DNA from: Salinirubrum litoreum
Lineage (GTDB): Archaea; Halobacteriota; Halobacteria; Halobacteriales; Haloferacaceae
Reading direction: 5' to 3'
Assembly (NCBI RefSeq): GCF_020567425.1
Contig: NZ_JAJCVJ010000003.1
Span: forward strand, 62,001 to 126,000
DNA: 64,000 nucleotides
Shown here: positions 1 through 64,000 of the stretch, one piece after another
Position numbering within the stretch: position 1 is the first letter of the stretch
Layout of the letters: each line of letters opens with the position of its first letter
The notes under the pieces: generated by a model
What the model was told of the DNA's origin: nothing
The model's database searches: none
Seen by the model: only the letters and a program-made list of their open reading frames with translations
Position numbers and translations under genes: made by a program

Positions 1-59
1 AGGGCGTCGTCTCGACGCCACCCGAGGAGTACGGCCACGACGCGCACAAGTACTTCTGA
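1..59 (+). CDS. 3' end of an unidentified protein gene
   Basis: Only the last 18 or so codons of a plus-strand gene are inside the window, ending in EYGHDAHKYF and a TGA stop at 57-59. The reading frame is open to the left edge. The fragment is too short to name a family; it shows the acidic, GC-rich codon use of the rest of the window. The gene body lies upstream of base 1. Confidence 0.45.
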   Translation, partial: GVVSTPPEEYGHDAHKYF

Positions 60-194
60 ACGCCGCCCGCCGGGCCGCCTGTTTCGTGACATTCATCGAT
101 ACGTTCGCTCCGAGAGTCACTATTCGTCGATTAAAGACGGTGAACGTGGCACTCGAATCGACGATCTTTTGATTCCTGTCGGATTACCGCCGGC

Positions 195-1538
195 GTGACA
201 CAACGAGAGACGTGGGCCACGAGGGCCGGGTTCATCCTCGCGGCGGTCGGGAGTGCAGTGGGACTGGGCAACATCTGGCAGTTCCCGTTCAAGACGTCGA
301 CGAACGGTGGGGCCGCGTTCGTCCTCGTCTACCTGCTCGCGGCCGTCCTGATCGGCCTCCCGGCGATCCTCGGGGAGTTCGTGATCGGCCGACGGGCCAA
401 CCTGAACGCCGTGGCGGCGTTCCGCAAACTCGACCACCCCGCGTGGACAGCGGTCGGCGCACTGGGTCTGTTGACCGGGATGTGGATCCTGTCGTACTAC
501 AGCGTCGTCGGCGGGTGGGTCATCCAGTACACCATCGGGAGCGCGACCGGCGCGTACCTCACCGACACGGCCGCCTACTTCGGGAGCGTCGCGACCGGGC
601 CGAACGCCATCGCCTTCCACGGCCTGTTCATGGCGATCACGGTCGGGATCGTCGCGTTCGGCGTGGAGGACGGGATCGAGGCGGCCACGCGACTGATGGT
701 CCCCTCCATCGTCGTCATCCTCGTCGGACTCGCCGTCTACGCCGTCACGCTCGACGGGAGTGGGCCAGCCTACGGCTACTACCTCTCGCCGGACATCGAC
801 TACCTCGCCGCGAACCTCGCGGACATTGTCCCCTTCGCGGTCGGCCAGGCGTTCTTCTCGCTGTCGCTCGGCATGGGCGCGATGATCACCTACGCCTCCT
901 ACCTCGGCGACGACGACAACCTGGTGACCGACGGCGGGATCATCGTGGGCCTGAACTCGGCCGTCGGACTGCTCGCCGGACTCGTCGTCGTCCCCCTGCT
1001 GTTCGTCCAGTTCGGCACCGTCCCCGACTCGGCGGCAGGCGGCGGTCCCGGCGCGCTGTTCGTCTCCGTCGCGGACGCCTTCGCCTCGCTGGGCCTCGCG
1101 GGGCGGGCACTCGGCGTCGTCTTCTTCGGGGTCGTCCTCGTCGCGGCGCTCTCCTCGGCGATCAGTCTGCTGGAGGTCGCCACCTCCTACGTCGTGGACA
1201 CGTACGGCGGTCGCCGGCCGGTCGTCGCGGCCGCGTTCGGGACTGGGCTGTTCCTGCTGGGGACGCTCTCGGCGTGGCGGACGGCGTGGCTCGGCTGGTT
1301 CGACACGCTCGCGTACAAGGTGTTGCTCCCGACATCGGTCCTGCTGGCGGTCGTCTTCGTCGGCTGGATCTACGGGCCGCAGGCCGTCGACGAACTCCAG
1401 AAGGGCACCGACGGTGGCGCGCGACTGGCGACCGTGTGGCTCTGGTCGCTCCGGACGGTCGTCCTCGTGGGCGTCCTGGTCACGCTCTACCTCGGCGTCG
1501 TCAGCATCTACCCGTCGCCGGGACTGCCGTTCGTCTGA
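195..1538 (+). CDS. Sodium-dependent symporter, SNF/NSS family
   Basis: This 447-residue polytopic membrane protein starts at a GTG and opens with the hallmark first helix of the neurotransmitter:sodium symporter family, including GLGNIWQFP at residues 23-31, where the unwound TM1 binds Na+ and substrate. About 11-12 hydrophobic segments follow, close to the usual size of prokaryotic members such as tryptophan or leucine transporters. The family couples Na+ influx to uptake of amino acids or related compounds; the substrate cannot be read from sequence. A TATA-like TCTTTTGATT lies about 25-30 bases before the start. It converges on arsM, so it is a single transcription unit. Confidence 0.9.
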   Translation: MTQRETWATRAGFILAAVGSAVGLGNIWQFPFKTSTNGGAAFVLVYLLAAVLIGLPAILGEFVIGRRANLNAVAAFRKLDHPAWTAVGALGLLTGMWILSYYSVVGGWVIQYTIGSATGAYLTDTAAYFGSVATGPNAIAFHGLFMAITVGIVAFGVEDGIEAATRLMVPSIVVILVGLAVYAVTLDGSGPAYGYYLSPDIDYLAANLADIVPFAVGQAFFSLSLGMGAMITYASYLGDDDNLVTDGGIIVGLNSAVGLLAGLVVVPLLFVQFGTVPDSAAGGGPGALFVSVADAFASLGLAGRALGVVFFGVVLVAALSSAISLLEVATSYVVDTYGGRRPVVAAAFGTGLFLLGTLSAWRTAWLGWFDTLAYKVLLPTSVLLAVVFVGWIYGPQAVDELQKGTDGGARLATVWLWSLRTVVLVGVLVTLYLGVVSIYPSPGLPFV

Positions 1539-1685
1539 CCGAGACTCGCCGTTCCCACGTCGTGAGTCCGGGGCTGGACGGTCTCGTCGCGGACGCGATG
1601 TCGGCACTGCCGGACACCGACGTTCTGTCTGCCCCGATCAGCGTCTCGGAGCGCGTCGAAGTCGTCTACGAACTCGATCCCCGAG

Positions 1686-2639
1686 TCACGCCGTAGGGGG
1701 CTTCTGTCCGGTGATCCGAGCCGAGGTGAGGTACTCACTCGGGTCGCGCTCCGGGTCCCACTCGCGGATGAACTGATCGCTTCCTGCGACCGGGTCGACT
1801 CCGACAGCCTCGAAGCCGGCGTCGGTCAGCATCGTCTCCAACTCCGAGATGGACGCGGCACCTGCGGTACAGCCAGCGACCGAATCCGGATCGGCCCGGC
1901 GGTCCTCGGGAACCGGTGCGGTTCGGACCACGTCGGAGATGGCGAGACGACCACCCGACCGGAGGACGCGAAACGCATCGCGGAACACCTGTGCTTTGTC
2001 GGGCGAGAGGTTCACCACGCAGTTCGAGATGACGGCGTCGACGGAGTCGTCGGCGACCGGCAGGTGTTCGATCTCGCCGAGTCGGAACTCGACGACGTCG
2101 CCGGCTTGCTGTCGGGCGTTCTTCCTGGCTCGCTCGACCATCTCCGGTGTCATGTCCACGCCGATCACCCGGCCGGCGGGACCGACCGCGTCCGCCGCGA
2201 GGAAGCAGTCGAACCCCGCGCCCGATCCGAGGTCGAGCACCGTCTCACCCGGCTGGAGTGCGGCGATGGCCTGCGGGTTGCCACAGCCGAGGCCGAGGTT
2301 CGCGCCGTCGCCGACGCTGTCGATCTCGTCGGCGGAGTAGCCGAGTCGCGCTGCCGTCTCGTCCACACCGCTCGGTGATCCGGGTGCGCACTCCGCGTCG
2401 GTGTCGTCGGTGGTCGCGTCGGTCGCATCACCGCAACACGTGGGGCCAGTCGAACAACACCCAGCGTCGTCGGTCTCCACCGTGTCGCTCCTGTCGCCGT
2501 CTGTCCCGTCGTCTCGACCGCCCGCGATAGCGGCGTATCGCTCTCTGACGGCACGACGCTGGCGCTGTGCCTCGGGACCGGAACCGTCGCTCGACCGTGA
2601 GCTCTTGTCACCGTCGTTTTCCGGTGTCGTGTCGGTCAT
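1686..2639 (-). CDS. arsM: Arsenite S-adenosylmethionine methyltransferase
   Basis: ArsM methylates trivalent arsenic with SAM in the cytoplasm. The 317-residue protein has the SAM-binding DLGSGAGFD motif at about 136-144. It also has three cysteines in the contexts expected for As(III) ligands: C119 in GLGCGNP, C207 in SNCVVN and C257 in GCTAGA. The N-terminal 100 residues are low complexity with extra Cys pairs (GCC at 60-62, CC at 68-69), which might bind metal. Its start codon overlaps the stop of the upstream arsR gene by 4 bases (ATGA), so the two are a translationally coupled operon controlled by ArsR. Confidence 0.9.
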   Translation of the reverse strand: MTDTTPENDGDKSSRSSDGSGPEAQRQRRAVRERYAAIAGGRDDGTDGDRSDTVETDDAGCCSTGPTCCGDATDATTDDTDAECAPGSPSGVDETAARLGYSADEIDSVGDGANLGLGCGNPQAIAALQPGETVLDLGSGAGFDCFLAADAVGPAGRVIGVDMTPEMVERARKNARQQAGDVVEFRLGEIEHLPVADDSVDAVISNCVVNLSPDKAQVFRDAFRVLRSGGRLAISDVVRTAPVPEDRRADPDSVAGCTAGAASISELETMLTDAGFEAVGVDPVAGSDQFIREWDPERDPSEYLTSARITGQKPPTA

Positions 2640-3046
2640 CGCTCCCCCTCCCGCGTCGCGTCGAGGGTATCCAGCAGCGCCTCGGCACGCTCGGTCGGCG
2701 CGTAGTACCGCCAGGTGCCGGACTGTCGGCGCATGACCAGTCCGGCGTCGTGGAGGTCCGACAGCGCGTGGCTGACTGCGCTGTCCGACACGTCCACGAC
2801 CGGCTCGATCTCACAGACACAGAGCTCTCGGTCGGCAGCCGCGAGGAGTCTGACGATGGTGTGGCGTGTCCCGTCCCCGAGCGTCTTCAGCGCACGGAGG
2901 TCGGCGGTCGTGTCGGTCGGCCCGCCGTCTCTGTACGACCGGAGCCTGTCGAGTCGCGCGGCCGCCTGCCCGTCACAACACGAGCCCTCCCGTGCAGTGA
3001 TGAACCGGGTGAGCCGGTCTCTGGACGAGTCGCTGCTCGAGTTCAT
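2636..3046 (-). CDS. arsR: ArsR-family metalloregulator
   Basis: A 136-residue winged-helix repressor. The metal-sensing ELCVCEIEP motif (C76, C78) sits at the start of the recognition region, matching the ELCVCDL box of As(III)-responsive ArsR proteins. The helix-turn-helix follows (DVSDSAVSHALSDLHDAGLV). Extra Cys residues at 23-24 (SCC) might supply a third ligand. It is the first gene of an arsR-arsM operon. Its own start codon touches a strong inverted repeat (3046-3075), so autorepression relieved by arsenite or antimonite is the likely control. Confidence 0.9.
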   Translation of the reverse strand: MNSSSDSSRDRLTRFITAREGSCCDGQAAARLDRLRSYRDGGPTDTTADLRALKTLGDGTRHTIVRLLAAADRELCVCEIEPVVDVSDSAVSHALSDLHDAGLVMRRQSGTWRYYAPTERAEALLDTLDATREGER

Positions 3047-3075
3047 ATCTGAATATCTGAACAGCTATTCAGATA
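3046..3075. promoter_or_regulatory. Inverted-repeat operator of the arsR-arsM operon
   Basis: TATCTGAAT at 3046-3054 is exactly mirrored by ATTCAGATA at 3067-3075. A second, tighter dyad TCTGAA-N6-TTCAGA lies at 3056-3073, so the ATCTGAA half-site occurs three times in 30 bases. The site covers the arsR start codon and the expected TATA position on the minus strand, where a bound ArsR dimer would block transcription. Confidence 0.7.
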
Positions 3076-3270
3076 ACTGTTCCGCCTCCGGTGATCGGCG
3101 AGAGCGTCGTGTCTCGCCTTCTTCGACGATCATGCTCGCGTAGTGAGAGCTCTCCACGCCTCATAGGTTCGTGACCGACAGCGAGTCGCGTCCCGGTCGG
3201 CGACAGACGAGACGCCGGGTAGACCGGACACCGGTCGAGCCTCGGGAGTCGCCCGAGTCGGACCGGCCGA

Positions 3271-3279
3271 TTTATCACA
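3271..3279 (+). promoter_or_regulatory. TATA-like box, leaderless promoter
   Basis: TTTATCACA lies 21-29 bases before the ATG at 3300. This is the spacing expected for a haloarchaeal leaderless transcript and supports the choice of that start over upstream in-frame codons. Confidence 0.5.
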
Positions 3280-3299
3280 GAAGTGTCAGAGGTAGGGGT

Positions 3300-4778
3300 A
3301 TGGGTCTGTTCGACTACCTCGCCGGCCTGTTCGGCCGGGAGGGCGGTTCGTCGGATGGCGACCGGTGGACCGGCGGGGCGGCCGACGACTCGGCAGACAC
3401 CGACACGGACATCGTGGACGTCGCCGAGACGTTCGCGGCCGACACCCCGGAACACGAGTTCGACTTCAGCCTCGCGTCACTCGACCGACTCGACGAGTAC
3501 GTGACTACGGTCGATTCGACCGGCTCCGACGGCGACGCGGACGCCGCCACGGAGAGCGACAGAGACGGTCTTCCGGAGGGGCCGAGCCTGCACCTCGGGA
3601 GCTACTTCGGCGAGGTACTCGTCCGGCAGTTCGACGGCGAGTGGGTCCGACGAGACGACGTTCGGGTGGTGATCCCGGCGGGGTCGACCAGCGTCGCTGT
3701 CTCGCCGTTTCACGTCGCGGACGTCGCACTCCGGAGCGACCCACAGTTCGCCCGAACCGCCGAGCAGATACGTGACCGAGTCGACGACACCGAGGACGAG
3801 GAACCGGGACTGGAACTCGATCTCGATTCGGCTGGCTCAGTCGACTCGGGCGACACAACGTCCGAGACGACCGATGCAGTCGACAGCGACGCGACCGACG
3901 ACCACCGAGCAAACGACGGCGAGTCGCCGTTCCCGACTGTCCCATTCGACGCCGGGATGGACCTCGACACGGCACACGAACGCACACTGGCGACGTTCGA
4001 CGACGCCGGCTACCGTGTGACGGCGGGCGACCTGCTCAACTCGATGCCCGAGAACCCGGTCGCGGGCGTGGGGAAACTGTTCCTCTTCTACACCCCGACC
4101 GAGATGTACACCGGCGTCGTCTACGTCGGCCAGTGGGACGAGCCGGACACACAGGCGGTCGTCTCGCTCGCACGCTACCTGATGGCCGACGACGACCTCG
4201 ACGGACTCCACGTCGTCTCGGCTACAGCACCACCGCCGGCGGTGACGTATCTCACGGACTCCCACCCCCGCGCCGCGTTCGCTCTCGACGCCCGGCGCGA
4301 GGTCGAGGACGGACCGGCCTTCTCGGCCGAGTCGGCCCCCCGGTACGCCGACCTGGGCGCGGACCTGCTGACCCGTCACGCGGACCTGCGAGTCGACCGC
4401 ACCGACACCGGCACGCTGGCACGACTCGACGAGTTCGTCCTCGACGAACTGCGGCCCGTCGCCGACCGCGACGCGACACACGAGGGGTACGTCCCCCGCG
4501 AGGCACTGCTCGCGGTCGGCGCACTCGCCGGCGAGGTGATGCGCCACGGCCTCGAACGCGAGTTACCGGTCACGGTCGAGTGGGGCACCGACGACGACAT
4601 CGCCACTACCGGTGTGGTCCTCCAGATCACGACCGCCGACGCGGACGGGGCACTGACGGTCAACCCGGTCGGGAAGGCGTTCAAACTGTTCGAGTCGGGC
4701 ACAGAGGAGAGTCTGGCCGATCTGTACGAGACCGTGCTGGCGGTCGTCGACCGGGAGATCGGCGACTCCGACGCCTGA
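3300..4778 (+). CDS. Hypothetical acidic protein, 492 aa
   Basis: I do not recognise this protein. It starts MGLFDYLAGLF, has an Asp/Glu/Thr-rich low-complexity stretch around residues 150-215, and a globular second half from about residue 220. A conserved-looking block there reads VGKLFLFYTPTEMYTG, and the protein ends in a mixed alpha/beta segment. There is no signal peptide or membrane helix, so it is probably cytoplasmic. It stands alone between the divergent ars operon and the BMP importer. The start is set by the TATA-like box at 3271. Restriction-endonuclease-like or STAS-like folds cannot be excluded from sequence alone. Confidence 0.75.
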   Translation: MGLFDYLAGLFGREGGSSDGDRWTGGAADDSADTDTDIVDVAETFAADTPEHEFDFSLASLDRLDEYVTTVDSTGSDGDADAATESDRDGLPEGPSLHLGSYFGEVLVRQFDGEWVRRDDVRVVIPAGSTSVAVSPFHVADVALRSDPQFARTAEQIRDRVDDTEDEEPGLELDLDSAGSVDSGDTTSETTDAVDSDATDDHRANDGESPFPTVPFDAGMDLDTAHERTLATFDDAGYRVTAGDLLNSMPENPVAGVGKLFLFYTPTEMYTGVVYVGQWDEPDTQAVVSLARYLMADDDLDGLHVVSATAPPPAVTYLTDSHPRAAFALDARREVEDGPAFSAESAPRYADLGADLLTRHADLRVDRTDTGTLARLDEFVLDELRPVADRDATHEGYVPREALLAVGALAGEVMRHGLERELPVTVEWGTDDDIATTGVVLQITTADADGALTVNPVGKAFKLFESGTEESLADLYETVLAVVDREIGDSDA

Positions 4779-4960
4779 CGCGGGAGACCCGGTAGGGCTG
4801 CCACTCCTGGTCGTCACGCTGCGAGTCGAGTGACCGAGACTGGCGAGTGACCCACCCCTGCGAGCGACCGAGGCCGACGGGTGACTGCGTCGGCCCTGAC
4901 CGCTGTTCTCAGCCGTGACGGCGAAAAATATCACCGGCTACCGCACCGTATTGCACACGA

Positions 4961-4970
4961 TTATTTATGA
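4961..4970 (+). promoter_or_regulatory. TATA-like box of the BMP importer operon
   Basis: TTATTTATGA sits 32-41 bases before the ATG at 5002, predicting a transcript with a leader of about 10 bases. It would drive the whole lipoprotein-ATPase-permease operon, whose genes are overlapping or closely spaced. Confidence 0.5.
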
Positions 4971-5001
4971 TATGTGGTCACGAACCGGTCGGATTGGTAG
5001 C

Positions 5002-6219
5002 ATGACTGGCACAGACGACACGGCAGACACGACGACGGACGACGACCGGACCACTGCACAGCTTCGACGGCGGCGGCTCCTCCGGGCCGGGGGGACACTC
5101 ACGGCGGCCGGTCTCCTCGCGGGCTGTCTCGGCGGAAACGGCGGCGACGGCGGCGACACGACGACCGGGACAGACGAGACCGACGACGGAGGCGGCGACG
5201 GAGACACCGAGACGACCGAGGGCGACATGGACGGCGGCGGCGAGACGACGAACGTCGCCATCATCTCCAGTCCGGCCGGGTTCGGCGACCGGGCGTTCAA
5301 CGACCTCGCACTGGAGGGCCTCCAGAACGCGGCCGAGGAGTACAGCATCGAGATCCAGCAGGTCGAGGAGACGAACCAGTCGAACTACGGGACGGTCCAG
5401 TCGCGGTTGGCAGAGAGCAGCAACCCGGACTACGACCTGATCGTCATGGTCGGGTTCAACCACACGCAGGCGCTGCAGTCCAACGCGAGCCAGTACCCGG
5501 ACCAGCGGTGGATGCTCATCAACGACTCCATCGACCAGCCCAACGTCGCGGGCTACGTCTGGGCCAACCACCAGATGTCCTACCTCGCGGGCGTGCTCGC
5601 CGGGACGATGACGACGCGGGAGTTCAGCTACGACGGGAGCGCCACGAAACCGGGGAACCCGCAGGTCGGCTTCGTCGGCGGGACCGACGGCTCGCTCATC
5701 AACGCCTTCGAGCGCGCCTACCGACAGGGCGCGAAGTTCGTGAACGAGGACGTGGAGGTCAGCGTCGGGTACATCGGCAACTACTCCGACACCGGGACCG
5801 CCAACGACATCGCCACCTCCCAGTACGACTCCGGCGTGGACATCGTCTACCACGCGGCCGCCGCCGCCGGGCAGGGTGTCTTCCAGGCCGCCCAGGAGAC
5901 CGACCAGTTCGCCGTCGGCGTCGACGCCGACCAGTCGGTGACGCTCCCCGAGTACCAGGACGTCATCATGGGCTCGGCGGTGAAGTACATCAACCGCGGC
6001 ACCTTCCAGGTGGCCGAGGCGGTCGTCCAGGACAACTGGTCGTCGGTGCAGGGTCGGAACGTCCTCGGGTTGGACGCCGAGGCGGTCGACCTCGTGCTCG
6101 GCCAGGCAATCGGTCCGGAACTCCCCGACGCGGTCTCGGAGAACGTCGAAGACGCGAAGGAGGCGATCCTGAACGGCGACGTGACCGTGCCCTGCACCGC
6201 CTCCGGGTGTCAGAACTGA
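5002..6219 (+). CDS. BMP-family substrate-binding lipoprotein
   Basis: The 405-residue protein has a twin-arginine signal (RRRRLLRAG at 22-30) running into a lipobox (LLAGC, Cys42), then a Gly/Asp/Thr-rich linker typical of haloarchaeal surface lipoproteins. The mature domain matches the BMP (basic membrane protein, PnrA/NupN-like) family of periplasmic-binding folds, which bind purine nucleosides or related ligands. Landmarks are FGDRAFNDLALEGL, YDLIVMVGFNHTQAL and the GFVGG hinge. It is the first gene of a four-gene importer operon. The ATG at 5002 was preferred to an upstream GTG at 4915 because of the signal peptide and the TATA position. Confidence 0.88.
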   Translation: MTGTDDTADTTTDDDRTTAQLRRRRLLRAGGTLTAAGLLAGCLGGNGGDGGDTTTGTDETDDGGGDGDTETTEGDMDGGGETTNVAIISSPAGFGDRAFNDLALEGLQNAAEEYSIEIQQVEETNQSNYGTVQSRLAESSNPDYDLIVMVGFNHTQALQSNASQYPDQRWMLINDSIDQPNVAGYVWANHQMSYLAGVLAGTMTTREFSYDGSATKPGNPQVGFVGGTDGSLINAFERAYRQGAKFVNEDVEVSVGYIGNYSDTGTANDIATSQYDSGVDIVYHAAAAAGQGVFQAAQETDQFAVGVDADQSVTLPEYQDVIMGSAVKYINRGTFQVAEAVVQDNWSSVQGRNVLGLDAEAVDLVLGQAIGPELPDAVSENVEDAKEAILNGDVTVPCTASGCQN

Positions 6220-6282
6220 TGGTGGGCTGTCCGTCTCCACCCCGAATCGTCGGCGGAAGGGCCGCCTGCCGGTCCGCCGAGC

Positions 6283-7902
6283 ATGGCTGACGAGCCACCG
6301 CCCGCCGTCAGACTGGAGGGCATCACGAAACGGTTCGGCGACGTGGTCGCCAACGACGGGGTCGGCCTGACCGTCGAGGCGGGGAGTGTCCACGCGCTCG
6401 TCGGCGAGAACGGAGCCGGGAAGACGACCCTGATGAGTGTCCTCTACGGTCTGTACTCTCCCGACGAGGGCCGGGTCGTCGTGGACGGCACCCCACGCGA
6501 GTTCCACTCGCCACGCGACGCCATCGACGCGGGTGTCGGGATGATCCACCAGCACTTTCAGTTGGTCGACACGATGACCGTCCTGCAGAACGTCGTCCTC
6601 GGCCACGAACCGACCGACCGGGGGTTCGTCGACACCGAGAGCGCGAGGACGGACGTCGAAGCGATCTGTGACACCTACGGCTTCGACGTGGACGAGCATC
6701 TGGACACCCGCATCGAGGAACTCGGGATCGGCGTCCACCAGCGCGTCGAGATCGTCAAGAGCCTCTACCGGGGAGCCGACACGCTGATCCTCGACGAACC
6801 GACGGCGGTGTTGACACCACAGGAGGTCGAGTCGCTGTTCGAGGTGATGGCCGAACTGACCGACCGGGGGCGGTCGCTCGTCTTCATCACGCACAAACTG
6901 GAGGAGGCGATGGCGGTCGCCGACGAGATCACGGTCCTCCGTGACGGAAAGGCGGTCGGGACGGTCGACGGGGACGCGACGACCCGGCAGGAACTCGCCC
7001 GGATGATGGTCGGTCGAGACGTGTTGTTCGAGTCAGAACCCCGGACGACGACGCCCGGCGAGCCCATTCTCGACGTGTCCGACCTCGTGGTCCACGACGA
7101 CCGAGGACTCGCGCAGGTTCGCGGCGTGGACCTCACCGTACGACGGGGCGAGATTCTCGGCGTCGCCGGCGTCGAGGGGAACGGGCAACGCGAACTGGTC
7201 GAGGCGATCACGGGACTCAGGTCGGCAGACGAGGGCAGAGTCGGCTTCGACGGGAGCGACGTGACGACTGCGAGTCGTCGTGACCGGATCGAGGCAGGCA
7301 TCGCGTACGTGCCCGAAGACCGACTCGTCGAGGGTCTCGTGCTGGACTACGATCTCGTCCGGAACGCGTTGCTCGGCAACCAGACCGTCGAGCCGTTCGT
7401 CTCCGGGGGGTTCGTCGACTGGGGAGCGGTCCGCGATCACGCCGAATCTATCGTGACGGAGTACGACGTCAACCCGGACGACGCCGACGTCCGAGCCGAA
7501 TCGCTCTCGGGCGGGAACCAGCAGAAGTTCCTCGTCGGACGCGAACTCGAACACGACCCGAGCCTCCTCGTCGCGGCCCACCCGACTCGGGGCGTCGACA
7601 TCGGGTCGATCGAGTTCATCCACGGCCGACTGCGGGAGATGCGTGACGCCGGCGTCGGTATCCTCCTCGTCTCCTCGAAACTCGACGAGATCCAGCAACT
7701 GTCGGACCGTATCGCCGTGCTGTACGAGGGTGAGTTCGTCGCGGTCGTCGACCCGAACGAGGTGACAGAAGAGGACCTCGGCCTGCTGATGGCGGGGCAG
7801 TCGATCACGAACGAGGTGACGACGGCCGGCGACGACGAGACCGGCGGGCGTGCCACCGGTTCGCCGGCAGACGTGCCGACAGAACGAGGTGATGGGCGGT
7901 GA
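6283..7902 (+). CDS. BMP-type ABC importer, double ATPase subunit
   Basis: This 539-residue protein has two ABC domains, as in NupA/RbsA-type ATPases. Domain 1 has Walker A GENGAGKTT (41-49) and LDEPTAVLTP, with a weak signature (LGIGVHQR). Domain 2 has the usual degenerate P-loop GVEGNGQRE, an intact LSGGNQQK signature and AAHPTRGVD instead of a DEP box. These degeneracies are normal in the family and mean one productive ATP site per dimer. It follows the lipoprotein gene by 62 bases and overlaps the next permease by 4 bases (GTGA). Substrate is probably a nucleoside, inferred from the BMP partner. Confidence 0.9.
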   Translation: MADEPPPAVRLEGITKRFGDVVANDGVGLTVEAGSVHALVGENGAGKTTLMSVLYGLYSPDEGRVVVDGTPREFHSPRDAIDAGVGMIHQHFQLVDTMTVLQNVVLGHEPTDRGFVDTESARTDVEAICDTYGFDVDEHLDTRIEELGIGVHQRVEIVKSLYRGADTLILDEPTAVLTPQEVESLFEVMAELTDRGRSLVFITHKLEEAMAVADEITVLRDGKAVGTVDGDATTRQELARMMVGRDVLFESEPRTTTPGEPILDVSDLVVHDDRGLAQVRGVDLTVRRGEILGVAGVEGNGQRELVEAITGLRSADEGRVGFDGSDVTTASRRDRIEAGIAYVPEDRLVEGLVLDYDLVRNALLGNQTVEPFVSGGFVDWGAVRDHAESIVTEYDVNPDDADVRAESLSGGNQQKFLVGRELEHDPSLLVAAHPTRGVDIGSIEFIHGRLREMRDAGVGILLVSSKLDEIQQLSDRIAVLYEGEFVAVVDPNEVTEEDLGLLMAGQSITNEVTTAGDDETGGRATGSPADVPTERGDGR

Positions 7903-9032
7903 GCGCCGCAGACCTCGGCTCACTCCGGACGCTACTCGGCCGACTCGCAGACCGGATGGCACGAGCGACCGCAGTGGAACGGATCGCCATCGCGGTCGGC
8001 TCGACGGTGCTCGCGCTCGCGCTCGGCTCGGTGATCGTCGCGGCCACCGGCTACGACCCGGCTACCTTCGTCGGGGCGCTCGTCTACGGAGCCGTCGGGA
8101 GCGCGTCGAACGTCGCGTTCACGCTCCGGCAGTCGACGATGCTCATCCTCACCGGCGTCGCCGTCGCGGTCGCCTTTCGGGCAGGCGTGTTCAACATCGG
8201 TGTCCAGGGGCAGTTCGTCGTCGGCGGCTTCGCCGCGACGCTGGCGATCCTGTGGGCCGCACCGCTTCTGCCGGCCGGCACACTCGGCGGCGTCCTGCTC
8301 ATGTTCCTCGGTAGCGTGGCGGCGGTGATCGCCGGCGGCGCGTACGCGGCTCTTCCCGGTCTGATGAAGGCGTACGCGGACGCCAACGAGGTCATCACGA
8401 CGATCATGCTGAACTTCATCGCGTCGGGCGTCGTCTTCTTCCTGATCGACGGCTACCTCCGGCCGCCGGGCACCTCCGCGCCGAACACCGAACCGTTCCC
8501 CGACTACGTCGGTCTCCCGTCGCTGGTGTTCGACAGCGCGACCTTCTCGGTGCTGGGTCTGCTGGTCGGTCTCCTGACGGTCGTCGTCGTCGCGGTCGTG
8601 TTGACCCGGACGCGGTTCGGCTACGATCTCGTGACGAGCGGCCACCAGCAGCGGGCGGCGGCCTTCTCCGGGGTCGATCCGAAGCGGACGGTCGTGGCGA
8701 CGATGACGCTCTCCGGGATGGTCGCCGGACTGGCGGGTGCGCTGTTCGCGGTGATGATCCTCGGCTACTACAGCGACCCGAACTCCTTCCCGACGTTCGG
8801 CTTCGACGCCATCGCGGTGAGCCTGCTCGCCGCGAACAACCCGATCGGGGTGATCCCGGCGGGCTTGCTGTTCGGCGGACTCGACGCCGGACGACAGTAC
8901 ATCGGCTTCACGCTCGACATCCCGCCGGAACTGGTCGAGGGCGTCGTTGGACTGATCGTCCTGTTCGTGGCGACGCCGGAACTGTTCCGGATGGCCGGTC
9001 GGTACACGGGGCTCGGAGGTGACCGCGAGTGA
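7899..9032 (+). CDS. BMP-type ABC importer permease 1
   Basis: A 377-residue inner-membrane permease of the BPD_transp_2 (branched-chain/ribose/nucleoside) fold, with 8-10 hydrophobic segments. It has the family block RAGVFNIGVQGQFVVGG and a YADANEVITTIMLNFIA loop that contacts the ATPase. It starts at a GTG overlapping the ATPase stop (GTGA), indicating translational coupling. The second permease starts in the same way at its end. With its partner it should form the heterodimeric membrane channel of the importer. Confidence 0.9.
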   Translation: MSAADLGSLRTLLGRLADRMARATAVERIAIAVGSTVLALALGSVIVAATGYDPATFVGALVYGAVGSASNVAFTLRQSTMLILTGVAVAVAFRAGVFNIGVQGQFVVGGFAATLAILWAAPLLPAGTLGGVLLMFLGSVAAVIAGGAYAALPGLMKAYADANEVITTIMLNFIASGVVFFLIDGYLRPPGTSAPNTEPFPDYVGLPSLVFDSATFSVLGLLVGLLTVVVVAVVLTRTRFGYDLVTSGHQQRAAAFSGVDPKRTVVATMTLSGMVAGLAGALFAVMILGYYSDPNSFPTFGFDAIAVSLLAANNPIGVIPAGLLFGGLDAGRQYIGFTLDIPPELVEGVVGLIVLFVATPELFRMAGRYTGLGGDRE

Positions 9033-10084
9033 GTCTCGCCGACTACACCGCCCGGAACCGCGTCGGCCTCGGCGTCGCGGGACTCGCACTCCTCGTGGGT
9101 CTGCTCGCGGCAGTCGGCTTCGACCTCCCGCTGGCCCGACTGGTGACCGTCGGCTACCTCGAACGCACACTGCAGGCGGCGACACCGATCGCACTCGCCG
9201 CAGTCGGTGGACTCTACGCCGAGAAGAGCGGCGTCTTCAACATCGGCTTGGAAGGGTTCATGATCTTCGGCGCGCTGCTCGCGGCGGCGCTCGCGTGGAT
9301 CGTCGCCGGGGGCGGTGACGTGAGCCAGACTGCACTGTGGCTCGGCTTGCTCGGGACGCTGGTCGTCTGTGCCCTGTTGGGCGTGCTCTTCGCGGTCTTG
9401 ACGGTTCGGTTGCAGGCGGATCAGATCGTCGCCGGCCTCGCCGTCTGGTTCGTCGGACTCGGCTTCGGCCCCTTCACCGCGATCGTCGTCTGGGGCGGCG
9501 TCTCCAGCCCCTCCATCGCGAACATCGACGACGTGGCGGTGCCGGTCGCGGCCGACTGGCCACTCGTCGGTCGGCTGTTCTTCGACGCCTCCCCGCTGCT
9601 GTGGATCGCGGTCGCGGTCGTCGTGCTCGCGTGGGTCGTCCTCTACCGCACCCGGTTCGGCTACTGGGTGCAGGCGGCCGGCGAGAACCCCGAGGCGCTG
9701 GACACCGCCGGCGTGGACGTGAACCGGGTCCGGTTCGTCACTGTCGTCTTCTCGGCGGTGATGGCCGGCTTCGGCGGGGCCGTCCTCTCGATCGGCTTCG
9801 GGAGCGGCTTCACCGGGACCGGCGTGACGATGGTCGACGGACGCGGCTGGATCGCCATCGTCGCGTACCTGTTCGGCAACTACAACCCGGTCGGGGCGGC
9901 GCTCGCCTCGCTACTGTTCGGCGCGATGGAGATGTTGCAGATCCAGTTCCAGACGATCGGGGTTCCGGTGCCCGGCAGCCTCACCGGCCTGTTCCCCTAC
10001 GCGGCGGTGCTGGTCGTCCTGACGCTGGTCGGCTACACCCGGATGCCCGCCGCAGTCGGCGACCCGTACGAGACCGAGGACTGA
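9029..10084 (+). CDS. BMP-type ABC importer permease 2
   Basis: A 351-residue partner permease of the same fold, with the paralogous block KSGVFNIGLEGFMIFGA near residue 70 and about nine membrane segments. The GTG start overlaps the stop of permease 1 by 4 bases. It closes the operon; the next gene is on the opposite strand 85 bases downstream. Two non-identical permeases plus one double ATPase are the standard composition of nucleoside importers related to NupNOPQ. Confidence 0.9.
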   Translation: MSLADYTARNRVGLGVAGLALLVGLLAAVGFDLPLARLVTVGYLERTLQAATPIALAAVGGLYAEKSGVFNIGLEGFMIFGALLAAALAWIVAGGGDVSQTALWLGLLGTLVVCALLGVLFAVLTVRLQADQIVAGLAVWFVGLGFGPFTAIVVWGGVSSPSIANIDDVAVPVAADWPLVGRLFFDASPLLWIAVAVVVLAWVVLYRTRFGYWVQAAGENPEALDTAGVDVNRVRFVTVVFSAVMAGFGGAVLSIGFGSGFTGTGVTMVDGRGWIAIVAYLFGNYNPVGAALASLLFGAMEMLQIQFQTIGVPVPGSLTGLFPYAAVLVVLTLVGYTRMPAAVGDPYETED

Positions 10085-10169
10085 GGCGCTCCCGAGGGCG
10101 TACGCACCGAGGCGGGCCCGCGAAACGGAAGCCGGCGACGCGACCGCCCGCCCCTCGTGTGCTTGCTTC

Positions 10170-11084
10170 TCACGTCTCCGAGCCGAGACCGACCGCCTCC
10201 CGACCGGGGACTCCCCGATTCGCCAGTCGCTTCGGGCCGTAGACCGCGATCAGTAGCACCGCGACCGCGAGCAGTGGGAGCATCCCCGAGATCTCCGCGA
10301 GAAGCGTCAGCGCCCCGTCCGGGACGCCGCCCGGAGCCATCGCGTCGAGGTCGGCGGGGTGGAGGACACCCATCCCGTTGACGCCGGCGTGGAACACCGC
10401 GACCGCGAGGACGCTCCCGCCGGTCCCGTTGTACATCCACGTCCAGAGCACCGACCCGGCGAGGATCGAGACGATCCACAGCAGTTGCTGGGAGAGCGGC
10501 CACCCGCCCTGTGTCGTCGCCGGGTTGAGAAACAGCGGGAGGTGCCAGCCGGCCCACGCGAGACCGACGACCCCGCTGGCGGCCAGTGCGCTGTACCGCT
10601 CTTGCAGGAGCGGGAGCATGAACCCCCGCCAGCCGAGTTCCTCCTGACCGCCGCCCCAGACGGTGCCCCACGCCAGCACGAACAGGTAGATGGCCGGCGA
10701 GGGGACGCCCCCGAGGTCGATCGGTCCACCGAACGCGACGAACAGCGCGACGCCGCCAGCGAGCAGCAGGAGTGGCAGTCCGAGCGCAGGCGCCCACCAC
10801 CGGAGGCCGATCCGCCACCGGAGGAACTGGCCGATCCACGTGCGCAGACTGCCGCCACTTGCCCGGACGACCACACCTGCGGCGACCGCGGGGCCGAAGC
10901 CGCCGAAGCCGATCAGGATCGACTGGGTCCACGAGGCTTCGAGTCCGCTTGCGAGGACGACACCCTGGACGGTCCACGTGAAGGCGTACGCGACCGCGAG
11001 AAACGCGACGAGTCTGTGGCGGTCGATCCACGCGCTGATCCCCGAGTCGGACACCGGTTCCGTGTCGTGTGTTGGTTCGGCCAT
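10170..11084 (-). CDS. CPBP-family intramembrane metalloprotease 1
   Basis: A roughly 304-residue multi-helix membrane protein of the CAAX-protease/bacteriocin-processing (CPBP, Abi) family. Motif 1 is EELGWRG (E148, E149, R153). Motif 2 is in GWHLPLF and motif 3 in FHAGVNG, together supplying the metal-binding Glu and His residues. Related proteins process prenylated or membrane peptides, and some act in bacteriocin self-immunity; the target here is unknown. The start MAEPTHDTEP was preferred to a codon 8 residues upstream. A second member of the same family lies at 15851. Confidence 0.85.
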   Translation of the reverse strand: MAEPTHDTEPVSDSGISAWIDRHRLVAFLAVAYAFTWTVQGVVLASGLEASWTQSILIGFGGFGPAVAAGVVVRASGGSLRTWIGQFLRWRIGLRWWAPALGLPLLLLAGGVALFVAFGGPIDLGGVPSPAIYLFVLAWGTVWGGGQEELGWRGFMLPLLQERYSALAASGVVGLAWAGWHLPLFLNPATTQGGWPLSQQLLWIVSILAGSVLWTWMYNGTGGSVLAVAVFHAGVNGMGVLHPADLDAMAPGGVPDGALTLLAEISGMLPLLAVAVLLIAVYGPKRLANRGVPGREAVGLGSET

Positions 11085-11169
11085 CGTCTTCGGACACCTC
11101 TCTCGCACTGTCGGTCACGCGACCGCAGTGGTCGTGTCTGTCGAATGACGGTCTGCCACATAGTCGTTG

Positions 11170-12009
11170 TTACCCGGTCTCCGCCAGATACGCCCGCGTT
11201 CGGGCCGCGAGTGCTCCACGAAACGCGCCCAGGTCGACCGTACTCTGTGAGTGGGTCAGTCGCTCGTGGTTCGCGCGAAGCACGGTCTCCAGCGTCAGGT
11301 CGTACAACGACTGAAAGGTCACCGCTCGGTCTTCGTCGGCGAGTCGCGCAGAGAGGCGGTCGAAGCGAGCCGTGGGGGCGACCTCCGTCGCGACCTCGGC
11401 CGGCGATCCGTCGACCGGCGCGACCTTACGGTCCGTCTCGACCGCCGGATTCCGGAGCAGTGCCCGCCCACCGCGCTTGTTTCGGACGACGACACCCGCC
11501 ACCGGGCCGTCGTACCACGCCGACTGCGGGAACGCGTACGACTCGGGGTCGAAGTCCCGCCCGTTCCGCTCTTTCTCCACCGCGTTCACCGGGTGCAGTC
11601 CCACCTGCTCGAAGATCTGTTCGGTCGCGTCGGGCGGCCGGAATCGCTCGCGGTCGGCCGACCACACGTCGTCCCCGAGAAACGACGGCGTGCGCTCCCA
11701 GTCGTAGTCGACACCGGCCGCGTGCATCGCCTCGCCGTAGAAGACGACCGAACTCGGGTCGTCGAGTGCCTGCCTGAGTCGGTCCCGGTCCAACCGTTCT
11801 CGGACGTGACTCACGGCGTGTTCGTACGCCGTCGGCGGATCGCCGGCGTCGAAGACGCGGGTTCGATCGCCGAACTGGATCTGGCCCGACGGCTGGAGTC
11901 GGAACCGGAGGTGGTCGCCGACCACGTGTTCGAGGAGCCAGAGGTGGCCCGTCTCGAACACGTCGTCGGGAGCGTCGGCGAGTCGTGGGATCGGAGGAGC
12001 GGCCTTCAT
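11170..12009 (-). CDS. RNA-ligase-like nucleotidyltransferase fold, motif I Lys apparently lost
   Basis: The 279-residue protein looks like a haloarchaeal relative of the Rnl2-type RNA ligases. It has a motif III-like VVFYGEAMH and a motif IV/V-like GVVVRNKRGGRALL. In active ligases motif I is E-K-x-D/N-G with the lysine that takes AMP. Here the corresponding stretch reads EHVVGDH (27-33), with His28 at the lysine place and Val30 at the Asp place. Motif IV, usually EGVVxR, reads AGVVVR. The fold assignment is inference from motifs; if right, the protein is probably not a classical ligase. It follows CPBP protease 1 on the same strand but is separated by 85 bases. Confidence 0.6.
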   Translation of the reverse strand: MKAAPPIPRLADAPDDVFETGHLWLLEHVVGDHLRFRLQPSGQIQFGDRTRVFDAGDPPTAYEHAVSHVRERLDRDRLRQALDDPSSVVFYGEAMHAAGVDYDWERTPSFLGDDVWSADRERFRPPDATEQIFEQVGLHPVNAVEKERNGRDFDPESYAFPQSAWYDGPVAGVVVRNKRGGRALLRNPAVETDRKVAPVDGSPAEVATEVAPTARFDRLSARLADEDRAVTFQSLYDLTLETVLRANHERLTHSQSTVDLGAFRGALAARTRAYLAETG

Positions 12010-12114
12010 CTGAGAGTGGGAGTCTCGGCACGCGCTGTTCGGGCAGACTGCTGTGCTGTCGCTTCGACCGACTCCGCCGACGAGTATCAGTGTTTGGTCG
12101 CGGTCGTCGCTCGG

Positions 12115-12513
12115 TCAGGACCTCGACACCGAGTCGTCGCGGTCGGTCGCACCCTCCTCGAGACGAGAGGGGTCCAGTCGTGCGCGGTCGAGGAGCGCGT
12201 ACGCGTCCGCCGGGTCGTCGTCCTCGCGGTACGCGAACAGGCGGTCACGACGCTCGAACCGGTCGAAGAACCGCTCCCACTCGACGGGCGACGCGATCGC
12301 GCGGTCGGGATCACCGAAGACGAACGTCAGGTCGTCGGCGTCGGGGTCGCGGAGCACGGCCGGGCGGCCGTCCCGCGCCTCGACCCAGTCCCGTATCTCC
12401 TCGTGGTCGGTCGTCCAGTCGTCGTAGCTGGCGAGTGTCGGTTTGTCGGACACGGTGGCCCGTGGGAGCGCGACCCGGGTGTCGCTGGTGCTTGCGTGTG
12501 CCGGGTCGATCAC
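12115..12513 (-). CDS. Hypothetical protein coupled to the HTH regulator
   Basis: A 132-residue acidic protein of no recognised family, without membrane segments. The GTG start overlaps the stop of the upstream bat-type regulator by 4 bases (GTGA), so both are translated from one message and may work together. A block RPAVLRDPDADDLTFVFGDP suggests a small alpha/beta fold. The high Asp/Arg content is typical of haloarchaeal cytoplasmic proteins. Confidence 0.6.
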   Translation of the reverse strand: MIDPAHASTSDTRVALPRATVSDKPTLASYDDWTTDHEEIRDWVEARDGRPAVLRDPDADDLTFVFGDPDRAIASPVEWERFFDRFERRDRLFAYREDDDPADAYALLDRARLDPSRLEEGATDRDDSVSRS

Positions 12514-13169
12514 CCGTCGTCGGTCATCCCGATGAGGAGCGTGTCCTCGACGAGCGCGCCTGTCGCCCGCCGCACCCGCTCGGACATCGCCTGGTGTGAC
12601 ACGTCGAACTCCTCGGCGAGTTCGCCGAGCGTCGTCCGGCGCGGGACCGCGAACAGTCCCCGCTCGGCGGCGGTGGTCAACGCCGCGAACTGCTCCGTCG
12701 TCAAGCCGTACCGGCCGGCGGGGACCCCGTCCATCTCGCGGACGCTCTCGACCGAGAAGGAGAGTCCGTGGTCCGTGCAGAATGCCTGCATCGCCGACAG
12801 TTCGTCGCGGTCGGGGTAGATCACCCGCAGTTGCCAGCGGTCACCCTTGCCGTAGGCGTCCAACACGGTCGCGTCGTGGGTGGTGATCATTCGGAGGAGG
12901 AGTTCGACGTGGTCGACCCACTCCATCCGGTAGAGCCACTCGTCGTCCAGGTCCGCGAGGAGTTCCGTCCGCTCGGTCGACGGATCCGCGTCGAGTGCCG
13001 ACTCGACGCGCTCTCGGGTCGCACCGCGAACCCACAACAGCGGCATCACCCGCTCCCCGCCGGCGTCGACGACCCGTTCGATCTCCAGTTCCAGGCCGGG
13101 GACCGACGTGACGGCCCGACTCAGCGCGAACTCGTCTGCGGGGATCGTCCCTCGTACTATCGTGGCCAT
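12510..13169 (-). CDS. Bacterio-opsin-activator-type HTH-10 regulator
   Basis: A 219-residue transcription factor. The C-terminal HTH_10 domain carries the family sequence LTTEQFAALTTAAERGLF followed by the helix-turn-helix TLGELAEEFDVSHQAMSERV. The N-terminal two thirds form the sensor-like domain seen in many bat-related proteins without a PAS or GAF domain. The start MATIVRGTIPAD was preferred to a codon 28 residues upstream because family members begin this way. It is the first gene of a two-gene operon with the hypothetical gene at 12115. Its targets are not evident. Confidence 0.85.
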   Translation of the reverse strand: MATIVRGTIPADEFALSRAVTSVPGLELEIERVVDAGGERVMPLLWVRGATRERVESALDADPSTERTELLADLDDEWLYRMEWVDHVELLLRMITTHDATVLDAYGKGDRWQLRVIYPDRDELSAMQAFCTDHGLSFSVESVREMDGVPAGRYGLTTEQFAALTTAAERGLFAVPRRTTLGELAEEFDVSHQAMSERVRRATGALVEDTLLIGMTDDG

Positions 13170-13303
13170 GCGCGAGAGGTCTTCAGACGAGGTGATATAG
13201 CTGGTCCCCGTCGTATGGAAGTGGTAACGACACTGGGCGCGGGACAGTGCCACTGCCGGCGCTCGTCGAGGAGCGACGGAGAACGCTCGCCGACGGTCGC
13301 CGC

Positions 13304-13513
13304 CTACAGCAGGAACGCGACGACCGCGAGAACCAGAAACAGGAAGACGAACAGTCGGGCGGCGCTCATCGAGAGCCCGGCGAGTCCCCGAAAGCCGGCT
13401 AGCCCGGCCGCGAGGGCGATGACGACGAAGACGATGCCCAGCCAGAGGAAGTCGCCGGTAAGTCCGATCTGGAGTGGGAGCGCGGTCACCGCGAGCGGGA
13501 GCGCCGGCGTCAC
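13304..13513 (-). CDS. DUF1328/YtjA-type small membrane protein
   Basis: A 69-residue protein with two hydrophobic segments, the first containing DFLWLGIVFVVIALAAGLAG and the second at the C-terminus, separated by an AAR-type turn (MSAARLF). This is the layout of the DUF1328/UPF0391 family, whose members are often stress-linked in bacteria but have no proven activity. Its GTG start overlaps the stop of the PRC-barrel gene by 4 bases, so the two are a coupled pair. Confidence 0.75.
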   Translation of the reverse strand: MTPALPLAVTALPLQIGLTGDFLWLGIVFVVIALAAGLAGFRGLAGLSMSAARLFVFLFLVLAVVAFLL

Positions 13514-13770
13514 GAGCCCTTCCCCCCGACGACGATCCGGTCGTCTTCGACCGACTCGATGCTGGTCAGGCTGATCGGATACGAGTCGTCGCTGCCGTCG
13601 AGCATGAACGACCAGCCGAGTTTCGCCGCGACGGTATCCGTGAGTCTGGGGTCGGGGTCGACGGCGACCTCGGTGCCCGCGACGTGCGTGACGATGCCGA
13701 CTCTCGTCCCGTCGGTGTCGTACACTGGTTTACCTTCGTCTTCGGTGTCGATCGGTGGAATCGAGTCCAT
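13510..13770 (-). CDS. PRC-barrel-like small protein
   Basis: An 86-residue protein beginning MDSIPPIDTEDEGKPVY. Its segment GKPVYDTDGTRVGIVTHVAG matches the beta-barrel opening of the PRC fold, an RNA- or protein-binding module in RimM and photosynthetic reaction-centre H subunits. The stop overlaps the DUF1328 gene start. The partner being a small membrane protein suggests a membrane-associated or stress role, but this is inference. A longer form with 15 more N-terminal residues is possible but less like the family. Confidence 0.7.
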   Translation of the reverse strand: MDSIPPIDTEDEGKPVYDTDGTRVGIVTHVAGTEVAVDPDPRLTDTVAAKLGWSFMLDGSDDSYPISLTSIESVEDDRIVVGGKGS

Positions 13771-13892
13771 GCGTACAGCCGAGCGGACCCGTCGGGTTAC
13801 GACTTGAGCTTGCAAGAGCGTGCACTGGTGTCACCGGAGACCTGCGGATCGTCCGCGTGGGGCGTCGGTCGGACGCCGAGGCCGTCCCGATC

Positions 13893-15128
13893 TCAATCGC
13901 CGGCAGTCTCGGGCGCGAGGCCGGCCGACCGCATGTACTCGTCCAGCTTCTCCGCGATCGCCTCGGCGAACGCCTCGTCGTTGATCGCCGTCTCCAACTC
14001 CAGTAGTTCCACGTCCGCTCTCAGATGCTCGCGGAGTGCGTCGAACAGCGCCGCGTCCGCCTCGGGGTCGTAGAAGTCCTCGCCCTCTACGTCGAGTAGC
14101 GAGACACCGCCCAGTGGAAGCGCCAGCGCGGTCGGGCCGGTCGCGGCGTTCAGCTTCTCCGCGATGATTCGCCCGAGTTCGGCGGTCTCCTCGGGTGTCG
14201 TCCGCATCAGCGTCACCTGCGGGTTGTGGACGTGGAACTGCCGCCCCTCGAACTCCTCGGGCACCGAGTCGCGTGGGCCGAAGTTCACCATGTCGAGTGC
14301 GCCGGTCGAGACGACCTGTGGGATCCCCAGTTCGCCCGCGGCGTCGAGTCGCTTCGGTCCGGCGTTCAGCACCCCGCCGACGAGTTCGTCGGCCCACTCG
14401 GTCGTCGTCACGTCGAGGACGCCGTCGATGATCCCTTCCCGGACCAGTTGCTCCATCGCCCGCCCGCCGGTGCCGGTGGCGTGGAAGACGATCGTCTCGT
14501 AGCCTCTGTCTTCGAGGTACGCGCGCGCAGTCTTCACGCAGGGTGTCGTGACTCCGAACATCGTCATCCCGATGGTCGGCTTCTCCGCGATTTCCACCTC
14601 GGGATCGTTCGCCACCATCCCGACCATCGCCAGCGCCGCGTTGGCGATCACCGTCCGGGATAGTTGATTCAGTCCCTCGATGTCGGCGACCGAGTACAGC
14701 ATGGCGATGTCCCGCGACCCGACGTACGGTTCGGTGTCGCCAGACGCCATCGTGGAGACCATGAACTTCGGGACGCCGACCGGCAGGGCACGCATGGCTG
14801 TCGTGGCGATGGAGGTGTTGCCAGACCCGCCGAGCCCCAGTATGCCGTCCAGGTCGCCCTCCTCGTGGAGACGCTCTGCCACCGCCTGCGCCCCCTCGCC
14901 CATCGCCTCCATCGCCGCCCCTCGGTCCCCACTCTCGCGCAACTCGTCGAGTGTCGTCCCCGCCGCCGTAGCGACCGCGCTGGCTGGCGTATCCGGACTG
15001 ATCGTCGGTTCGCCCACGACGCCGACGTCGACGAGATGTGTGTCGATCCCCTGTGCCTCGATGACGTCCCGGGCGAACCCGATCTCTGCGCCTTTCGTGT
15101 CGAGTGTTCCGACGATGACGACGGCCAT
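13893..15128 (-). CDS. Tm-1-like ATP-binding protein (UPF0261)
   Basis: A 411-residue protein homologous to the N-terminal half of plant Tm-1, an inhibitor of tobamovirus RNA replication. Landmarks are VVIVGTLDTKGAE near the start, GLGGSGNTSIATTAMRALPV, DIAMLYSVADIEGLNQLS and GMTMFGVTTPCV. In prokaryotes the family is of uncertain function and usually lies beside a TIM-barrel PEP-hydrolase-like protein, as at 16770. The ATG at 15128 fits MAVVIVGTLDTKG, with a TATA-like sequence 28-33 bases upstream (15156-15161). It diverges from a cupin gene, with a GC-rich palindrome between them. Confidence 0.88.
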   Translation of the reverse strand: MAVVIVGTLDTKGAEIGFARDVIEAQGIDTHLVDVGVVGEPTISPDTPASAVATAAGTTLDELRESGDRGAAMEAMGEGAQAVAERLHEEGDLDGILGLGGSGNTSIATTAMRALPVGVPKFMVSTMASGDTEPYVGSRDIAMLYSVADIEGLNQLSRTVIANAALAMVGMVANDPEVEIAEKPTIGMTMFGVTTPCVKTARAYLEDRGYETIVFHATGTGGRAMEQLVREGIIDGVLDVTTTEWADELVGGVLNAGPKRLDAAGELGIPQVVSTGALDMVNFGPRDSVPEEFEGRQFHVHNPQVTLMRTTPEETAELGRIIAEKLNAATGPTALALPLGGVSLLDVEGEDFYDPEADAALFDALREHLRADVELLELETAINDEAFAEAIAEKLDEYMRSAGLAPETAGD

Positions 15129-15155
15129 GACGGTGACGTGTCTGTCGAGATTCGT

Positions 15156-15161
15156 GATAAA
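15156..15161 (-). promoter_or_regulatory. TATA-like box of the Tm-1-like gene
   Basis: On the minus strand TTTATC lies 28-33 bases before the ATG at 15128, giving a leaderless or near-leaderless transcript. It supports this start over the much longer open frame reaching to 15584. Confidence 0.45.
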
Positions 15162-15181
15162 CGTTCGTGAGAATCGGCAGT

Positions 15182-15198
15182 GCCGGCGAGTCGCCGGC
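15182..15198. repeat. Perfect 17-bp palindrome between divergent genes
   Basis: GCCGGCGA and TCGCCGGC flank a single central G in perfect symmetry. The site lies about 20 bases above the minus-strand TATA of the Tm-1-like gene and about 75 bases above the cupin TATA, a position suited to a shared regulator. In GC-rich DNA such palindromes can also be fortuitous. Confidence 0.4.
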
Positions 15199-15270
15199 GG
15201 TGGCGGTTTGTGGTCGCGGGTCTGCTGTCGCGGGCCGACTGTCGCTGTGGCGGCGTGAATCTCACACGAA

Positions 15271-15279
15271 AGAATATGT
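15271..15279 (+). promoter_or_regulatory. TATA-like box of the cupin gene
   Basis: AGAATATGT lies 24-32 bases before the ATG at 15303, the expected spacing for a leaderless transcript. It fixes the start within a longer upstream-open frame. Confidence 0.45.
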
Positions 15280-15302
15280 ACGTAACCGTCGAACGCTCGC
15301 TC

Positions 15303-15707
15303 ATGTCCGACGACAAACGGTTCGTCTCGCCGGAAGACGTAGAGAGTCAGGTGTTCGACTGGGGCGTGTTGAAGTGGCAGTCGACACCCGACGTGACCGG
15401 GTCCGATCGCATGAGTTGCGGCGTCGTCAAGCTCGAACCCGGAAAGGGCCACGAGCGTCACACCCACCCCGAGAGCGACGAGATGCTGTACGTCATCCGC
15501 GGGGAGGGTGAACAGGAGATCGGCGAGGAGACCCGCGAGATCACGGCGGGGGACATGCTCCACGTCCCCGAGGGCGTCCCGCACGGGACGGTCAACACCG
15601 GCTGGGAGCCACTGCTCCTGCTGGCGGTGTACGCGCCGCCCGGTCCCGAGGAACAGTTACGGGACCTGCCGGAGTGTGAGATCGTGCCGGCCGGCGAACT
15701 GCCCTGA
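15303..15707 (+). CDS. Cupin-domain protein
   Basis: A 134-residue single-domain cupin. Motif 1 reads GHERHTHPESDEMLYVIRGE, with the two His and one Glu metal ligands, and motif 2 reads DMLHVPEGVPHGTVNTG, with the third His. Such proteins are metal-binding isomerases, dioxygenases or sensors; nothing fixes the reaction here. It is transcribed away from the Tm-1-like gene across a 174-base intergenic region, so the two may share control. Confidence 0.85.
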   Translation: MSDDKRFVSPEDVESQVFDWGVLKWQSTPDVTGSDRMSCGVVKLEPGKGHERHTHPESDEMLYVIRGEGEQEIGEETREITAGDMLHVPEGVPHGTVNTGWEPLLLLAVYAPPGPEEQLRDLPECEIVPAGELP

Positions 15708-15850
15708 GGACGGGCCGTGCCGGCTCATCCCCGGCACCGGATTTAATACCGGGCCAGTGAGTACCGTCCCTGGAGGATTCACCGAATGGTCCTCGGGAAT
15801 CACACACGAGTCTGCCACGACCGACGACAGGACGACAGTGGGGTCGCGCG

Positions 15851-16729
15851 ATGACAGTGGAGGAGACGTCGGGCGGTGTCCACGGCGTGCCCAGCGCGCA
15901 CGTCGCCGCGTTCGTCGTCGTGACGCTCGCCGTGAGCGTGATCGTCGCCGCCGTGACGATCAGCGACACCGTCTCCAACGCGACCACCGTCCCGATCATG
16001 GTCACGCCGGCACTGACGGCCATCGTCCTCCGCCGGCTTCAGGGCCGCTCTGTCCGGCAGACGGTGGTCGGTTCGCTCCGAGGGACGACGCTTCGGTCGG
16101 CGGTGTTCGCGGTCGCGTTCCCCGTCGTCTTCATCGCTACCGCCGCCGGTGTCGCACTCGCGACGGGACTCGGCAGTTACGATCCCGGCGGTGGCGTGTT
16201 CGCGTACAGCGGCCCGGTGTTCCTGTTTCCCGTCTTCCTGCTGATCGTCGGCGTCGTCACCTACGGCGAGGAATTGGGGTGGCGGGGGTACCTCCTCCCG
16301 GAACTCAGTGACAGAATCGGCCCGGTCGCGGCCACGGCCTCGGTGGGGGTCGTCTGGGCGCTGTACCACTTCCCGGCGCTGTACTTCGGCGCGCAGGCGA
16401 CCGGTCTCGGCGATCCACTGACCGTCGCTGCCATCCAGATGGGGGCGGTGTTCACCGTCGCCGCGTTTCCCGCCTCGTACTCGTACTTTCTCTCGAACGG
16501 GAGCGTGTTGCCGCCGGTGGCACTCCACCTGACGTGGAACCTGCTCAATCCGCTGGTGCTCGGCAACGTCTACACGAACGTCGAGGGGTTCGTCGCCGGC
16601 CAGGTGATCCTGATCAGCGGCGAGGGGCTGCTGGGAATCGCCGTCGGCGTCGTGCCCCTCGTCGTCGTCGCGGTGCTCGTCCACCGCCGAACCTGGTTCG
16701 GCACCGACGCGAGCGTCTCGGAGGCGTGA
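15851..16729 (+). CDS. CPBP-family intramembrane metalloprotease 2
   Basis: A 292-residue polytopic protein of the CAAX-protease/CPBP family. Motif 1 is GEELGWRGYLLPEL (E140, E141, R145), motif 2 is in ALYHFPALYF and motif 3 in ALHLTWNLLNP, giving the three metal-binding motifs in order. About eight hydrophobic segments are visible. It shares family and active-site pattern with the protein at 10170 but little else by eye. It lies between the cupin and the PEP-hydrolase-like gene and converges with the latter. Confidence 0.87.
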   Translation: MTVEETSGGVHGVPSAHVAAFVVVTLAVSVIVAAVTISDTVSNATTVPIMVTPALTAIVLRRLQGRSVRQTVVGSLRGTTLRSAVFAVAFPVVFIATAAGVALATGLGSYDPGGGVFAYSGPVFLFPVFLLIVGVVTYGEELGWRGYLLPELSDRIGPVAATASVGVVWALYHFPALYFGAQATGLGDPLTVAAIQMGAVFTVAAFPASYSYFLSNGSVLPPVALHLTWNLLNPLVLGNVYTNVEGFVAGQVILISGEGLLGIAVGVVPLVVVAVLVHRRTWFGTDASVSEA

Positions 16730-16769
16730 GGCTGGACGCTCCCGATCAGGGTCGGCCCTCGTCCCCGCC

Positions 16770-17603
16770 TCAGAAGTCGATCTCTTTGAACTCCTGTGCC
16801 TGATTCTGGATCGCCTCCTCGGTCGGGAGTCGTTCGATACTCGACGCGCCGAAGAAGCCGACGACGCCCTCGGTGTTGTTCAGGACGTACTCGGCGTCGT
16901 CCGGCCACGCGATGGGGCCACCGTGACAGATGACCAGCACGTCTTCGTTCACTGCTTTCGCGGCGTCGTGGTGTGCCTGCACGCGCGCTGCGGCGGTCTC
17001 CAGGTCGAGCGAGGTCTCCGCACCGATGTCGCCGGAGGTCGTCAGCCCCATGTGCGAGACGATCACGTCCGCGCCGGCCTCGGCCATCTCCTCGGCTTGC
17101 GCCTCGCTGAAGACGTACGGACAGGTCAACATTCCCTGTTCGCTCGCCTCCCGGATCATCTCGACCTCCTTGTCGTAGCCCATCCCGGTCTCTTCGAGGT
17201 TCTGGCGGAACCCGCTGTCCTCGTCGATCAGGCCGACCGTCGGGAAGTTCTGGACGCCCGAGAAGCCCCGGCGCTGCAGATCCTCGATAAAGACGTCCAT
17301 CTGTCGGAAGGGGTCCGTGCCGTTCACGCCCGCGAGGACGGGTGTGTCCTCGACGACCGGAAGGACCTCGTGACCCATCTCGACGACGATCTCGTTGGCG
17401 TCGCCGTAGGGCAACAGCCCTGCCAGCGACCCCCGGCCGTTCATCCGGTAGCGCCCGGAGTTGTAGATGATGAGCAGGTCGACGCCGCCGCGTTCGGCGA
17501 ACTTCGCCGAGATACCGGTGCCCGCGCCCGCCCCGATGATCGGCTCGCCCGATTCCACCGTCGCCCTGAGTCGCGCGAGCGACTCGTCGCGTGTGAACTC
17601 CAT
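16770..17603 (-). CDS. Phosphoenolpyruvate hydrolase-like TIM-barrel protein
   Basis: A 277-residue TIM-barrel protein of the PEP-hydrolase/PEP-mutase-related family, homologous to the C-terminal domain of plant Tm-1. Landmarks are PIIGAGAGTGISAKFAERGG, DLLIIYNSGRYRMNGRGSLA, PVLAGVNGTDPF, GVQNFPTVGLIDEDSGFRQN and DVIVSHMGLTTSGDIGA. The start MEFTRDESLARL was chosen because family members begin at this point; the frame is open 38 codons further. Its natural partner, the Tm-1-like N-terminal protein, is 1.6 kb away on the same strand. The substrate in vivo is unknown. Confidence 0.85.
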   Translation of the reverse strand: MEFTRDESLARLRATVESGEPIIGAGAGTGISAKFAERGGVDLLIIYNSGRYRMNGRGSLAGLLPYGDANEIVVEMGHEVLPVVEDTPVLAGVNGTDPFRQMDVFIEDLQRRGFSGVQNFPTVGLIDEDSGFRQNLEETGMGYDKEVEMIREASEQGMLTCPYVFSEAQAEEMAEAGADVIVSHMGLTTSGDIGAETSLDLETAAARVQAHHDAAKAVNEDVLVICHGGPIAWPDDAEYVLNNTEGVVGFFGASSIERLPTEEAIQNQAQEFKEIDF

Positions 17604-18119
17604 GGTCCAGTGACCTGTTCGAGAGACTGTGGCTTGTAGCTTCACCCGGGTCGGCGTCGGCTGCGCAGGTCGGCCGTCTTCGGTACGCTCCACAGAGGGA
17701 GCGACCGCTCGGTTCACCGGAGTCGCCGGACCACCTGACGCAATAGAACGACAACCGTGACATGAGAATAGACAAACGTAGAAAGATAAGCTGTCTTTAG
17801 CGTCAGTCTGTTCACTGTGCTATTTATCAACGTATTTCATCTATTTCCAGTATATCGTCTTACATTCGTAGAACTCGCCGAAAGTTCGTGTGTATATTCG
17901 CAAAAAACTGTTCAGACATCAGTATAGTTTATTTCTATTCGAGAATATGAACCTGATTTTCGAACGTCCCAACCGACATAGTCCCACAACGTCAACTGCC
18001 CTGTGATCCAAATCGAGAGTCGGACGAGAGTCTGGCGGACGACAGATTGCGTCGTCAGTCCCCCCGTAGGACGGCAAACGGTAAAGGGGTGGGGGACGGA
18101 CGAAAGCGCAGAGACCGGC
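17604..18119. other. 516-base intergenic region with an AT-rich core
   Basis: I see no gene here. The core 17761-17940 has 64 G/C in 180 bases (about 36 percent), far below the neighbouring genes. It contains several TATA-like stretches (CTATTTATC, AGTATAGTTTATT). It separates the divergent PEP-hydrolase-like gene and the first rdfA gene, so it may hold both promoters, a protein-binding region, or the scar of a lost element. Confidence 0.6.
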
Positions 18120-18779
18120 ATGGGAGAGGACTACTGCTGTAAGGTCGACCGGGTCGTCGACGAGTACGACCTCCGGGCGCCGCGCCAGTTCGACGGCGAC
18201 CACGACGAGTATCTCGTGGCCAAGTGGACCGGGACGGGGCGGCAGGAACCGACCGGCGTCCGGCCGCTCACGGCCTGGTTGAACAAACAGATCCTGCGGA
18301 CGGTCTACCGAAGACACGACCGCTCGGACACGGACGTCCGCATCGACGCCGAGTACGAGGCGGTCGTCGGCGACGACGTGGCCGCCCACGAACGGGCAGC
18401 CGTCGTCGCCGACCTGGAGGCGGACGGCATCGACCCCGAGGTGCTCGCGAGCGACTGCATCGGCAAGAGTACGCTCGACCGACATCTAAAGACCTGTCTG
18501 GAAGCCAGCAAAGCCGCCACGAGCGGCGCCACCGACGGGCGGTGGGAAGACGACGCGGTCGCGTACGCCCGTTCGTCGTTCCAAGACCGCGTCGAGACCG
18601 CACTGGCGTCGTTGGACGACGACGACCGACTCCCGGGTGCGGCCGACGCAGAACTGACGACGCCGATTCTGCTCGGGTGTCCACAGTGTGCGACGCGGGT
18701 CAAACTCGACACCGCCCTCGACCGGGGGTACGTCTGTGCCGACCACCTCGGGGCGAGTCCCGACCAGTCGGGAGAGTGA
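18120..18779 (+). CDS. rdfA: RdfA-family protein, copy 1
   Basis: A 219-residue protein of the haloarchaeal rod-determining-factor RdfA family, named from Haloferax volcanii work on rod versus disk cell shape. The opening CKVDRVVDEYDL is shared with copy 2 (SKVGRVIAEYDL at 34349). So are a W-x-G-x-GR motif, an RPLTAWLNKQIL helix, EYEAVVGDD and a THL-like DRHLKTCL stretch. The C-terminus has a zinc-ribbon-like CPQC...CADH. No catalytic motif is visible. It is followed 170 bases later by an ASRP gene on the same strand, the same order as in the second module. Confidence 0.78.
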   Translation: MGEDYCCKVDRVVDEYDLRAPRQFDGDHDEYLVAKWTGTGRQEPTGVRPLTAWLNKQILRTVYRRHDRSDTDVRIDAEYEAVVGDDVAAHERAAVVADLEADGIDPEVLASDCIGKSTLDRHLKTCLEASKAATSGATDGRWEDDAVAYARSSFQDRVETALASLDDDDRLPGAADAELTTPILLGCPQCATRVKLDTALDRGYVCADHLGASPDQSGE

Positions 18780-18910
18780 GGCTGGTGGGGTACTCGGACG
18801 GGTACGTATCGTCGCCACGGTAGACGAGTGAGCGGCGTCACCGAATCGACCTGCCGTGAGCGCAGAGACACAGTCGCTCGCGCACGGCCATCCTCCCCGA
18901 TCGACGAGGG

Positions 18911-18920
18911 ACATTTATAC
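18911..18920 (+). promoter_or_regulatory. TATA-like box of ASRP copy 1
   Basis: ACATTTATAC lies 30-39 bases before the ATG at 18950. It indicates that ASRP copy 1 can be transcribed from its own promoter within the rdfA-ASRP interval, and it supports that ATG over one 18 bases upstream. Confidence 0.5.
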
Positions 18921-18949
18921 CGCCGTACTCCGTGGCTGTCGACACGCAC

Positions 18950-20776
18950 ATGTGGCACCTCGACATCCGGAACGTCGCCGGGATTCGGGCCGGAACGACC
19001 GAACTCCACCCCGGGACGAACGCCGTGCAGGCCGGCAACTGGCAGGGCAAGACCTCGCTGGTGACGGCTCTCAGGACCGTGCTGGGCGGGGAGGTCACGC
19101 CGAATGTCCTGACCGACGGCGAGACGCAGGGCCACGTGAGACTCACGACCGACGGGGGCGAGACGTACGAGGTGGACCTGCGTGCGACCGACGACGGCGT
19201 CGCCCGGGGCGGCGAGACGTACCTCACCGAGCGGCCGAACCGGATCTGTGCTGAACTGTTCGCCTTCTTCGACGAACACAATGAGATCCGTCGGGCAGTC
19301 AGAGCGGGCGAGGACCTCACACCGCTGCTGACGCGGCCCCTCGACGCCGAAGACCTGGACGCACAGGTCGCGGAACTGAGAGCCGAGCGCCGCCGTGCGG
19401 AGAGCGAACTGGACCGCGTGACCGAAGCGACCGCGGAACTCCGAAAGGAACGGTCACGCGCCGAGCGACTGGAGCGGGAGTTGTCGGGAAAGCGGGCCGA
19501 ACTGGCCGATCTGGACGACGAAGGAGGAGAAACTAGCGACCCGGACGCACGCGAGGCACTCGAGGAAGCGCGGACCTCCTCCGAACGCACACAGCAACGG
19601 ATCGACCGACAGGAACGACAGGTCGAGTCCATCGAATCGGAACTGGCCGAGAAACGCGCCGAGGTGGCGGAGATCGAGGTCGACGAGGAACCGGACCTTC
19701 GGGAGCGACTCGCGGCAAAGCGCGACCGCCTCTCGACGCTCGAACGAGAGACCGACACGCTTCAGACCCTGTACAACGCGAACAGACAGGTTCTCGACCG
19801 TGACCAACTGGACCTCGTCTCAGAGATCGACCGGCAGGTGACCGGTGACGTGGTGAGTTGCTGGGTCTGTGACACCGAGACCACCCGCGAAGCGGTCGAA
19901 TCACGGCTCGCCGATCTCGCCGAGGTCGTCGCCGACCGGCGTGAGCGAGCAACCGAACTCCGCGAGGAGACGGAAGCCCTCGAAGCGCGCCGCGATAGAA
20001 TCGAGGAACGACGTGACCGCCGTGCCGAACTGGAGCGTCAGATCTCGACGCTGCAGTCCCGACTGGACGAACGTCAGGCGGATCTCGCGGCGAGTCGCGA
20101 GCGACGCGAAGAACTCGAAGCCGATATCGAGGCCCTCGAAGCGGCCGTCGAGACGACCGACGAGCGTCGCCAGACGCTGGAGGCGGACGTCGTTCGACTC
20201 GAGACGAAACTGGAGACCGTCAACGACCGGATCGCAGAGTTAGAGCGACAGGCGGACGAGCGAACGGCCATCGAAGCGCGGATCGACCGACTCGGCACCG
20301 AGATCGAATCGCTCCGCTCGCGGCGTGAACGAACCATCGAAGCCGCACGGAGTGCGTTCGACACGGCACTCGAGGACGTCGTAGACGCCTTCGAGCCGAG
20401 TTTCGAGACCGCACGGCTGGACCGACACACCGACCCCGACACGGGGCGGACCGAGAAACTGGAACTGGTCGTCGCGCGGGACGGCCGCGAGATCTCCGTG
20501 GAACGGCTCTCGGAGGGAGAGGTCGAACTACTCGGGTTCATCGCCGCACTCGCCGGTTACGAGGCGTTCGACGTGGCCGAGCAGGTCCCGTGTCTACTGC
20601 TCGACGAACTCGGCGGCCTCGACAGCGACCACGTCCACACGCTCGTCGAGTATCTGACTGACCGGACCGAGTTCCTTGTGACGACTGCTTACCCCGAGGC
20701 TGGCGTGTTCGACGGCCACACTGTCTCCCCGGACGAGTGGGCAGTCGTCTCGGATACCGAGGAGACGGTCGCCTGA
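18950..20776 (+). CDS. Archaea-specific SMC-related protein (ASRP), copy 1
   Basis: A 608-residue SMC/Rad50-like protein. The N-terminal head half has a P-loop-like GNWQGKTS (29-36). Two Arg/Glu-rich coiled-coil arms follow, joined by a CWVC zinc-hook motif at 304-307, almost exactly mid-protein. The C-terminal head half has an LSEGE signature (520-524) and Walker B CLLLDELGGLD with D552 and E553. Lys34 and Glu553 suggest a working ATPase, although the P-loop lacks the usual first glycines. Arms are far shorter than in true SMC. It lies directly after rdfA copy 1, so a joint role on DNA or chromosome-linked cell shape is inferred. Confidence 0.82.
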   Translation: MWHLDIRNVAGIRAGTTELHPGTNAVQAGNWQGKTSLVTALRTVLGGEVTPNVLTDGETQGHVRLTTDGGETYEVDLRATDDGVARGGETYLTERPNRICAELFAFFDEHNEIRRAVRAGEDLTPLLTRPLDAEDLDAQVAELRAERRRAESELDRVTEATAELRKERSRAERLERELSGKRAELADLDDEGGETSDPDAREALEEARTSSERTQQRIDRQERQVESIESELAEKRAEVAEIEVDEEPDLRERLAAKRDRLSTLERETDTLQTLYNANRQVLDRDQLDLVSEIDRQVTGDVVSCWVCDTETTREAVESRLADLAEVVADRRERATELREETEALEARRDRIEERRDRRAELERQISTLQSRLDERQADLAASRERREELEADIEALEAAVETTDERRQTLEADVVRLETKLETVNDRIAELERQADERTAIEARIDRLGTEIESLRSRRERTIEAARSAFDTALEDVVDAFEPSFETARLDRHTDPDTGRTEKLELVVARDGREISVERLSEGEVELLGFIAALAGYEAFDVAEQVPCLLLDELGGLDSDHVHTLVEYLTDRTEFLVTTAYPEAGVFDGHTVSPDEWAVVSDTEETVA

Positions 20777-20848
20777 CCGGGGCGATCTCTCGTCCTCGAG
20801 GGCCACCCCGAGGCGTACTGCTTTGTAGCTGGTTGCCCGACTGTGGCT

Positions 20849-21544
20849 ATGACACAGCGAGTACCGGGCACTTTCTCGATCGCGGTGCGTGACCGGGCGA
20901 CGAACACCTACGGGGCGGCCGTCACCACCGGCACGGTCGCCGTCGGCGCGACGTGTCCGTACGTCAGCGACAGCGCCGCAGTCGTCACACAGTCGTACAC
21001 GAACGCACGCTACGGGCGCGAAGGCGTCTCCCGTGCCGACGACGGCGAATCGCTGGAGACGGTACTCACCGATTTGGTGAGCGAGGACGAGTACGACGCG
21101 TATCGACAGGTCCACGGCGTCGGCGCGACCAGCGACTACGCGTTCACCGGCGACGCCTGTGTCCCGTGGTGTGGGAGTCGCATCGGCGACGACTACACGG
21201 TCGCAGGGAACATGCTCGCAGGGGCCGAGGTCCTCGAGGCGACGGCGACAGCCTACGAGACTGCGACGGGCGACGTGCCGGACCGACTGGTCTCGGCACT
21301 CGAAGCCGGAACCGCCGCCGGCGGCGACGACCGTGGCGAACTCAGCGCGGCACTGCTCGTCGCCGCCCCGGAGTCGCGGTTCTCTCACAACCTCAGAGTC
21401 GACTACTCGGAGACGCCCGTCTCCGACCTCCGTGGCCTCCTGACCGCTGCACGCGGTGAGGGTGACCGACTGCAGGCGGGGGCCGACGACGCCTTCGACG
21501 GCGACTACCCCCCGGAGATACTGGCGTTCGACGTCAAGTACTGA
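20849..21544 (+). CDS. DUF1028 family protein
   Basis: A 231-residue protein of the DUF1028 family, which adopts an N-terminal-nucleophile-hydrolase-like fold. It begins MTQRVPGTFSIAVRDRAT and contains AAVTTGTVAVGATCPYV, TGDACVPWCGSRIGDDYTVAGNML and DLRVDYSETPVSDL-type blocks. Members are often found near peptide transporters and amidohydrolases, matching the adjacent Dpp importer. The substrate is unproven. The ATG at 20849 was preferred to a GTG two codons earlier. Confidence 0.82.
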   Translation: MTQRVPGTFSIAVRDRATNTYGAAVTTGTVAVGATCPYVSDSAAVVTQSYTNARYGREGVSRADDGESLETVLTDLVSEDEYDAYRQVHGVGATSDYAFTGDACVPWCGSRIGDDYTVAGNMLAGAEVLEATATAYETATGDVPDRLVSALEAGTAAGGDDRGELSAALLVAAPESRFSHNLRVDYSETPVSDLRGLLTAARGEGDRLQAGADDAFDGDYPPEILAFDVKY

Positions 21545-21624
21545 GGCCCGACGTAGAGCGCTGAGCGTGACGACACGTCGACGCGATTGCGTCCGTAAAC
21601 CGACGGACGGCGAGAGCGAGCAGG

Positions 21625-23760
21625 TCAGTCCGACTCGGCCTCGCCTGCCTGCGGGTCCGCCCGGTCGATGAACGAGTCGCGCTCGCTCATCTCCTCGGCG
21701 GAGAGGTGACACGAGATGTGGTGGCCGTCGCCCATGTCTTCGAGCGCCGGCACGTCCGTCTCGCACACCCCGCCGATCTTCTTCGGACACCGTGTCTGGA
21801 ACGGACAGCCACTCGGCGGGTCGATCGGCGACGGGACGCTCCCCTCCAGGAGGATCCGGTCGGGTCGCCGGCGTGGGTTCGCCGCCGGCACTGCCGAGAG
21901 CAGGCTCTCGGTGTACGGGTGGAACGGCGGCGAGAACACCTGATCGACCGTCCCGAACTCGGCGATCTGGCCGAGGTACATCACCGCGACCCGGTCACAG
22001 CTGTGCCGCACGACGCCGATGTTGTGCGAGATGAACAAGTACGCGAGTCCACGCTCGGCCTGGATGTCGTTGAGCAGGTTCAGGATCTGTGCCTGCACGC
22101 TCACGTCGAGTGCCGAGACCGGTTCGTCACAGACGATGAGTTTCGGTTCGACGGCCAGTGCGTGGGCGATGGCGACGCGCTGTTGCTGTCCGCCGGAGAA
22201 CTCGTGGGGGTACTTCGAGGCGGCCTCCGCCGAGAGGCCGACGCGTTCGAGCAGTTCGCCGACCCGTCGTCGCTTCTCCTCGCCGGTGGCGATGCCGTGT
22301 TTCTCCATCGCCCGGCCGACGATGCGACCGACCGTCTTGCGAGGGTTGAGCGAACTCCCCGGGTCCTGGAAGATCATCTGCATCTCGCGGCGGAGACTCC
22401 GGACCTCGGTGTCGTCGAGTTCGTGTAACGGTTGGCCTTCGAAGTACACTTCGCCAGCGGTCGGTTCGATGAGTCGAAGCGCAGTCCGAGCGACTGTCGA
22501 CTTGCCACAGCCTGACTCGCCGACGAGTCCGACCGTCTCGCCGGGGTAGACGTCGAAGTCGATGCCGTCGACCGCTTTGACGTACCGGCGTTCGATGGTC
22601 GGCAGCCCCCCGTCGCTCCGCGTGAGGGTGATGTTCCCGAAGGTACCGTCGCCGGCCGCGAAGTGCTTCTTCAGGCCCCGCACCTCGAACAGCGGGTCGC
22701 CACTCCGGTCGACGCCGCCGCGCCCGCCGGCGCGGTCGGGTGTCGCGGCCTCCGAGAGGTCGAGGTCCGCGGCGTGGAGACAGGCCGCACGCGACTCGTC
22801 GCCGTCGACGCTCTCGAGGGGCGGGTCGCCACCGGTCCGACACGCCTCGGTGGCGTGCGGACACCGAGGGGCGAAGTTACAGCCCGCGGGAAGCGCCGAC
22901 AGATCCGGCATCGACCCCGCGAGCGTCGGGAGTTCGTCGTAGGTCGTCTCGACCTCGGGGATAGAGTCGATGAGCGCCCGCGTGTAGGGGTGGCGCGGCC
23001 GGTCGAACAGGTCACGCAGCGGCGCCGTCTCCACGAGGTTCCCGGCGTACATGACGCCGACGTGGTCACACGTCTGTGCGACGACCCCGAGGTTGTGCGT
23101 GATCATCAGGACCGCCGTCCCCTCCCGCTGTTGCATGTCGTTCAGCAGTTCGAGAATCTTCGCCTGCGTCGTCACGTCGAGTGCGGTCGTCGGTTCGTCC
23201 GCGATGATGAGATCCGGCTCACAGGAGAAGCCGATGGCGACGAGGACGCGCTGGCGCATCCCGCCCGAGAACTCGTGGGGGTAGTCGTCGACCCGTTCCT
23301 CCGCGTCGGGGATGCCGACGTCGTCCATCGCCTCGACCGCCTTCATCCGGGCGGCGCTCTTCGAGACACCCTGGTGGCGACGGATGGTCTCGGCGATCTG
23401 CTCGCCGACCGTCATCACCGGGTTCAGCGACGACATCGGATCCTGTGGGATCATCGCGATGCGGTTGCCCCGCACGTCGCGCATCTCCTGGTCCGACAGC
23501 GAGAGTAGGTCTTCCCCGTTGAACAGGACTTCGCCGCCGGTGATCTCTCCCGGCGAGTCGATGAGTCGCATGAGCGACCGCGCCGTCACCGACTTGCCTG
23601 CGCCGGACTCGCCGACGAGGCCCATCGTCTCGCCGTGATCGAGTTCGAAGGACACCTCGTTCGTCGCGACGACGGGACCCTCCTCGGTGCGGAACACCGT
23701 CCGCAGGTCACGCACGTCGAGCAGCGGTCCGTCTTCCGTGGCCTCGGTCCGGTCGCTCAT
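21625..23760 (-). CDS. Dpp/Opp-type ABC importer ATPase, DppD-DppF fusion
   Basis: A 711-residue protein carrying both peptide-importer ATPases in one chain. Domain 1 has [16 protein letters not shown] and ADEPTTALD and ends in the Cys-rich tail [14 protein letters not shown]. Domain 2 has [16 protein letters not shown] and CDEPVSALD and ends in [15 protein letters not shown]. The Cys-rich tails in this family can bind a 4Fe-4S cluster. It is the last gene of a four-gene operon and overlaps the permease upstream by 4 bases. The family imports di- and oligopeptides, nickel complexes or related solutes. Confidence 0.92.
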
Positions 23761-24659
23761 TCGATCGCCTCCACCTTCGGATCGAGAACGTCGCGCAGGC
23801 CGTCACCGAGCATGTTGAAGCCGACCACGGCGATACCGATAGCCAGTGCCGGGAACAGCAACATCCACGGGGCGGTCTCCATGAACCCCCGACCGGTGTT
23901 GATCATCAAGCCCCACGACGGTCGTGGGGGCTGTGCGCCGAGCCCCAGGAACGAGAGACTCGCCTCCGCGAGAATGGCGAAGGAGATGTTGAGCGATCCC
24001 TGGACAAGCATCGGCGCGGTGCAGTTGGGGAACACCTCGCTGAAGACGATTCGAGAACTGCTCTCGCCGCGTGCGACGGCGGCCTCGACGTACGACTCGT
24101 TGCGTTCGGCGAGTGCCGCACTCCGTGAGACGCGGGCGATGTACGGCGTGTAGACGAACGCCAGCGCGATGATGACGTTACTCAACTCCGGTCCCAGCAC
24201 GACGAGCAGGGTCAGCGCCAGTAACACCGGCGGGAACGCCATCGCGGCGTCCATCAATCGCATCACGAGTTCGTCGGTCAACCCGCCGGCGTAGCCGGCG
24301 ATCACGCCGAGGATGGCACCGACGACGAGCGCTGCCGAGATGGCGCCGAAGCCGACGTACAGAGAGATACGACTCCCCATGACGACCCGGCTGAACACGT
24401 CACGGCCCAGGTCGTCGGTCCCGAACGGGTGGTCGAGCGACGGGGGCTGGCTCCGGTCGGGGATGTTGGTCTCTGCGACCGGATACGGCGCGATGAGCGG
24501 CGCGAAGATCGCGACGAGGACGAGCAGGACCACGATGGTCAGGCCGAGCATCGCCTTCGTGTTGTTCCGGAACTTCCGGACGAACCGACCGATGCGCTCC
24601 CGCTGGGCGTCACTCAGTGTGCCGCCGGTCTCGGGTGCTTCGGGCGTCTCGGCCGCCAT
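23757..24659 (-). CDS. Dpp/Opp-type ABC permease (DppC)
   Basis: A 300-residue permease with six hydrophobic segments. Its N-terminal soluble part runs into FRNNTKAMLGLTIVVLLVL, and the family loop HPFGTDDLGRDVFSRVV is followed by the EAA-type ATPase-contact region (EAAVARGESSSRIVFSEVFP). It overlaps DppB by 1 base and the ATPase by 4 bases, indicating coupled translation. It pairs with DppB at 24659. Confidence 0.92.
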   Translation of the reverse strand: MAAETPEAPETGGTLSDAQRERIGRFVRKFRNNTKAMLGLTIVVLLVLVAIFAPLIAPYPVAETNIPDRSQPPSLDHPFGTDDLGRDVFSRVVMGSRISLYVGFGAISAALVVGAILGVIAGYAGGLTDELVMRLMDAAMAFPPVLLALTLLVVLGPELSNVIIALAFVYTPYIARVSRSAALAERNESYVEAAVARGESSSRIVFSEVFPNCTAPMLVQGSLNISFAILAEASLSFLGLGAQPPRPSWGLMINTGRGFMETAPWMLLFPALAIGIAVVGFNMLGDGLRDVLDPKVEAIE

Positions 24660-25612
24660 CAGTCATCACCTCCGTATCGGATGCGTGGGTCGAAGTAGGC
24701 GTACAACAGGTCGGCCGCGAAGTTCGAGAACATGTATATCAGTGCGACGACGATGATGCACCCCTGGATGAGGGGGATGTCGCGGCTCTGGATGGCGGTC
24801 AGGGTCAGCCGACCGATGCCCGGCCAGAAGAACACCTCCTCCAGGACGACCACGCCGCCGAAGGCGTAGCTGAACTGGAACGCGATGACCGTGATGACCG
24901 GGATGACGGCGTTCTTCAGCGCGTGTCGCAACACGATGATCCGCTGGCTCATTCCCTTGGCCCGGGCGAGGTTGATGTACTCCTCGCCGAGCACCTCGAT
25001 CATCGACGACCGCGTCATCCGCATGATGTACGCGGTCAAGGCGAACCCCATCGCCCCGGCCGGCAACACGAGGTGGGTGAGCGTCGCCACCGGGTCTTCA
25101 CTCGGCGGCACGTAGCCGCCGGTGGGGAAGAAGTTGAACCACACGGCGAACAGGAGGATGAACACCAGCCCCCACAGGAAGATTGGCATCGAGATGCCGA
25201 CGAACGCGAGCATCGACGCCGAGATGTCGGGTGCCTCGTTCTGGTTGACTGCGGCGTACACGCCGAGTGGGATCGAGAGCAACACCGCGACGAGCGTGGC
25301 CGAGACGGCCAGCAACAGCGACCGTGGCAGTCGCTCGGCGACGAGTGCGGCCACCGGTTCGCCGAACCGGAGCGACTCGCCCATGTCCCCCTGGAGCAGG
25401 CCGAACACCCAGTCGAAGTACTGGACGTACAGCGGGCGGTTGAGGCCCAGTTGTGCCTGGAGTGCCTGAAGCGACTCCTCCGTGGCGTTCGGCCCGAGGA
25501 TCAACAGCGCCACGTCGCCGGGGAGGATGTTCGTCACGGCGAAGGCGATCAGCGTGACGAAAAACAGCGTCACGGTCATGAACCCGAGACGGCGCAAGAC
25601 GTAGTTGTACAT
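24659..25612 (-). CDS. Dpp/Opp-type ABC permease (DppB)
   Basis: A 317-residue permease with the DppB opening LRRLGFMTVTLFFVTLIAF and about six membrane segments. Other family landmarks are FGLLQGDMGESLRFGEPV and the EAA motif in EYINLARAKGMSQRIIVLRH. It follows the substrate-binding lipoprotein gene by 17 bases and its stop codon overlaps the DppC start (TGATG). Confidence 0.92.
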   Translation of the reverse strand: MYNYVLRRLGFMTVTLFFVTLIAFAVTNILPGDVALLILGPNATEESLQALQAQLGLNRPLYVQYFDWVFGLLQGDMGESLRFGEPVAALVAERLPRSLLLAVSATLVAVLLSIPLGVYAAVNQNEAPDISASMLAFVGISMPIFLWGLVFILLFAVWFNFFPTGGYVPPSEDPVATLTHLVLPAGAMGFALTAYIMRMTRSSMIEVLGEEYINLARAKGMSQRIIVLRHALKNAVIPVITVIAFQFSYAFGGVVVLEEVFFWPGIGRLTLTAIQSRDIPLIQGCIIVVALIYMFSNFAADLLYAYFDPRIRYGGDD

Positions 25613-25629
25613 CGATGTGAGAGGGGTGT

Positions 25630-27270
25630 TTAGCGGTCCAGCCAGTTGTCGTGGAACTGGAGCGTCGACCCGTCAGGTGCGCCGACCGGCCCCTTGTACG
25701 CGGGCTGTGCGGCGTAGATGCTGGGCTGCCACCACAGGAGCAGGTGACCGGACCGGTCCTCGTGGAGGATCTCGGTCGCCTGGTGGTAGAGGTCCGCCCG
25801 TTCGTCCTCGTCGTAGATAGTGCGGGCCTCCTCGACGAGACTGTTGTACTCCTCGTTCTCCCAGCCGGTGAAGAAGAACGCCCCGTTGGGGTGGAGGAAC
25901 TTATAGAACGACACGTCAGGGTACCACAGCGCGAGGTACGAACTGGTCGTCGCCTGGAAGTCGCGGTTCGAGTAGACGTCCGAGAGCCAGGTACTCCACG
26001 TGATCTGCTGGATCTGGAGGTCGATGCCCACCTCGGCGGCGTCGGCGGCGATCACCTCCGCACCCTGCACCTGCGTCGGGTACGACTGCGGGATCTTGAA
26101 CGTCGCCGAGTAGCCGTCCGACATGCCGGCCGCGTCGAGATGTTCCTGTGCCCTGTCGAGGTCGCGTTCACGCGGCGAGACGTCGGGGTTGACGTAGGGG
26201 CTGCCGGGTGTCGCCGGGGAGGCAGTCGTCTGGCCGGTGCCGTACAGCGCCGCCTCGGCGACTTTCTCCTTGTCGATGGCGTAATCGAGTGCGAGCCGAG
26301 CGTCCCGGTTGTCGAACGGTGCCCGGTCGCAGTTGAGTCCGAGGTAGACCAGCGACTTCGGGAACTGCGTCTCGAACCGGACGCTGGAGTCGTTCTGGAC
26401 CTGCGAGGCGTCCTTCGGCGCGATGCCGTTGATGAAGTCGTACTCGCCCGCCGAGAAGGACTGGAGCCTGACGCTCGGGTCGGGGATCTCGCTCTTGACG
26501 ATCTCGTCGATGAAGGGGCCGTCCTCGTCGCTGGCTCCCCAGTAGTCCTCGTACCGGGTCATCGTGAACGAGGTCTCGACCTCCCGGCTCTCGAACTGAT
26601 ACGGACCCGTTCCGATCGGGTCTTCGACCATGTCCTTCGCGGCGTTCTCCGCCGGCATGATGGCGAGTTCCGCAGTCGCCATCTTCGCGATGAACGGCGC
26701 GAACGGCTGGGTGAGTTTGATCTCGAAGGTGTAGTCGTCTGGTGCCCGAAGCTCCTCCACCATCTCGAAGAAGCCGGTCGCGAGGAAGTCACCGTTCTGG
26801 ACACGCTCGTACGTCGCCAGCACGTCTTCCGAGGTCATCTCCGAGCCGTCGTGGAAGGTGACGCCCTCGCGGAGGTCCATCGACAGCAGGGTGTTGTTCT
26901 CGGACTGTTCCAGGGAGGTGGCGAGGTGGGGTTCGATCGTGTAGTCGTCCTGCAGGCGGACCAGTTCCTCGTAGATGTTCTCGAGGACCCGCTTCGACGC
27001 CGCCGAGGTGTCGATGTGAGGGTCTAACCCCTGGACGGGAACGGCACCGCCCCACTGGAGCGTGCCGCCCATCTTCGCGTTTCCGGGCGCCGCTGTCGCC
27101 GTCTCGTCGGAGCCGCCACCGCCGCCGCCTGCGGTCTCCGTCGAGTCGGCCCCGCCGCCGGTACAGCCAGCGAGCGCCGTGACACCGGTCACGCCGATCG
27201 CGCCGAGGAACGCACGACGCTTTGAGCTGTAGCTACTCGGGGGGGAAGACCCCTTGCTATTGCGTTGCAT
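25630..27270 (-). CDS. Dpp/Opp-type substrate-binding lipoprotein
   Basis: A 546-residue family 5 extracellular solute-binding protein. A twin-arginine signal (KRRAFLGAIG) leads to a lipobox (ALAGC), then a Gly/Ser/Thr linker. The mature domain begins GGTLQWGGAVPVQGLDPHIDTS and contains GVTFHDGSEMTSEDV, the usual landmarks of DppA/OppA. A TATA-like GATAAGTA complement lies 27-34 bases upstream at 27297-27304. It is the first gene of the importer operon and diverges from the carbamoyl-hydrolase-like gene. Ligand class is probably peptide or a modified amino acid, judging by neighbours. Confidence 0.92.
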   Translation of the reverse strand: MQRNSKGSSPPSSYSSKRRAFLGAIGVTGVTALAGCTGGGADSTETAGGGGGGSDETATAAPGNAKMGGTLQWGGAVPVQGLDPHIDTSAASKRVLENIYEELVRLQDDYTIEPHLATSLEQSENNTLLSMDLREGVTFHDGSEMTSEDVLATYERVQNGDFLATGFFEMVEELRAPDDYTFEIKLTQPFAPFIAKMATAELAIMPAENAAKDMVEDPIGTGPYQFESREVETSFTMTRYEDYWGASDEDGPFIDEIVKSEIPDPSVRLQSFSAGEYDFINGIAPKDASQVQNDSSVRFETQFPKSLVYLGLNCDRAPFDNRDARLALDYAIDKEKVAEAALYGTGQTTASPATPGSPYVNPDVSPRERDLDRAQEHLDAAGMSDGYSATFKIPQSYPTQVQGAEVIAADAAEVGIDLQIQQITWSTWLSDVYSNRDFQATTSSYLALWYPDVSFYKFLHPNGAFFFTGWENEEYNSLVEEARTIYDEDERADLYHQATEILHEDRSGHLLLWWQPSIYAAQPAYKGPVGAPDGSTLQFHDNWLDR

Positions 27271-27434
27271 ACGCTGATATGGTTCCGCTCCCCTGTGATA
27301 AGTATTCGGGTTGTGTGGGTTTCCACCCGTTCGATTGTTAGCCGATCTCCCAAAAATAGTTCATGCGCGTTGTTGTCTGGCTGGCTGCGTCCCATAGAAT
27401 CAAATAGGGGCGATCACGTCTGCCACGGTATCGC

Positions 27435-28682
27435 ATGGACGTAAACCAAGCGCGACTGCGGAGTGACCTCGAAGCCACGGCTGAGTTCGGCGCCGTACCG
27501 TCGCCGGCAGGGCGTGGCCGAACGGTGTTGACGGGGACAGATGCGGATCGACGGGCACGGGAGTTCTTCTGTGAACGACTCCGCGACGCCGGCCTCACGG
27601 TTCGGACAGACGCGGTCGGCACCATCGTCGGGCGCTGGTGTCCGGACAGTGCTGATCCGGACGCACCGGCTGTCGCGACGGGGAGTCACCTCGACTCAGT
27701 CCCCGAGGGCGGTATCTTCGACGGCCCACTCGGCGTCTACGCCGGCCTCGAAGCCGTCCGGACGCTCCAGGAGGCGGGCGTCGAACCGGCCCGGCCGATC
27801 GACGTCGTCTCGTTCACCGAGGAGGAGGGTCAGCGGTTCGGCGGTGGGCTGATCGGTTCCGGGGTGGCCGTCGGCGAACTCTCCGTCGAGGAGGCACTCG
27901 CCATCGAGGACGCGGACGGCGTGCCGCTGGGAGACGCACTCGCCGACATCGGCTTCCGGGGCGACGGGCGAATCGACGCCGGCGAGTGGGACTCGTGGCT
28001 CGAAGTTCACATCGAGCAGTCGGAACGACTCACGGACGCCGGCGCACAGGTCGGTATCGTCTCCAGCATCGTCGGCCTGACGCGGTGTCACGTCGAGATC
28101 AGGGGCGAGGCGGACCACGCCGGCACCACGTCGATGACGACCCGCGCCGACGCGCTGGCTGCTGCCGGGGAGTTCCTCCTGGACGTCGAGGCGGCACCGG
28201 CGGCCCGGACAGACAGGAACGAGACGGCCGTCGCCACGGTCGGTCGATTGAACGTCTCTCCGAACGCCCCGAACGTCGTCGCCGGTGCAGTCGACCTGAC
28301 CGTCGACGTCCGGGACGTCGACTATGGGACCATCGAGGCGCTGACGGACGCCGCACGGGAGAGCCTCACACGACTCGAACGTGAGCGCCCGGTCGAGACC
28401 AGTCTGGACCACGCTTGGGACCGCCGACCCGTCGAGATGAGCCCCCGTCTCCGTGCTGTCGTCCGGGAAGCCGGCGAGGCGGCGGGGGTCAACTCGCTCG
28501 ACCTCCACTCCGGTGCTGGGCACGACACGATGCACGTCGGCAGCGTGACGGACGCCGCGCTCCTGTTTGCACCCTCGGAGGACGGCATCTCACACAACCC
28601 CCGCGAGTGGACCGACTGGGCCGACTGTGCGGCCGTGACGCAGGTGCTGGCGCGGTCTCTCGCTACGCTCACGAACTCGTAG
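27435..28682 (+). CDS. M20-family N-carbamoyl-L-amino-acid hydrolase / allantoate amidohydrolase-like enzyme
   Basis: A 415-residue zinc hydrolase of the HyuC/AllC/UAH group in peptidase family M20. Metal-ligand motifs are GSHLDSVPEGGIFDG (H85, D96), SFTEEEGQRFGG (E130/E131), EVHIEQSERL and the C-terminal HSGAGHDTMH. A dimerisation domain lies between about residues 215 and 330. These enzymes split N-carbamoyl amino acids, ureidoglycolate or allantoate, giving ammonia and CO2. The divergent Dpp importer and following IclR gene suggest it acts on the imported compound. The exact substrate cannot be told from sequence. Confidence 0.88.
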   Translation: MDVNQARLRSDLEATAEFGAVPSPAGRGRTVLTGTDADRRAREFFCERLRDAGLTVRTDAVGTIVGRWCPDSADPDAPAVATGSHLDSVPEGGIFDGPLGVYAGLEAVRTLQEAGVEPARPIDVVSFTEEEGQRFGGGLIGSGVAVGELSVEEALAIEDADGVPLGDALADIGFRGDGRIDAGEWDSWLEVHIEQSERLTDAGAQVGIVSSIVGLTRCHVEIRGEADHAGTTSMTTRADALAAAGEFLLDVEAAPAARTDRNETAVATVGRLNVSPNAPNVVAGAVDLTVDVRDVDYGTIEALTDAARESLTRLERERPVETSLDHAWDRRPVEMSPRLRAVVREAGEAAGVNSLDLHSGAGHDTMHVGSVTDAALLFAPSEDGISHNPREWTDWADCAAVTQVLARSLATLTNS

Positions 28683-28893
28683 TCGACGGTTAGTGGCTCG
28701 TGTCAACACGACACACTCACCGTCAGTGAAACGAGAACGTCGTATCGTCGCTCTTCGTGGCGCATCGAACACGAACTGCGTCGCTTCTTCGAGAACACTG
28801 TGGCTCGTCGCTCGAGTCCTCTTTCGGTCATCGTCACCTACTCGTTGTTTGTGAAATGCGAACATCCTTGTGCGCTCCGTGTGAGTAGTACGT

Positions 28894-29709
28894 ATGACGA
28901 CAGACGAGACGCCCGGGTCGCCACGGACTCTCCAGACGGTCTCGCGTGCCCTCGACGTCGTGCAGGCACTGAAACGACTCGACGGCGCCGGCGTGACCGA
29001 ACTCGCAGACCATCTCGACATCTCGAAGAGCGTCGCGTACAACTACCTGAGCACCCTCCGTGCGGAGAAGTTCGTCGTCAAGGAGGGGGACACCTACCGA
29101 CTCTCCCTGCAGTTTCTGCTACTGGGCGAGTACGTCCGGAACCAGAACACCCTGTACCAAATCGGGAAGCCGGAACTGGACACCCTCGCTGCTGAGACCG
29201 GCGAGTTCGCGCACCTCGCCACGGAACAACACGGCCTCGGGGTGAACCTCTACAAGGTCAGCGGGGACAAGGCGGTCGGCGACAGCTATCAGGTGAACAA
29301 ACTCCAACGGGCAGACTACCTCCACTTTTCGGCGACGGGCAAGGCCATCCTTTCACAACTGCCACGGGAGCGCGTCGAGTGGATCGTCGACCGGTACGGC
29401 CTCCCGGCGAAGACGGACGAGACGATCACGGAGCGTGGGGACCTGTTTGCAGCACTCGAAGCGGTCCGGGAACGTGGCTACGCCCTCAACGACGAGGAGG
29501 AGGTCACGGGACTCCAGGCCATAGGGGCCCCGATCTGTGACCGCCACGACCGGGTTCTGGGCTCAGTCAGCGTCTCCGGTCCGGTTCGGCGGATGAAAGA
29601 ACCGGAATATCACGACGACATCGTCGACCAGGTGATCAACACCGCGAACGTCATCGAGGTGAACGTCAACATGGACGACGCGGACGACGACTTTCCGACG
29701 TTCGCCTGA
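28894..29709 (+). CDS. IclR-family transcriptional regulator 1
   Basis: A 271-residue regulator with an N-terminal winged helix (TLQTVSRALDVVQALKRLD, then VTELADHLDISKSVAYNYL) and a C-terminal IclR ligand-binding domain (FSATGKAILSQLPRERVEW, GAPICDRHDRVLGSVSVSGP). In haloarchaea such proteins commonly control adjacent catabolic or transport genes. It lies 211 bases after the carbamoyl-hydrolase-like gene and probably regulates that gene and the divergent Dpp operon. A second IclR protein is at 34393. Confidence 0.9.
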   Translation: MTTDETPGSPRTLQTVSRALDVVQALKRLDGAGVTELADHLDISKSVAYNYLSTLRAEKFVVKEGDTYRLSLQFLLLGEYVRNQNTLYQIGKPELDTLAAETGEFAHLATEQHGLGVNLYKVSGDKAVGDSYQVNKLQRADYLHFSATGKAILSQLPRERVEWIVDRYGLPAKTDETITERGDLFAALEAVRERGYALNDEEEVTGLQAIGAPICDRHDRVLGSVSVSGPVRRMKEPEYHDDIVDQVINTANVIEVNVNMDDADDDFPTFA

Positions 29710-29760
29710 CCTGCACGTTTTCGAGAGACGAACCTCGCGGCAGGTCGATCTCCTCGATTT

Positions 29761-29783
29761 TGGGACAGTTTAAGTCTGTCCCA
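29761..29783. repeat. 23-bp inverted repeat, copy 1
   Basis: TGGGACAG and CTGTCCCA flank a 7-base centre (TTTAAGT), a perfect 8-7-8 dyad. It begins 51 bases after the stop of IclR regulator 1. A second copy of equal length starts 76 bases further on. It could be an operator, a terminus of a small mobile element, or a hairpin in an RNA. Confidence 0.6.
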
Positions 29784-29836
29784 ACACTGGACCCTGGGCT
29801 ATCCTCCTTACTGTGAGACGCTGATCCACCGCGATT

Positions 29837-29859
29837 TGGGACGAACTCAGTCTGTCCCA
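29837..29859. repeat. 23-bp inverted repeat, copy 2
   Basis: TGGGAC and GTCCCA bound a 23-base site whose right half, AGTCTGTCCCA, is identical to that of the copy at 29761. Only the inner left arm differs, so symmetry here is 6 bases per arm. Retention of the same length and right half argues that the two sites are related and not accidental. Confidence 0.6.
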
Positions 29860-30140
29860 GAATCGTCGAGTGGAGGGTCGTCCCATCGTGCTCTCCTGTC
29901 GACACGTCCGTTCACACGGTCGGAGGTGTCCCGTCGGTGCCCGCTCATTGATCCAGATACGAGAGACGGTGAGTACCTGCGAGCACAGTCGGTCCATCCC
30001 TCGAACCGGGGGATGGCGAGCGGACTCCACCGACCGACACCGGCCGGGCGCTCGGCTTGCCGTAATATTCATCCAGCGTGTTCTCCCATCGTTGGTGGCT
30101 ATCCTCGTGGGGAGAGTGAATCGGATGAAGAGAGATAGCC

Positions 30141-31047
30141 ATGGCTGAGAGTCTCGGCCTGAAAGAAGGTGTCTCGATGGCACTCGGCGGGATGATCGGG
30201 GGCGGCATCTACGCCGTTCTCGGTGTCGTGGCGGGCATCACCAGTTCCGCCATCTGGCTGGCGTTTCTCATCTCCGGTGCCTCGCCACGTGCGCGGGCTA
30301 CTCGTACAACGTGCTCAACAGTCTCACGATCAGGAGAGCATCGCCGACCCGGTGGAGACGATCAGGAAGGCGGTCTGCGTCTCGATCCCCGTCGCGGTCG
30401 CCATCTACGTTCTCGTGGGGGTGGTGACGGTGAACCTCGTTACCCAGACGCTGGAGTCGTACCCCCACGTCGCACTGAAGGACGCCGCCTCGACGATGAT
30501 GCAACCGTACGGACTGGCGGGGGTCGGTGGCGTCGTACTCGCGCTCTCGGCGCTGTTCTCGACGGGCAGTGTCATCAACGCGACGCTGTTCTCGTCAACC
30601 CACTTCGCGAAGGGGATGCTCAGCAACGACCTGCTCCCCGACCAGATCGGTGACGCGGCCGCAGAGGGACTTCCCGAACGAACGGTGCTGGTCCTCGGGG
30701 CGATCACCGCAGCCTTCACGTGGTACGGAAGTCTCGGGGCGATCACCTCATTCGCCTCGCTGGCGTTTATCCTAGTGTTCGGCGCGATGAGCTACCTCGC
30801 GTGGCGCCAGCGTGTTACCGACGAAGTGAACGCCGCTGTTCCCGCAGTCGGAACGCTCGGCGCACTGGTGTTCTTCTCGCTGATGCTGTACAACCTCTAC
30901 GTCCGGGAGCGCTACACGTTCTACATGGTGCTCGGCATCGCCACCGTCGTGTTCGCCGTCGAACTCCTCTACTTCGAGCGGGAACGCATCGAACAGGAGG
31001 TCACGCAGTTCGACCCCGACGTAGAGAGCTTCACCGAGGACAGCTGA
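30141..31047 (+). pseudogene. Broken APC-family amino-acid permease
   Basis: Parts of one APC transporter appear in three frames. Residues 1-47 (LGLKEGVSMALGGMIGGGIY, helices 1-2) are in the frame of the ATG at 30141. CAGYSYNVLN, the next expected block, is in another frame at 30290-30319. From about 30331 a third frame gives the family's later part (ESIADPVETIRKAV onward), with helices 8-12 intact to the stop at 31047. The region for roughly helices 3-7, some 170 residues, is missing. So there are at least two disruptions, one with a large deletion. No functional transporter is expected, although the C-terminal half remains open from 30223. Confidence 0.85.
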
Positions 31048-31642
31048 CTACCGTCCAGTCGGAGATTCGCCCCGCTTCCGAAGGGCCGGACGAGGCCCGT
31101 GGTCGCTGTGAAGACGTCCCAGCACCGGACGCGATGTTTCACCCACGGGGCGACGGGACGCGTTCGAGAAGTGGGTGGCGTACCGAGCGCACCGGGTGTC
31201 GGGATCTAGTGAGTCTTCGAATCGGAAACGACTGGCCCTGACCGTATGTCACGAGTCCTCAGGCCCGGAATACGATTCAGAGTTCCCCGTCTGCAGGGCG
31301 TGGCTCGCCCTCGAAGGCGGCCACGCTCCCGGTGGACCGAACGACCTAGCGAACTCTACAGGCAGAACCCCGGAATACAGGCACTTCAGGCGTCTCGCAG
31401 GCTCAATCGCTTGTGGATACAAGCGGCACGGGTTACGAATCTCTCGTCGGTACATCTGGCCAAACAGTGAATGGTGTTCTCCCGAATCTCCGGTGAGTCC
31501 AGTAACGCCACTGCGTACCACCGTACCGTCGCGGATTCGACTGACAGGGACGGGCTATCGAGCGAATTCGTTTCCGTAGCGATCGCGGCCGATCGGTCTC
31601 CGATAGAGCGTGACGACGGGACCGGGCCAGCGTCCCCGTCTA
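31048..31642. other. 595-base stretch without a recognisable gene
   Basis: Between the APC pseudogene and ASRP copy 2 I see only short open frames on both strands, the longest about 134 codons, with no family resemblance and no promoter at the right place. Composition is a little less GC-rich around 31240-31500 than in flanking genes. It may be decayed coding DNA or a vanished mobile element. Confidence 0.45.
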
Positions 31643-33592
31643 TTAGATCGACTCGACGCGGTGGTACGAGTCGTCGAGTGCCGCGGCGTCTTCGGGGAGG
31701 AGCGCCACGACGAGGTGGGGGGCGAACTCCGAGAAGTAGTCGACGAGCGCGGCGATGCGTCCGGCGTCGATCGCCTCCAGGGAGTCCAGCAGCATGAACG
31801 GCACCTCCTCGTGGACCTCGTGGACCCGGTAGCCCGCGAGCGCGAACACCAGTCCAGTTACTTCCCGTTCGCTCTCGCTGAGGTGGTCGATGGTGTCCTC
31901 GTACGCCGTGCCGTCCTCGCTCTGGCGAATCACGTGCAGGTCGAAGACGCGCTTGATTGCCTTTCGGCGACCCTCCTTCACTTCGGTCTGTCGCCGCTCG
32001 ATCCAGATTCGCTGGAGGTTCTCGTACTCGAGGAGACCGAGGATGGCGTCCATGTGCTCGTTGAACTGCTCGACGGCGTGTGCCTCTATCTGTTCGACCT
32101 TCGTCCTGCGGTCGGCCAGTTGCTCCGTGATCTCCGCTCTCCGTGCGTCGAGATCCTCACGCTCGGCGAGTTCGGCTTCCACCTCCGTGATGCGCTTTTC
32201 GACTTCCGCGAGGTCGTCCGTCAGTTGCTGAATCTCGAATTCGAGTCGGTTCGCCTCCTTGTGGAGGGCGAGGACCTCGCTGTAGTCCTGCTCGGGGATC
32301 TCGTCGACCGCCGCTTCGAGTCTCTCGACCGTGTCACTCAGTTCTGCTCGCCGGTCTCTGAGCGACGCCAACTGCGCCTCACGCTCGTCGATCTCCGCGA
32401 CGAGTTGGTCGTGGCGGCGCTCCAGTTCCCGTCGCCGCTTGCGTTGTTCGGTGAGTCGGTCCCGCTCCATCTGGCGGTCCCGAAGCCGGTCCGTCACGTC
32501 CCCCCGTTCGTCGAGCAGTTCACGCCGGAGCGTCCGGAGTCTCTCTACCGTCTCCTCGATGGCAGTCCGCTCGACGGTCGTCCCACACGTCCAGCAGACC
32601 AGGGCGTCGGTCCCGACGAGTCGGTCGGTCACGGCACCCTCGGTGTCCGTCTCGCGGTCCAGGGAGTCGTCCAGCAGGTCGGAGTCGCCGTCCAGCATCT
32701 CCTCGTTGAAGCTCACGATACTCTGGAGTTCGGTGACCGTCGCGTCGAGTCGTTGTTGCCGGCTCCGCAGGTCGTCGATCTCCGTCTCGACCGCCGTGAC
32801 GTCTGCCGCGTCGGCGGTCGTCAGGTCCGGGTCGCTCCCCTCGAGTTCGTCGAGTTCGGTCCGTAAGGCTTCGAGGCTCTCCTCCTGTGATCCGATCCGG
32901 AACCGGACAGACTCCAGGTCCGACCGGGCCTCCGTGAGGTCGTCGAGTCGGTCGTCGAGCGTCGCCTGCTTCGAGCGACTCTCCTCGACGCCGGTGTTCG
33001 CCGCCTCGATCTCTCGCTCCTTCGCGTCGAGCGCCTCGCGTCGGTCCACGATCTCCGATTCGAGCGTGGACCGGCGGTTCTCGAGGGTCGGGAGGTCCCG
33101 CTTCAGGTCGTCGAGTTCTTCGAGACGGGCCTCCACGTCACGCTTGTCCGACTGGAGCGTCGCGATCTCGGCACGGATCGCCTCGGTGTCGACCGGTCGC
33201 ATGAGGACCGCCCTGAGGTCCTCGTCACGGACGACGGCCTGTCGTGCCTCGTTCGTCTCCAGGAGGAACGCGAACAGGTCGGCGAGTTCGGGGTCTGCGA
33301 GGTAGCCGTCACCGCTCGTGACGACGCTGCCGTTCTCGCGGCGGAGCCGTCTCGTGTAGGTCTCGCCGGCTACCGACAGCGACACCTCTCCGTCCGCCGC
33401 GTCGGCCTTGAGCGAGACCCCGTCGCTGCCGAGCGCACCCATGATCGCCCGAAGGAACGACGTCCGATTCGTCGCGTTTCGACCGGTCAGCACGTTCACC
33501 CCCGGCGTCAGTGAGACCGACGTCTCTTCGATACCACCGATGTTCCGCGCCGTGAGTCGAACGTGTCCGTCGCTGAGTTCGGGACCGGTCAT
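31643..33592 (-). CDS. Archaea-specific SMC-related protein (ASRP), copy 2, altered ATPase motifs
   Basis: A 649-residue SMC/Rad50-like protein with the same plan as the one at 18950: head half, coiled-coil arm, CWTC zinc-hook motif at 333-336, second arm, head half. The P-loop position reads GRNATNRTS (37-45), with Arg43 where the catalytic Lys should be. The signature is LSESE, and the Walker B region reads FMLLDSLEAID with D603 followed by Ser604, not Glu. It may therefore bind nucleotide poorly or not hydrolyse it. A TATA-like stretch lies about 25-30 bases upstream, so it can be expressed apart from rdfA copy 2. Confidence 0.82.
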   Translation of the reverse strand: MTGPELSDGHVRLTARNIGGIEETSVSLTPGVNVLTGRNATNRTSFLRAIMGALGSDGVSLKADAADGEVSLSVAGETYTRRLRRENGSVVTSGDGYLADPELADLFAFLLETNEARQAVVRDEDLRAVLMRPVDTEAIRAEIATLQSDKRDVEARLEELDDLKRDLPTLENRRSTLESEIVDRREALDAKEREIEAANTGVEESRSKQATLDDRLDDLTEARSDLESVRFRIGSQEESLEALRTELDELEGSDPDLTTADAADVTAVETEIDDLRSRQQRLDATVTELQSIVSFNEEMLDGDSDLLDDSLDRETDTEGAVTDRLVGTDALVCWTCGTTVERTAIEETVERLRTLRRELLDERGDVTDRLRDRQMERDRLTEQRKRRRELERRHDQLVAEIDEREAQLASLRDRRAELSDTVERLEAAVDEIPEQDYSEVLALHKEANRLEFEIQQLTDDLAEVEKRITEVEAELAEREDLDARRAEITEQLADRRTKVEQIEAHAVEQFNEHMDAILGLLEYENLQRIWIERRQTEVKEGRRKAIKRVFDLHVIRQSEDGTAYEDTIDHLSESEREVTGLVFALAGYRVHEVHEEVPFMLLDSLEAIDAGRIAALVDYFSEFAPHLVVALLPEDAAALDDSYHRVESI

Positions 33593-33641
33593 TACCTACT
33601 GTCCACGAGTCGGGTACATAACGGTTCTGCCGATCGGACGC

Positions 33642-33713
33642 CGCCCATTACAGACGTATGTCTGTCATGGCTACCCGAGTGTCGGCGTTACGCCAATACG
33701 TCTGTAACGGGCG
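33642..33713. repeat. Long inverted repeat between rdfA copy 2 and ASRP copy 2
   Basis: Arms of 18 bases at 33642-33659 and 33696-33713 pair at 17 of 18 positions; the inner 12 (TTACAGACGTAT against ATACGTCTGTAA) are perfect. The spacer is 36 bases. The element fills most of the 130-base gap between the two genes of the module. As RNA it would form a stable hairpin after the rdfA stop, so it might end or attenuate transcription. As DNA it might be a protein-binding site. Confidence 0.65.
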
Positions 33714-33722
33714 TGGCCGACA

Positions 33723-34349
33723 CTAGCAGTCGCACCCGCCTCTGTCGATCAGTTCTTCGACCTGATACTGGCTCTCACAGTCCCGACAGACGACCTGCAC
33801 GTCCACGAGTGCGTCGACGGAGCCGACGGAGAGTGCGCCGCGGTCGGCGAGTCGCTCCACGACGTTCGTCGTCACCGCCTCCGTCCGGCCACGGAGTTTC
33901 CCGATCGTCTCCCGTGCTTTCTCCGGGTCCGCCTCGGGGGTTCCGCGTTCGACTCCCCGGTACTTCCGGAGGAACGTGTGGACTGCCTGGTGGGTGACGA
34001 AGTCGGCCTCCACGGTGTCGAGGTCGACGCCCTCCCACTCCAGCCGGTTCCGCAGTTCGACTCGGGCACCGCTACTCGTCTCGTCGTCCGTCAGCGTCGT
34101 GTACGCGCTCTCTACTTCGACCGGAACCGGGTCCATGCCGGCGTCTCGCATCGCCGCCTCGAGGGCGCGTCGGTTGAACTCGTCGGCGAGATCACGGAGA
34201 CTCCGGCGCTCTCGTCCGTCACCGACCCAGGCCGCTTCGAGCCACTCGGCGGTCCCCGAGAGGTCGTACTCCGCGATGACCCTGCCGACCTTGCTGTCGG
34301 TGTCCGGCCGGCCGTGTCCGGGTCCCGTCTCGTCTCCTGACTCGCTCAT
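33723..34349 (-). CDS. rdfA: RdfA-family protein, copy 2
   Basis: A 208-residue member of the RdfA family. Shared landmarks with copy 1 are KVGRVIAEYDL, W-x-GDGRERRSLRDLADEFN, VESAYTTLTDDETS and DFVTHQAVHTFL, followed by a C-terminal zinc-ribbon-like CRDC...CDC. The start MSESGDETGPG was chosen because the variable N-terminus then has the length of other members; nine more codons are open upstream. It follows the IclR regulator by 43 bases and precedes ASRP copy 2 on the same strand. Its distance from copy 1 in sequence suggests an old duplication or separate acquisition, not a recent one. Confidence 0.78.
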   Translation of the reverse strand: MSESGDETGPGHGRPDTDSKVGRVIAEYDLSGTAEWLEAAWVGDGRERRSLRDLADEFNRRALEAAMRDAGMDPVPVEVESAYTTLTDDETSSGARVELRNRLEWEGVDLDTVEADFVTHQAVHTFLRKYRGVERGTPEADPEKARETIGKLRGRTEAVTTNVVERLADRGALSVGSVDALVDVQVVCRDCESQYQVEELIDRGGCDC

Positions 34350-34392
34350 ACCTCGACAGTCGGGGACCGACGGCAAAAGGCTACTCGTCGAC

Positions 34393-35160
34393 TCACGTCA
34401 GCGTGTGTTCCAGTTCGAACTCGTTGGCGATGCCGAGGATGGTGCTCGGCAGTTCCTCCTCGAACTCGGTCTCGTCGAGTCGGTTCGCGGGGCTGGCGAC
34501 GCTGAACGCACCGATGATCCGGTCGTTGCCGTCGGTCACCGGGACCCCGACCGCCTTCACCCCCTCGAGTTGTTCCTCGTGGTTCAGCGAGTAGCCGCGT
34601 TCGTCGATCAGGGCCAGTTCCTCGAAGAGCGTCTCCCGGTCCGTGATGGAGTTCTCCGTCTCCGGTTCCAGTCCACGGTTCTCGACGATGGTCTCGACCC
34701 GACTGCGGGGGAGTTTCGAGAGAATCGCCTTGCCCGCCGCAGTCACGTGGAGCGGGACCTTCTTGCCGACCGTCGAGTACGTCCACACCGCGTGCCGACC
34801 GGAGAACGTGAACAGGTAGACGCCCCAGCAGTGTTCTTCGACCATGAAGACGGCACGGAGTTCCGTCTCGTCTGCGAGTCGTCTGGCGTAGTTCTCGGCC
34901 GTCCGGTAGGCCCGTTTCCGGTACCCCACGTAGTTGCCCAACGGCAGGAACTCGAGTCCCAGGTGGTAGCTGTCGCCCTCCTTGGCGACGTACTCGGACG
35001 CTTCGAGTGTCGCGAGGTGGGCGTGGACCGTACTCGGTGCCATCTCGAGTTCCGCCGCGAGTTCGGAGACACGAGCGCCGTCGAGCGATTTCAGCGCCTC
35101 GATGACCGCGAGCGTCGTCTCGGTCGTCTTCAGCGTCCGTGGCGTGTGATCGTTCCCCAT
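34393..35160 (-). CDS. IclR-family transcriptional regulator 2
   Basis: A 255-residue regulator with winged helix (LKTTETTLAVIEALKSLDG, VSELAAELEMAPSTVHAHL) and an IclR effector domain (HVTAAGKAILSKLPRSRVET, GVPVTDGNDRIIGAFSVASP). A clear TATA-like GTATATAAAA complement is centred about 26 bases before the ATG. It heads the minus-strand run IclR, rdfA copy 2, ASRP copy 2. On the other side lies the BKACE/SDR/ABC block, which is the likelier regulon. Confidence 0.9.
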   Translation of the reverse strand: MGNDHTPRTLKTTETTLAVIEALKSLDGARVSELAAELEMAPSTVHAHLATLEASEYVAKEGDSYHLGLEFLPLGNYVGYRKRAYRTAENYARRLADETELRAVFMVEEHCWGVYLFTFSGRHAVWTYSTVGKKVPLHVTAAGKAILSKLPRSRVETIVENRGLEPETENSITDRETLFEELALIDERGYSLNHEEQLEGVKAVGVPVTDGNDRIIGAFSVASPANRLDETEFEEELPSTILGIANEFELEHTLT

Positions 35161-35181
35161 ACGTGGCTCTCTCGCCACCGG

Positions 35182-35191
35182 TATATAAAAT
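35182..35191 (-). promoter_or_regulatory. TATA box of IclR regulator 2
   Basis: The minus strand reads TTTTATATAC here, 22-31 bases before the ATG at 35160. It is one of the best TATA matches in the window and supports a leaderless transcript. Confidence 0.6.
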
Positions 35192-35371
35192 TCGCGTGTG
35201 CCGAATCGGACTGTCACCGACGACCGTGATACTAAATACTGCTCGGGAGGAGACCCGACTCTCGGGACTCCTCGGTACATATAGTTCGGGAGGGGCGAAC
35301 CGCGACGCGTGGCTCGGAAGACGGTCGAACGCCGCCGAAAAATCGGGGTATCGGGGAGCGAACGCGGAGCC

Positions 35372-36226
35372 TCAGAGGCCCAGCATCTCTCGCGCCTCCG
35401 CAGTCGACGCGATGGGTCGGTCGAGTTCGTCGGCGATGCGGGCGGTCCGCCGGACGAGTTGGGCGTTGCTCTCTGCCAACTCCCCCTTGCGGTAGTAGAC
35501 GTTGTCCTCCATGCCGACGCGGACGTGTCCACCCATGAGCATCGCCATCGTCGTCAGAGGAAGTTGGTAGCGACCGACCGCCAGCGCCTGCCACTCGGTC
35601 TCCGGCGGGAGGTTGTCGACGAAGTTCACCAGGTTTCGCGGGTGCGGCGGCGTCCCGGTCTGCATCCCCAGGATGACCGTCGCCCAGTAGGGGGCATCGA
35701 GGAGGTCCTCCTCGATCAGGTGCTCGAACTCCGGGATGTGGCCCTGGTTGAACACCTCTATCTCGGGTTTGACGCCGGCGTCGCGCATCCGCTCGGCGTA
35801 CTCCTCGCTCATCTCGCGGGGGTTGATAGCCGTCCGGGTCTGTCCGAAGTTCATCGGGCCGACGTCGATGGTCGCGACCTCCGGCCGTGGCTCGGTCTCC
35901 AGGACGGGCGCGATGCGTTCCTCGCGGGGGTAGATCCCACCACCGCCGGTCGTGAAGTTGACGATGATGTCGTCACAGTGCGCCTCGATGGCGTCTCTGA
36001 GCGCCTGGAACCGGGCGACGTCTTTGGTGTCCTCGTGGTTCTCGTCGCGGGCGTGCAGGTGGACCATCGACGCCCCCGCCTCCTCGCAGGCGGCGATGTC
36101 CTCGGCGACCTCCTCCGGTTGTGTCGGGAGGTTCGGGTTCGCCTCCTTGCCGTGGAGTCCACCGGTGGTGGCGACGCTGAGAATCACCTTCTTCTGGAAG
36201 TAGTCCTCGAAGCCTTCGTAGGGCAT
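35372..36226 (-). CDS. BKACE-family beta-keto-acid cleavage enzyme
   Basis: A 284-residue TIM-barrel zinc enzyme of the 3-keto-5-aminohexanoate-cleavage (Kce/BKACE) family. Zinc ligands are expected at H56 and H58 in VHLHARD and at E240 in VGMEDNVYY. Other landmarks are TGGLHGKEANPNLPTQPEEV and EWQALAVGRYQLPL. The family transfers an acyl unit from a beta-keto acid to acetyl-CoA, giving acetoacetate and a new CoA ester. It is divergent from an SDR dehydrogenase that could produce the keto acid. The precise substrate is undetermined. Confidence 0.9.
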   Translation of the reverse strand: MPYEGFEDYFQKKVILSVATTGGLHGKEANPNLPTQPEEVAEDIAACEEAGASMVHLHARDENHEDTKDVARFQALRDAIEAHCDDIIVNFTTGGGGIYPREERIAPVLETEPRPEVATIDVGPMNFGQTRTAINPREMSEEYAERMRDAGVKPEIEVFNQGHIPEFEHLIEEDLLDAPYWATVILGMQTGTPPHPRNLVNFVDNLPPETEWQALAVGRYQLPLTTMAMLMGGHVRVGMEDNVYYRKGELAESNAQLVRRTARIADELDRPIASTAEAREMLGL

Positions 36227-36246
36227 ACGACGCAGTGGTCCGGCGG

Positions 36247-36256
36247 TATATTTAAA
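36247..36256 (-). promoter_or_regulatory. TATA box of the BKACE gene
   Basis: On the minus strand TTTAAATATA lies 21-30 bases before the ATG at 36226, fitting a leaderless transcript divergent from the SDR gene. Confidence 0.55.
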
Positions 36257-36305
36257 GATAGGTGGTCACCCTGACGACGAACTGAACTCGAAGACTGAGG
36301 TATTT

Positions 36306-36314
36306 TTTTATACT
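36306..36314 (+). promoter_or_regulatory. TATA box of the SDR gene at 36335
   Basis: TTTTATACT lies 21-29 bases before the ATG at 36335. With the opposed TATA at 36247 it makes a compact bidirectional promoter region of about 110 bases. Confidence 0.55.
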
Positions 36315-36334
36315 ATTAGCGCACAGGTTCGGTC

Positions 36335-37111
36335 ATGCCAACCACTGGCACAGCCATCGTCACCGGGGGGAGCCGTGGCATCGGCCGGGCCATCTGTACG
36401 GAACTCGCCGAGCGCGGGGCTGACGTCGTCGTCGCCGACATCGACACCGACCGGATACAGGGGAGCGTCGACGCGGTCGAGGCCGCCGGGCAGGAGGCGC
36501 TCCCGATCCGGACCGACATCTCGAACTTCGACAGCGTCCGGGACTGTATCGACCAGACCCTCGCGCGGTTCGGGAGCGTCGAGATGCTGGTCAACAACGC
36601 CGGCATCGCCGGCCCGACGGCCGCCTGCGAGGACGTCTCCCCGGACGAGTGGGACCAGACCCTGAACGTCAACCTCCGTGGCGGCTTCTACATGTGCCGC
36701 GAGGTGCTCCCCGCGATGAAGGAGGCCGGCTACGGCCGCATCGTCAACATCGCGTCGGTGACCGGGAAGCGACCGCTCGTGAACCGCACACCGTACGCCA
36801 CCGCCAAGATGGGGATCATCGGCTTCACCCGGACGCTCGCCGCCGAGGTCGGTCGTCACGACATCAACGTCAACGCGGTCTGTCCGGGGTCGGTCGACGG
36901 CCCACGCATCCAGCGCGTGTTCGAACAGCAAGCGGAGATGGACGACCGGAGCCCACGGGAGGTGGAACAGGAGGTCAGAGACGAGAGCGCGCGCCGTGAA
37001 CTCGTGGACAGAGAGACCGTCGCCAACACGGTCGCGTACCTCTGTTCGGAGGACTCCCGACAGATCACCGGACAGGACATCAACGTCTCGGCCGGGAAGG
37101 TGATGTACTGA
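36335..37111 (+). CDS. SDR-family dehydrogenase 1
   Basis: A 258-residue classical short-chain dehydrogenase. The NAD(P)-binding motif TGGSRGIG is at 10-17 and NNAG in the middle. The catalytic Ser/Tyr/Lys are within IVNIASVTGKRPLVNRTPYA and TAK. Asp43-type acidic residues after the second strand (VVADIDTDR) favour NAD over NADP. It could oxidise a hydroxy acid or sugar to the keto form used by the divergent BKACE enzyme. The sugar-type ABC importer follows on the same strand after 104 bases. Confidence 0.9.
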   Translation: MPTTGTAIVTGGSRGIGRAICTELAERGADVVVADIDTDRIQGSVDAVEAAGQEALPIRTDISNFDSVRDCIDQTLARFGSVEMLVNNAGIAGPTAACEDVSPDEWDQTLNVNLRGGFYMCREVLPAMKEAGYGRIVNIASVTGKRPLVNRTPYATAKMGIIGFTRTLAAEVGRHDINVNAVCPGSVDGPRIQRVFEQQAEMDDRSPREVEQEVRDESARRELVDRETVANTVAYLCSEDSRQITGQDINVSAGKVMY

Positions 37112-37173
37112 CCCTGTCGCCCGGCGAAAGACGAGTGTAACATATCGATCTCGGTGTTCCCAAAAAACACAAA

Positions 37174-37183
37174 CATTTATGAT
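37174..37183 (+). promoter_or_regulatory. TATA-like box of the sugar-type ABC operon
   Basis: CATTTATGAT lies 33-42 bases before the ATG at 37216, after an A-rich stretch (AAAAAACACAAA) that could serve as a BRE/activator zone. A leader of about 10 bases is predicted. Confidence 0.5.
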
Positions 37184-37215
37184 AGTGCTCTCTCCACGGG
37201 AATGTACAGGTTAGC

Positions 37216-38553
37216 ATGACAAGAGATAACAGGACGTCTCGACGGACGTTCATCGGACAGACAGCGGGCGCTGGTGCGCTCGCGGGACTCGGCGCTCTCG
37301 CGGGTTGTACGGGTAACGGTGGCGGCGGCGGAGATGGTGGCGGCGGTGACGACGGTAGCGGTGGAAGCGACGGGACCGACGGCGGCGGCGGCTCTCTCAC
37401 GTCGATGGGCTCTATCGCCAACCGGCAGAACTCCTACTGGCTCAGTTGGGAGAAGGGCTACCTCGAGGCGTGCGAGGCCTTCGGCTACGAGCCGAACGTC
37501 CAGACGAACAACGGCGAGGTCCAGACCCAGCAACAGCAGTTCGACACGGCGGTGTCGAACAACGCGGACTTCATCGCCGGCCAGACCTACACCAACGCCG
37601 CCGCGATCACGTTGGCGGAGACGCTGGTCGAGGGCGAAATTCCGGGTGTCCTCGCGGTCACCATCGCCGACTGGTTCGTCCCGCAGGACGCCGGCGAGGA
37701 GTACGTGACGTTCTTCACGCCTCACTTCGTCAACCACGCCTACTCTGGCGCGAAGATGCTGTTCGAGGCGATGGGCGGGAGCGGAACCTTCGTCCACATC
37801 GAGGGGAACCGCGGCACGGCCCCCAACATCGGCCGGAACAAGGGTGTCGACTTGGCACTGGAGGAGTACCCCGACATCGAGATGGCGGGGCCGCGCCAGC
37901 CGGGCAACTTCATCCGCTCGGACGCCCGCAGCGTCATGAACGACAAGGTCTCGCAGTTCGGCGACGACATCGACGGGTTCTTCGGTCAGAACGACGCCGT
38001 CGCGTTGGGCGGGCTCACCATCCTCGAGGAGAACGACATCGACGTCCCCGTCGTCGGCATCGACGCCAGCGAACCCGGACTCGCGGCCATCGCCGAGGAC
38101 CGGATGACCGGCACCGTCTCGGGGATGGGCCCGTGGCAGGCCGGTTGGTCGGTCGCGAAGTGCCACGACTACATCAACGGGCACACGCTCAGCCCCGCAG
38201 AGAAGATGATGTCGTTCAACGCGCCGGTCTGCGTCAAGAACCCCGACGAGTGGACCGACGTGATCGACCGGCTTCCGGTCGTGGACGCCGCCGACTACAA
38301 CGACGCCATCTTCTCGGGCGAGACGCCATACGACTGGATGAAGATGTCCGTCGTCGAGTCCGGCGAGGACGCCTGGGACCCCCAGATCGACATGCAGCCG
38401 ATGAACCTCGCGGACATGAAGGAGGTCCTCGACTGGCAGGACGGCGACAAGCCGAACAACTACAGCCTGCCGGGCGTCTACACCGACGACGCCACCCAGG
38501 AGGAGACGACCCAGTTGTACAGTGACCGATTCCAGTCGAACCCGCTCAAGTAA
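37216..38553 (+). CDS. Sugar-type ABC substrate-binding lipoprotein
   Basis: A 445-residue periplasmic-binding protein (PBP1/ribose-galactose type). It has a twin-arginine signal SRRTFIG, a lipobox ending at Cys31 (ALAGC) and a Gly-rich linker to about residue 60. The mature part contains FDTAVSNNADFIAGQTY, GTFVHIEGNRGTAPNIGRNKG and FGQNDAVALGGLTILEEN, landmarks of the CUT2 sugar-binding family. It starts a three-gene importer operon. The ligand might be a sugar, polyol or related compound handled by the neighbouring SDR, BKACE and AOR enzymes. Confidence 0.9.
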   Translation: MTRDNRTSRRTFIGQTAGAGALAGLGALAGCTGNGGGGGDGGGGDDGSGGSDGTDGGGGSLTSMGSIANRQNSYWLSWEKGYLEACEAFGYEPNVQTNNGEVQTQQQQFDTAVSNNADFIAGQTYTNAAAITLAETLVEGEIPGVLAVTIADWFVPQDAGEEYVTFFTPHFVNHAYSGAKMLFEAMGGSGTFVHIEGNRGTAPNIGRNKGVDLALEEYPDIEMAGPRQPGNFIRSDARSVMNDKVSQFGDDIDGFFGQNDAVALGGLTILEENDIDVPVVGIDASEPGLAAIAEDRMTGTVSGMGPWQAGWSVAKCHDYINGHTLSPAEKMMSFNAPVCVKNPDEWTDVIDRLPVVDAADYNDAIFSGETPYDWMKMSVVESGEDAWDPQIDMQPMNLADMKEVLDWQDGDKPNNYSLPGVYTDDATQEETTQLYSDRFQSNPLK

Positions 38554-38571
38554 GTCTCACCACAACCTCCC

Positions 38572-40143
38572 ATGGCATCAGAACTACACACCGACGCGAC
38601 GGACGCCCGGCCCGGCCAGACCGACAGTGACGAGCACAGTTTCCGGGTCGAGGGCGTCTCGAAGTCGTTCCGGCACGTCCAGGCGCTCGACGGCGTCTCG
38701 CTGGCGGTCGACCACGGCGAGGTCGTCGGCCTGGTCGGGGAGAACGGCGCGGGCAAGAGTACGCTCCTGAACATCCTGACCGGCGTGTTGCAGGCCGACG
38801 AGGGGCAACTGTACGTCGACGGGGAGGCCGTCGAGTTCACGAACCCGCGTCAGGCGGCGAACTACGGCGTCTCGCTCGTCCACCAGGAACAGGACGTCAT
38901 CACGACCATGCGGGGGTACGAGAACCTCTACCTCGGGCGTGAGATGGAGCGGTTCGGAGTCCTCGAGAAAGAACAGATGCGCGAGGAGGCACAGGCGTTC
39001 GTCGACGAACTCGGCATCAACATCGACGTCGACGAGCGCGTCCGCAACTACACGTTCAACGAGCGCCAGATGCTCGAGATCGCGAAAGCGTTCCACGTCT
39101 CACAGAAGTCCGAGAACCCCGTCATCCTGCTCGACGAGCCGACGGCCGGGTTGGAGGAGAGCGGTCGAGAGATCCTGTTCGATCTCGTGAACGACCTGCG
39201 CGACCGGGCGACGTTCGTCTTCGTCTCGCACGAACTCGACGAGGTGTTGCAGATCTCCGACCGCATCTACGTCCTCAAGGACGGGGAACTCGTCGACGCA
39301 ACCACGGCGGCCGAGGCCACCACGGACACGTTGCAACAGGCGATGGTCGGTCGGGAGACCGCCGACGAGTACTACCGCGTCCCCGACCAGCGACGCGAGG
39401 CCGATCTCGGCGCGACGGCGATGCGCATGGACTCGGTCGCCCACGAGGAGACGGTCGGCCCGATCTCCTTTTCGCTCCGTGAAGGCGAGATATTCGGCAT
39501 CGTCGGCGTCGAGGGGTCGGGCAAACAGCGCTTCGGTCGCCTGCTCGCCGGCGATCTCGACGTGACCGAAGGATCGATCTCGGTCGGCGACACCACCCTG
39601 GAGAACCCGACGGTCTCGGACATGGTCGACGCGGGCGTCGGCTACATCCCGAAAGACCGGAAGTCCGAAGGGTTGTTGCTCTACCAGTCGGTGCTGGTCA
39701 ACACCTCGCTGGCGATGGTCCGGGACATGAACGGTACCCTGCCCATCCTCGACCTGGACGCCGAAGCCGAGGCGACCCTCGACGCCATCGAGGAACTGGC
39801 GATCAAGACGCCGGGTCCCAAGGCGCTAGTTCACGGGCTGAGCGGCGGGAACCAGCAGAAGGTCGTCATCGCCCGGTGGCTGGCACAGGAGACCCCGGTG
39901 CTCGTGATGGACAACGTGACGCGGGGGATCGACGTCGGTGCCAAAGAGGAGGTGTACCGGCTCTGCCGTGAACTGACCGACCGGGGGGTCTCTATCGTCT
40001 TCATCGGCGACGAGTTGCCGGAGGTCATCGGCATGTCGAACCGGATCGCCGTGATGGCCAAAGGCGAGTTCGTCGGCGACCCGTTCGACGCCTCGCCGGG
40101 GAACAAACCGACCGAAGAGGACCTGATACAGGAGATGATCTAA
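38572..40143 (+). CDS. Sugar-type ABC importer double ATPase (RbsA-like)
   Basis: A 523-residue double ABC ATPase. Domain 1 has Walker A GENGAGKST (56-64) and LDEPTAGLE but only a weak signature. Domain 2 has GVEGSGKQR, a full LSGGNQQK signature and a Walker B region VLVMDNVTRGID where the usual catalytic Glu is Asn. One reduced site per pair is common in RbsA-type proteins. It follows the binding-protein gene by 18 bases and precedes the permease by 2 bases. Confidence 0.9.
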   Translation: MASELHTDATDARPGQTDSDEHSFRVEGVSKSFRHVQALDGVSLAVDHGEVVGLVGENGAGKSTLLNILTGVLQADEGQLYVDGEAVEFTNPRQAANYGVSLVHQEQDVITTMRGYENLYLGREMERFGVLEKEQMREEAQAFVDELGINIDVDERVRNYTFNERQMLEIAKAFHVSQKSENPVILLDEPTAGLEESGREILFDLVNDLRDRATFVFVSHELDEVLQISDRIYVLKDGELVDATTAAEATTDTLQQAMVGRETADEYYRVPDQRREADLGATAMRMDSVAHEETVGPISFSLREGEIFGIVGVEGSGKQRFGRLLAGDLDVTEGSISVGDTTLENPTVSDMVDAGVGYIPKDRKSEGLLLYQSVLVNTSLAMVRDMNGTLPILDLDAEAEATLDAIEELAIKTPGPKALVHGLSGGNQQKVVIARWLAQETPVLVMDNVTRGIDVGAKEEVYRLCRELTDRGVSIVFIGDELPEVIGMSNRIAVMAKGEFVGDPFDASPGNKPTEEDLIQEMI

Positions 40144-40145
40144 CG

Positions 40146-41138
40146 ATGAGTACAAGCAGCGTCAGCGAGTGGATCACCGAACAACGAGAGCAACGCACCG
40201 TTCAAGACTGGATACAGGATCTCGGCCCGTTCGTCATGCTGTTCGGGCTGATGATCATCTTCACCCTCACCACGGAGCGGTTCTTCACCGAGGCCAACCT
40301 GCTCGACAACGTCGCGAAGAACGCCATCACGCTCCTGCTTGTGGCGCTGGCGGGGACCTTCCCCATCCTCCAGCAGAGCATCGACCTGTCGGTCGAGTCG
40401 GTCGTGTTGTTGACGGGCGTCGTGACCGTGGTCCTGATCGCACAGTTCGGCCTCGGCCTGCTCGCTATCCCACTCGCCATCGGCGTCGGGATGCTCGCCG
40501 GCCTGTTCAACGGCGTCGTCTTCACGAAACTCAAGGTACCCTCGTTCCTCGTCACGCTCGGGACGCTCTCGGTGATGGCCGGCGTCGGGAAGATCATCAC
40601 CGGCGGGTCGACGATCACCTTCCGGGACCCCGGTATCCGTCTCATCTCGAACGGGGACGTCTTCGGCATCCCCAACCTCGTGCTGTGGGGCCTACTCGTC
40701 TACGTGGGCACCATCGTCCTCGCGTTCCGGACGAAGTTCGGCCGGTACTGCTTCGCGCTCGGCGAGAACGAGCGTGTCGTCGAGTTGGCCGGCGCGAAGG
40801 TCGACCGCTACAAGATCTACCCCTTCGTGCTGTCGGGACTCCTCTGTGGCATCGCCGGCGTCCTGTTGACACTCCGCATCTCGTCGGCCTCGCCGAACAT
40901 CGGGAGCGGTCTCCTGCTCCCCAGCATCGCCGCCATCGTCATGGGCGGGACTGCGTTGACCGGCGGCGTCGGCGGCCCCCACCGGACCATCCTCGGTGTG
41001 CTCGTCATCGCGGTACTGAACAACGGGATGAACCTGCTCGGCATCGACTCGTTCGTCCAGGAGATCATCCTCGGTCTCGTCGTCGTCGCAGCAGTGGCAC
41101 TGTCCATCGACCGCGACAAGATCGACGTGGTGAAGTGA
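40146..41138 (+). CDS. Sugar-type ABC importer permease (RbsC-like)
   Basis: A 330-residue permease with 8-10 membrane segments and the family blocks GTFPILQQSIDLSVESVV, GVVFTKLKVPSFLVTLGTLSV and AIVMGGTALTGGVGGPHRTI. It is the last gene of the operon; a homodimer is expected as in ribose importers. The 219 bases that follow, up to the convergent AOR gene, hold no further gene. Confidence 0.9.
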   Translation: MSTSSVSEWITEQREQRTVQDWIQDLGPFVMLFGLMIIFTLTTERFFTEANLLDNVAKNAITLLLVALAGTFPILQQSIDLSVESVVLLTGVVTVVLIAQFGLGLLAIPLAIGVGMLAGLFNGVVFTKLKVPSFLVTLGTLSVMAGVGKIITGGSTITFRDPGIRLISNGDVFGIPNLVLWGLLVYVGTIVLAFRTKFGRYCFALGENERVVELAGAKVDRYKIYPFVLSGLLCGIAGVLLTLRISSASPNIGSGLLLPSIAAIVMGGTALTGGVGGPHRTILGVLVIAVLNNGMNLLGIDSFVQEIILGLVVVAAVALSIDRDKIDVVK

Positions 41139-41357
41139 CGAGACGGGGACTCACCCCCGGCCGTCTCTCGGGGCGAACCCACCGCTCGTCTGTCCTGTGA
41201 GACGATCTCGACGGCGCGATAGCCGACGGTGAGAACGACTCGTGGCTCTTCGACTCGACTCCGGCGACGAGATACTATCCCGTCCACTCGATACCCGACG
41301 AGGAGACACTCTCTTTTCGATTCGATAGCTGACGCGAGAACGAACCTCTCAGTCCAG

Positions 41358-43037
41358 TCAGTCCGCCGACACCGGGTCGTCGCCGACGGCGGCGTCGGGG
41401 ACGGTCCCGTCGGCGTTCCAGTCGCGCTGTGCGTAGTACGCGTCCAGTGCCGCGTCGAACCCGGGCAACTCGTACGGGAGCGTGTCGTCGGCCCGGTCGA
41501 AGCCCCGCTTGTTGTTGAAGTGGCGTTCGAGTTCGACGACCCGCGACCCGACTGCGAGCAGGTCCTCGTAGTCGGCTCCGAACAGTCCCTCGAACCGTTC
41601 GGGCGTCATGAAGCTCCGCGAGAACCGACAGACGACACCGCAGTCCTCCAGCGCCCGGGCGTTCTCCTGTTTGACGACGTGGGGTGCCTTCCCCTCCAGG
41701 CCGGTCGGGTCCAGCGCCTCGCTGCTGTCGACGAGGGGGTACTCCCACGCGTACAGCGTGGTGAACATGTGGTCTGCCCCCCGGTTGGCGATGGCGTAGC
41801 TCAGCCCCTGTCCGTTGAGCGTCCGGCCGTCGTGCGCCGCGAAGTCCAGCCCCTTCACGGTCCAGTTCTCGACGCCGAGTTCCTCGTGGAACCGGTCGAT
41901 CCCCTCGGCGAGCGTGTCGCCGACCCCCTCGCGGTGGGCGATCTGCTCGACGATCTCGTGGATCAACTCGGCGTCGCCGAACGCGTCTTCGTGCGCGAGG
42001 TACGCGGCGACGGTGTTCCCACACGAGATGGTGTCCAGTCCGTACCGGTCACAGAGTTCGTTCGACTGCATCACGTCGACGATGTCGTCCACCCCGCAGT
42101 TCGACCCGAAGCTCATCACCGTCTCGTACTCCGGGCCTTCCGTCTCGACGCCGCGCTCCTCGTCTTTGGTGGGGAGTTTACACGCGAACGCACACTGCGA
42201 GCAGGTCCCCTTCTTGTACTTCTTCTCGCCGACCCGGTCGCCGTTGATCCCGTCGACACCCTCGAACTGCAACTCGGAGAAGTACCGCGTCGGGAGCGCG
42301 GACACCTCGTTCGCCAGCGACGTGACGCTCGTCGTCCCCTGTTGTTTCATGATGTGATCGGAGGTGGCGGCCTCGCGGTGGATGTCCATCTGCATCGCCG
42401 GAACCTCGACCTCCCGGCGGGAGTCCCCCGCGAAGGTGATGGCCTTCACGTTCTTCGAGCCGAGGACCGCGCCGAGGCCGCCACGGCCGAACGCCCGCGA
42501 CTCGCTGGTCATGAGCGAGGCGAAGCGCACCCGGTTCTCGCCGGCGGGACCGATACAGGCGACGTGGTCGGATTCGAGGCCGTGTTCGGACTCGACGTAG
42601 TCGGTCGTCTCGGGGACGGTCGCGCCCGCGAGATCCGGGACCGGTTCGAACTCGACGCCCTCGTCGGAGACGTGGACGACGAGCAGTTCGTCGCTCGTCC
42701 CCGTCACCTCGACGGCCGCGTAGCCGGTGTCGGCGAAGTTCCGCGACATGAAGCCGCCGGCGTTCGACGAGAGCAGGCCGCCGGTCTGTGGCGAGAGGCC
42801 GGTACAGTTCATCCGGCCGGTGAAACTCATCGTCGACGTCTGCATCGGGCCGGTCGTGAAGTACAGCGCGTTCGCCGGGCCGAAGGGGTCGGCGTCGAAC
42901 GGGAGTCGGTCGTGTGCGAGTTTCGTCGCGACACCCCGACCGCCGATAAACGAGTCCAGTACCGGGTCGATTCGCTCCGTCGTCGTCTCCCGAGCGCCCA
43001 CGTCGACGCTGAGGAGGGGTCCCTCTACGGACAGCAT
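41358..43037 (-). CDS. Aldehyde ferredoxin oxidoreductase family protein
   Basis: A 559-residue tungsten- or molybdenum-pterin enzyme that oxidises aldehydes to acids with ferredoxin. It has the N-terminal pterin-binding region (FIGGRGVATKLAHD, MQTSTMSFTGRMNCTGLSPQTGG). The 4Fe-4S cysteines are C279, C282 and C286 in CSQCAFAC, with the fourth at C466 or C470 (DCGVVC). The ATG at 43037 was preferred to a GTG three codons upstream. It is followed on its upstream side by an SDR gene on the same strand, 41 bases away. An acid product could be activated by the acyl-CoA synthetase at 46256. Confidence 0.9.
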   Translation of the reverse strand: MLSVEGPLLSVDVGARETTTERIDPVLDSFIGGRGVATKLAHDRLPFDADPFGPANALYFTTGPMQTSTMSFTGRMNCTGLSPQTGGLLSSNAGGFMSRNFADTGYAAVEVTGTSDELLVVHVSDEGVEFEPVPDLAGATVPETTDYVESEHGLESDHVACIGPAGENRVRFASLMTSESRAFGRGGLGAVLGSKNVKAITFAGDSRREVEVPAMQMDIHREAATSDHIMKQQGTTSVTSLANEVSALPTRYFSELQFEGVDGINGDRVGEKKYKKGTCSQCAFACKLPTKDEERGVETEGPEYETVMSFGSNCGVDDIVDVMQSNELCDRYGLDTISCGNTVAAYLAHEDAFGDAELIHEIVEQIAHREGVGDTLAEGIDRFHEELGVENWTVKGLDFAAHDGRTLNGQGLSYAIANRGADHMFTTLYAWEYPLVDSSEALDPTGLEGKAPHVVKQENARALEDCGVVCRFSRSFMTPERFEGLFGADYEDLLAVGSRVVELERHFNNKRGFDRADDTLPYELPGFDAALDAYYAQRDWNADGTVPDAAVGDDPVSAD

Positions 43038-43078
43038 GTGTGCCACACAGTCGCACCGAACAATAAGCGTTCCTACCG

Positions 43079-43834
43079 TCAGGCCGTGAAACCCCCGTCG
43101 AGAACGAGGTTGTGGCCCGTGACGAACGAGGACTCGTCGCTCGCGAGGAACACCGCGGCGTCGGCGACCTCCTCAGGTTGGCCCGCCCGCCCCAGCGGCG
43201 TCTGGTCGAGGATGCCGTCTGCGGTCTCGCCGTCCTCCATCGTCATCGCCGTCTCGATGAAGCCGGGGTTGAGCGCGTTCACCCGGATGCCGTGTTCGCC
43301 CTGTTCGACCGCGAGTTGGCGTGTGAGGTTCGTCACCCCGCCCTTCGAGGTACAGTACAGCGAGGAGTTCGCCAGTCCCCGGAGGCCGGCGATCGAGGAC
43401 ATGTTGACGACGACGCCACCGTCGTCCTGCGACTGCATCTCCTCGATGGCGACCTGACAGCCGAAGTAGACTCCCTTCAGGTTGATCTCCATCAGCCACG
43501 CGTAGTCGTCCTCGGTCGCCTCGCCGACGGGCAACTGTCTCTCGACGCCCGCGTTGTTCACCATCACGTCGAGCGACCCGAACGCCGAGACCGTCTCGTC
43601 GACGACGTGCCGGAGGTCGGCGACGCTACTCACGTCCGTCTCGACGAACAGTGCGTCGCCGCCCGCCTCGGTGACGAGTTCGTGCGTCGGCGTGCCCCCG
43701 AGACGTGGTTCCTCGCGCACGTCGGCGACGGTCACTTTCGCGCCCTCCTCCGCGAAGCGGCGGGCGATCGCCCGCCCGTTGCCAGAGGACGCGCCGGTCA
43801 CGACCGCGACCCGACCTGCCAGTCTGTCGCTCAT
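43079..43834 (-). CDS. SDR-family dehydrogenase 2
   Basis: A 251-residue classical short-chain dehydrogenase. Cofactor motif TGASSGNG is at about 13-20, with N replacing the usual I of GxG. NNAG is present, and the catalytic Ser and Tyr-x3-Lys lie in VNMSSIAGLRGLANSSLYCTSK. The C-terminal SSFVTGHNLVLDGGF is typical. It precedes the AOR gene on the same strand, so alcohol-to-aldehyde-to-acid oxidation by the pair is a reasonable inference. The start MSDRLAGRVAVVTG was preferred over one 20 codons upstream. Confidence 0.9.
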   Translation of the reverse strand: MSDRLAGRVAVVTGASSGNGRAIARRFAEEGAKVTVADVREEPRLGGTPTHELVTEAGGDALFVETDVSSVADLRHVVDETVSAFGSLDVMVNNAGVERQLPVGEATEDDYAWLMEINLKGVYFGCQVAIEEMQSQDDGGVVVNMSSIAGLRGLANSSLYCTSKGGVTNLTRQLAVEQGEHGIRVNALNPGFIETAMTMEDGETADGILDQTPLGRAGQPEEVADAAVFLASDESSFVTGHNLVLDGGFTA

Positions 43835-44002
43835 GGCTCCAGGACCGAGGTCGACTGTGGTCTCGCCACGGTTCGGCACGCCTGCCTGCGACATCGTGTA
43901 CGCGGTGACCGTACTGGTGAGTCTGGTGCCCGCACTGGTGGCTGATCGAACGTCATGATCAAGCCGACGATTGACGTAGTGTGGTAAGAATGTTAGGGTC
44001 GT

Positions 44003-44128
44003 TCACGACCCGAGACAGACGATTCGGCATATACGATCCGGGTCTCACGACCCGAGACAGACGATCCGGGACTCACGATTCGAGACAGACGATCCGGGAC
44101 TCTCGATTCGAGACAGACGATTCGAGAC
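44003..44128. repeat. Four-unit tandem repeat, 28-base period
   Basis: Units start at 44003, 44045, 44073 and 44101. The first is 42 bases because 14 extra bases duplicate the GATCCGGGTC end. The core CGAGACAGACGAT is unchanged in all four units; flanking positions vary between C and T. The block ends 135 bases before the amidohydrolase ATG and about 100 bases above its TATA. It might be a set of binding sites or a simple VNTR; it lacks the unique spacers of a CRISPR. Confidence 0.85.
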
Positions 44129-44227
44129 CCGTAATTCGACGTCTCCGATCGGAGCCCGGCGGTCGGCCCGTGTCGTCGTCACTCTCGATACAGTATATGT
44201 ATCCATCTGCGTCGACACTCACCCAAA

Positions 44228-44236
44228 TATTTATTA
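44228..44236 (+). promoter_or_regulatory. TATA box of the amidohydrolase operon
   Basis: TATTTATTA lies 27-35 bases before the ATG at 44263, fitting a leaderless transcript and supporting that start codon over the longer open frame through the repeats. Confidence 0.6.
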
Positions 44237-44262
44237 AGGTCTCTGGATATGGTCCACGTGAT

Positions 44263-45357
44263 ATGCTGGACAGTGGCGCGTTGGTGGTTGACTCGGTCTC
44301 ACACTGTTTCAACCACACACCCGAGAACCACAAGCATCCGCACGCACAGCGCTGGGACGACGAGACGTTTCAACTCGGGGAGAAACTCCTGCCCGAGGGC
44401 TACGTCCCCTCCGAGGAGGTCTTCTACCGAGACCACCAGCCAGAGGAACTCGCTCGACTCCTCTTCTTGGAGAGCCAGATCGACTACTCCGTCTATCACT
44501 CGCTCCCCTTGGACGACTACTTCCACGACGGCTACGTCTCCCGGGAGAAGGGGTTCGAGTTCATGGAACAGAACCCCGAGCGCGTCTCGATGTACGTCGA
44601 CATCAACCCGCTGGAGGACGACGCGGGCGACCAGATCGAAGAGTACGCCGCGCGCGACGGCGTCGAGGGGATCAAGTTCTACCCGGCCCGCTACCAGAAC
44701 GGCAACGACCTCTCGCTCCAGTTGACGGAGAACGCGGTCTGGCCGCTGCTCGAACGCATCGCCGACAGCGAGGTGGACACCCTCGCCATCCACAAGTTCA
44801 TCCCCTTTGCCACGGCCCCGGTGCGGTACTTCCAGCCGGGCGACGTGGAAGACGCCGCGAACTCGTTCCCGGACCTCAACTTCGAGATCATCCACGCCGG
44901 CTTCTCGTTCGTCGAGGAGACGGTGCTGGCGATGGCGAGCCACGACAACGTCTACGCCAACCTCGAGAACACGGCCTGTCTCGTGAACACCCGACCGAAG
45001 AAGTTCGCGCGCGCACTCGGCGAGATGCTCTACTGGGCCGGTCCGGACCGCATCGTCTACGCCGGCGGGGCGACGGCGCTTCACCCACAGCCACCCATCG
45101 AGGGGATCTGGAACTTCGAGATGCCCGAGGAACTCATCGAGGGTGAGGACTACCCCGAGGTCACCGAGGAGGACAAAGAGAAGATCCTGGGCGGCAACGC
45201 GCTCCGACTCCTCGACAAGGACCCCGAGCAGGTGAAGAAGGACATCGAGGGCGACCGGTGGGACCAACTCCGCCAGGAGCGCGAGGAGACCGGCGACTTC
45301 CCGGCAGCGCCGTGGTCGACCTACGGAACCGACACCGCCGCCCCCGCAGACGACTGA
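44263..45357 (+). CDS. Amidohydrolase-family (amidohydrolase_2-like) protein
   Basis: A 364-residue TIM-barrel metal-dependent hydrolase or decarboxylase, by resemblance to amidohydrolase_2 proteins. Supporting blocks are GVEGIKFYPARYQN, TLAIHKFIPFA, NFEIIHAGFSFVEETVLAM, DNVYANLENTACLVN and DRIVYAGGATAL. The usual N-terminal HxH ligand pair is not obvious: SHCFNH (H14, H18) is the nearest match, so metal binding may differ. It is followed 2 bases later by an Fe-S assembly gene and then a universal stress gene, forming a compact operon. The substrate is unknown. Confidence 0.75.
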   Translation: MLDSGALVVDSVSHCFNHTPENHKHPHAQRWDDETFQLGEKLLPEGYVPSEEVFYRDHQPEELARLLFLESQIDYSVYHSLPLDDYFHDGYVSREKGFEFMEQNPERVSMYVDINPLEDDAGDQIEEYAARDGVEGIKFYPARYQNGNDLSLQLTENAVWPLLERIADSEVDTLAIHKFIPFATAPVRYFQPGDVEDAANSFPDLNFEIIHAGFSFVEETVLAMASHDNVYANLENTACLVNTRPKKFARALGEMLYWAGPDRIVYAGGATALHPQPPIEGIWNFEMPEELIEGEDYPEVTEEDKEKILGGNALRLLDKDPEQVKKDIEGDRWDQLRQEREETGDFPAAPWSTYGTDTAAPADD

Positions 45358-45359
45358 CC

Positions 45360-45767
45360 ATGTCGAGTTCAATCACACCGGACCACTCGTTCGACGACGA
45401 TCTGAAGACGGCCATCCGTGACGAGCTCCTCGAGGTGCTCGACCCCTGCAGTTGTATGAGCGAACACCCGGTCAACATCGTCGACCTCGGACTGCTCGAG
45501 GACATCGCCATCGACGACGGCGACGTGGAGATCACGCTCCTGTTGACCTCCCAGCGGTGCACCTACTTCCTCGACATCAACGACGAGATACGCGAGCGAG
45601 TCGGGGCACTCGCCGACGTGGACAGCGTCGAGGTCCACCAGGACACCAGCGGCGAGATCTGGACGCGAGAGCGGATGTCCGAGCAGGAGCGGACGGCCCG
45701 ACGCGAGCGATTCAGGGCACAGATGGACGCCGCCGGCATCACGCCGTACGCCGAACGGAGCCAGTGA
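45360..45767 (+). CDS. MIP18/DUF59-type metal-sulfur cluster assembly factor
   Basis: A 135-residue protein of the DUF59 (MIP18, PaaD/SufT) family, which helps insert Fe-S clusters into target proteins. The domain opens DDLKTAIRDELLEVLDPC, and NIVDLGLLEDIAIDDGDVEI followed by LLLTSQRCTYF is the diagnostic core. Cysteines at the DPCSC and QRC positions may hold the cluster. Two bases separate it from the amidohydrolase gene, so it may serve that enzyme or the nearby AOR. Confidence 0.85.
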   Translation: MSSSITPDHSFDDDLKTAIRDELLEVLDPCSCMSEHPVNIVDLGLLEDIAIDDGDVEITLLLTSQRCTYFLDINDEIRERVGALADVDSVEVHQDTSGEIWTRERMSEQERTARRERFRAQMDAAGITPYAERSQ

Positions 45768-45770
45768 CCG

Positions 45771-46211
45771 ATGGCCCGAACGCTCCTCGTCGCGCTGAAA
45801 GACGAGAACCACGCCGAGGTGATCGCCTCCTACGTCGCGGAGGCACACGAAGGGGTCGACGTGCGACTGCTGCACGTCGTCGAGTACACCGAGAAGAAGA
45901 CCAGTCTCTCGCGAGGCGGCCGTGACAAACCGGACGGGTGGTACGCGAAGGCGCTGGACAATGCGGAGGACCTGTTCGAGACGGCGAGAGCGACGCTGGA
46001 ACCGGCCGTCGGAGAGATAACGACCGCCGTCGAGTCGGGCGACGCCTCGGCGGAGATTCTGGAGCAGGCCGCGGAGATCGACGCCGACGGCATCGTGCTC
46101 GGCTTCCGCAAACGGAGCCCGACGGGGAAGCTGATCTTCGGGTCGACCGCACAGGACGTGCTGCTGTCGGCGTCCTGTCCGGTGGTCGCGGTGCCGCCGA
46201 GCGACCCCTGA
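45771..46211 (+). CDS. Universal stress protein 1
   Basis: A 146-residue UspA-fold protein. It starts MARTLLVALKDENHAEV and ends with the nucleotide-binding pattern GFRKRSPTGKLIFGSTAQDVLLSA, matching the G-2x-G-9x-G(S/T) signature of ATP-binding members. It is the third gene of the amidohydrolase-MIP18-USP operon, 3 bases after the preceding stop. A paralogue of similar length is at 55621. Function is probably stress or metabolic-state sensing. Confidence 0.9.
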   Translation: MARTLLVALKDENHAEVIASYVAEAHEGVDVRLLHVVEYTEKKTSLSRGGRDKPDGWYAKALDNAEDLFETARATLEPAVGEITTAVESGDASAEILEQAAEIDADGIVLGFRKRSPTGKLIFGSTAQDVLLSASCPVVAVPPSDP

Positions 46212-46255
46212 GAGCCGCCCGCTTTGCTTCGAACGGTAAGACGACGCTAGCCGAT

Positions 46256-48274
46256 TCAGCGTGCGTCTGCGAGGCGGTCCAGCGCCTCGGGGTTCTCGAT
46301 ACTGCTCAGATCGCCGAGTTCCTCGCCCGTGTAGGTGGCCTGCACGGCACGCCGGACGACCTTCCCGGACTGCGTCTTCGGGAACTCGTCAACGAACAGC
46401 ACCTCGCGGGGCCGGAACGGTTTGCCGAGTTGGTCGCCGATCATCGCGCGGATCGCCGCCCGCAGGTCGTCCGACTCGGTGACACCCGCTTCGGTGACGA
46501 CGTAGGTGACGACGGCGGTGCCGGTCGTGTCGTCCGGGACGCCGACGGCGGCGACCTGGTTGACCTCTGTGTGTTCCATCGCGGCACCTTCGACTTCGGC
46601 GGGGCCGACCTTCCGACCGGCGACGTTCAGCGCGTCGTCGGCCCGCCCGTGGAGGAACCACAGGCCGTCTTCGTCTTTCTGGGCCCAGTCGCCGTGGTCC
46701 CACAACGGCGGGTCCGCGAAGGTCGACCAATACTCCTCGAGGTAACGCTCGTCGCCGTCCCACAGCGATTTCGTCATCGAGGGACAGGAGTCGCGGGCGA
46801 CGAGGAAGCCGCGTTCGTGACTGTCGGCGACCGACTCGCCCGCCGAGTTCACGATGTCGACGTCCATCCCGAGACCGGGACCGCCGAGCGAACAGGGCTT
46901 GAGTGACTGGTTCGGCATCGGCATCAGGAAACAGCCGCAGATCTCCGTGCCGCCCGAGATGTTGATGATCGGCGTGTCCCCGCCGCCGACGTGCTCGTAG
47001 AACCACAGCCACGACTCCGCGTCCCAGGGTTCGCCGGTCGACCCGAGCAGGCGGAGCGAGGAGAGGTCGTGGCCGTCCAGCCACTCGTCGCCCTGCTTTC
47101 GCAGGGCGCGGATCGCCGTCGGCGAGATGCCGAACTGTGTCAGCGAGTGGCGATCGATCATCGCCCAGAAGCGGTCGGGGTCGGGGTAGTCCGGCGCGCC
47201 CTCGTAGACGAACACGGTCCCGCCGAAAGCGTGGTTCCCGATCAGCGTCCACGGCCCCATCATCCAGCCGATGTCGCTCATCCAGAAGAACCGGTCGCCG
47301 GGCTGTTGATCGAAGCCGAAGTGGATCTCTTTGGCCGGTTGCAACAGCCCGCCCGCGTGGGTGTGGACGATCCCCTTCGGTTTGCCGGTGGTGCCCGACG
47401 AGTAGAGCAACATCGACTCCTGATCCGAGGGGAGCGACTTGGTCTCGAACGTGGCCGACTGAGGCTCGACGGCCGCGTCCCAGAACTGATCCCTGCCTTC
47501 GGTCATCGGCACGTCGACCACGGTGTCGGTGTCCGCGAACCGTTCGTAGACGATGGTGTGGGCCACGTGGTGGTCGGCCTGTTCGATCGCCTCGTCTGCG
47601 GCACCTTTCAGCGTCACCTCGCTCCCGCGCCGGTAGAAGCCGTCTGCGGTGAACAGCACGTCACAGGCGGGGTCCTCCAGCCGGGTCGCGGTCGCGTCCA
47701 CGCCGAAGCCGGAGAAGATGGGGACCGCGACGGCACCGATCTTGAAACAGCCGTAGAGGATGCTCACGACCTCGGGCACCATCGGCATGTAGAGCCCGAC
47801 GCGGTCGCCCGTCTCGACGTCTCGCTCCGCGAGGGCGTTGGCGACCTTGTTCGCCTGCCGGTGGAGTTCGTGGTACGTGACCTCCCGCACCTCCCCGTCC
47901 TCGCCCTCCCAGATGGTGGCGACCGTGTTCCGCGTCTCGCTGTCGACGGCCGCGTGCCGGTCGACCGTGTTGTACGCGATGTTCAACTCGCCGCCGGGAT
48001 ACCAGTCGGTGAACTGCGGCCCGTCGGTGTCGTCGCGGACCGAGTCGTAGTCCTCGAAGAAGTCGACACCGAGGTAGTCGACGAGTTCGTCCCAGAACCA
48101 GTCGACGCCGGACTCCGGCTCTCCGTCGAGGTCCGTGGTCGTCCGCTCGATGACGGCCTCGCGGTCCTCGATACCGTACGTCTGCATGAACTGCCAGACG
48201 TTGGTAGATTCGACGAACTCCTGACTGGGCTCGTGGACGATCCGCTCACTATCCGGTGTGGGATCGGCTGACAT
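46256..48274 (-). CDS. Acyl-CoA synthetase, Acs-like AMP-binding family
   Basis: A 672-residue ANL-superfamily ligase that activates acetate or another short acid to its CoA ester through an acyl-AMP. The P-loop is LLYSSGTTGKPKGIVHTHAG, followed by INISGGTEICG, the hinge region DGLWFLHGRADDALNVAGRK and the catalytic Lys in KTQSGKVVRR. Length and the N-terminal linker domain match acetyl-CoA synthetases. It converges with the USP operon. A perfect 17-bp palindrome (48285-48301) lies just upstream of the start, implying repression or activation at this promoter. Confidence 0.92.
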   Translation of the reverse strand: MSADPTPDSERIVHEPSQEFVESTNVWQFMQTYGIEDREAVIERTTTDLDGEPESGVDWFWDELVDYLGVDFFEDYDSVRDDTDGPQFTDWYPGGELNIAYNTVDRHAAVDSETRNTVATIWEGEDGEVREVTYHELHRQANKVANALAERDVETGDRVGLYMPMVPEVVSILYGCFKIGAVAVPIFSGFGVDATATRLEDPACDVLFTADGFYRRGSEVTLKGAADEAIEQADHHVAHTIVYERFADTDTVVDVPMTEGRDQFWDAAVEPQSATFETKSLPSDQESMLLYSSGTTGKPKGIVHTHAGGLLQPAKEIHFGFDQQPGDRFFWMSDIGWMMGPWTLIGNHAFGGTVFVYEGAPDYPDPDRFWAMIDRHSLTQFGISPTAIRALRKQGDEWLDGHDLSSLRLLGSTGEPWDAESWLWFYEHVGGGDTPIINISGGTEICGCFLMPMPNQSLKPCSLGGPGLGMDVDIVNSAGESVADSHERGFLVARDSCPSMTKSLWDGDERYLEEYWSTFADPPLWDHGDWAQKDEDGLWFLHGRADDALNVAGRKVGPAEVEGAAMEHTEVNQVAAVGVPDDTTGTAVVTYVVTEAGVTESDDLRAAIRAMIGDQLGKPFRPREVLFVDEFPKTQSGKVVRRAVQATYTGEELGDLSSIENPEALDRLADAR

Positions 48275-48284
48275 GGTCGTCCTC

Positions 48285-48301
48285 GTCTGTGACTCACAGA
48301 C
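48285..48301. promoter_or_regulatory. Perfect 17-bp palindrome at the acyl-CoA synthetase promoter
   Basis: GTCTGTGA and TCACAGAC flank one central C. The site ends 11 bases before the ATG at 48274 on the minus strand, while a TATA-like TATTTTACC complement lies at 48306-48314. The palindrome thus sits between TATA and start codon, where a bound dimer would block initiation. It is a strong operator candidate. Confidence 0.6.
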
Positions 48302-48386
48302 GCGGGTAAAATAGCTTGCGTGAGTGCGGAGTGTCGACGCGCGATCGGGACGGTATCACGAAGTGCGAACGCCGCCGGCTTCCGGG

Positions 48387-48456
48387 CCGCGCGTACTACA
48401 GCGGCCCCGCGCGCGAGGAAGCCGCGCGTACTACAGCGGCCCCGCGCGCGAGGAAG
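48387..48456. repeat. Two identical 35-base tandem repeats
   Basis: The 35-base unit at 48387-48421 is repeated exactly at 48422-48456, and a partial third copy seems to follow (GCGCGTGCTCG). It is very GC-rich (CCGCGCGTACTACAGCGG at its start). It lies between the upstream region of the acyl-CoA synthetase and the 3' end of the hexapeptide-transferase gene, 15 bases beyond the latter's stop codon. Confidence 0.85.
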
Positions 48457-48471
48457 CGCGCGTGCTCGCGC

Positions 48472-48969
48472 TCACTCCAGTCCCGCCTCCTTGTACGTCG
48501 CTGCGTGGTCGACGTAGAGGTCGTGGATGCGGCCGATCTCGTCGAGGTGTGCGCTCTCCAGTGGTCGGGTCTCCGCCGGGGCACCGTACGCGAGGTGTCC
48601 GGACGGGATGGTCTGTCCCTCGGTGACGAGGCTGTTCGCGGCCACCAGACACTCGGATTCGACCACCGCGCCGCGCTGGATCGTGCTCGACATCCCGACG
48701 AGCGAGTCGCTCTCGACGGTGGCGTAGTCCACGACGACCCCGTGTCCGACGGTCACTCTGTCGCCGACCGTGGCTCCGTGGAGCATGGTGAACTCCTGGA
48801 CGTTGCTCTCCTCGCCGACGACCGTCGGTCCGTCGTCACCGCGCAGGCAGACGAACGGCCAGAGACTCGATCGCTCGCCGACCGTCACGTCACCCACGGT
48901 GTAGGACATCTCCGAGACGAACGCCGACTCCGCGATCTCCGGAGTCGACCCGTGTACTGAACGCTGCAT
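48472..48969 (-). CDS. Gamma-carbonic-anhydrase-like hexapeptide-repeat protein
   Basis: A 165-residue left-handed beta-helix protein of the gamma-carbonic anhydrase/YrdA group. Hexapeptide repeats are visible in SSLWPFVCLRGDDGPTVVGE and VGDRVTVGHGVVVDYATVES. Candidate zinc histidines are H64 and H79-type residues in MLHGATVG and VGHGVVVD; one of the three classical His is not obvious. It could hydrate CO2 or be a related acyltransferase. It stands alone, with tandem repeats directly after its stop. Confidence 0.8.
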   Translation of the reverse strand: MQRSVHGSTPEIAESAFVSEMSYTVGDVTVGERSSLWPFVCLRGDDGPTVVGEESNVQEFTMLHGATVGDRVTVGHGVVVDYATVESDSLVGMSSTIQRGAVVESECLVAANSLVTEGQTIPSGHLAYGAPAETRPLESAHLDEIGRIHDLYVDHAATYKEAGLE

Positions 48970-49055
48970 GCGACGACGACGCAGAGAGACGTAATAGTAG
49001 CATCGGCGACGCCGGCGTGAGCCGAGCAGTTCGGCGGTCGGACACGCTCGTGTCC

Positions 49056-49415
49056 TCACTCGTCGGTCGCGCCCTGTGCCTCCAGAATCTCGAGCAGTCG
49101 GCCCCGGCCGAGTTCCTCGATGAGGACCGCCAGTTCGAGGACCCGGTCTGCACCCAGTTCGTCGACGAGTGACTCGATCTCGTCGGGGGTGAACGTTCGG
49201 GCGATACTCGCCATCGTCCCGACGACCTCGGCGGTTCGCTCTGCCACCTCCGCACTCGGCGCGACCGTCAGCGGGCGGTTGACGAACTCCCCGTTCTTGT
49301 AGTAGCAGAACCGCAGTTCGGTCTCGTCGGTCGACTCCGGGTTGACGATCTGGACGACGCCGTAACCGTCCTCCCACTCGTCCACGCGCCGTTCTAAGAG
49401 TGTTCGGTAACGCAT
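49056..49415 (-). CDS. Hypothetical protein, 119 aa
   Basis: I do not recognise this protein. It begins MRYRTLLERRVDEWEDGYG, has a beta-rich first half (VVQIVNPESTDETELRFCYY) and a helical second half rich in Glu and Leu (FTPDEIESLVDELGADRVLEL). No membrane segment or signal is present. A 14-bp palindrome lies 20-33 bases before its ATG. It is the gene nearest upstream of, and divergent from, the GH81 glucanase. Confidence 0.6.
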   Translation of the reverse strand: MRYRTLLERRVDEWEDGYGVVQIVNPESTDETELRFCYYKNGEFVNRPLTVAPSAEVAERTAEVVGTMASIARTFTPDEIESLVDELGADRVLELAVLIEELGRGRLLEILEAQGATDE

Positions 49416-49434
49416 TGTCTCGTCGTAGCGTGCC

Positions 49435-49448
49435 AAACACAAGTGTTT
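49435..49448. promoter_or_regulatory. 14-bp palindrome in the promoter of the 119-aa gene
   Basis: AAACAC and GTGTTT flank a two-base centre (AA). The site covers positions -20 to -33 relative to the ATG at 49415, where the TATA element of a leaderless gene should lie. Binding of a regulator there would exclude TBP. The symmetry is perfect in the arms but the sequence is short. Confidence 0.4.
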
Positions 49449-49560
49449 TTCTATACGTTCCGGTTGTAACTCGCTTGTGTATTTACGTGTCGACACGGAC
49501 CGCTCCGACGGTGACCGTTCGGACGACTCTACGCACCGAGACACGATCTCTCATGAACGT

Positions 49561-49582
49561 TGTCACCACTCACGTGGTAACA
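49561..49582. promoter_or_regulatory. 9-4-9 dyad upstream of the GH81 gene
   Basis: TGTCACCAC at 49561-49569 and GTGGTAACA at 49574-49582 pair at 8 of 9 positions. The dyad lies 20 bases above the TATA-like CTTTATTTA (49602-49610), an activator-type position. The preceding 11 bases, TCATGAACGTT (49551-49561), recur upstream of the TrmB-family gene at 52985-52995. Confidence 0.45.
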
Positions 49583-49601
49583 GTGAATATGCCGACAGAC
49601 G

Positions 49602-49610
49602 CCTTTATTT
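49602..49610 (+). promoter_or_regulatory. TATA-like box of the GH81 gene
   Basis: CCTTTATTT lies 48-56 bases before the ATG at 49658. Transcription would start near 49635, leaving a leader of roughly 20 bases, longer than for most genes in this window. Confidence 0.45.
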
Positions 49611-49657
49611 AGCACGTCGTTTCGTGTATCTGCCGGTACACGAGCGGAGCAGTCACT

Positions 49658-52600
49658 ATGCACGAGCACACACCAGACGACGGTAGACAGCGCGAGCGAA
49701 CGGGAGAGACACCCCCGGAGACGGACGGGGACGGTGGTGACGGGACACTGCCGCTGACCAAGCGTGGCCTCCTGCGGGCGGCGGCCGCGACCAGCCTCGT
49801 CCCGAGTCTCTCGGGGCTCGCCAGCGCACAGGAGGTGAGTGTCGGCAACGGGAGTTACGTGACGACCGTGCCCAGCGGCGAGGGGTCGCCACAGGATACG
49901 CAGTACACCACCGCGAACGTGTCGGCCCCGATCCCGACGAACGACTGGTGGAGTACGCTTCTCTGGTTCCAGTACTCCAACCCGATGTTCGCCCACCCGA
50001 TCGCGGCGACCGCCTCCGGTGCCGGCCTGGACGTGAGCAACCCGACCGACTGGAACATCACGTCGTCGGGTGTCACGGACGGGGTCGCCATGATGGACGA
50101 CTCGCGCGACCTGACCATCGGCCACTCGGCCACGTCGTCGTTCTCGGACACCCGTTGTGACGGGTACGGCGACTGGCACACGGTGGCGAAGTGGGGCGAC
50201 GGCACCTCGACGACGCTCACCACGACTATCTCACAGGGGTCGCCGTACGTCTTCGCCGAGTACGAGGGCGGCGGTGCGGTCGTCTCCTTCCCCTCGACAC
50301 CGACGGTGTTCGCCGACGACGGGAACGTCCTCGGCGTCGAGATCGACGGCCACGCCTACGGACTGTACGCACCGTCCGGGGCGACGTGGTCCGGACAGGG
50401 GACGACCGAACTCACCAGCACGCTGAACGGTGCCGGCTATCTCACCGTGGCCGCACTCCCCGAAGCGACCAGCACCGCGCTCTCCGAACTGGAGACCTAC
50501 GCCTACAACTTCATCCGCGACTCCACGGTGTCGTGGTCGTACGACCAGTCGGCCGGCGAGGTGACGACGACGTTCGACGTGACGACCGAGAACAAAGCCG
50601 AGAGTGGGGCGACCGGGTCGTTCCTCGGGCTGTTCCCCCACCAGCACAAGTACGCCTCGGCGTCGTTCACGCCGTACACCTACACCTCCGCACGCGGGCC
50701 GATGAAAACCATCAGCGGGACCTCGTCGTTCCAGGTCACCTACACCTTCCCCGGCGTGCTCCCGTTCCTGCCCGACGAGGGGAGCTACGACTCGGCGGAA
50801 CTGGCGAGTTACGTCGACGAGGAGGAGTCCAACAGGACGCTCGTCGAGACAGGCCCGGACAGCCCCGGCGACGGCACCTACTGGACCGGGAAGAACTACG
50901 GTCGACTGGCCGAACTGATCCCCATCGCCGAACAGGTCGGCGACACCACGGCGGCCGACTACTTCCTGAACGGCGACCAGAACACGCTGGGCCTGCGGGA
51001 CGACCTCGAACTCTGGCTCGACGCCAGCCAGGAGGGAAGCACTCGCTCGGAGGACGTGTTCTACTACGACCAGAACTGGGGCACCCTCGTCGGGTACAAC
51101 GACTCGTTCGGCTCCGGTGCGAACATCAACGACCACCACTTCCACTACGGCTACTACGTCCGTGGCGCGGCGGAGATCGCCCGCAACGACCGAACGTGGG
51201 CGCAGGACGCCAACTGGGGGTCGATGGTCCGACTCCTCGTCCGTGACTTCGCCAACTGGGAGCGACCGGATCGCTCAAACACCCAGTCGCCGGCCAGCAA
51301 CCCGAAGGACTCGTTCCCGTTCCTGCGGAACTTCAGCCCCTACGAGGGGCATTCGTGGGCCGACGGCGGCGGCGCGGACTTCGCCGACGGGAACAACCAG
51401 GAGTCCTCTTCCGAGGCGATCAACGCCTACGCCTCGATGATCCTCTGGGGCGAGTACACCGGCGACACCGCCCTCCGCGACGCGGGCGTGTTCCTCTACA
51501 CCACCGAAGTCCACGCAGTCCAGGAGTACTGGTTCGACGTGGACGACACGAACCAGCCGTCGAACTGGGCGTACGACACGGCGGCGATGGTGTGGGGAGA
51601 CGGCTACAAGTACGACACGTTCTTCACCACCGACGTGGAGGCGATCCACGGGATCAACTTCCTGCCGCTCGCCGCCTCGTCGTCGTATCTCGGCTGGGAC
51701 GTCCCCGCCGCCGAGGCGAACTACACCGAACTGGTGAACAACGACCCCGACGGCGACAGTTTCCAGTACTGGCCCGATATCCACTGGATGTTCCGCGCGC
51801 TCTCGGACGTGGCCGACGCGAAGAACCTCTGGACGGCCAGAAAGGACAGCTACCCGGTCGAGTTCGGCGAGAGTCGCGCACACACCTACCACTGGATCTA
51901 CAACACCGACGCGATGGGGACGGCGGTCAAGTCCATCACGGCCGACCACCCGCTGACGACGGTCTACGACGACGGCAGTTCGAAGACGTACGTCGCGTAC
52001 AACCCGTCCAGCAGTTCGACGACGGTCACCTTCTCCGACGGCACCTCGCTGTCGGTCCCGGCCAACTCGATGGCCACGTCGTCGGACGGGGACGGTGGTG
52101 GCTCGGGCTCTGCGTCGACCGTGGAGAGTCTCTCTGCCAGCGAAGTCGAGACCAGTACGTCGGACGCTGCGTTCGACGTCTCGTGGAGCGTTTCGGACGG
52201 GGACGGCGACCTCTCGTCGGTCGATCTCACCCTCACCGACGAGACGGCGGGCACCACCGACGACACGGCCACGAGCAGTGTCAGTGGGTCCAGTGCCAGC
52301 GGGACGACTCGACTCGTCGCACCCGGCGACGACGGCTCCGGCAACGACTACACGGTCGGGCTGACCGTCACCGACGCGGCCGGCAACACCACGTCGGACT
52401 CGACGACGGTCACCGAGAGCGAGTCCACCAGTTCCGGCGGACCGACGGTCGACACTCTCTCGGTCGCCGAGAGCGCGGGGAACGACCCACACGCCGACTT
52501 CACCGTGGACTGGGCGGTCTCCGACAGCGACACTGACCTCTCGACGGTCGATCTGACGTTGACTGACACGACGGACGGGGCCATCGAGGACACCGTCTCC

Positions 52601-52756
52601 ATCGGCGTCGGTGGCGGCTCTGCGGCCGACCAGCAGAACCTGCGTGCGAACAAAGCGGAGAACGACGGGCACACCTACGAGGTCGAACTGGTCGTCGCCG
52701 ACGCGGCGGGGAACACAACGTCCGCGACGGCGACCGAGGTCGAAGACGGCGCCTGA
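49658..52756 (+). CDS. Secreted GH81 endo-beta-1,3-glucanase with two C-terminal Ig-like repeats
   Basis: A 1032-residue extracellular enzyme. The signal at about 33-58 has the Tat-like TKRGLLRAAAATS (Lys-Arg, not Arg-Arg) and an Ala-x-Ala-type end (GLASAQE). The GH81 catalytic domain spans about 60-800. It has NDHHFHYGYY with candidate acid D492, and NNQESSSEAINAY with E582 and E586, whose spacing of four fits the family's catalytic pair. Two related Ig/PKD-like domains follow a Gly/Ser linker, from about V822 and V931, each ending TDAAGNTTS or ADAAGNTTS. It would cut laminarin, curdlan or similar glucans outside the cell. The TrmB-family regulator follows. Confidence 0.9.
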   Translation: MHEHTPDDGRQRERTGETPPETDGDGGDGTLPLTKRGLLRAAAATSLVPSLSGLASAQEVSVGNGSYVTTVPSGEGSPQDTQYTTANVSAPIPTNDWWSTLLWFQYSNPMFAHPIAATASGAGLDVSNPTDWNITSSGVTDGVAMMDDSRDLTIGHSATSSFSDTRCDGYGDWHTVAKWGDGTSTTLTTTISQGSPYVFAEYEGGGAVVSFPSTPTVFADDGNVLGVEIDGHAYGLYAPSGATWSGQGTTELTSTLNGAGYLTVAALPEATSTALSELETYAYNFIRDSTVSWSYDQSAGEVTTTFDVTTENKAESGATGSFLGLFPHQHKYASASFTPYTYTSARGPMKTISGTSSFQVTYTFPGVLPFLPDEGSYDSAELASYVDEEESNRTLVETGPDSPGDGTYWTGKNYGRLAELIPIAEQVGDTTAADYFLNGDQNTLGLRDDLELWLDASQEGSTRSEDVFYYDQNWGTLVGYNDSFGSGANINDHHFHYGYYVRGAAEIARNDRTWAQDANWGSMVRLLVRDFANWERPDRSNTQSPASNPKDSFPFLRNFSPYEGHSWADGGGADFADGNNQESSSEAINAYASMILWGEYTGDTALRDAGVFLYTTEVHAVQEYWFDVDDTNQPSNWAYDTAAMVWGDGYKYDTFFTTDVEAIHGINFLPLAASSSYLGWDVPAAEANYTELVNNDPDGDSFQYWPDIHWMFRALSDVADAKNLWTARKDSYPVEFGESRAHTYHWIYNTDAMGTAVKSITADHPLTTVYDDGSSKTYVAYNPSSSSTTVTFSDGTSLSVPANSMATSSDGDGGGSGSASTVESLSASEVETSTSDAAFDVSWSVSDGDGDLSSVDLTLTDETAGTTDDTATSSVSGSSASGTTRLVAPGDDGSGNDYTVGLTVTDAAGNTTSDSTTVTESESTSSGGPTVDTLSVAESAGNDPHADFTVDWAVSDSDTDLSTVDLTLTDTTDGAIEDTVSIGVGGGSAADQQNLRANKAENDGHTYEVELVVADAAGNTTSATATEVEDGA

Positions 52757-53018
52757 CCGTCGCAGGCCATCCGAGGGCGTCGCACGTCGTTCGGTCGCCA
52801 CAGAAGTCAGCTCGACATCGCCGGAGTTCGGCGGCGAGACCGTCGTCACACGCGGTCGATTCTGAGCTCCGCGGGTGGCGACCGCGCGACAGCTCTGCAG
52901 ACGCGAGCCGAACCGTCCTTCCTGCGGGAGTATTTCTGTGCTGTCTGCGGATACGTCGAATCAGAGATCGAAAGTGAAATACCATCATGAACGTTCGTAG
53001 GTGATAGACTTCCGTCCC

Positions 53019-54116
53019 ATGCGCAAAGAAGACGCCGTCGAGGAACTGGAACGGATCGGGTTCAGTGCGTACGAGGCACAGACGTACGCCACGCTCGTCG
53101 AGTACGACTCGGTGCCGTTGACCGTGCTGGCCTCCGAGAGTTCCGTCCCGCGGTCTCGCGTCTACGACGTCGTCTCCAGTCTCGACGCACAGGGACACGT
53201 CGAGACGTTCACGCGCGACGGGAAGCGCCACGCCAGAGCGGACGATCCGACGGAGATCCTCGATCAACTCCGGCGGACCGGCCAGACGCTGGCAGAGACC
53301 GCCGACCACATCGAAGACGAGTGGCAACAGTCCGACTTCCAGGAACACAGCCTCACCCTGCTGGACAACGGTATCGGCGGGGCGATCGCCCAGATCCGGG
53401 CCGACGTCCGCGCGGCCGAGAACCTGGTCGAGGTCGTCACCACGGAGGCCAACTACTTCCAGCTTCGATCCGCGCTCCGCGACGCCTGCGAGTCCGACGT
53501 CGTCGTCCGCGTCACGCTCGAACAGGCGTCGAACCTCGGGACCGTGCAGTGTCAACCGGTGTCGGAGCTTCGTGCACACCGCATCCCGTCGCCGTTTCTC
53601 GTCATCGTCGACAGAACCTCGGTCTGGATGGCACCCCATCCGACTGCCAGCGACGACTACGTGGTGACACTCAACAGCGAGTCCATCGCGTACATCTTCC
53701 ACTGGTTCTTTCTCGCCGGGCGGTGGGCCGGCAGTGAACCGTTGTTCGTCCGCGACTACGCCGACTTCACCACCTACGTCGACATCATCGAGTTCATCCG
53801 CGACGTCGAGCCACTGCTGGGGTCGGGGCTCCCGATTCCGGTCGTCGTCGACGGCACCGACACGACGTCGGGCACCCACCGCCGCGTCTCGGGTACCGTC
53901 GTCGACATCGAGTATCCGGACGGCCCGTCGGGATCGAACGGCCGGCCGACCTACGCCGACCTCGCCGGGATGAAGACGGTCACCGTGGACGCCGGGGCGG
54001 AGGCGGTCCGCGTCGGCGGCCGCGGCGCGGTCGCCGAGGACGTCGAACTCCGACGACTCGCCGTCGCGCTCCCGCTCGAACAGTTCGTCGACCTGTGCTA
54101 CGAGGGGGCCACCTGA
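53019..54116 (+). CDS. TrmB-family sugar-responsive regulator
   Basis: A 365-residue TrmB-type protein. The N-terminal winged helix (LERIGFSAYEAQTYATLVEY, VLASESSVPRSRVYDVVSSL) is followed by a coiled linker to about residue 110. A C-terminal effector domain (SPFLVIVDRTSVWMAPHP, FHWFFLAGRW, DYADFTTYVDIIEFI) resembles that which binds maltose or glucose in known members. It lies downstream of the GH81 gene on the same strand with a 262-base gap, and a shared 11-base motif precedes both. The ATG at 53019 was preferred to a GTG six codons earlier. Confidence 0.88.
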   Translation: MRKEDAVEELERIGFSAYEAQTYATLVEYDSVPLTVLASESSVPRSRVYDVVSSLDAQGHVETFTRDGKRHARADDPTEILDQLRRTGQTLAETADHIEDEWQQSDFQEHSLTLLDNGIGGAIAQIRADVRAAENLVEVVTTEANYFQLRSALRDACESDVVVRVTLEQASNLGTVQCQPVSELRAHRIPSPFLVIVDRTSVWMAPHPTASDDYVVTLNSESIAYIFHWFFLAGRWAGSEPLFVRDYADFTTYVDIIEFIRDVEPLLGSGLPIPVVVDGTDTTSGTHRRVSGTVVDIEYPDGPSGSNGRPTYADLAGMKTVTVDAGAEAVRVGGRGAVAEDVELRRLAVALPLEQFVDLCYEGAT

Positions 54117-54211
54117 CCGCCGACGAGGAGACCACTAGTGGTGACGGCGAAGGCGGGTCGAGGCTCCGGTCGACCGGTACGTATTTTTCCCGTCGGCCGA
54201 GAGCACCTGGC

Positions 54212-55114
54212 ATGGCTGGGACTAGCGATACCCCGCTGGCAGACGTGGTGCTGGACGACGTCCTCCCCGAGGCGCTGGACGCCGACGAGATTCGGGCGGC
54301 GCTCACGTCGTCACGAGCACACGTCCGTCAGCGCGGGGCCCGTGCCTGTGAACGACTCGTCGAGGCGGACGTCGACGCGGTTCGACCGCTTGTCGGTGAA
54401 CTCGGGCACGCGCTGACGGCAGACAATCCCGGTGTCGTCCAGTCGGCCGCCTCTGCACTCTACGAGGTAGCGGTGGCCGACGTGACGGCCGTCGAGGACG
54501 TCGTCGAGCGAGCCGCGTCGCTCGCCGAGTCGGACCTCGCAGGCGTCCAGGTGGCCGGGGCGCAGGTACTGGCGGTCGTCGGCCGCGAACGCCCGGCGTA
54601 CTGCACGTCGGTCGTGGGGGTACTGGTCGACGCTCTCGACGAGCAACTCACCGTCGCGGGCGACGACTCCATCGCCGAGTCCGTCGACGACCGGGAGACT
54701 CGCCAGACGATCCGACAGCACGAACAGGAGGAACAGCAGCACGCGAGCCTCGCTCGCCAGTTGTTCGCCAACGTCGTCGTCGCGGTCGCCGAAGCGACAC
54801 CGACGGCGGTCGTCGACCACGTGGCGGGCGTCGCCGACCTGCTGGACCACGAGGACCCGGTCGTTCGCGGTGCGGCGCTCGACACCCTCGGCGCGGTCGG
54901 CCGCGAGCGACCGGCGGCGGTCGCTCCGTTCACCGACGCCATCGTCGCGTGTCTCGACGCGGACGAGACCGTGCTCCGGTCGCGCGCGATTCGAACGCTC
55001 GGCTACGTCGGGGCGACCGACGCCGTCGCCGCACTCGAAGCCACCGCGGAGACGGATCCGCACGACGAGGTGGCGGCGTTCGCCGCGGAGACGGCAGCGT
55101 TCCTCCGGCAGTAG
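54212..55114 (+). CDS. HEAT-repeat protein
   Basis: A 300-residue all-helical protein built of about six HEAT-like repeats, for example HVRQRGARACERLVEADVDA, NPGVVQSAASALYEVAVADV and DPVVRGAALDTLGAVGRERP. A charged helix around residues 165-185 (RQTIRQHEQEEQQHASLARQ) interrupts the array. Such proteins are scaffolds for protein-protein contacts; no enzymatic motif is seen. A TATA-like GTATTTTTCC lies 22-31 bases before the ATG. No close functional link to its neighbours is evident. Confidence 0.8.
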   Translation: MAGTSDTPLADVVLDDVLPEALDADEIRAALTSSRAHVRQRGARACERLVEADVDAVRPLVGELGHALTADNPGVVQSAASALYEVAVADVTAVEDVVERAASLAESDLAGVQVAGAQVLAVVGRERPAYCTSVVGVLVDALDEQLTVAGDDSIAESVDDRETRQTIRQHEQEEQQHASLARQLFANVVVAVAEATPTAVVDHVAGVADLLDHEDPVVRGAALDTLGAVGRERPAAVAPFTDAIVACLDADETVLRSRAIRTLGYVGATDAVAALEATAETDPHDEVAAFAAETAAFLRQ

Positions 55115-55203
55115 TCGGCCCGTCGGGCCACCCTCGCACGCGTCGCGGAGCGACGGGGAGAGAGATTCACGCCACCGGACGCCGAGACGGCCGAGAGAGA
55201 CGA

Positions 55204-55437
55204 TCAGCTCCCCATCGCCTGCTTCGTACAGTACCAGTAGACGCCGACGAACGTGACGAGACAGCCCCCGACGAGGATGGCGTCGACGAGTGCGATGACG
55301 TAGCCGGCGGTCCCCGGTTCGAGAAACAGAAACGAGAACGCGAGGAGTACCCCCATCACGAGGACGACGGCGAGCAGCAGCGGAATCTGGTTCCGCTGTT
55401 CACAGACGCCGTCTACGGCAACTTCTCTCAGTCCCAT
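55204..55437 (-). CDS. Small membrane protein, 77 aa
   Basis: An unrecognised protein with two hydrophobic segments, at about 17-41 (IPLLLAVVLVMGVLLAFSFL) and 44-70 (AGYVIALVDAILVGGCLVTF), and a short polar N-terminus. A good TATA-like ATATTAATGA complement lies about 25-34 bases upstream, supporting this short form over the much longer open frame that continues to 55965. It is divergent from universal stress protein 2. Confidence 0.6.
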   Translation of the reverse strand: MGLREVAVDGVCEQRNQIPLLLAVVLVMGVLLAFSFLFLEPGTAGYVIALVDAILVGGCLVTFVGVYWYCTKQAMGS

Positions 55438-55620
55438 ACCCTCACCTGCGAACGAACGGTCATTAATATCCCGGTCACGGGCGGCTCCGACCGGGCGTCT
55501 GTGATCTACTCGCCACGCCGTCCGACGGGCGGTCGCTGTCGGCGGCGGACGGCCCGCCTGCCGACCGAACACGGAGGTGCCTCCGATACACTTATTCGCC
55601 GACCCGTGGAGCACTAGTCG

Positions 55621-56076
55621 ATGGAACGCGCGCTCGTGAGCCTCAGAGCGACGGAGACGCATCGCGAACTGCTGACCGAAGCGGTCGACTGTGCTGGCGA
55701 CGACGACGAACTCGTCGTCCTCTGGCACCTCGACGCGGCGGAGTACGATGCCGACGTGACGACGCTGGAGTCGGTCGGCCGAGTGGAGAACACCGACTAC
55801 ACCCACCGAAGCGTCGTCGAGGGGGCCGCCGGTGATGCACGGGAGTTCGTCGAGTCCACGGTGTCGACCGCAGGCCTCGACGTCCGGATCGTGGTGTCGG
55901 TCGACTCGGCGGACTCCCGCGCCCAGCGAGTCCTCGACGCGGCCACGGACCACGACTGTGACCACGTGTTCATCGTCGGGACGGACCGTTCGCCGACGGG
56001 AAAGGCCGTCTTCGGAGACTTCGCCCAGGCGGTCATCCTCAACTTCGACGGCTTCACCACGGTCGTCACCGACTGA
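55621..56076 (+). CDS. Universal stress protein 2
   Basis: A 151-residue UspA-fold protein. The N-terminus is MERALVSLRATETHRELL, and the C-terminal nucleotide site reads IVGTDRSPTGKAVFGDFAQAVILNF, close to the GFRKRSPTGKLIFG pattern of the copy at 45771. A TATA-like CACTTATTC lies 26-34 bases before the ATG. The role is probably stress signalling; ATP binding is likely from the motif. Confidence 0.88.
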   Translation: MERALVSLRATETHRELLTEAVDCAGDDDELVVLWHLDAAEYDADVTTLESVGRVENTDYTHRSVVEGAAGDAREFVESTVSTAGLDVRIVVSVDSADSRAQRVLDAATDHDCDHVFIVGTDRSPTGKAVFGDFAQAVILNFDGFTTVVTD

Positions 56077-56100
56077 GTCCAGGGCCTCCCAGCCGTGTCC

Positions 56101-56565
56101 TCAGTACGCGTCCGGGTTCAGGTGGTCGGGGACGACCCAGCGCCGGACGACGACGCCGAGCGCTCCGCCGACGACACCCGAGAACCCGTACACGGGAACG
56201 AGTGCGACGACACTCACGGCCCCGTAGAAGGGTGCCCAGTAGAGGAACAGTTGACGCGACGCCGAGTACCAGAGGACGAACAGCGCGACCACGGCCAAGA
56301 GCGCCAGCACCACCACCCCGTAGGCCCCGGCCCGGAGGCCGGCGACCATGCCGTCGTAGCTGTTCGTCCCGAGGCCGAAGCCGGCGACGAGTCCGCCGAC
56401 GAACCCGCCGAGGAGGACGATGTTGTTCCCCCACGCCAGCGCCGGTCCGAAGAAGTACACCACGAGCACGTACGCGACCACACTCGCCGTGCCCACCGCC
56501 GTGATCCACCACGGCCGCCCGACGAACTGAGAGACGAACCGATGACGCGTGTAGTGTCCACCCAT
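56101..56565 (-). CDS. DUF5518-like four-helix membrane protein
   Basis: A 154-residue membrane protein with about four hydrophobic segments. The second and fourth carry glycine-rich helix-packing stretches (LLGGFVGGLVAGFGLG and FSGVVGGALGVVV), a pattern seen in haloarchaeal DUF5518 proteins. No catalytic residues are visible. An AATCTATTTACTG complement about 25 bases upstream may be its TATA. It is divergent from the Gfo/Idh/MocA gene. Confidence 0.6.
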   Translation of the reverse strand: MGGHYTRHRFVSQFVGRPWWITAVGTASVVAYVLVVYFFGPALAWGNNIVLLGGFVGGLVAGFGLGTNSYDGMVAGLRAGAYGVVVLALLAVVALFVLWYSASRQLFLYWAPFYGAVSVVALVPVYGFSGVVGGALGVVVRRWVVPDHLNPDAY

Positions 56566-56713
56566 ACGACTTTCTCACCGAGTGACAGTAAATAGATTGG
56601 GGTGAGCCACCCAGTCGGGCGGCCGCGACACCGATCCGAACGCCTCGCTCGCTCGTCTCGGCTCCGCAGGGCGTAACGGTTTTCACCCGCTTCGACGACG
56701 GTGGGGACGAGCA

Positions 56714-57811
56714 ATGAACACGTACGACGTCGCTATCATCGGTGCTGGACCGGACCCGTCGAACCCGTCGGTCGACGGGTTCGCGATGGGGTATCGACAC
56801 GCCGAAGGGTTCGAGAACGACGACCGGTGTGAGGTGGTCGGGGTCGCGGACATCGTCCCCGAGAACGCTGCCGCGTTCGCAGACGCGTTCGACCTCCCGG
56901 AGAGGGCCGTCTACGAGGACTACGAGCAGATGCTGGCCGAACTGGACCCGGACATCGCCAGCGTCGCGGTCCCGCCCGCAGTCCACCACGACGTCGTGGT
57001 CGGGTGTGCGCGAAGCGGTACGGTCGACGCCGTCCACTGTGAGAAGCCGATGGCGACGAACTGGGCGGACGCGCGGTCGATGGTCCAAGAGTGTTGGCGA
57101 CGCGACGTGCAGGTGACGTTCAATCGGCAGCGACGGTTCGGCAAGCCGTTCGTCGAGGCGAAGCGACTCCTCGACGCGGGTGAGATCGGCGACCTCCAGC
57201 GGGTCGAGATCACCTGGGGTGACTTCTACGACACCGGTGCCCACACCATCGACCTCGCGGGGATGTTCACCGACGAACACGGCGCGGAGTGGGTGCTGGC
57301 CGCACTCGACTACCGCGATGAGGACGTCCGGTTCGGGACCCACCAGGAGAACCAGATGTGGGCGCAGTGGCGCTACGAGAACGGCGTCTACGGGACGCTC
57401 TCGGGCGGTGAGGGCAGTGACTTCGCCGACGCCGCCTTCGTCCTTCGCGGCACTGACGGCGAGATCCGGATCGACGTGACGGACGGTCCGATGCTGGAGG
57501 TCGCACACGGGAGCGACCGCAGGGCAGTCGACGTGGACGGCGAGACGATGCACGCCACCGGCGCAGAGACGGACCGGTACGGGTCGGCCTTCCAGGACCG
57601 GGCGGTGACGGCGGTCGTCGACGGGCTCGACACCGGGACCGAACCGACACTGAGCGGACGCATCGGCCTCAACACGGCCGAGATCATCTTCGCGGGCTAC
57701 GAGTCGGTACGGCGAACCGGTCGCGTCGACCTGCCCGCAGACGGGGACGACCACCCGCTCGAAGCGATGGTCGCGTCGGGGCGACTGACGCCGGAACCGG
57801 CCGACGAGTAG
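56714..57811 (+). CDS. Gfo/Idh/MocA-family oxidoreductase
   Basis: A 365-residue NAD(P)-dependent sugar or polyol dehydrogenase. The Rossmann start is DVAIIGAGPDPSNPS, with an unusual PDPSNPSVDGF insertion in the glycine loop. The family CEKPMA motif is present, and DTGAHTIDLAGMF contains the catalytic-region His. The C-terminal beta-sheet domain spans about 130-340. Such enzymes oxidise or epimerise sugars such as glucose, inositol or xylose. Its neighbours are an aldo/keto reductase, an epimerase and an Opp-type importer, suggesting a sugar catabolic group. Confidence 0.88.
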   Translation: MNTYDVAIIGAGPDPSNPSVDGFAMGYRHAEGFENDDRCEVVGVADIVPENAAAFADAFDLPERAVYEDYEQMLAELDPDIASVAVPPAVHHDVVVGCARSGTVDAVHCEKPMATNWADARSMVQECWRRDVQVTFNRQRRFGKPFVEAKRLLDAGEIGDLQRVEITWGDFYDTGAHTIDLAGMFTDEHGAEWVLAALDYRDEDVRFGTHQENQMWAQWRYENGVYGTLSGGEGSDFADAAFVLRGTDGEIRIDVTDGPMLEVAHGSDRRAVDVDGETMHATGAETDRYGSAFQDRAVTAVVDGLDTGTEPTLSGRIGLNTAEIIFAGYESVRRTGRVDLPADGDDHPLEAMVASGRLTPEPADE

Positions 57812-57851
57812 GAGTCGGCGAGACAGGATCGTTCGGTGACGAGACGGCCGT

Positions 57852-58826
57852 CTACTCGTGGCCGATGATCGGTTGCGGTTCGTACGGGGCTTCGAGGTAG
57901 TCGATATCGGAGTCGGCGAGGTCGATCTCCACCGCTTCGACGGCCTCTTCGAGATGTTCGACGCTGGTGGTGCCGACGACGGGTGCGGTCACCCACTCTT
58001 TGTGCAGGAGCCACGCGAGCGACAGTTGCGCCATCGAGACGCCGTAGTCGGCCGCCAGTTCCTGGACCCGTTCGTTGATCTCCTCCCCGCCGCCCGCGTC
58101 GTACTCCGGCGTGGGGTTGTGGTGGTTCGCCGGGTCGCCGCGCGTCGTCGCCTCCAACTCATCGTGCGGGCGCGTGAGATACCCCTGCCCGAGTGGTCCC
58201 CACGGGATGACGCCGACGTCCTCCCTCTCACACAGCGGCAGCATCTCGCGTTCCTCCTCGCGGTAGGCGAGGTGGTAGTGGTTCTGCATCGAGACGAACC
58301 GTTCGAGGCCGCGCGCGCGAGAGGTCTCCAGCGCATCGGCGAGTTGGTAGGCCCACATCGAGGAGGCGCCGAGGTGTCGCACCTCACCCCGGCGGACCGC
58401 GTCGTCCAGCGCCCCGAGCGTGTTCTCGATAGGGGTGTCGTCGTCCCAGCGGTGGATCTGCAGGAGGTCGACCGTGTCCATCCCCAGTCGGTCGAGCGAG
58501 TCCGAGAGTTCCTGCTCGATCGCCTTCCGGGAGAGTCCACTCTGGTTGGGACCGTCCTCGCCGACGGGGAAGAACGTCTTCGTGGCGACGACCTGTTCGG
58601 CGCGGTCGCGCTCGTCGAGTGCGCGCCCGAGAATCTCCTCGCTCTCGCCGGCGGAGTAGGCGTTCGCGGTGTCGAAGAAGTTGATCCCGAGTTCGACGGC
58701 GCGGTCGATGATCTCGCGGGACGCCTCCTCGTCGAGCATCCAGGGTTCCTCACTGCCGAAGCTCATACAGCCCAGACAGATGCGACTCACTTCCGTTCCG
58801 GTCGCTCCGAGTGTCGTGTACTCCAC
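57852..58826 (-). CDS. Aldo/keto reductase
   Basis: A 324-residue TIM-barrel NADPH-dependent oxidoreductase. The catalytic tetrad can be placed at Asp and Tyr in FFDTANAYSAGESEE, Lys in VVATKTFF and His in LLQIHRWDD. The C-terminal GTTSVEHLEEAVEA is the usual NADP-phosphate loop. It probably acts on sugar aldehydes or ketones, given the flanking Gfo/Idh/MocA and epimerase genes. It converges with the former and is 77 bases from the latter on the same strand. Confidence 0.92.
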   Translation of the reverse strand: MEYTTLGATGTEVSRICLGCMSFGSEEPWMLDEEASREIIDRAVELGINFFDTANAYSAGESEEILGRALDERDRAEQVVATKTFFPVGEDGPNQSGLSRKAIEQELSDSLDRLGMDTVDLLQIHRWDDDTPIENTLGALDDAVRRGEVRHLGASSMWAYQLADALETSRARGLERFVSMQNHYHLAYREEEREMLPLCEREDVGVIPWGPLGQGYLTRPHDELEATTRGDPANHHNPTPEYDAGGGEEINERVQELAADYGVSMAQLSLAWLLHKEWVTAPVVGTTSVEHLEEAVEAVEIDLADSDIDYLEAPYEPQPIIGHE

Positions 58827-58903
58827 GTACGGTCTTCCGGTGTCGATGTGAAAAGTTCACCGGAGGCGGAACACGTCGGGTGACCGGCCGCCGTCGTGTC
58901 ACG

Positions 58904-59833
58904 CTACGGTGCGCCGAAGTCGGGCCCGTCGACCGCCGACTCGGTTCGCCACCCGTGTGCTGGCTCCCAGTCGAGGAGGCGTCGTGCCTTCGCCGTCGAG
59001 AACGCCGACTCGTCGCCGGAGAGGTCACACGGTTCGGGAACCTCACCCAGCAACACCTCGAACAGATCGGCGGTGTCGACGCCGAGGTAGTTGTCGGTGG
59101 CGTGACAGTGGACGGCCTCGTGGCCGTCGATATCGACGTGGAGGGAGCGCGCGATCTGGTCGGCGAGGTCCCGGACGTCGACGTACGACCAGAAGTTGCC
59201 GGGCCCACCGCCGACGGCGTCCGTGGGGTTCGCCGCCAGTGCGTCCAACTCGAAGGCGTCGCGGATGTCGGTGACGAAGTACTCGCCGGGGTACTGGACC
59301 CACGAGGGCCGGATCGAGACGGCGGAGATGCCGTCCCGGCGGACGACTGCCTTCGCGGTCTCCTCGCCGGTCACCTTCGAGAGACCGTAGGGGTCCTCGG
59401 GCCGGAGCGGGTGGCTCTCGTCTATCGGGAGTGAGTCTGGCGAACGCAGGTCGTCGGCGAACGGGAAGCCGTAGGCCGACTCGCTGGAGGTCCACGTCAG
59501 ATCGGCACCGACACGGCCGGCCGCGTTCATCACGTTGTACGTACTCTGGACGTTGTTCCGGTAGACGCGCTCGCCGGCGTGGTTCAGTGGATCGGGAATC
59601 GCCGCGAGGTGGACGACTGCGTCGGGGTCGACGTCCAGCAGGAGGTCCATCGTCTCCCCGGCGTCGACGAGGTCCAGCGCGCGGAAGTCGACACGCTCCG
59701 GGGGGTCTCCCGTCGGAAGTTCGCGGTCGACTGCGACGATCTCGATCCCGTCTTCGAGGAGTCGATCCACGACCCACCGGCCCGCACCGCCGAGTGCGCC
59801 CGTCACGACGACACTGTCAGGACTCGTAGCCAT
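58904..59833 (-). CDS. NAD-dependent epimerase/dehydratase (extended SDR)
   Basis: A 309-residue extended short-chain dehydrogenase. The cofactor site is TGALGGAGRWVVDRLL (TGxxGxxG). AAIPDPLNHAGERVYRNNVQ is typical of uronate-dehydrogenase/epimerase proteins, and the catalytic Tyr-x3-Lys is in EDPYGLSK. ISAVSIRPSWVQ follows. Likely substrates are sugar nucleotides or aldoses/uronates. The start MATSPDSVVVTGALG was preferred to one 79 codons upstream. It lies directly after the Opp operon on the same strand. Confidence 0.88.
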   Translation of the reverse strand: MATSPDSVVVTGALGGAGRWVVDRLLEDGIEIVAVDRELPTGDPPERVDFRALDLVDAGETMDLLLDVDPDAVVHLAAIPDPLNHAGERVYRNNVQSTYNVMNAAGRVGADLTWTSSESAYGFPFADDLRSPDSLPIDESHPLRPEDPYGLSKVTGEETAKAVVRRDGISAVSIRPSWVQYPGEYFVTDIRDAFELDALAANPTDAVGGGPGNFWSYVDVRDLADQIARSLHVDIDGHEAVHCHATDNYLGVDTADLFEVLLGEVPEPCDLSGDESAFSTAKARRLLDWEPAHGWRTESAVDGPDFGAP

Positions 59834-59918
59834 ACCGGATCCACTCGACACGTCGCAAAAAGGATGCCGTCTCCAGCGAGAGCCGCATGGCGTCGCACCC
59901 TCGTCGGGCGACTGACCG

Positions 59919-61010
59919 TCAGTCGTCGAGCGGGGCGCTGTCCCAGTACTCGTGGTCCGGTTGGTTGCGGAAACACGCCGCCTGGTGGTCGCCGGACCCC
60001 TCCAGCGACGGACACTGCTCACGGCACGCCTCTCTGGCTTCCGGACAGCGCGTGTGGAACCGACAGCCACTCGGTGGGTTCACCGGGTCGGGGATGTCGA
60101 TCTTCCGCATCGGCGGGTCGCTCGCCCCGGACGCGTGCAGCGCGAGGTCCGGGGTCGCCCACCGCAGGACGTTCGTGTACGGGTGCTTCGGGTCCTCGAT
60201 GAGTTGCTCGGCCGGCCCGACCTCGACGAGTTCGCCCAGGTACATCACACCGATGCGGCCGTTGCCGTGTTCAGCGAAGTAGCGAGCGTTCGAGAGGTCG
60301 TGCGAGATGAACACGAACGAGGTGTCGAAGTCGTCCTGCAGGTCGAGCATCAGGTCCATCATCTCCACGCGCAGGGAGACGTCGAGTGCGCTGATCGCCT
60401 CGTCGGCGAGGATGAGGTCCGGGTTCATCAGGAGCGCACGCGACAGCGCGACGCGCTGTTGCTCGCCGCCACTCAGCTGGTGGGGGTACCGGTCGGCGAA
60501 GTCCGCCGCCGGGTTCATGCCGACCCGTTCGAGCAGCGAGTAGATGCGTTCGCGGCGTTCGCTCCGGCCGACGTTGGGGTGGGTCTGGCGAATCGGCTGT
60601 GAGAGGATCTCGACGATCCGCTGGTTCGGGTTCAACGAACTACCGGGGTCCTGGTGGATGATCTGGAGCGAGGAGCGGATCTCCTCGAACGGGATGTCGA
60701 CGTCGCCCCGGCCGTCGTTGGCCGCCCAGATGTCCTGTCCCCGGTAGCGGACGGTGCCACCGGTCGGCCGCTGGAGACCGATGGACGTCTTGCCGAGCGT
60801 CGACTTCCCACAGCCACTCTCGCCGACCAGGGCGAGGACGTCGTTCTCCTCGATGTCCAGCGAGATGCCGTCGACGGCTCTGACGACGTCCGGGTCGTCG
60901 AAGAAGTTGAACATCCCCTGGCTCTCCTCGAAGTGGACTTCGACGTTCTCCAGGGAGACGAGCGGTGCGTCGTCACCTCGTCTCGCGTCGGCGTGGTCGA
61001 TCTGACTCAT
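59919..61010 (-). CDS. Opp-type ABC importer ATPase (OppF)
   Basis: A 363-residue ATPase with Walker A GESGCGKS near 76-83, LSGGEQQR signature and Walker B LADEAISALD. The C-terminal Cys-rich tail (CRFHTRCPEAREACREQC) is typical of OppD/DppF proteins. An unusual insertion MFNFFDDPDVVRAVDG precedes the P-loop. Its ATG overlaps the stop of OppD by 4 bases. It is the last gene of the operon that runs in from the right edge. In archaea this family often imports oligosaccharides as well as peptides. Confidence 0.92.
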   Translation of the reverse strand: MSQIDHADARRGDDAPLVSLENVEVHFEESQGMFNFFDDPDVVRAVDGISLDIEENDVLALVGESGCGKSTLGKTSIGLQRPTGGTVRYRGQDIWAANDGRGDVDIPFEEIRSSLQIIHQDPGSSLNPNQRIVEILSQPIRQTHPNVGRSERRERIYSLLERVGMNPAADFADRYPHQLSGGEQQRVALSRALLMNPDLILADEAISALDVSLRVEMMDLMLDLQDDFDTSFVFISHDLSNARYFAEHGNGRIGVMYLGELVEVGPAEQLIEDPKHPYTNVLRWATPDLALHASGASDPPMRKIDIPDPVNPPSGCRFHTRCPEAREACREQCPSLEGSGDHQAACFRNQPDHEYWDSAPLDD

Positions 61011-62092
61011 CGTCGTTCCTCCGTCTCCGCGCCGACCGCGTCCTGCTCGATCGCCTCGAAGTTCAGCTCGATCGTCTCTCTGGCGTCTTCCCAGTGGTGA
61101 CAGGCCGCCTCGTGGTCCGAACCCGCGTCGTAGAACGGCGGGTCCGACGACCGGCACTCCTCCGTCGCGAGCGGACAGCGCGGTGCGTACGAACAGCCCG
61201 GCGGCACGTTGATCGGTGCCGGACTCTGTCCCTCGATCGGTCGCATCTCCTCGAGTGGCGCGTCGAGGTTCGGCGTCGAGTTCAGCAGTGCCCGCGTGTA
61301 CGGGTGGCCGGAGTTGCCGATGAGTTGGTCGCGTGGTGCGACCTCGATGAGGTCGAAGGCGTACATCACGGCCATCCGGTCGGCCAGTGCGGCCACCAGC
61401 GGCAGGTCGTGCGTGATGAACACCATCGTCAGGTCGTACTTCTCCTGTAACTCCTGGAGGAGCATCAGGATCGACCGCTGCATCAGCAGGTCCAGTGCGG
61501 CCGTCGGTTCGTCCATCACGAGGACGTTCGGCTCCAAGATGAGCGACAGGGCGATGAGCGCGCGCTGTTGCATCCCGCCGGAGAGTTCGTGCGGGTACGA
61601 GTCGAGCACGCGCTCCGGGTCGAGATACAGATCCGAGAGGAGTTCGCGTGCGAACTCCATCCCTTCGGTCACACGGGCGTCGTGGGCCTTCAGCGTCTCG
61701 CGGAAGTGCCCGCCGATCTTCATCGTGGGGTTGAACGAACTCATCGCACCCTGGAACACCATCGCGACCTCTTCCCAGCGGAACTGCCGGAGTTCCTCCT
61801 GACTGAGTTCGAGGATGTCGATCTCGGTGCCGTCGGCTCTGTTGTAGATGATCTCGCCGGAGAGTTGGCCGGGGTCGGGAATCGCGTCCAGCATCGCCGA
61901 CGCGAGCATCGACTTCCCGCTCCCACTCTCGCCGACGACGCCGACCACCTCGTTGCGCTCGACGGAGAGGCTCACGTCGTCGAGGACGAACGTCTCGCCC
62001 CCGTCGTACGTGACCTTCGCGTTGCGCATCTCGATGATCGGATCGCTCGTCGTCGCCTCTGCCCGTCGTCGTGTCGTCTGATCTGATGCCAT
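61007..62092 (-). CDS. Opp-type ABC importer ATPase (OppD)
   Basis: A 361-residue ATPase with Walker A GESGSGKS, a Q-loop in VAMVFQGAMSSFNP, LSGGMQQR signature and MDEPTAALD Walker B. The C-terminal CSYAPRCPLATEEC resembles an Fe-S-binding tail. It directly abuts the permease stop upstream (62093) and overlaps OppF downstream, so the genes are translated in series. Confidence 0.92.
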   Translation of the reverse strand: MASDQTTRRRAEATTSDPIIEMRNAKVTYDGGETFVLDDVSLSVERNEVVGVVGESGSGKSMLASAMLDAIPDPGQLSGEIIYNRADGTEIDILELSQEELRQFRWEEVAMVFQGAMSSFNPTMKIGGHFRETLKAHDARVTEGMEFARELLSDLYLDPERVLDSYPHELSGGMQQRALIALSLILEPNVLVMDEPTAALDLLMQRSILMLLQELQEKYDLTMVFITHDLPLVAALADRMAVMYAFDLIEVAPRDQLIGNSGHPYTRALLNSTPNLDAPLEEMRPIEGQSPAPINVPPGCSYAPRCPLATEECRSSDPPFYDAGSDHEAACHHWEDARETIELNFEAIEQDAVGAETEERR

Positions 62093-63112
62093 CTAGAGCA
62101 CCTCCGTCAGGCCCGTGTCTTCGTCGTCGGACGCCGTCGACTTCGATTCGCCGGCCATCCGAGTCCGGACGCGGGGGTTGAACACGCGGTCCATCCCCTG
62201 TCCGAGCAGGATGAGTCCCAGCGAGAGCCCCATGATCGCCAGCATCGGTGCGAGCAACCAGTGGGCCGCACTCCAGGAGAACAGCGCCCCGCCGCTGTAC
62301 GCGAAGTTGAGGGTGACGCCCCAGTTCTGCTTCGAGTACGGCAGGACGCCGAGGAAGAACAACCCGACCGAGGCGAACATGACGTAGCGTGCGGCGAACA
62401 CGAAGTTGACCGTCACGTACGGCATGAGGTTCGGGATGATGTCCTTCCAGATGATGCGCGGCGTACTGACGCCCATCGTCCGGGAGGCCTCGACGTAGTC
62501 GTTCTGCCGGATGGTGAGCACCTGCGAACGCAGGGACCGACCGAGGCCGGCCCAGTAGCTGATGTTGATGATGACGCCCAGGAGAATCGGGTTCTCCGGG
62601 TTCAGCGTCACCGCCAGGATGATCACCAGCGGGAGCCCCGGAATCGCCATCACGAGGTCCGAGAAGGACATCAGCGCCTGATCGACCTGCCCGCCCTTGT
62701 AGCCGGCGATGGTGCCGATGGCGACGGCGACGCCGGTCGCCCAGACGGCACCGGCGGTGATCATCAGCAGGATGTCCGGCGTCGAGTAGATGATGAGCGC
62801 CGCCAGATCCGTCCCCGAGGCGGTCGTGCCGAGGGGGTAGTTCATGTTCTCGAACAGCATCAGGTAGCGCGGTGCCTGACTCGTCGAGGGTTCTCGCCAG
62901 AGACCGAACACCGCGACGAGTGCCATCGCGAGGTACCCCCCGACGATGAGGAGTCCGAACCGGGTCCGCCAGTCGGCCCAGGCGACGAGCAACGGCGTCC
63001 GGACCCCGTCTTCGTACACCTCGCGGAGTCGCTCCCGTCTCGTCACGTCGGGTGCCGACGTGCTCTCGCTTCGCCAGTCGACGCCCGTGTTCTCGCTTTC
63101 AGTATGCTTCAT
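62093..63112 (-). CDS. Opp-type ABC permease (OppC)
   Basis: A 339-residue permease with six hydrophobic segments after an N-terminal polar stretch. The family loop is NYPLGTTASGTDLAALIIYS, and the ATPase-contact EAA region is YVEASRTMGVSTPRIIWKDI. It overlaps the OppB gene end by 14 bases and abuts OppD. The unusually late first helix (after about 50 residues) is common in archaeal OppC. Confidence 0.92.
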   Translation of the reverse strand: MKHTESENTGVDWRSESTSAPDVTRRERLREVYEDGVRTPLLVAWADWRTRFGLLIVGGYLAMALVAVFGLWREPSTSQAPRYLMLFENMNYPLGTTASGTDLAALIIYSTPDILLMITAGAVWATGVAVAIGTIAGYKGGQVDQALMSFSDLVMAIPGLPLVIILAVTLNPENPILLGVIINISYWAGLGRSLRSQVLTIRQNDYVEASRTMGVSTPRIIWKDIIPNLMPYVTVNFVFAARYVMFASVGLFFLGVLPYSKQNWGVTLNFAYSGGALFSWSAAHWLLAPMLAIMGLSLGLILLGQGMDRVFNPRVRTRMAGESKSTASDDEDTGLTEVL

Positions 63113-64000
63113 CGGAGTCTCCTGCGCTGATCCGCGGATCGATCTTGCTGTAAGTCAGGTCGGCGACGTAGACGCCGAGGACCAGTGCCACGGTGATGAC
63201 GAGGAAGGTCCCCATCATCAGCGGGTAGTCGTTGGACGTGAGCGACGAGAACAGGTAGTAGCCCAGTCCCGTGTACGAGAAGATCTGCTCTAAGATGACG
63301 GTCCCGCCCAGGCGGAACCCGAGCAGGAGCAGAAAGCCCGTGTACATCGGGAGGATGGCGTTCCGGGCGACGTACCGGGTCGCGATCCGCCGGTCCGAGA
63401 GACCACGCAACCGAGCGACCTGGACGTAGTCGTTGCCGAGTACCTGGATGCTGTTCCCGCGCATCGCCAGCGCCTGCCCGCCGATGGCCCCGAGCGTGTA
63501 CGAGACGATGGGCAGGATGCTGTGTTCCAGCGCACTCAACAGGAACGGGACGCTCAGTTCACGTTCCACGCTGGTCCCGACCGTTCCAGCCGTCGGGAGC
63601 CAGCCGAACTGGTACGCGAAGACGTACAGCAGGATGACGGCGACCACGTAGAAGGGCACCGACATCAGAGAGATGGAGATGCCCGACAGCACCTGGTCGA
63701 ACTTGGAGCCTTCCCAGTACGCCTGGAGTGACCCGAGGAAGATACCCACCACGAAGACGAGTACCGTCGAGACCAGGACCACGAATATCGTCCACGGTGC
63801 CGCCTTGGCGATGATCGCCACGACGGGTTCGTTGAGCGCGATAGACTCCCCGAGGTTCCCCTGTGCGAGCGAGAGCATGTAGTTCGCGTACTGCTCGTAC
63901 AGCGGGGCGTCCGGCCGGATGTTCTGCAGGTTGGCGATTCTCGCGTCTACCTCCTCGGCAGGGACGCCCTGCCGGAGGAGTGTCGCGCGCAACTGGGTGA
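63099..64000 (-). CDS. Opp-type ABC permease (OppB), 5' end beyond the window
   Basis: The frame is open through the right edge and codes for about 300 residues of an OppB-type permease, including YMLSLAQGNLGESIALNEPV and the EAA region YVQVARLRGLSDRRIATRYV. The first transmembrane helix expected in this family is missing, so the true start lies to the right of base 64000; a TTG at 63990-63992 is probably internal. A substrate-binding protein gene for this importer is not in the window and may lie further upstream. Confidence 0.88.
   Translation of the reverse strand, partial: TQLRATLLRQGVPAEEVDARIANLQNIRPDAPLYEQYANYMLSLAQGNLGESIALNEPVVAIIAKAAPWTIFVVLVSTVLVFVVGIFLGSLQAYWEGSKFDQVLSGISISLMSVPFYVVAVILLYVFAYQFGWLPTAGTVGTSVERELSVPFLLSALEHSILPIVSYTLGAIGGQALAMRGNSIQVLGNDYVQVARLRGLSDRRIATRYVARNAILPMYTGFLLLLGFRLGGTVILEQIFSYTGLGYYLFSSLTSNDYPLMMGTFLVITVALVLGVYVADLTYSKIDPRISAGDSDEAY

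Follow-up and report, generated by a model that had tools for sequence, protein, structure and literature searches.

Covalent nucleotidyltransferases, a textbook family, are defined by the lysine of motif I. In ligases, the basic residues of motifs IV and V and their surroundings, and those of the C-terminal domain, face the RNA or phosphates. In the Naegleria ligase NgrRnl, Lys170 is reported to carry the AMP, Asp172, Glu227 and Glu312 to bind the metal via water, and Lys326 to touch the AMP phosphate (PMC9931718). Phe119 of T4 Rnl2 is described as close to the adenine (PMC3149579), and the K97A mutant of MthRnl, an archaeal Rnl3 ligase, as dead in steps 1 and 2 (PMC3514331). The halovirus HGTV-1 is reported to carry two Rnl2-family ligases (PMC8651126). 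No report of a pseudo-RNA-ligase family was found in the open-licence papers searched.

Here, we describe a gene in a stretch of 64,000 nucleotides from Salinirubrum litoreum (contig NZ_JAJCVJ010000003.1, positions 62,001 to 126,000; hereafter, the window). Judged from alignments and a predicted structure, it is probably a pseudo-RNA-ligase gene, whose product would have an Rnl2-type fold, would no longer have the metal site or the capacity for lysine adenylylation, and would be maintained as a folded but inactive protein.

RESULTS

Gene and predicted fold

The gene (Table 1) showed strong codon periodicity, with a GC content by codon position of 0.753/0.477/0.835. A Pfam search with the window protein returned RNA_ligase (PF09414) alone, at 25 bits, slightly lower than the cut-off of 27 bits. 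A sequence search of the PDB gave no relevant match, so the fold was assigned by comparing a predicted model with known structures. The AlphaFold2 model, built with 93 family sequences, had a mean pLDDT of 95.7. In VIA-align, its residues 1 to 192 matched T4 Rnl2 (1s68) with a Z score of 17.4 and an rmsd of 2.7 Å over 184 aligned residues, indicating that the Rnl2 nucleotidyltransferase fold is present in the predicted model. The Z scores were about 17 for NgrRnl and 15.1 for the trypanosome editing ligase REL1, and they ranged from 11.9 (2vug) to 14.6 (5d1o) for Rnl3 ligases, compared to 17.4 for Rnl2. Unlike the VIA-align order, the top Foldseek match was 2vug, an archaeal Rnl3.

The C-terminal part of the window protein is probably the Rnl2 C-domain. 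Full-length 2hvq superposed on the model with 248 aligned residues and an rmsd of 5.8, and Arg215 was aligned with T4 Rnl2 Arg266 by MAFFT. In hhalign against T4 Rnl2, the C-terminal domain was the only part to align, with a probability under 1%, and PF18043 was matched in one of the 93 family members.

Table 1. Features of the window discussed in the text. Members lacking Lys28 are counted in the 178-row family alignment.
Feature	Position	Strand	Basis or remark
Candidate pseudo-RNA-ligase gene, 279 aa + stop, ATG start	11170-12009	-	ORF
Predicted nucleotidyltransferase (adenylyltransferase) domain, Rnl2 type, residues 1-194	11428-12009	-	VIA-align
Motif I Lys position, His28 (CAC)	11926-11928	-	Alignment
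Motif I Asp position, Val30 (GTC)	11920-11922	-	Alignment
Motif Ia Arg49, retained	11863-11865	-	Alignment; retained in 37/129 members lacking Lys28
Motif III Glu93, retained	11731-11733	-	Alignment; retained in only 9/129 members lacking Lys28
Motif IIIa adenine-stacking Phe position, Asp113	11671-11673	-	Aligned with T4 F119
Motif IV Glu position, Ala171 (GCG)	11497-11499	-	Alignment
Motif V, Arg182 retained, Lys184 position Leu	11458-11466	-	Alignment
Helical C-terminal domain, probably Rnl2 C-domain, residues 203-278	11176-11403	-	Model helices
CAAX-protease-like (Rce1-like) membrane protein	10170-11108	-	Neighbour gene
BAT/HTH_10 transcription regulator	12510-13253	-	Neighbour gene
Second Rce1-like gene	15851-16729	+	

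Active-site residues of the window protein

The preliminary description of this DNA had pointed to EHVVGDH (residues 27-33), FYGEAMH and PVAGVVVR, and had concluded that the motif I lysine and the motif IV glutamate are replaced while motifs III and V are kept. Its coordinates, strand and residues were right, FYGEAMH being residues 90-96 and PVAGVVVR residues 169-176, and both replacements were borne out by the codons and by an alignment with intact family members and T4 Rnl2, in which Glu27, His28 and Gly31 fell on T4 Glu34, Lys35 and Gly38. Motif III is indeed retained, with Glu93 on T4 Glu99. Motif V has kept its arginine and lost its lysine. Two equivalences were set by pattern, namely Arg49 with T4 Arg55, where the MAFFT alignment had a gap, and position 171 with T4 Glu204, where MAFFT misplaced T4 motif IV. 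The catalytic losses thus number at least five (positions 28, 30, 113, 171 and 184), instead of the two noted before. When NgrRnl Lys170, Asp172, Glu227, Glu312 and Lys326 were equated by motif order, an assignment of our own, with window positions 28, 30, 93, 171 and 184, the window protein had His, Val, Glu, Ala and Leu, so that one of the five catalytic or metal residues is left.

The window protein shares with T4 Rnl2 (PF09414) the predicted nucleotidyltransferase fold, Glu27 and Gly31 of motif I, Arg49, Glu93, Asp114, Arg182 and probably a C-terminal helical domain with the Arg266 equivalent, whereas it lacks the motif I lysine, the motif IV glutamate, the adenine-stacking phenylalanine and the motif V lysine. 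By its predicted fold it is an Rnl2-family protein, but by the aligned catalytic features that define an RNA ligase it is not one. The predicted fold and the residue losses together support the earlier view of an RNA-ligase fold devoid of ligase chemistry.

A family with intact and degenerate members

Homologues were present in 197 of the 391 sampled genomes of the class, a patchy distribution, and matches were obtained in 14 of the 148 sampled genomes of the phylum, 13 of them from the same order. The window protein matched members in other genera with E values of 1e-90 to 1e-102, indicating full-length homology. The alignment comprised 181 non-identical members plus the window protein. Four rows were removed, namely L096 (a virus), L087 (motif I start absent, trimmed ORF), and L006_14 and L022_4, which belong to a separate paralogue type with intact motifs, and 178 rows were left. 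Both Lys28 and Glu171 were intact in 40 of the 178 members, hereafter the intact members. The preliminary description had expected EKxDG and EGVVxR in most haloarchaeal homologues, and this did not hold, as only these 40 have them.

Lys28 was absent from 129 of the 178 members (hereafter, K-less members), with Leu, Tyr, Trp, His, Ala, Arg, Gln, Met and others in its place. None of the 129 retained Glu171, position 171 being Ala in 117, Lys in six, Tyr in three and Val in three. Nine members had kept Lys28 without Glu171 (eight with Ala171, one with Lys171), and the reverse was found in 0 of 178. Among 30 loci added later and standing outside the 178-row count, several of which are loci already counted, 26 rows were legible at both positions, and three had both residues and 23 neither. 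Position 171 was Glu in all 40 intact members, as well as in HGTV-1 and the L006-type relatives; position 113 was Phe in 38 of the 40 intact and 16 of the 129 K-less members; and the motif V lysine at position 184 was present in 31 of the 40 intact members. In 58 of the 129 K-less members, none of Lys28, Asp30, Glu93, Glu171 and Lys184 was left.

Intact and degenerate versions occurred side by side in six genera, and never together in any of the aligned genomes. Haloferax gibbonsii was among the carriers of a degenerate version. The intact members, such as those on Haloterrigena plasmids, were about 50-58% identical to the window protein over the whole length and mostly occurred as one copy per genome; they differed from it in having EKxDG, EGVVxR and mostly RAKLLHP. 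On the plasmid sequences examined, intact versions were annotated as RNA ligase family protein, and degenerate versions as hypothetical protein or not at all. In seven members (L027, L035, L037, L046, L100, L102 and L017), the motif IV glutamate is replaced by Lys rather than Ala (KGVVxR); four of them form a genus group in which the motif I position is Leu as well. L006_14, L022_4 and L234_10 represent a second Rnl2-like type of haloarchaea, which is about 345 aa long and has intact motifs (EKFDGSSFRF and EGVVVRSD). In L006 and L022, it shares one short locus with an intact member of the present family.

Among more distant relatives, the RNA ligase gp217 of halovirus HGTV-1 was 24.6% identical to the window protein over 94% of the query, but its motifs are intact (EKLDGGNFRF and EGLTFK). 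Archaeal Rnl3 ligases (Pab1020, MthRnl) belong to the same superfamily and differ in size, at about 370-410 aa. The Rnl3 copy of S. litoreum itself is intact: it lies elsewhere in the genome, unlinked to the window (G000:C4:61893-62432, L093), as an ORF of 410 aa with EEKLNGANVRV and EGVVVK, so the cell does possess an RNA ligase.

Order and number of losses

Since no K-less member has Glu171 while nine members keep Lys28 without it, Glu171 was apparently lost before Lys28 or along with it. In a tree built with the trait columns masked, there were at least 10 changes in Lys28 and at least 11 in Glu171, with many branches weak, and the loss counts depended on the cost given to regain (5 to 20 for Glu171 and 16 for Lys28). 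Approximately unbiased (AU) tests were run on a smaller set of 29 rows with better support, in which the main degenerate rows form a clade. Joining L116/L169, a pair from genus g4, to this clade was rejected (p 0.011); joining the window protein (p 0.149) or genus g19 (p 0.149) was not. As the g4 pair cannot join the main degenerate clade, there were at least two independent losses. In that one genus, the sisters L057 (intact) and L116/L169 (degenerate) stand side by side.

The window protein was placed among intact members in the masked-column tree (64-row set, SH-aLRT 97). As the best trees put it next to intact members or within them, a further loss in its lineage, separate from that of the main clade, is likely but unproven. 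An earlier AU value of 2e-9 against joining the window protein to the main degenerate clade is not relied on, as the clade status of the main rows was unchecked there. A paired test of joint loss of Lys28 and Glu171 had five supported pairs, with which p 0.05 was out of reach.

Conservation and selection on the remaining protein

Columns invariant in at least 95% of the intact members were taken as conserved, which gave 66 non-pocket and six pocket columns. The median retention of the 66 non-pocket columns in K-less members was 88%, compared to 0-51% for the six pocket columns (p 4.7e-5). The window protein retains 61 of the 66 and two of the six, respectively; the Fisher p of 0.0016 for this difference is biased, because the protein was picked for two of the six pocket losses. 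When conservation was scored across all other members, the window protein agreed with all 22 columns at the level of 95% or more, and with 27 of the 31 at 85-95%. Glu27, Gly31, Arg35, Glu147, Pro161, Ser163, Gly172 and Arg245 were retained in 97% or more (rounded) of the K-less members. Of 18 conserved basic positions, 12 still had a basic residue in at least 75% of these members.

Pairs of K-less members had dN/dS values of 0.16-0.53, with a median of 0.30 (n = 62, not independent) and of 0.27 in 19 roughly independent pairs, and pairs of intact members had values of 0.08-0.38, with a median of 0.18 (n = 25, not independent). These figures describe the K-less group and not the window gene alone, whose best identity is 58% and which has no close relative. 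Given the retained non-pocket columns and these dN/dS values, the K-less members seem to form a pseudo-ligase family that is being maintained, though a few genomes have broken copies. Like pseudokinases and other pseudoenzymes, it combines a retained fold and lost catalytic residues with purifying selection; for the window protein, the sign of such selection is the retained columns. Copies broken by internal stops, frameshifts or truncation were seen in up to seven of the 40 genomes that had weak or split matches and were searched again (G009, G014, G114, G131, G151, G063:C9 and G357), suggesting that the gene is dispensable in places.

Those broken copies would also be expected of a ligase on its way out, which had dropped its chemistry when the function was no longer needed and was eroding more slowly elsewhere, and so would the patchy presence and the higher dN/dS of the K-less than of the intact pairs, which also fits relaxed constraint. 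We consider this rather unlikely, as there are deep K-less clades with intact ORFs, dN/dS is well under 1, the eight residues named above are near-invariant, and the pocket has been lost far faster than the remainder.

Five further columns, His98, Arg148, His187, Val199 and Asp200, were conserved in most intact members and retained in only 2-21% of the K-less members. As they have been lost almost as fully as the catalytic residues, these residues may be tied to the ligase activity. The window protein retains Arg148, Val199 and Asp200.

Possible remaining chemistry

A ligase restricted to step 3 would seal RNA that is already 5'-adenylated and would have no need of the nucleophilic lysine. The K97A mutant of MthRnl is reported to have full step 3 activity and the K35A mutant of T4 Rnl2 partial activity (PMC3514331); a Palaeococcus Rnl3-type ligase is reported to combine strong adenylation with weak sealing (PMC12153264), and S. 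litoreum has its separate intact Rnl3-type ligase. However, the motif IV glutamate, a metal ligand, has been lost in all 129 K-less members, apparently before the lysine, and Asp30, Glu93, Phe113 and Lys184 are often or mostly gone too. With the metal-binding glutamate and mostly also the adenine-stacking residue lost, sealing of pre-adenylated RNA is highly unlikely.

There is very little probability, too, that the enzyme has stayed active with a migrated nucleophile, for which His28, Lys146 and Lys178 were considered. The preliminary description had named His28, but position 28 varies freely, with His in 11 of the 129 K-less members, scattered and accompanied by Tyr, Asp, Gln, Ala or Lys in the same genera, and most of the partners that bind metal and phosphate have been lost, so His28 was rejected as the new nucleophile. 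Migrated lysines are reported in the kinases WNK1 and POMK (PMC10211241). Position 146 is the sole one with Lys in more than half of the K-less and less than 30% of the intact members (0.53 vs 0.12), but it is Arg or Lys in both groups, already in 0.97 of the intact members, so a shifted lysine was rejected as well. Lys178 is near invariant but equally present in intact members, and the adenine-stacking and metal residues are lost.

Genomic context

In the window and at 62 homologue loci with flanks of up to about 5 kb, no conserved gene neighbour was found, except for synteny near gyrB within one genus and small clade-level groups. Neither the BAT/HTH_10 nor the Rce1-like neighbour of the window gene was conserved beside homologues at these loci. 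A link to viruses or defence systems was rejected, as there was no PHROG match and no PADLOC family. HGTV-1 was the only match to the window protein in the phage set, and a short-pattern scan of IMG/VR found no relative. A dead subunit regulating the cell's Rnl3-type ligase or a viral Rnl2 by pairing with it could draw on the intact Rnl3-type gene in the same genome and the intact relative in HGTV-1, but is scarcely credible, as the gene has no linkage to an Rnl3-type or viral Rnl2 gene.

DISCUSSION

A non-catalytic RNA-binding role, as raised in the preliminary description, is the best remaining reading of the alignments. Most likely, the window protein can no longer adenylylate a lysine but has kept the ability to bind RNA. 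The tRNA-nick sensor named in the preliminary description is more specific than these data support. The ancestor of this accessory haloarchaeal family would have been an intact ligase, from which several lineages would have lost the motif IV glutamate and then the motif I lysine, with Asp30, Glu93, Phe113 and Lys184 presumably lost to differing degrees across lineages. The basic residues Arg35, Arg176, Lys178, Arg182, Arg215 and Arg245, which lie within or close to motifs IV and V or in the C-terminal domain, remain. Because the catalytic residues are lost and the basic residues retained, we favor binding of RNA ends or nicks without chemistry, by which breaks would be shielded, marked or withheld rather than sealed.

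Other metal-dependent enzymes often bind nucleic acids more tightly once an acidic metal ligand is removed. The change of Glu171 to Ala or Lys would remove a metal-binding charge, and a gain in binding of this kind would fit the order proposed here, with Glu171 as the first residue to change and with uncharged or basic residues as almost its only replacements. Haloarchaea may even have repeatedly made an accessory Rnl2 RNA ligase grip breaks without sealing them, with the change of Glu171 to Ala or Lys as a selected first step, and could thereby deny tailed haloviruses such as HGTV-1 the repair of cut tRNA; we regard this extended proposal as quite unlikely.

A natural pseudo-ligase family would offer a clean test of the ligase fold without its chemistry, and L057 and L116/L169 allow a direct comparison of binding and activity.

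Follow-up and report, generated by a model that had tools for sequence, protein, structure and literature searches.

Heads of the SMC superfamily are generally seen as motors or switches that work by hydrolysing ATP. What, then, is to be made of a haloarchaeal member of this superfamily whose ATP site lacks the canonical Lys and Glu? An open reading frame on the minus strand (31643-33592) of the Salinirubrum litoreum DNA analysed here (64,000 nucleotides, hereafter the window) encodes such a protein, ASRP copy 2, an SMC/Rad50-like coiled-coil protein of 649 amino acids with a Rad50/SMC-like head, a coiled coil and a zinc hook. Its Walker A motif, GRNATNRTS (33458-33484, minus strand), aligns with GMNGSGKTT of Rad50 and departs from the canonical pattern GxxxxGK[ST] (GRNATNRT), with Asn in place of Gly at position 6 and Arg43 in place of Lys. 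The Walker B and D-loop stretch, LLDSLEAID (31766-31792, minus strand), contains Ser604 where the catalytic Glu would follow the Asp (LLDS), and a conserved Glu606. The ABC signature LSESE (31868-31882, minus strand) has Ser at its fourth position, as do non-haloarchaeal ASRPs, and the zinc hook CWTCG (32582-32596, minus strand) was assigned by motif and alignment. An earlier note on this DNA had given the motifs of both ASRP copies and the numbering of Arg43 and Ser604 exactly as found here, and its claim that copy 2 is devoid of the canonical ATPase Lys and Glu is borne out by these motifs.

The window also encodes ASRP copy 1 (18932-20776, plus strand), a member of the Sph1-type clade with 614 amino acids when read from GTG and 608 when read from ATG, the start behind the numbering Lys34 and Glu553. 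Copy 1 keeps the Walker A Lys (GNWQGKTS, 19034-19057) and contains the signature LSEGE (20507-20521) and a Walker B motif with the rare Glu (LLDELGGLD, 20597-20623; all on the plus strand). Another frame considered as copy 1 (46256-48274) was rejected, as it encodes an AMP-ligase-like enzyme. ASRP membership was defined by an NCBIfam NF045487 score of >300 bits, which both copy 2 (665 bits) and copy 1 (459 bits) exceed, and both contain a zinc-hook CxxC between two coiled-coil arms (CWTCG and CWVC, respectively). The window additionally contains the remains of an APC-type amino-acid transporter (30141-31047), with apparent N-terminal and C-terminal parts in different frames; the C-terminal part corresponds to model positions 218-414 of 429 and the middle is missing, and the gene looks like a deleted or frameshifted pseudogene.

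The genome encodes five ASRPs, four of which carry the Arg/Ser form. Copy 2 and its paralogues L002, L003 and L004 all share G[RE]NATNRTS, LSESE and LLDSLEA and are 48-51% identical to copy 2, and copy 1 stands alone at about 30-34% identity. A halophile bias in composition from Lys to Arg was considered and rejected, since the Rad50 (GLNGSGKS, LSGGE, LDEPT) and SMC (GPNGSGKS, SGGE, LDEVD) of the same genome and the ABC ATPases matched in the window keep GKS and DE; a general shift of this kind cannot explain the ASRP motifs. All five ASRP genes are located on two smaller contigs, C3 (596 kb) and C4 (179 kb), and ASRPs were also identified on 136 plasmid records, which together point to an association of ASRPs with secondary replicons. 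No ASRP was found in the viral contigs and phage records searched, and a viral origin was dropped.

ASRPs were collected from 145 class-wide, 148 phylum-wide and 148 family-wide genomes (overlapping samples), 80 named contigs and the Halobacterium plasmid pNRC200, and 263 distinct sequences were aligned, of which 255 are haloarchaeal. Arg occurs together with Ser in 190 of these 255, in a sample that is partly biased: the 80 named loci were found via patterns including NATNRTS, and matches in the first genome search were ranked from the best score down. A smaller set of 164, compiled without the named loci, had Asn-Arg and Asp-Ser in 106 sequences. The others combine a Walker A Lys with Gly (35), Arg (8), Ala (7), Ser (6), Gln (3), Asn (2), Asp (2) or Glu (2) at the Walker B position. 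The Walker A Lys is hence absent from 190 and the Walker B Glu from 253 of the 255 haloarchaeal proteins, copy 1 and L043 being the only bearers of Glu. With three more ASRPs of the genome and 190 of 255 haloarchaeal homologues alike, the differences of copy 2 are real, and chance or sequencing error is excluded as their cause. The residue counts indicate that the altered ATP site is a strictly conserved, normal form of the family and not a one-off defect. The proposal of a degenerate copy 2 partnered with an intact copy 1 is accordingly not upheld, as Arg/Ser is the majority state (four of five in the genome, 190 of 255 in the census) and Lys with Glu is found in two of 255. The view of LSESE as a deviant signature is reversed, as LSxSE is present in all 201 proteins of the second clade and in most outgroups, and LSEGE is confined to the Sph1-type clade (54 of 54). 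The earlier note had also named an outcome that would overturn its reading, namely that Arg/Ser is simply the working motif of the family; of this, the near universality of Arg/Ser stands, and only that half.

In trees from which the motif columns were excluded, copy 1 and copy 2 fell into separate clades, a point on which the earlier note is supported. Copy 1 groups in the Sph1-type clade with Halobacterium Sph1 (L065, identical to L175 over the compared region), and copy 2 in the second, Sph2/3/4-type clade with Halobacterium Sph2 (L176). The clades received SH-aLRT values of 94, with a small NK/DS group included, and 99, the latter for the Sph2/3/4-type clade; in the careful tree, the NK/DS rows were set as outgroup, and their position there is not informative. 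This small third group of haloarchaeal ASRPs (L101-L104) contains NK[ST]S and LDSLG[AV]FD and lacks an equivalent of Glu606. Among the non-haloarchaeal ASRPs, all of which sit on long branches, L083, L084 and L087 have Lys and Glu, which suggests that Glu was lost in haloarchaea, and L085 and L086 (Asn) and L174 (Asp) suggest that the Walker B Glu position is labile beyond haloarchaea as well. The tree is most simply explained if Glu disappeared early, at or around the root of the haloarchaeal radiation, and Lys gave way afterwards within the second clade. L043, whose Glu codon is GAA, sits deep within a group of Gly-bearing relatives (L039, for instance, has GGA) and looks like a single-base return to Glu. 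The nearest relatives of copy 1, L266 and L267 (52% identical), have Asp at this position, so that the small copy 1 branch has either kept or regained an acidic residue. L262 of Halorarius litoreus is a fragment of an ASRP gene that contains an in-frame TAG, apparently a decaying copy beside intact paralogues.

Conservation within the second clade was assessed in 129 non-redundant proteins. The position of Arg43 is occupied by Arg in 121 and Lys in 8, and that of Ser604 by Ser in 124 and Ala in 5; the Walker B Asp is invariant (129 of 129), and the signature Ser and Glu606 are each present in 126. All six Arg codons and all six Ser codons are used across the set, meaning that the identity of the amino acids was kept through saturated silent change. 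Furthermore, the two positions are coupled: Arg is only found with Ser (190 of 190), and Lys with Ala (7) or Ser (4; 6 in the 255-sequence census), the Lys and Ala pair occurring at two separate places in the tree. Such coupling points to joint action of the two residues; a Fisher test of it, which takes no account of relatedness, was given no weight. The pattern of conservation indicates that the Arg/Ser replacements are fixed and under purifying selection in the main haloarchaeal ASRP clade. The Sph1-type clade keeps the Walker A Lys, and its Glu position is mostly Gly but also R, N, Q, S or D; with seven residue types, it is more variable than 71% of head positions. Judged by this variability, constraint at the Glu position is relaxed in the Sph1-type clade, whereas the second clade has become locked into its replacement residues.

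Copy 2 was modelled with AlphaFold2 (mean pLDDT 88.8; about 95 for the head), and the model keeps the order of an ABC-ATPase head, its P-loop and Walker B strand both being predicted at high confidence. The P-loop lies between a strand (31-35) and a helix (40-53), the signature precedes a helix (573-590), the Walker B strand spans 599-603, and long helices (136-300 and 342-521) flank the zinc hook. The best match among solved structures is ATP-gamma-S-bound Rad50 (7zr1, E 1e-17). Model and fold match thus agree on an ABC-type head fold with a signature helix. Copy 2 resembles Rad50 in this ABC head with a zinc hook; it differs in that the Rad50 of the genome keeps GSGKS, LSGGE and LDEPT, and in its neighbour gene, rdfA.

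Every one of the genome's five ASRP genes lies next to an rdfA of its own, in line with the RdfA-Sph gene pair of haloarchaea as presented in the main text of PMC10869688. The rdfA of copy 2 (33723-34376, minus strand; Pfam PF21811, 243 bits; AlphaFold2 mean pLDDT 96) and that of copy 1 (18003-18779, plus strand; PF21811, 117 bits) are located directly upstream of their ASRP genes on the same strand. A sixth rdfA (G000:C3:381636-382211) has no adjoining ASRP. Across haloarchaea, rdfA was identified in the fetched flank of 223 of 255 loci (53 of 54 Sph1-type, 170 of 201 others). RdfA and ASRP distances are strongly correlated (Mantel r 0.88 for 144 pairs, 0.75 within the second clade and 0.91 within the Sph1 type, where permutations reached at most 0.13, 0.31 and 0.35, respectively), which supports stable pairing and not contact, as the shared inheritance of neighbours can give such values. 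AlphaFold2 predicts with confidence that RdfA is helical and has one end resembling a zinc ribbon; a kleisin-like role was considered, and no relative among solved structures was found by fold (best E 0.36) or by sequence. A distant RdfA-like gene (L083:3364-4122, E 2.5e-8) lies beside a non-haloarchaeal Lys/Glu ASRP, and the pairing of RdfA with ASRP may therefore predate both the Glu loss and haloarchaea.

Copy 2 is thus best described as an ordinary main-clade ASRP in which the Walker A Lys is replaced by Arg, with Asn for Gly before it, and the Walker B Glu by Ser. The RAD51 variant K133R binds ATP and is defective in hydrolysis (PMC3155514), and the degenerate site of CFTR has Ser in place of the Walker B Glu (PMC7756269); by analogy with these two cases, we infer that Arg/Ser ASRPs bind ATP with little or no hydrolysis. 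Mg-ATP would still be bound by the residues retained in the site (Asn and Thr of Walker A, Asp of Walker B, Ser of the signature and Asp of the D-loop) and by the substituted Arg; the head could form an ATP-sandwich dimer, and hydrolysis would be very slow or nil. The closed head together with the zinc hook would then constitute a long-lived clamp or scaffold, whose opening and closing might be controlled by the cognate RdfA or by nucleotide level in place of a hydrolysis motor. On balance we favour this reading, with moderate confidence, in which copy 2 has a zinc hook and a Rad50-like head able to bind ATP but showing poor or no hydrolysis, and serves with RdfA as a nucleotide-gated clamp or scaffold. 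Of the options raised in the earlier note, a nucleotide-binding or structural form thereby remains the best reading of a protein without the canonical pair. By extension, nearly all haloarchaeal ASRPs, which serve in cell shape and DNA maintenance, probably bind ATP without the usual cutting.

Two other readings place the function of the altered site elsewhere. ATP could still be hydrolysed by relocated catalysis, with Glu606 of LEAID as a displaced catalytic base, or with RdfA supplying a residue to the ATP site, and with Arg43 replacing Lys. The near invariance of Glu606 in the second clade (126 of 129), set against the Gly found at the equivalent position in most Sph1-type proteins, is consistent with such a role, as are the strict conservation and coupling of Arg43 and Ser604. 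However, the model places Glu606 in the D-loop stretch rather than where the Walker B strand ends, and the NK/DS group does without it. We know of no precedent for relocated catalysis in SMC or Rad50 heads and regard it as unlikely. Alternatively, the P-loop Arg and Asn might abolish nucleotide binding and leave a purely structural head, the residues being kept because they help the protein to fold or the heads to touch. The site has indeed lost the P-loop Gly along with the two canonical catalytic residues, and the main text of PMC10869688 proposes that Sph proteins act in the manner of a cytoskeleton. Yet the Thr/Ser and Asp that coordinate Mg, like the signature Ser, are among the most conserved residues of the head, which would be unexpected if no nucleotide were bound, and a nucleotide-free head is in our judgement improbable.

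The proposal that copy 2 (Arg/Ser) and copy 1 (Lys/Glu) form an asymmetric heterodimer, with one competent and one degenerate site, draws on the presence of both copies in the window, 11 kb apart, and on the degenerate/competent pairing known in ABC exporters (PMC7756269). Among 145 genomes, 123 encode an ASRP over the cut-off and 30 a Sph1-type protein; both types are present in 28, the Sph1 type only in 2, and other types only in about 93, with eight candidates scored per genome, by which a few copies may be missed, and motifs read on a sample of matches. Although 28 of the 30 genomes with a Sph1-type protein also hold an ASRP of the copy 2 score class, Arg/Ser forms occur without such a partner in about 93 of 145, which makes an obligate heterodimer unlikely. 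Moreover, most Sph1-type proteins lack Glu, so that pairing would not restore a complete site, each copy has a separate, co-diverging RdfA, and copy 2 is much closer to the other three paralogues than to copy 1 (only about 30% identical). By clade and gene neighbourhood, copy 1 is a paralogue in its own right, of the Sph1 type and paired with a different RdfA, and not the missing half of copy 2, and we consider the heterodimer very unlikely. A decaying pseudo-enzyme or sequencing artefact, which the motif changes taken alone could suggest, is refuted by the conservation data and has a negligible probability: the frame is intact, Halorarius litoreus encodes an intact homologue with 65% identity, and Arg/Ser is strictly kept family-wide through codon saturation and always paired, which argues against decay.

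The ASRP family comprises Sph of haloarchaea and coalescin of Sulfolobus (PMC9389158, NF045487), which the proteins described here resemble in score and in their layout of head, coiled coil and zinc hook. The two haloarchaeal subclades described in the main text of PMC9389158 (Sph1 type and the rest) are matched here; that text treats Walker A and B as present, in contrast to the loss of Glu and Lys in the census above. The replaced residues are not discussed in the main text of PMC9389158 or PMC10869688, and a family-wide loss of Lys and Glu was not reported in the main articles of the open-access literature searched. A further likeness is to the degenerate site of ABC exporters and CFTR NBD1, in which the Walker B Glu is likewise changed to Ser with the Asp kept; such sites are described as binding ATP with poor or no hydrolysis (PMC7756269). 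In ABC exporters, however, one of two sites is degenerate, whereas in a homodimer of second-clade ASRPs both would be, with the Lys changed too.

In Haloferax volcanii, deletion of each of four Sph proteins lowers survival in a gene-conversion assay, and sph2 and sph4 cannot be deleted together (PMC11276520); sph3 and rdfA are required for rods, according to the main text of PMC10869688. Three ASRPs were found in Haloferax denitrificans, used as a proxy for the Sph proteins of H. volcanii, two with Arg/Ser and one of the Sph1 type with Lys/Arg. Taken with the H. volcanii phenotypes, these motif states suggest that Sph proteins are probably important without the canonical catalytic pair. We tentatively propose that the haloarchaeal Sph/ASRP radiation may be a large SMC branch that gave up the canonical hydrolytic cycle as a family, in which the main clade, with its coupled Arg/Ser site, might act as an RdfA-controlled, ATP-bound or nucleotide-sensing clamp in cell shape and genome-copy equalisation. 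The finding turns the question of what Sph and RdfA do in cell shape and gene conversion into a simple two-residue test. If the proposal is true, ATP binding alone, or a different chemistry, would be enough for a whole duplicated and phenotypically important group of SMC proteins.
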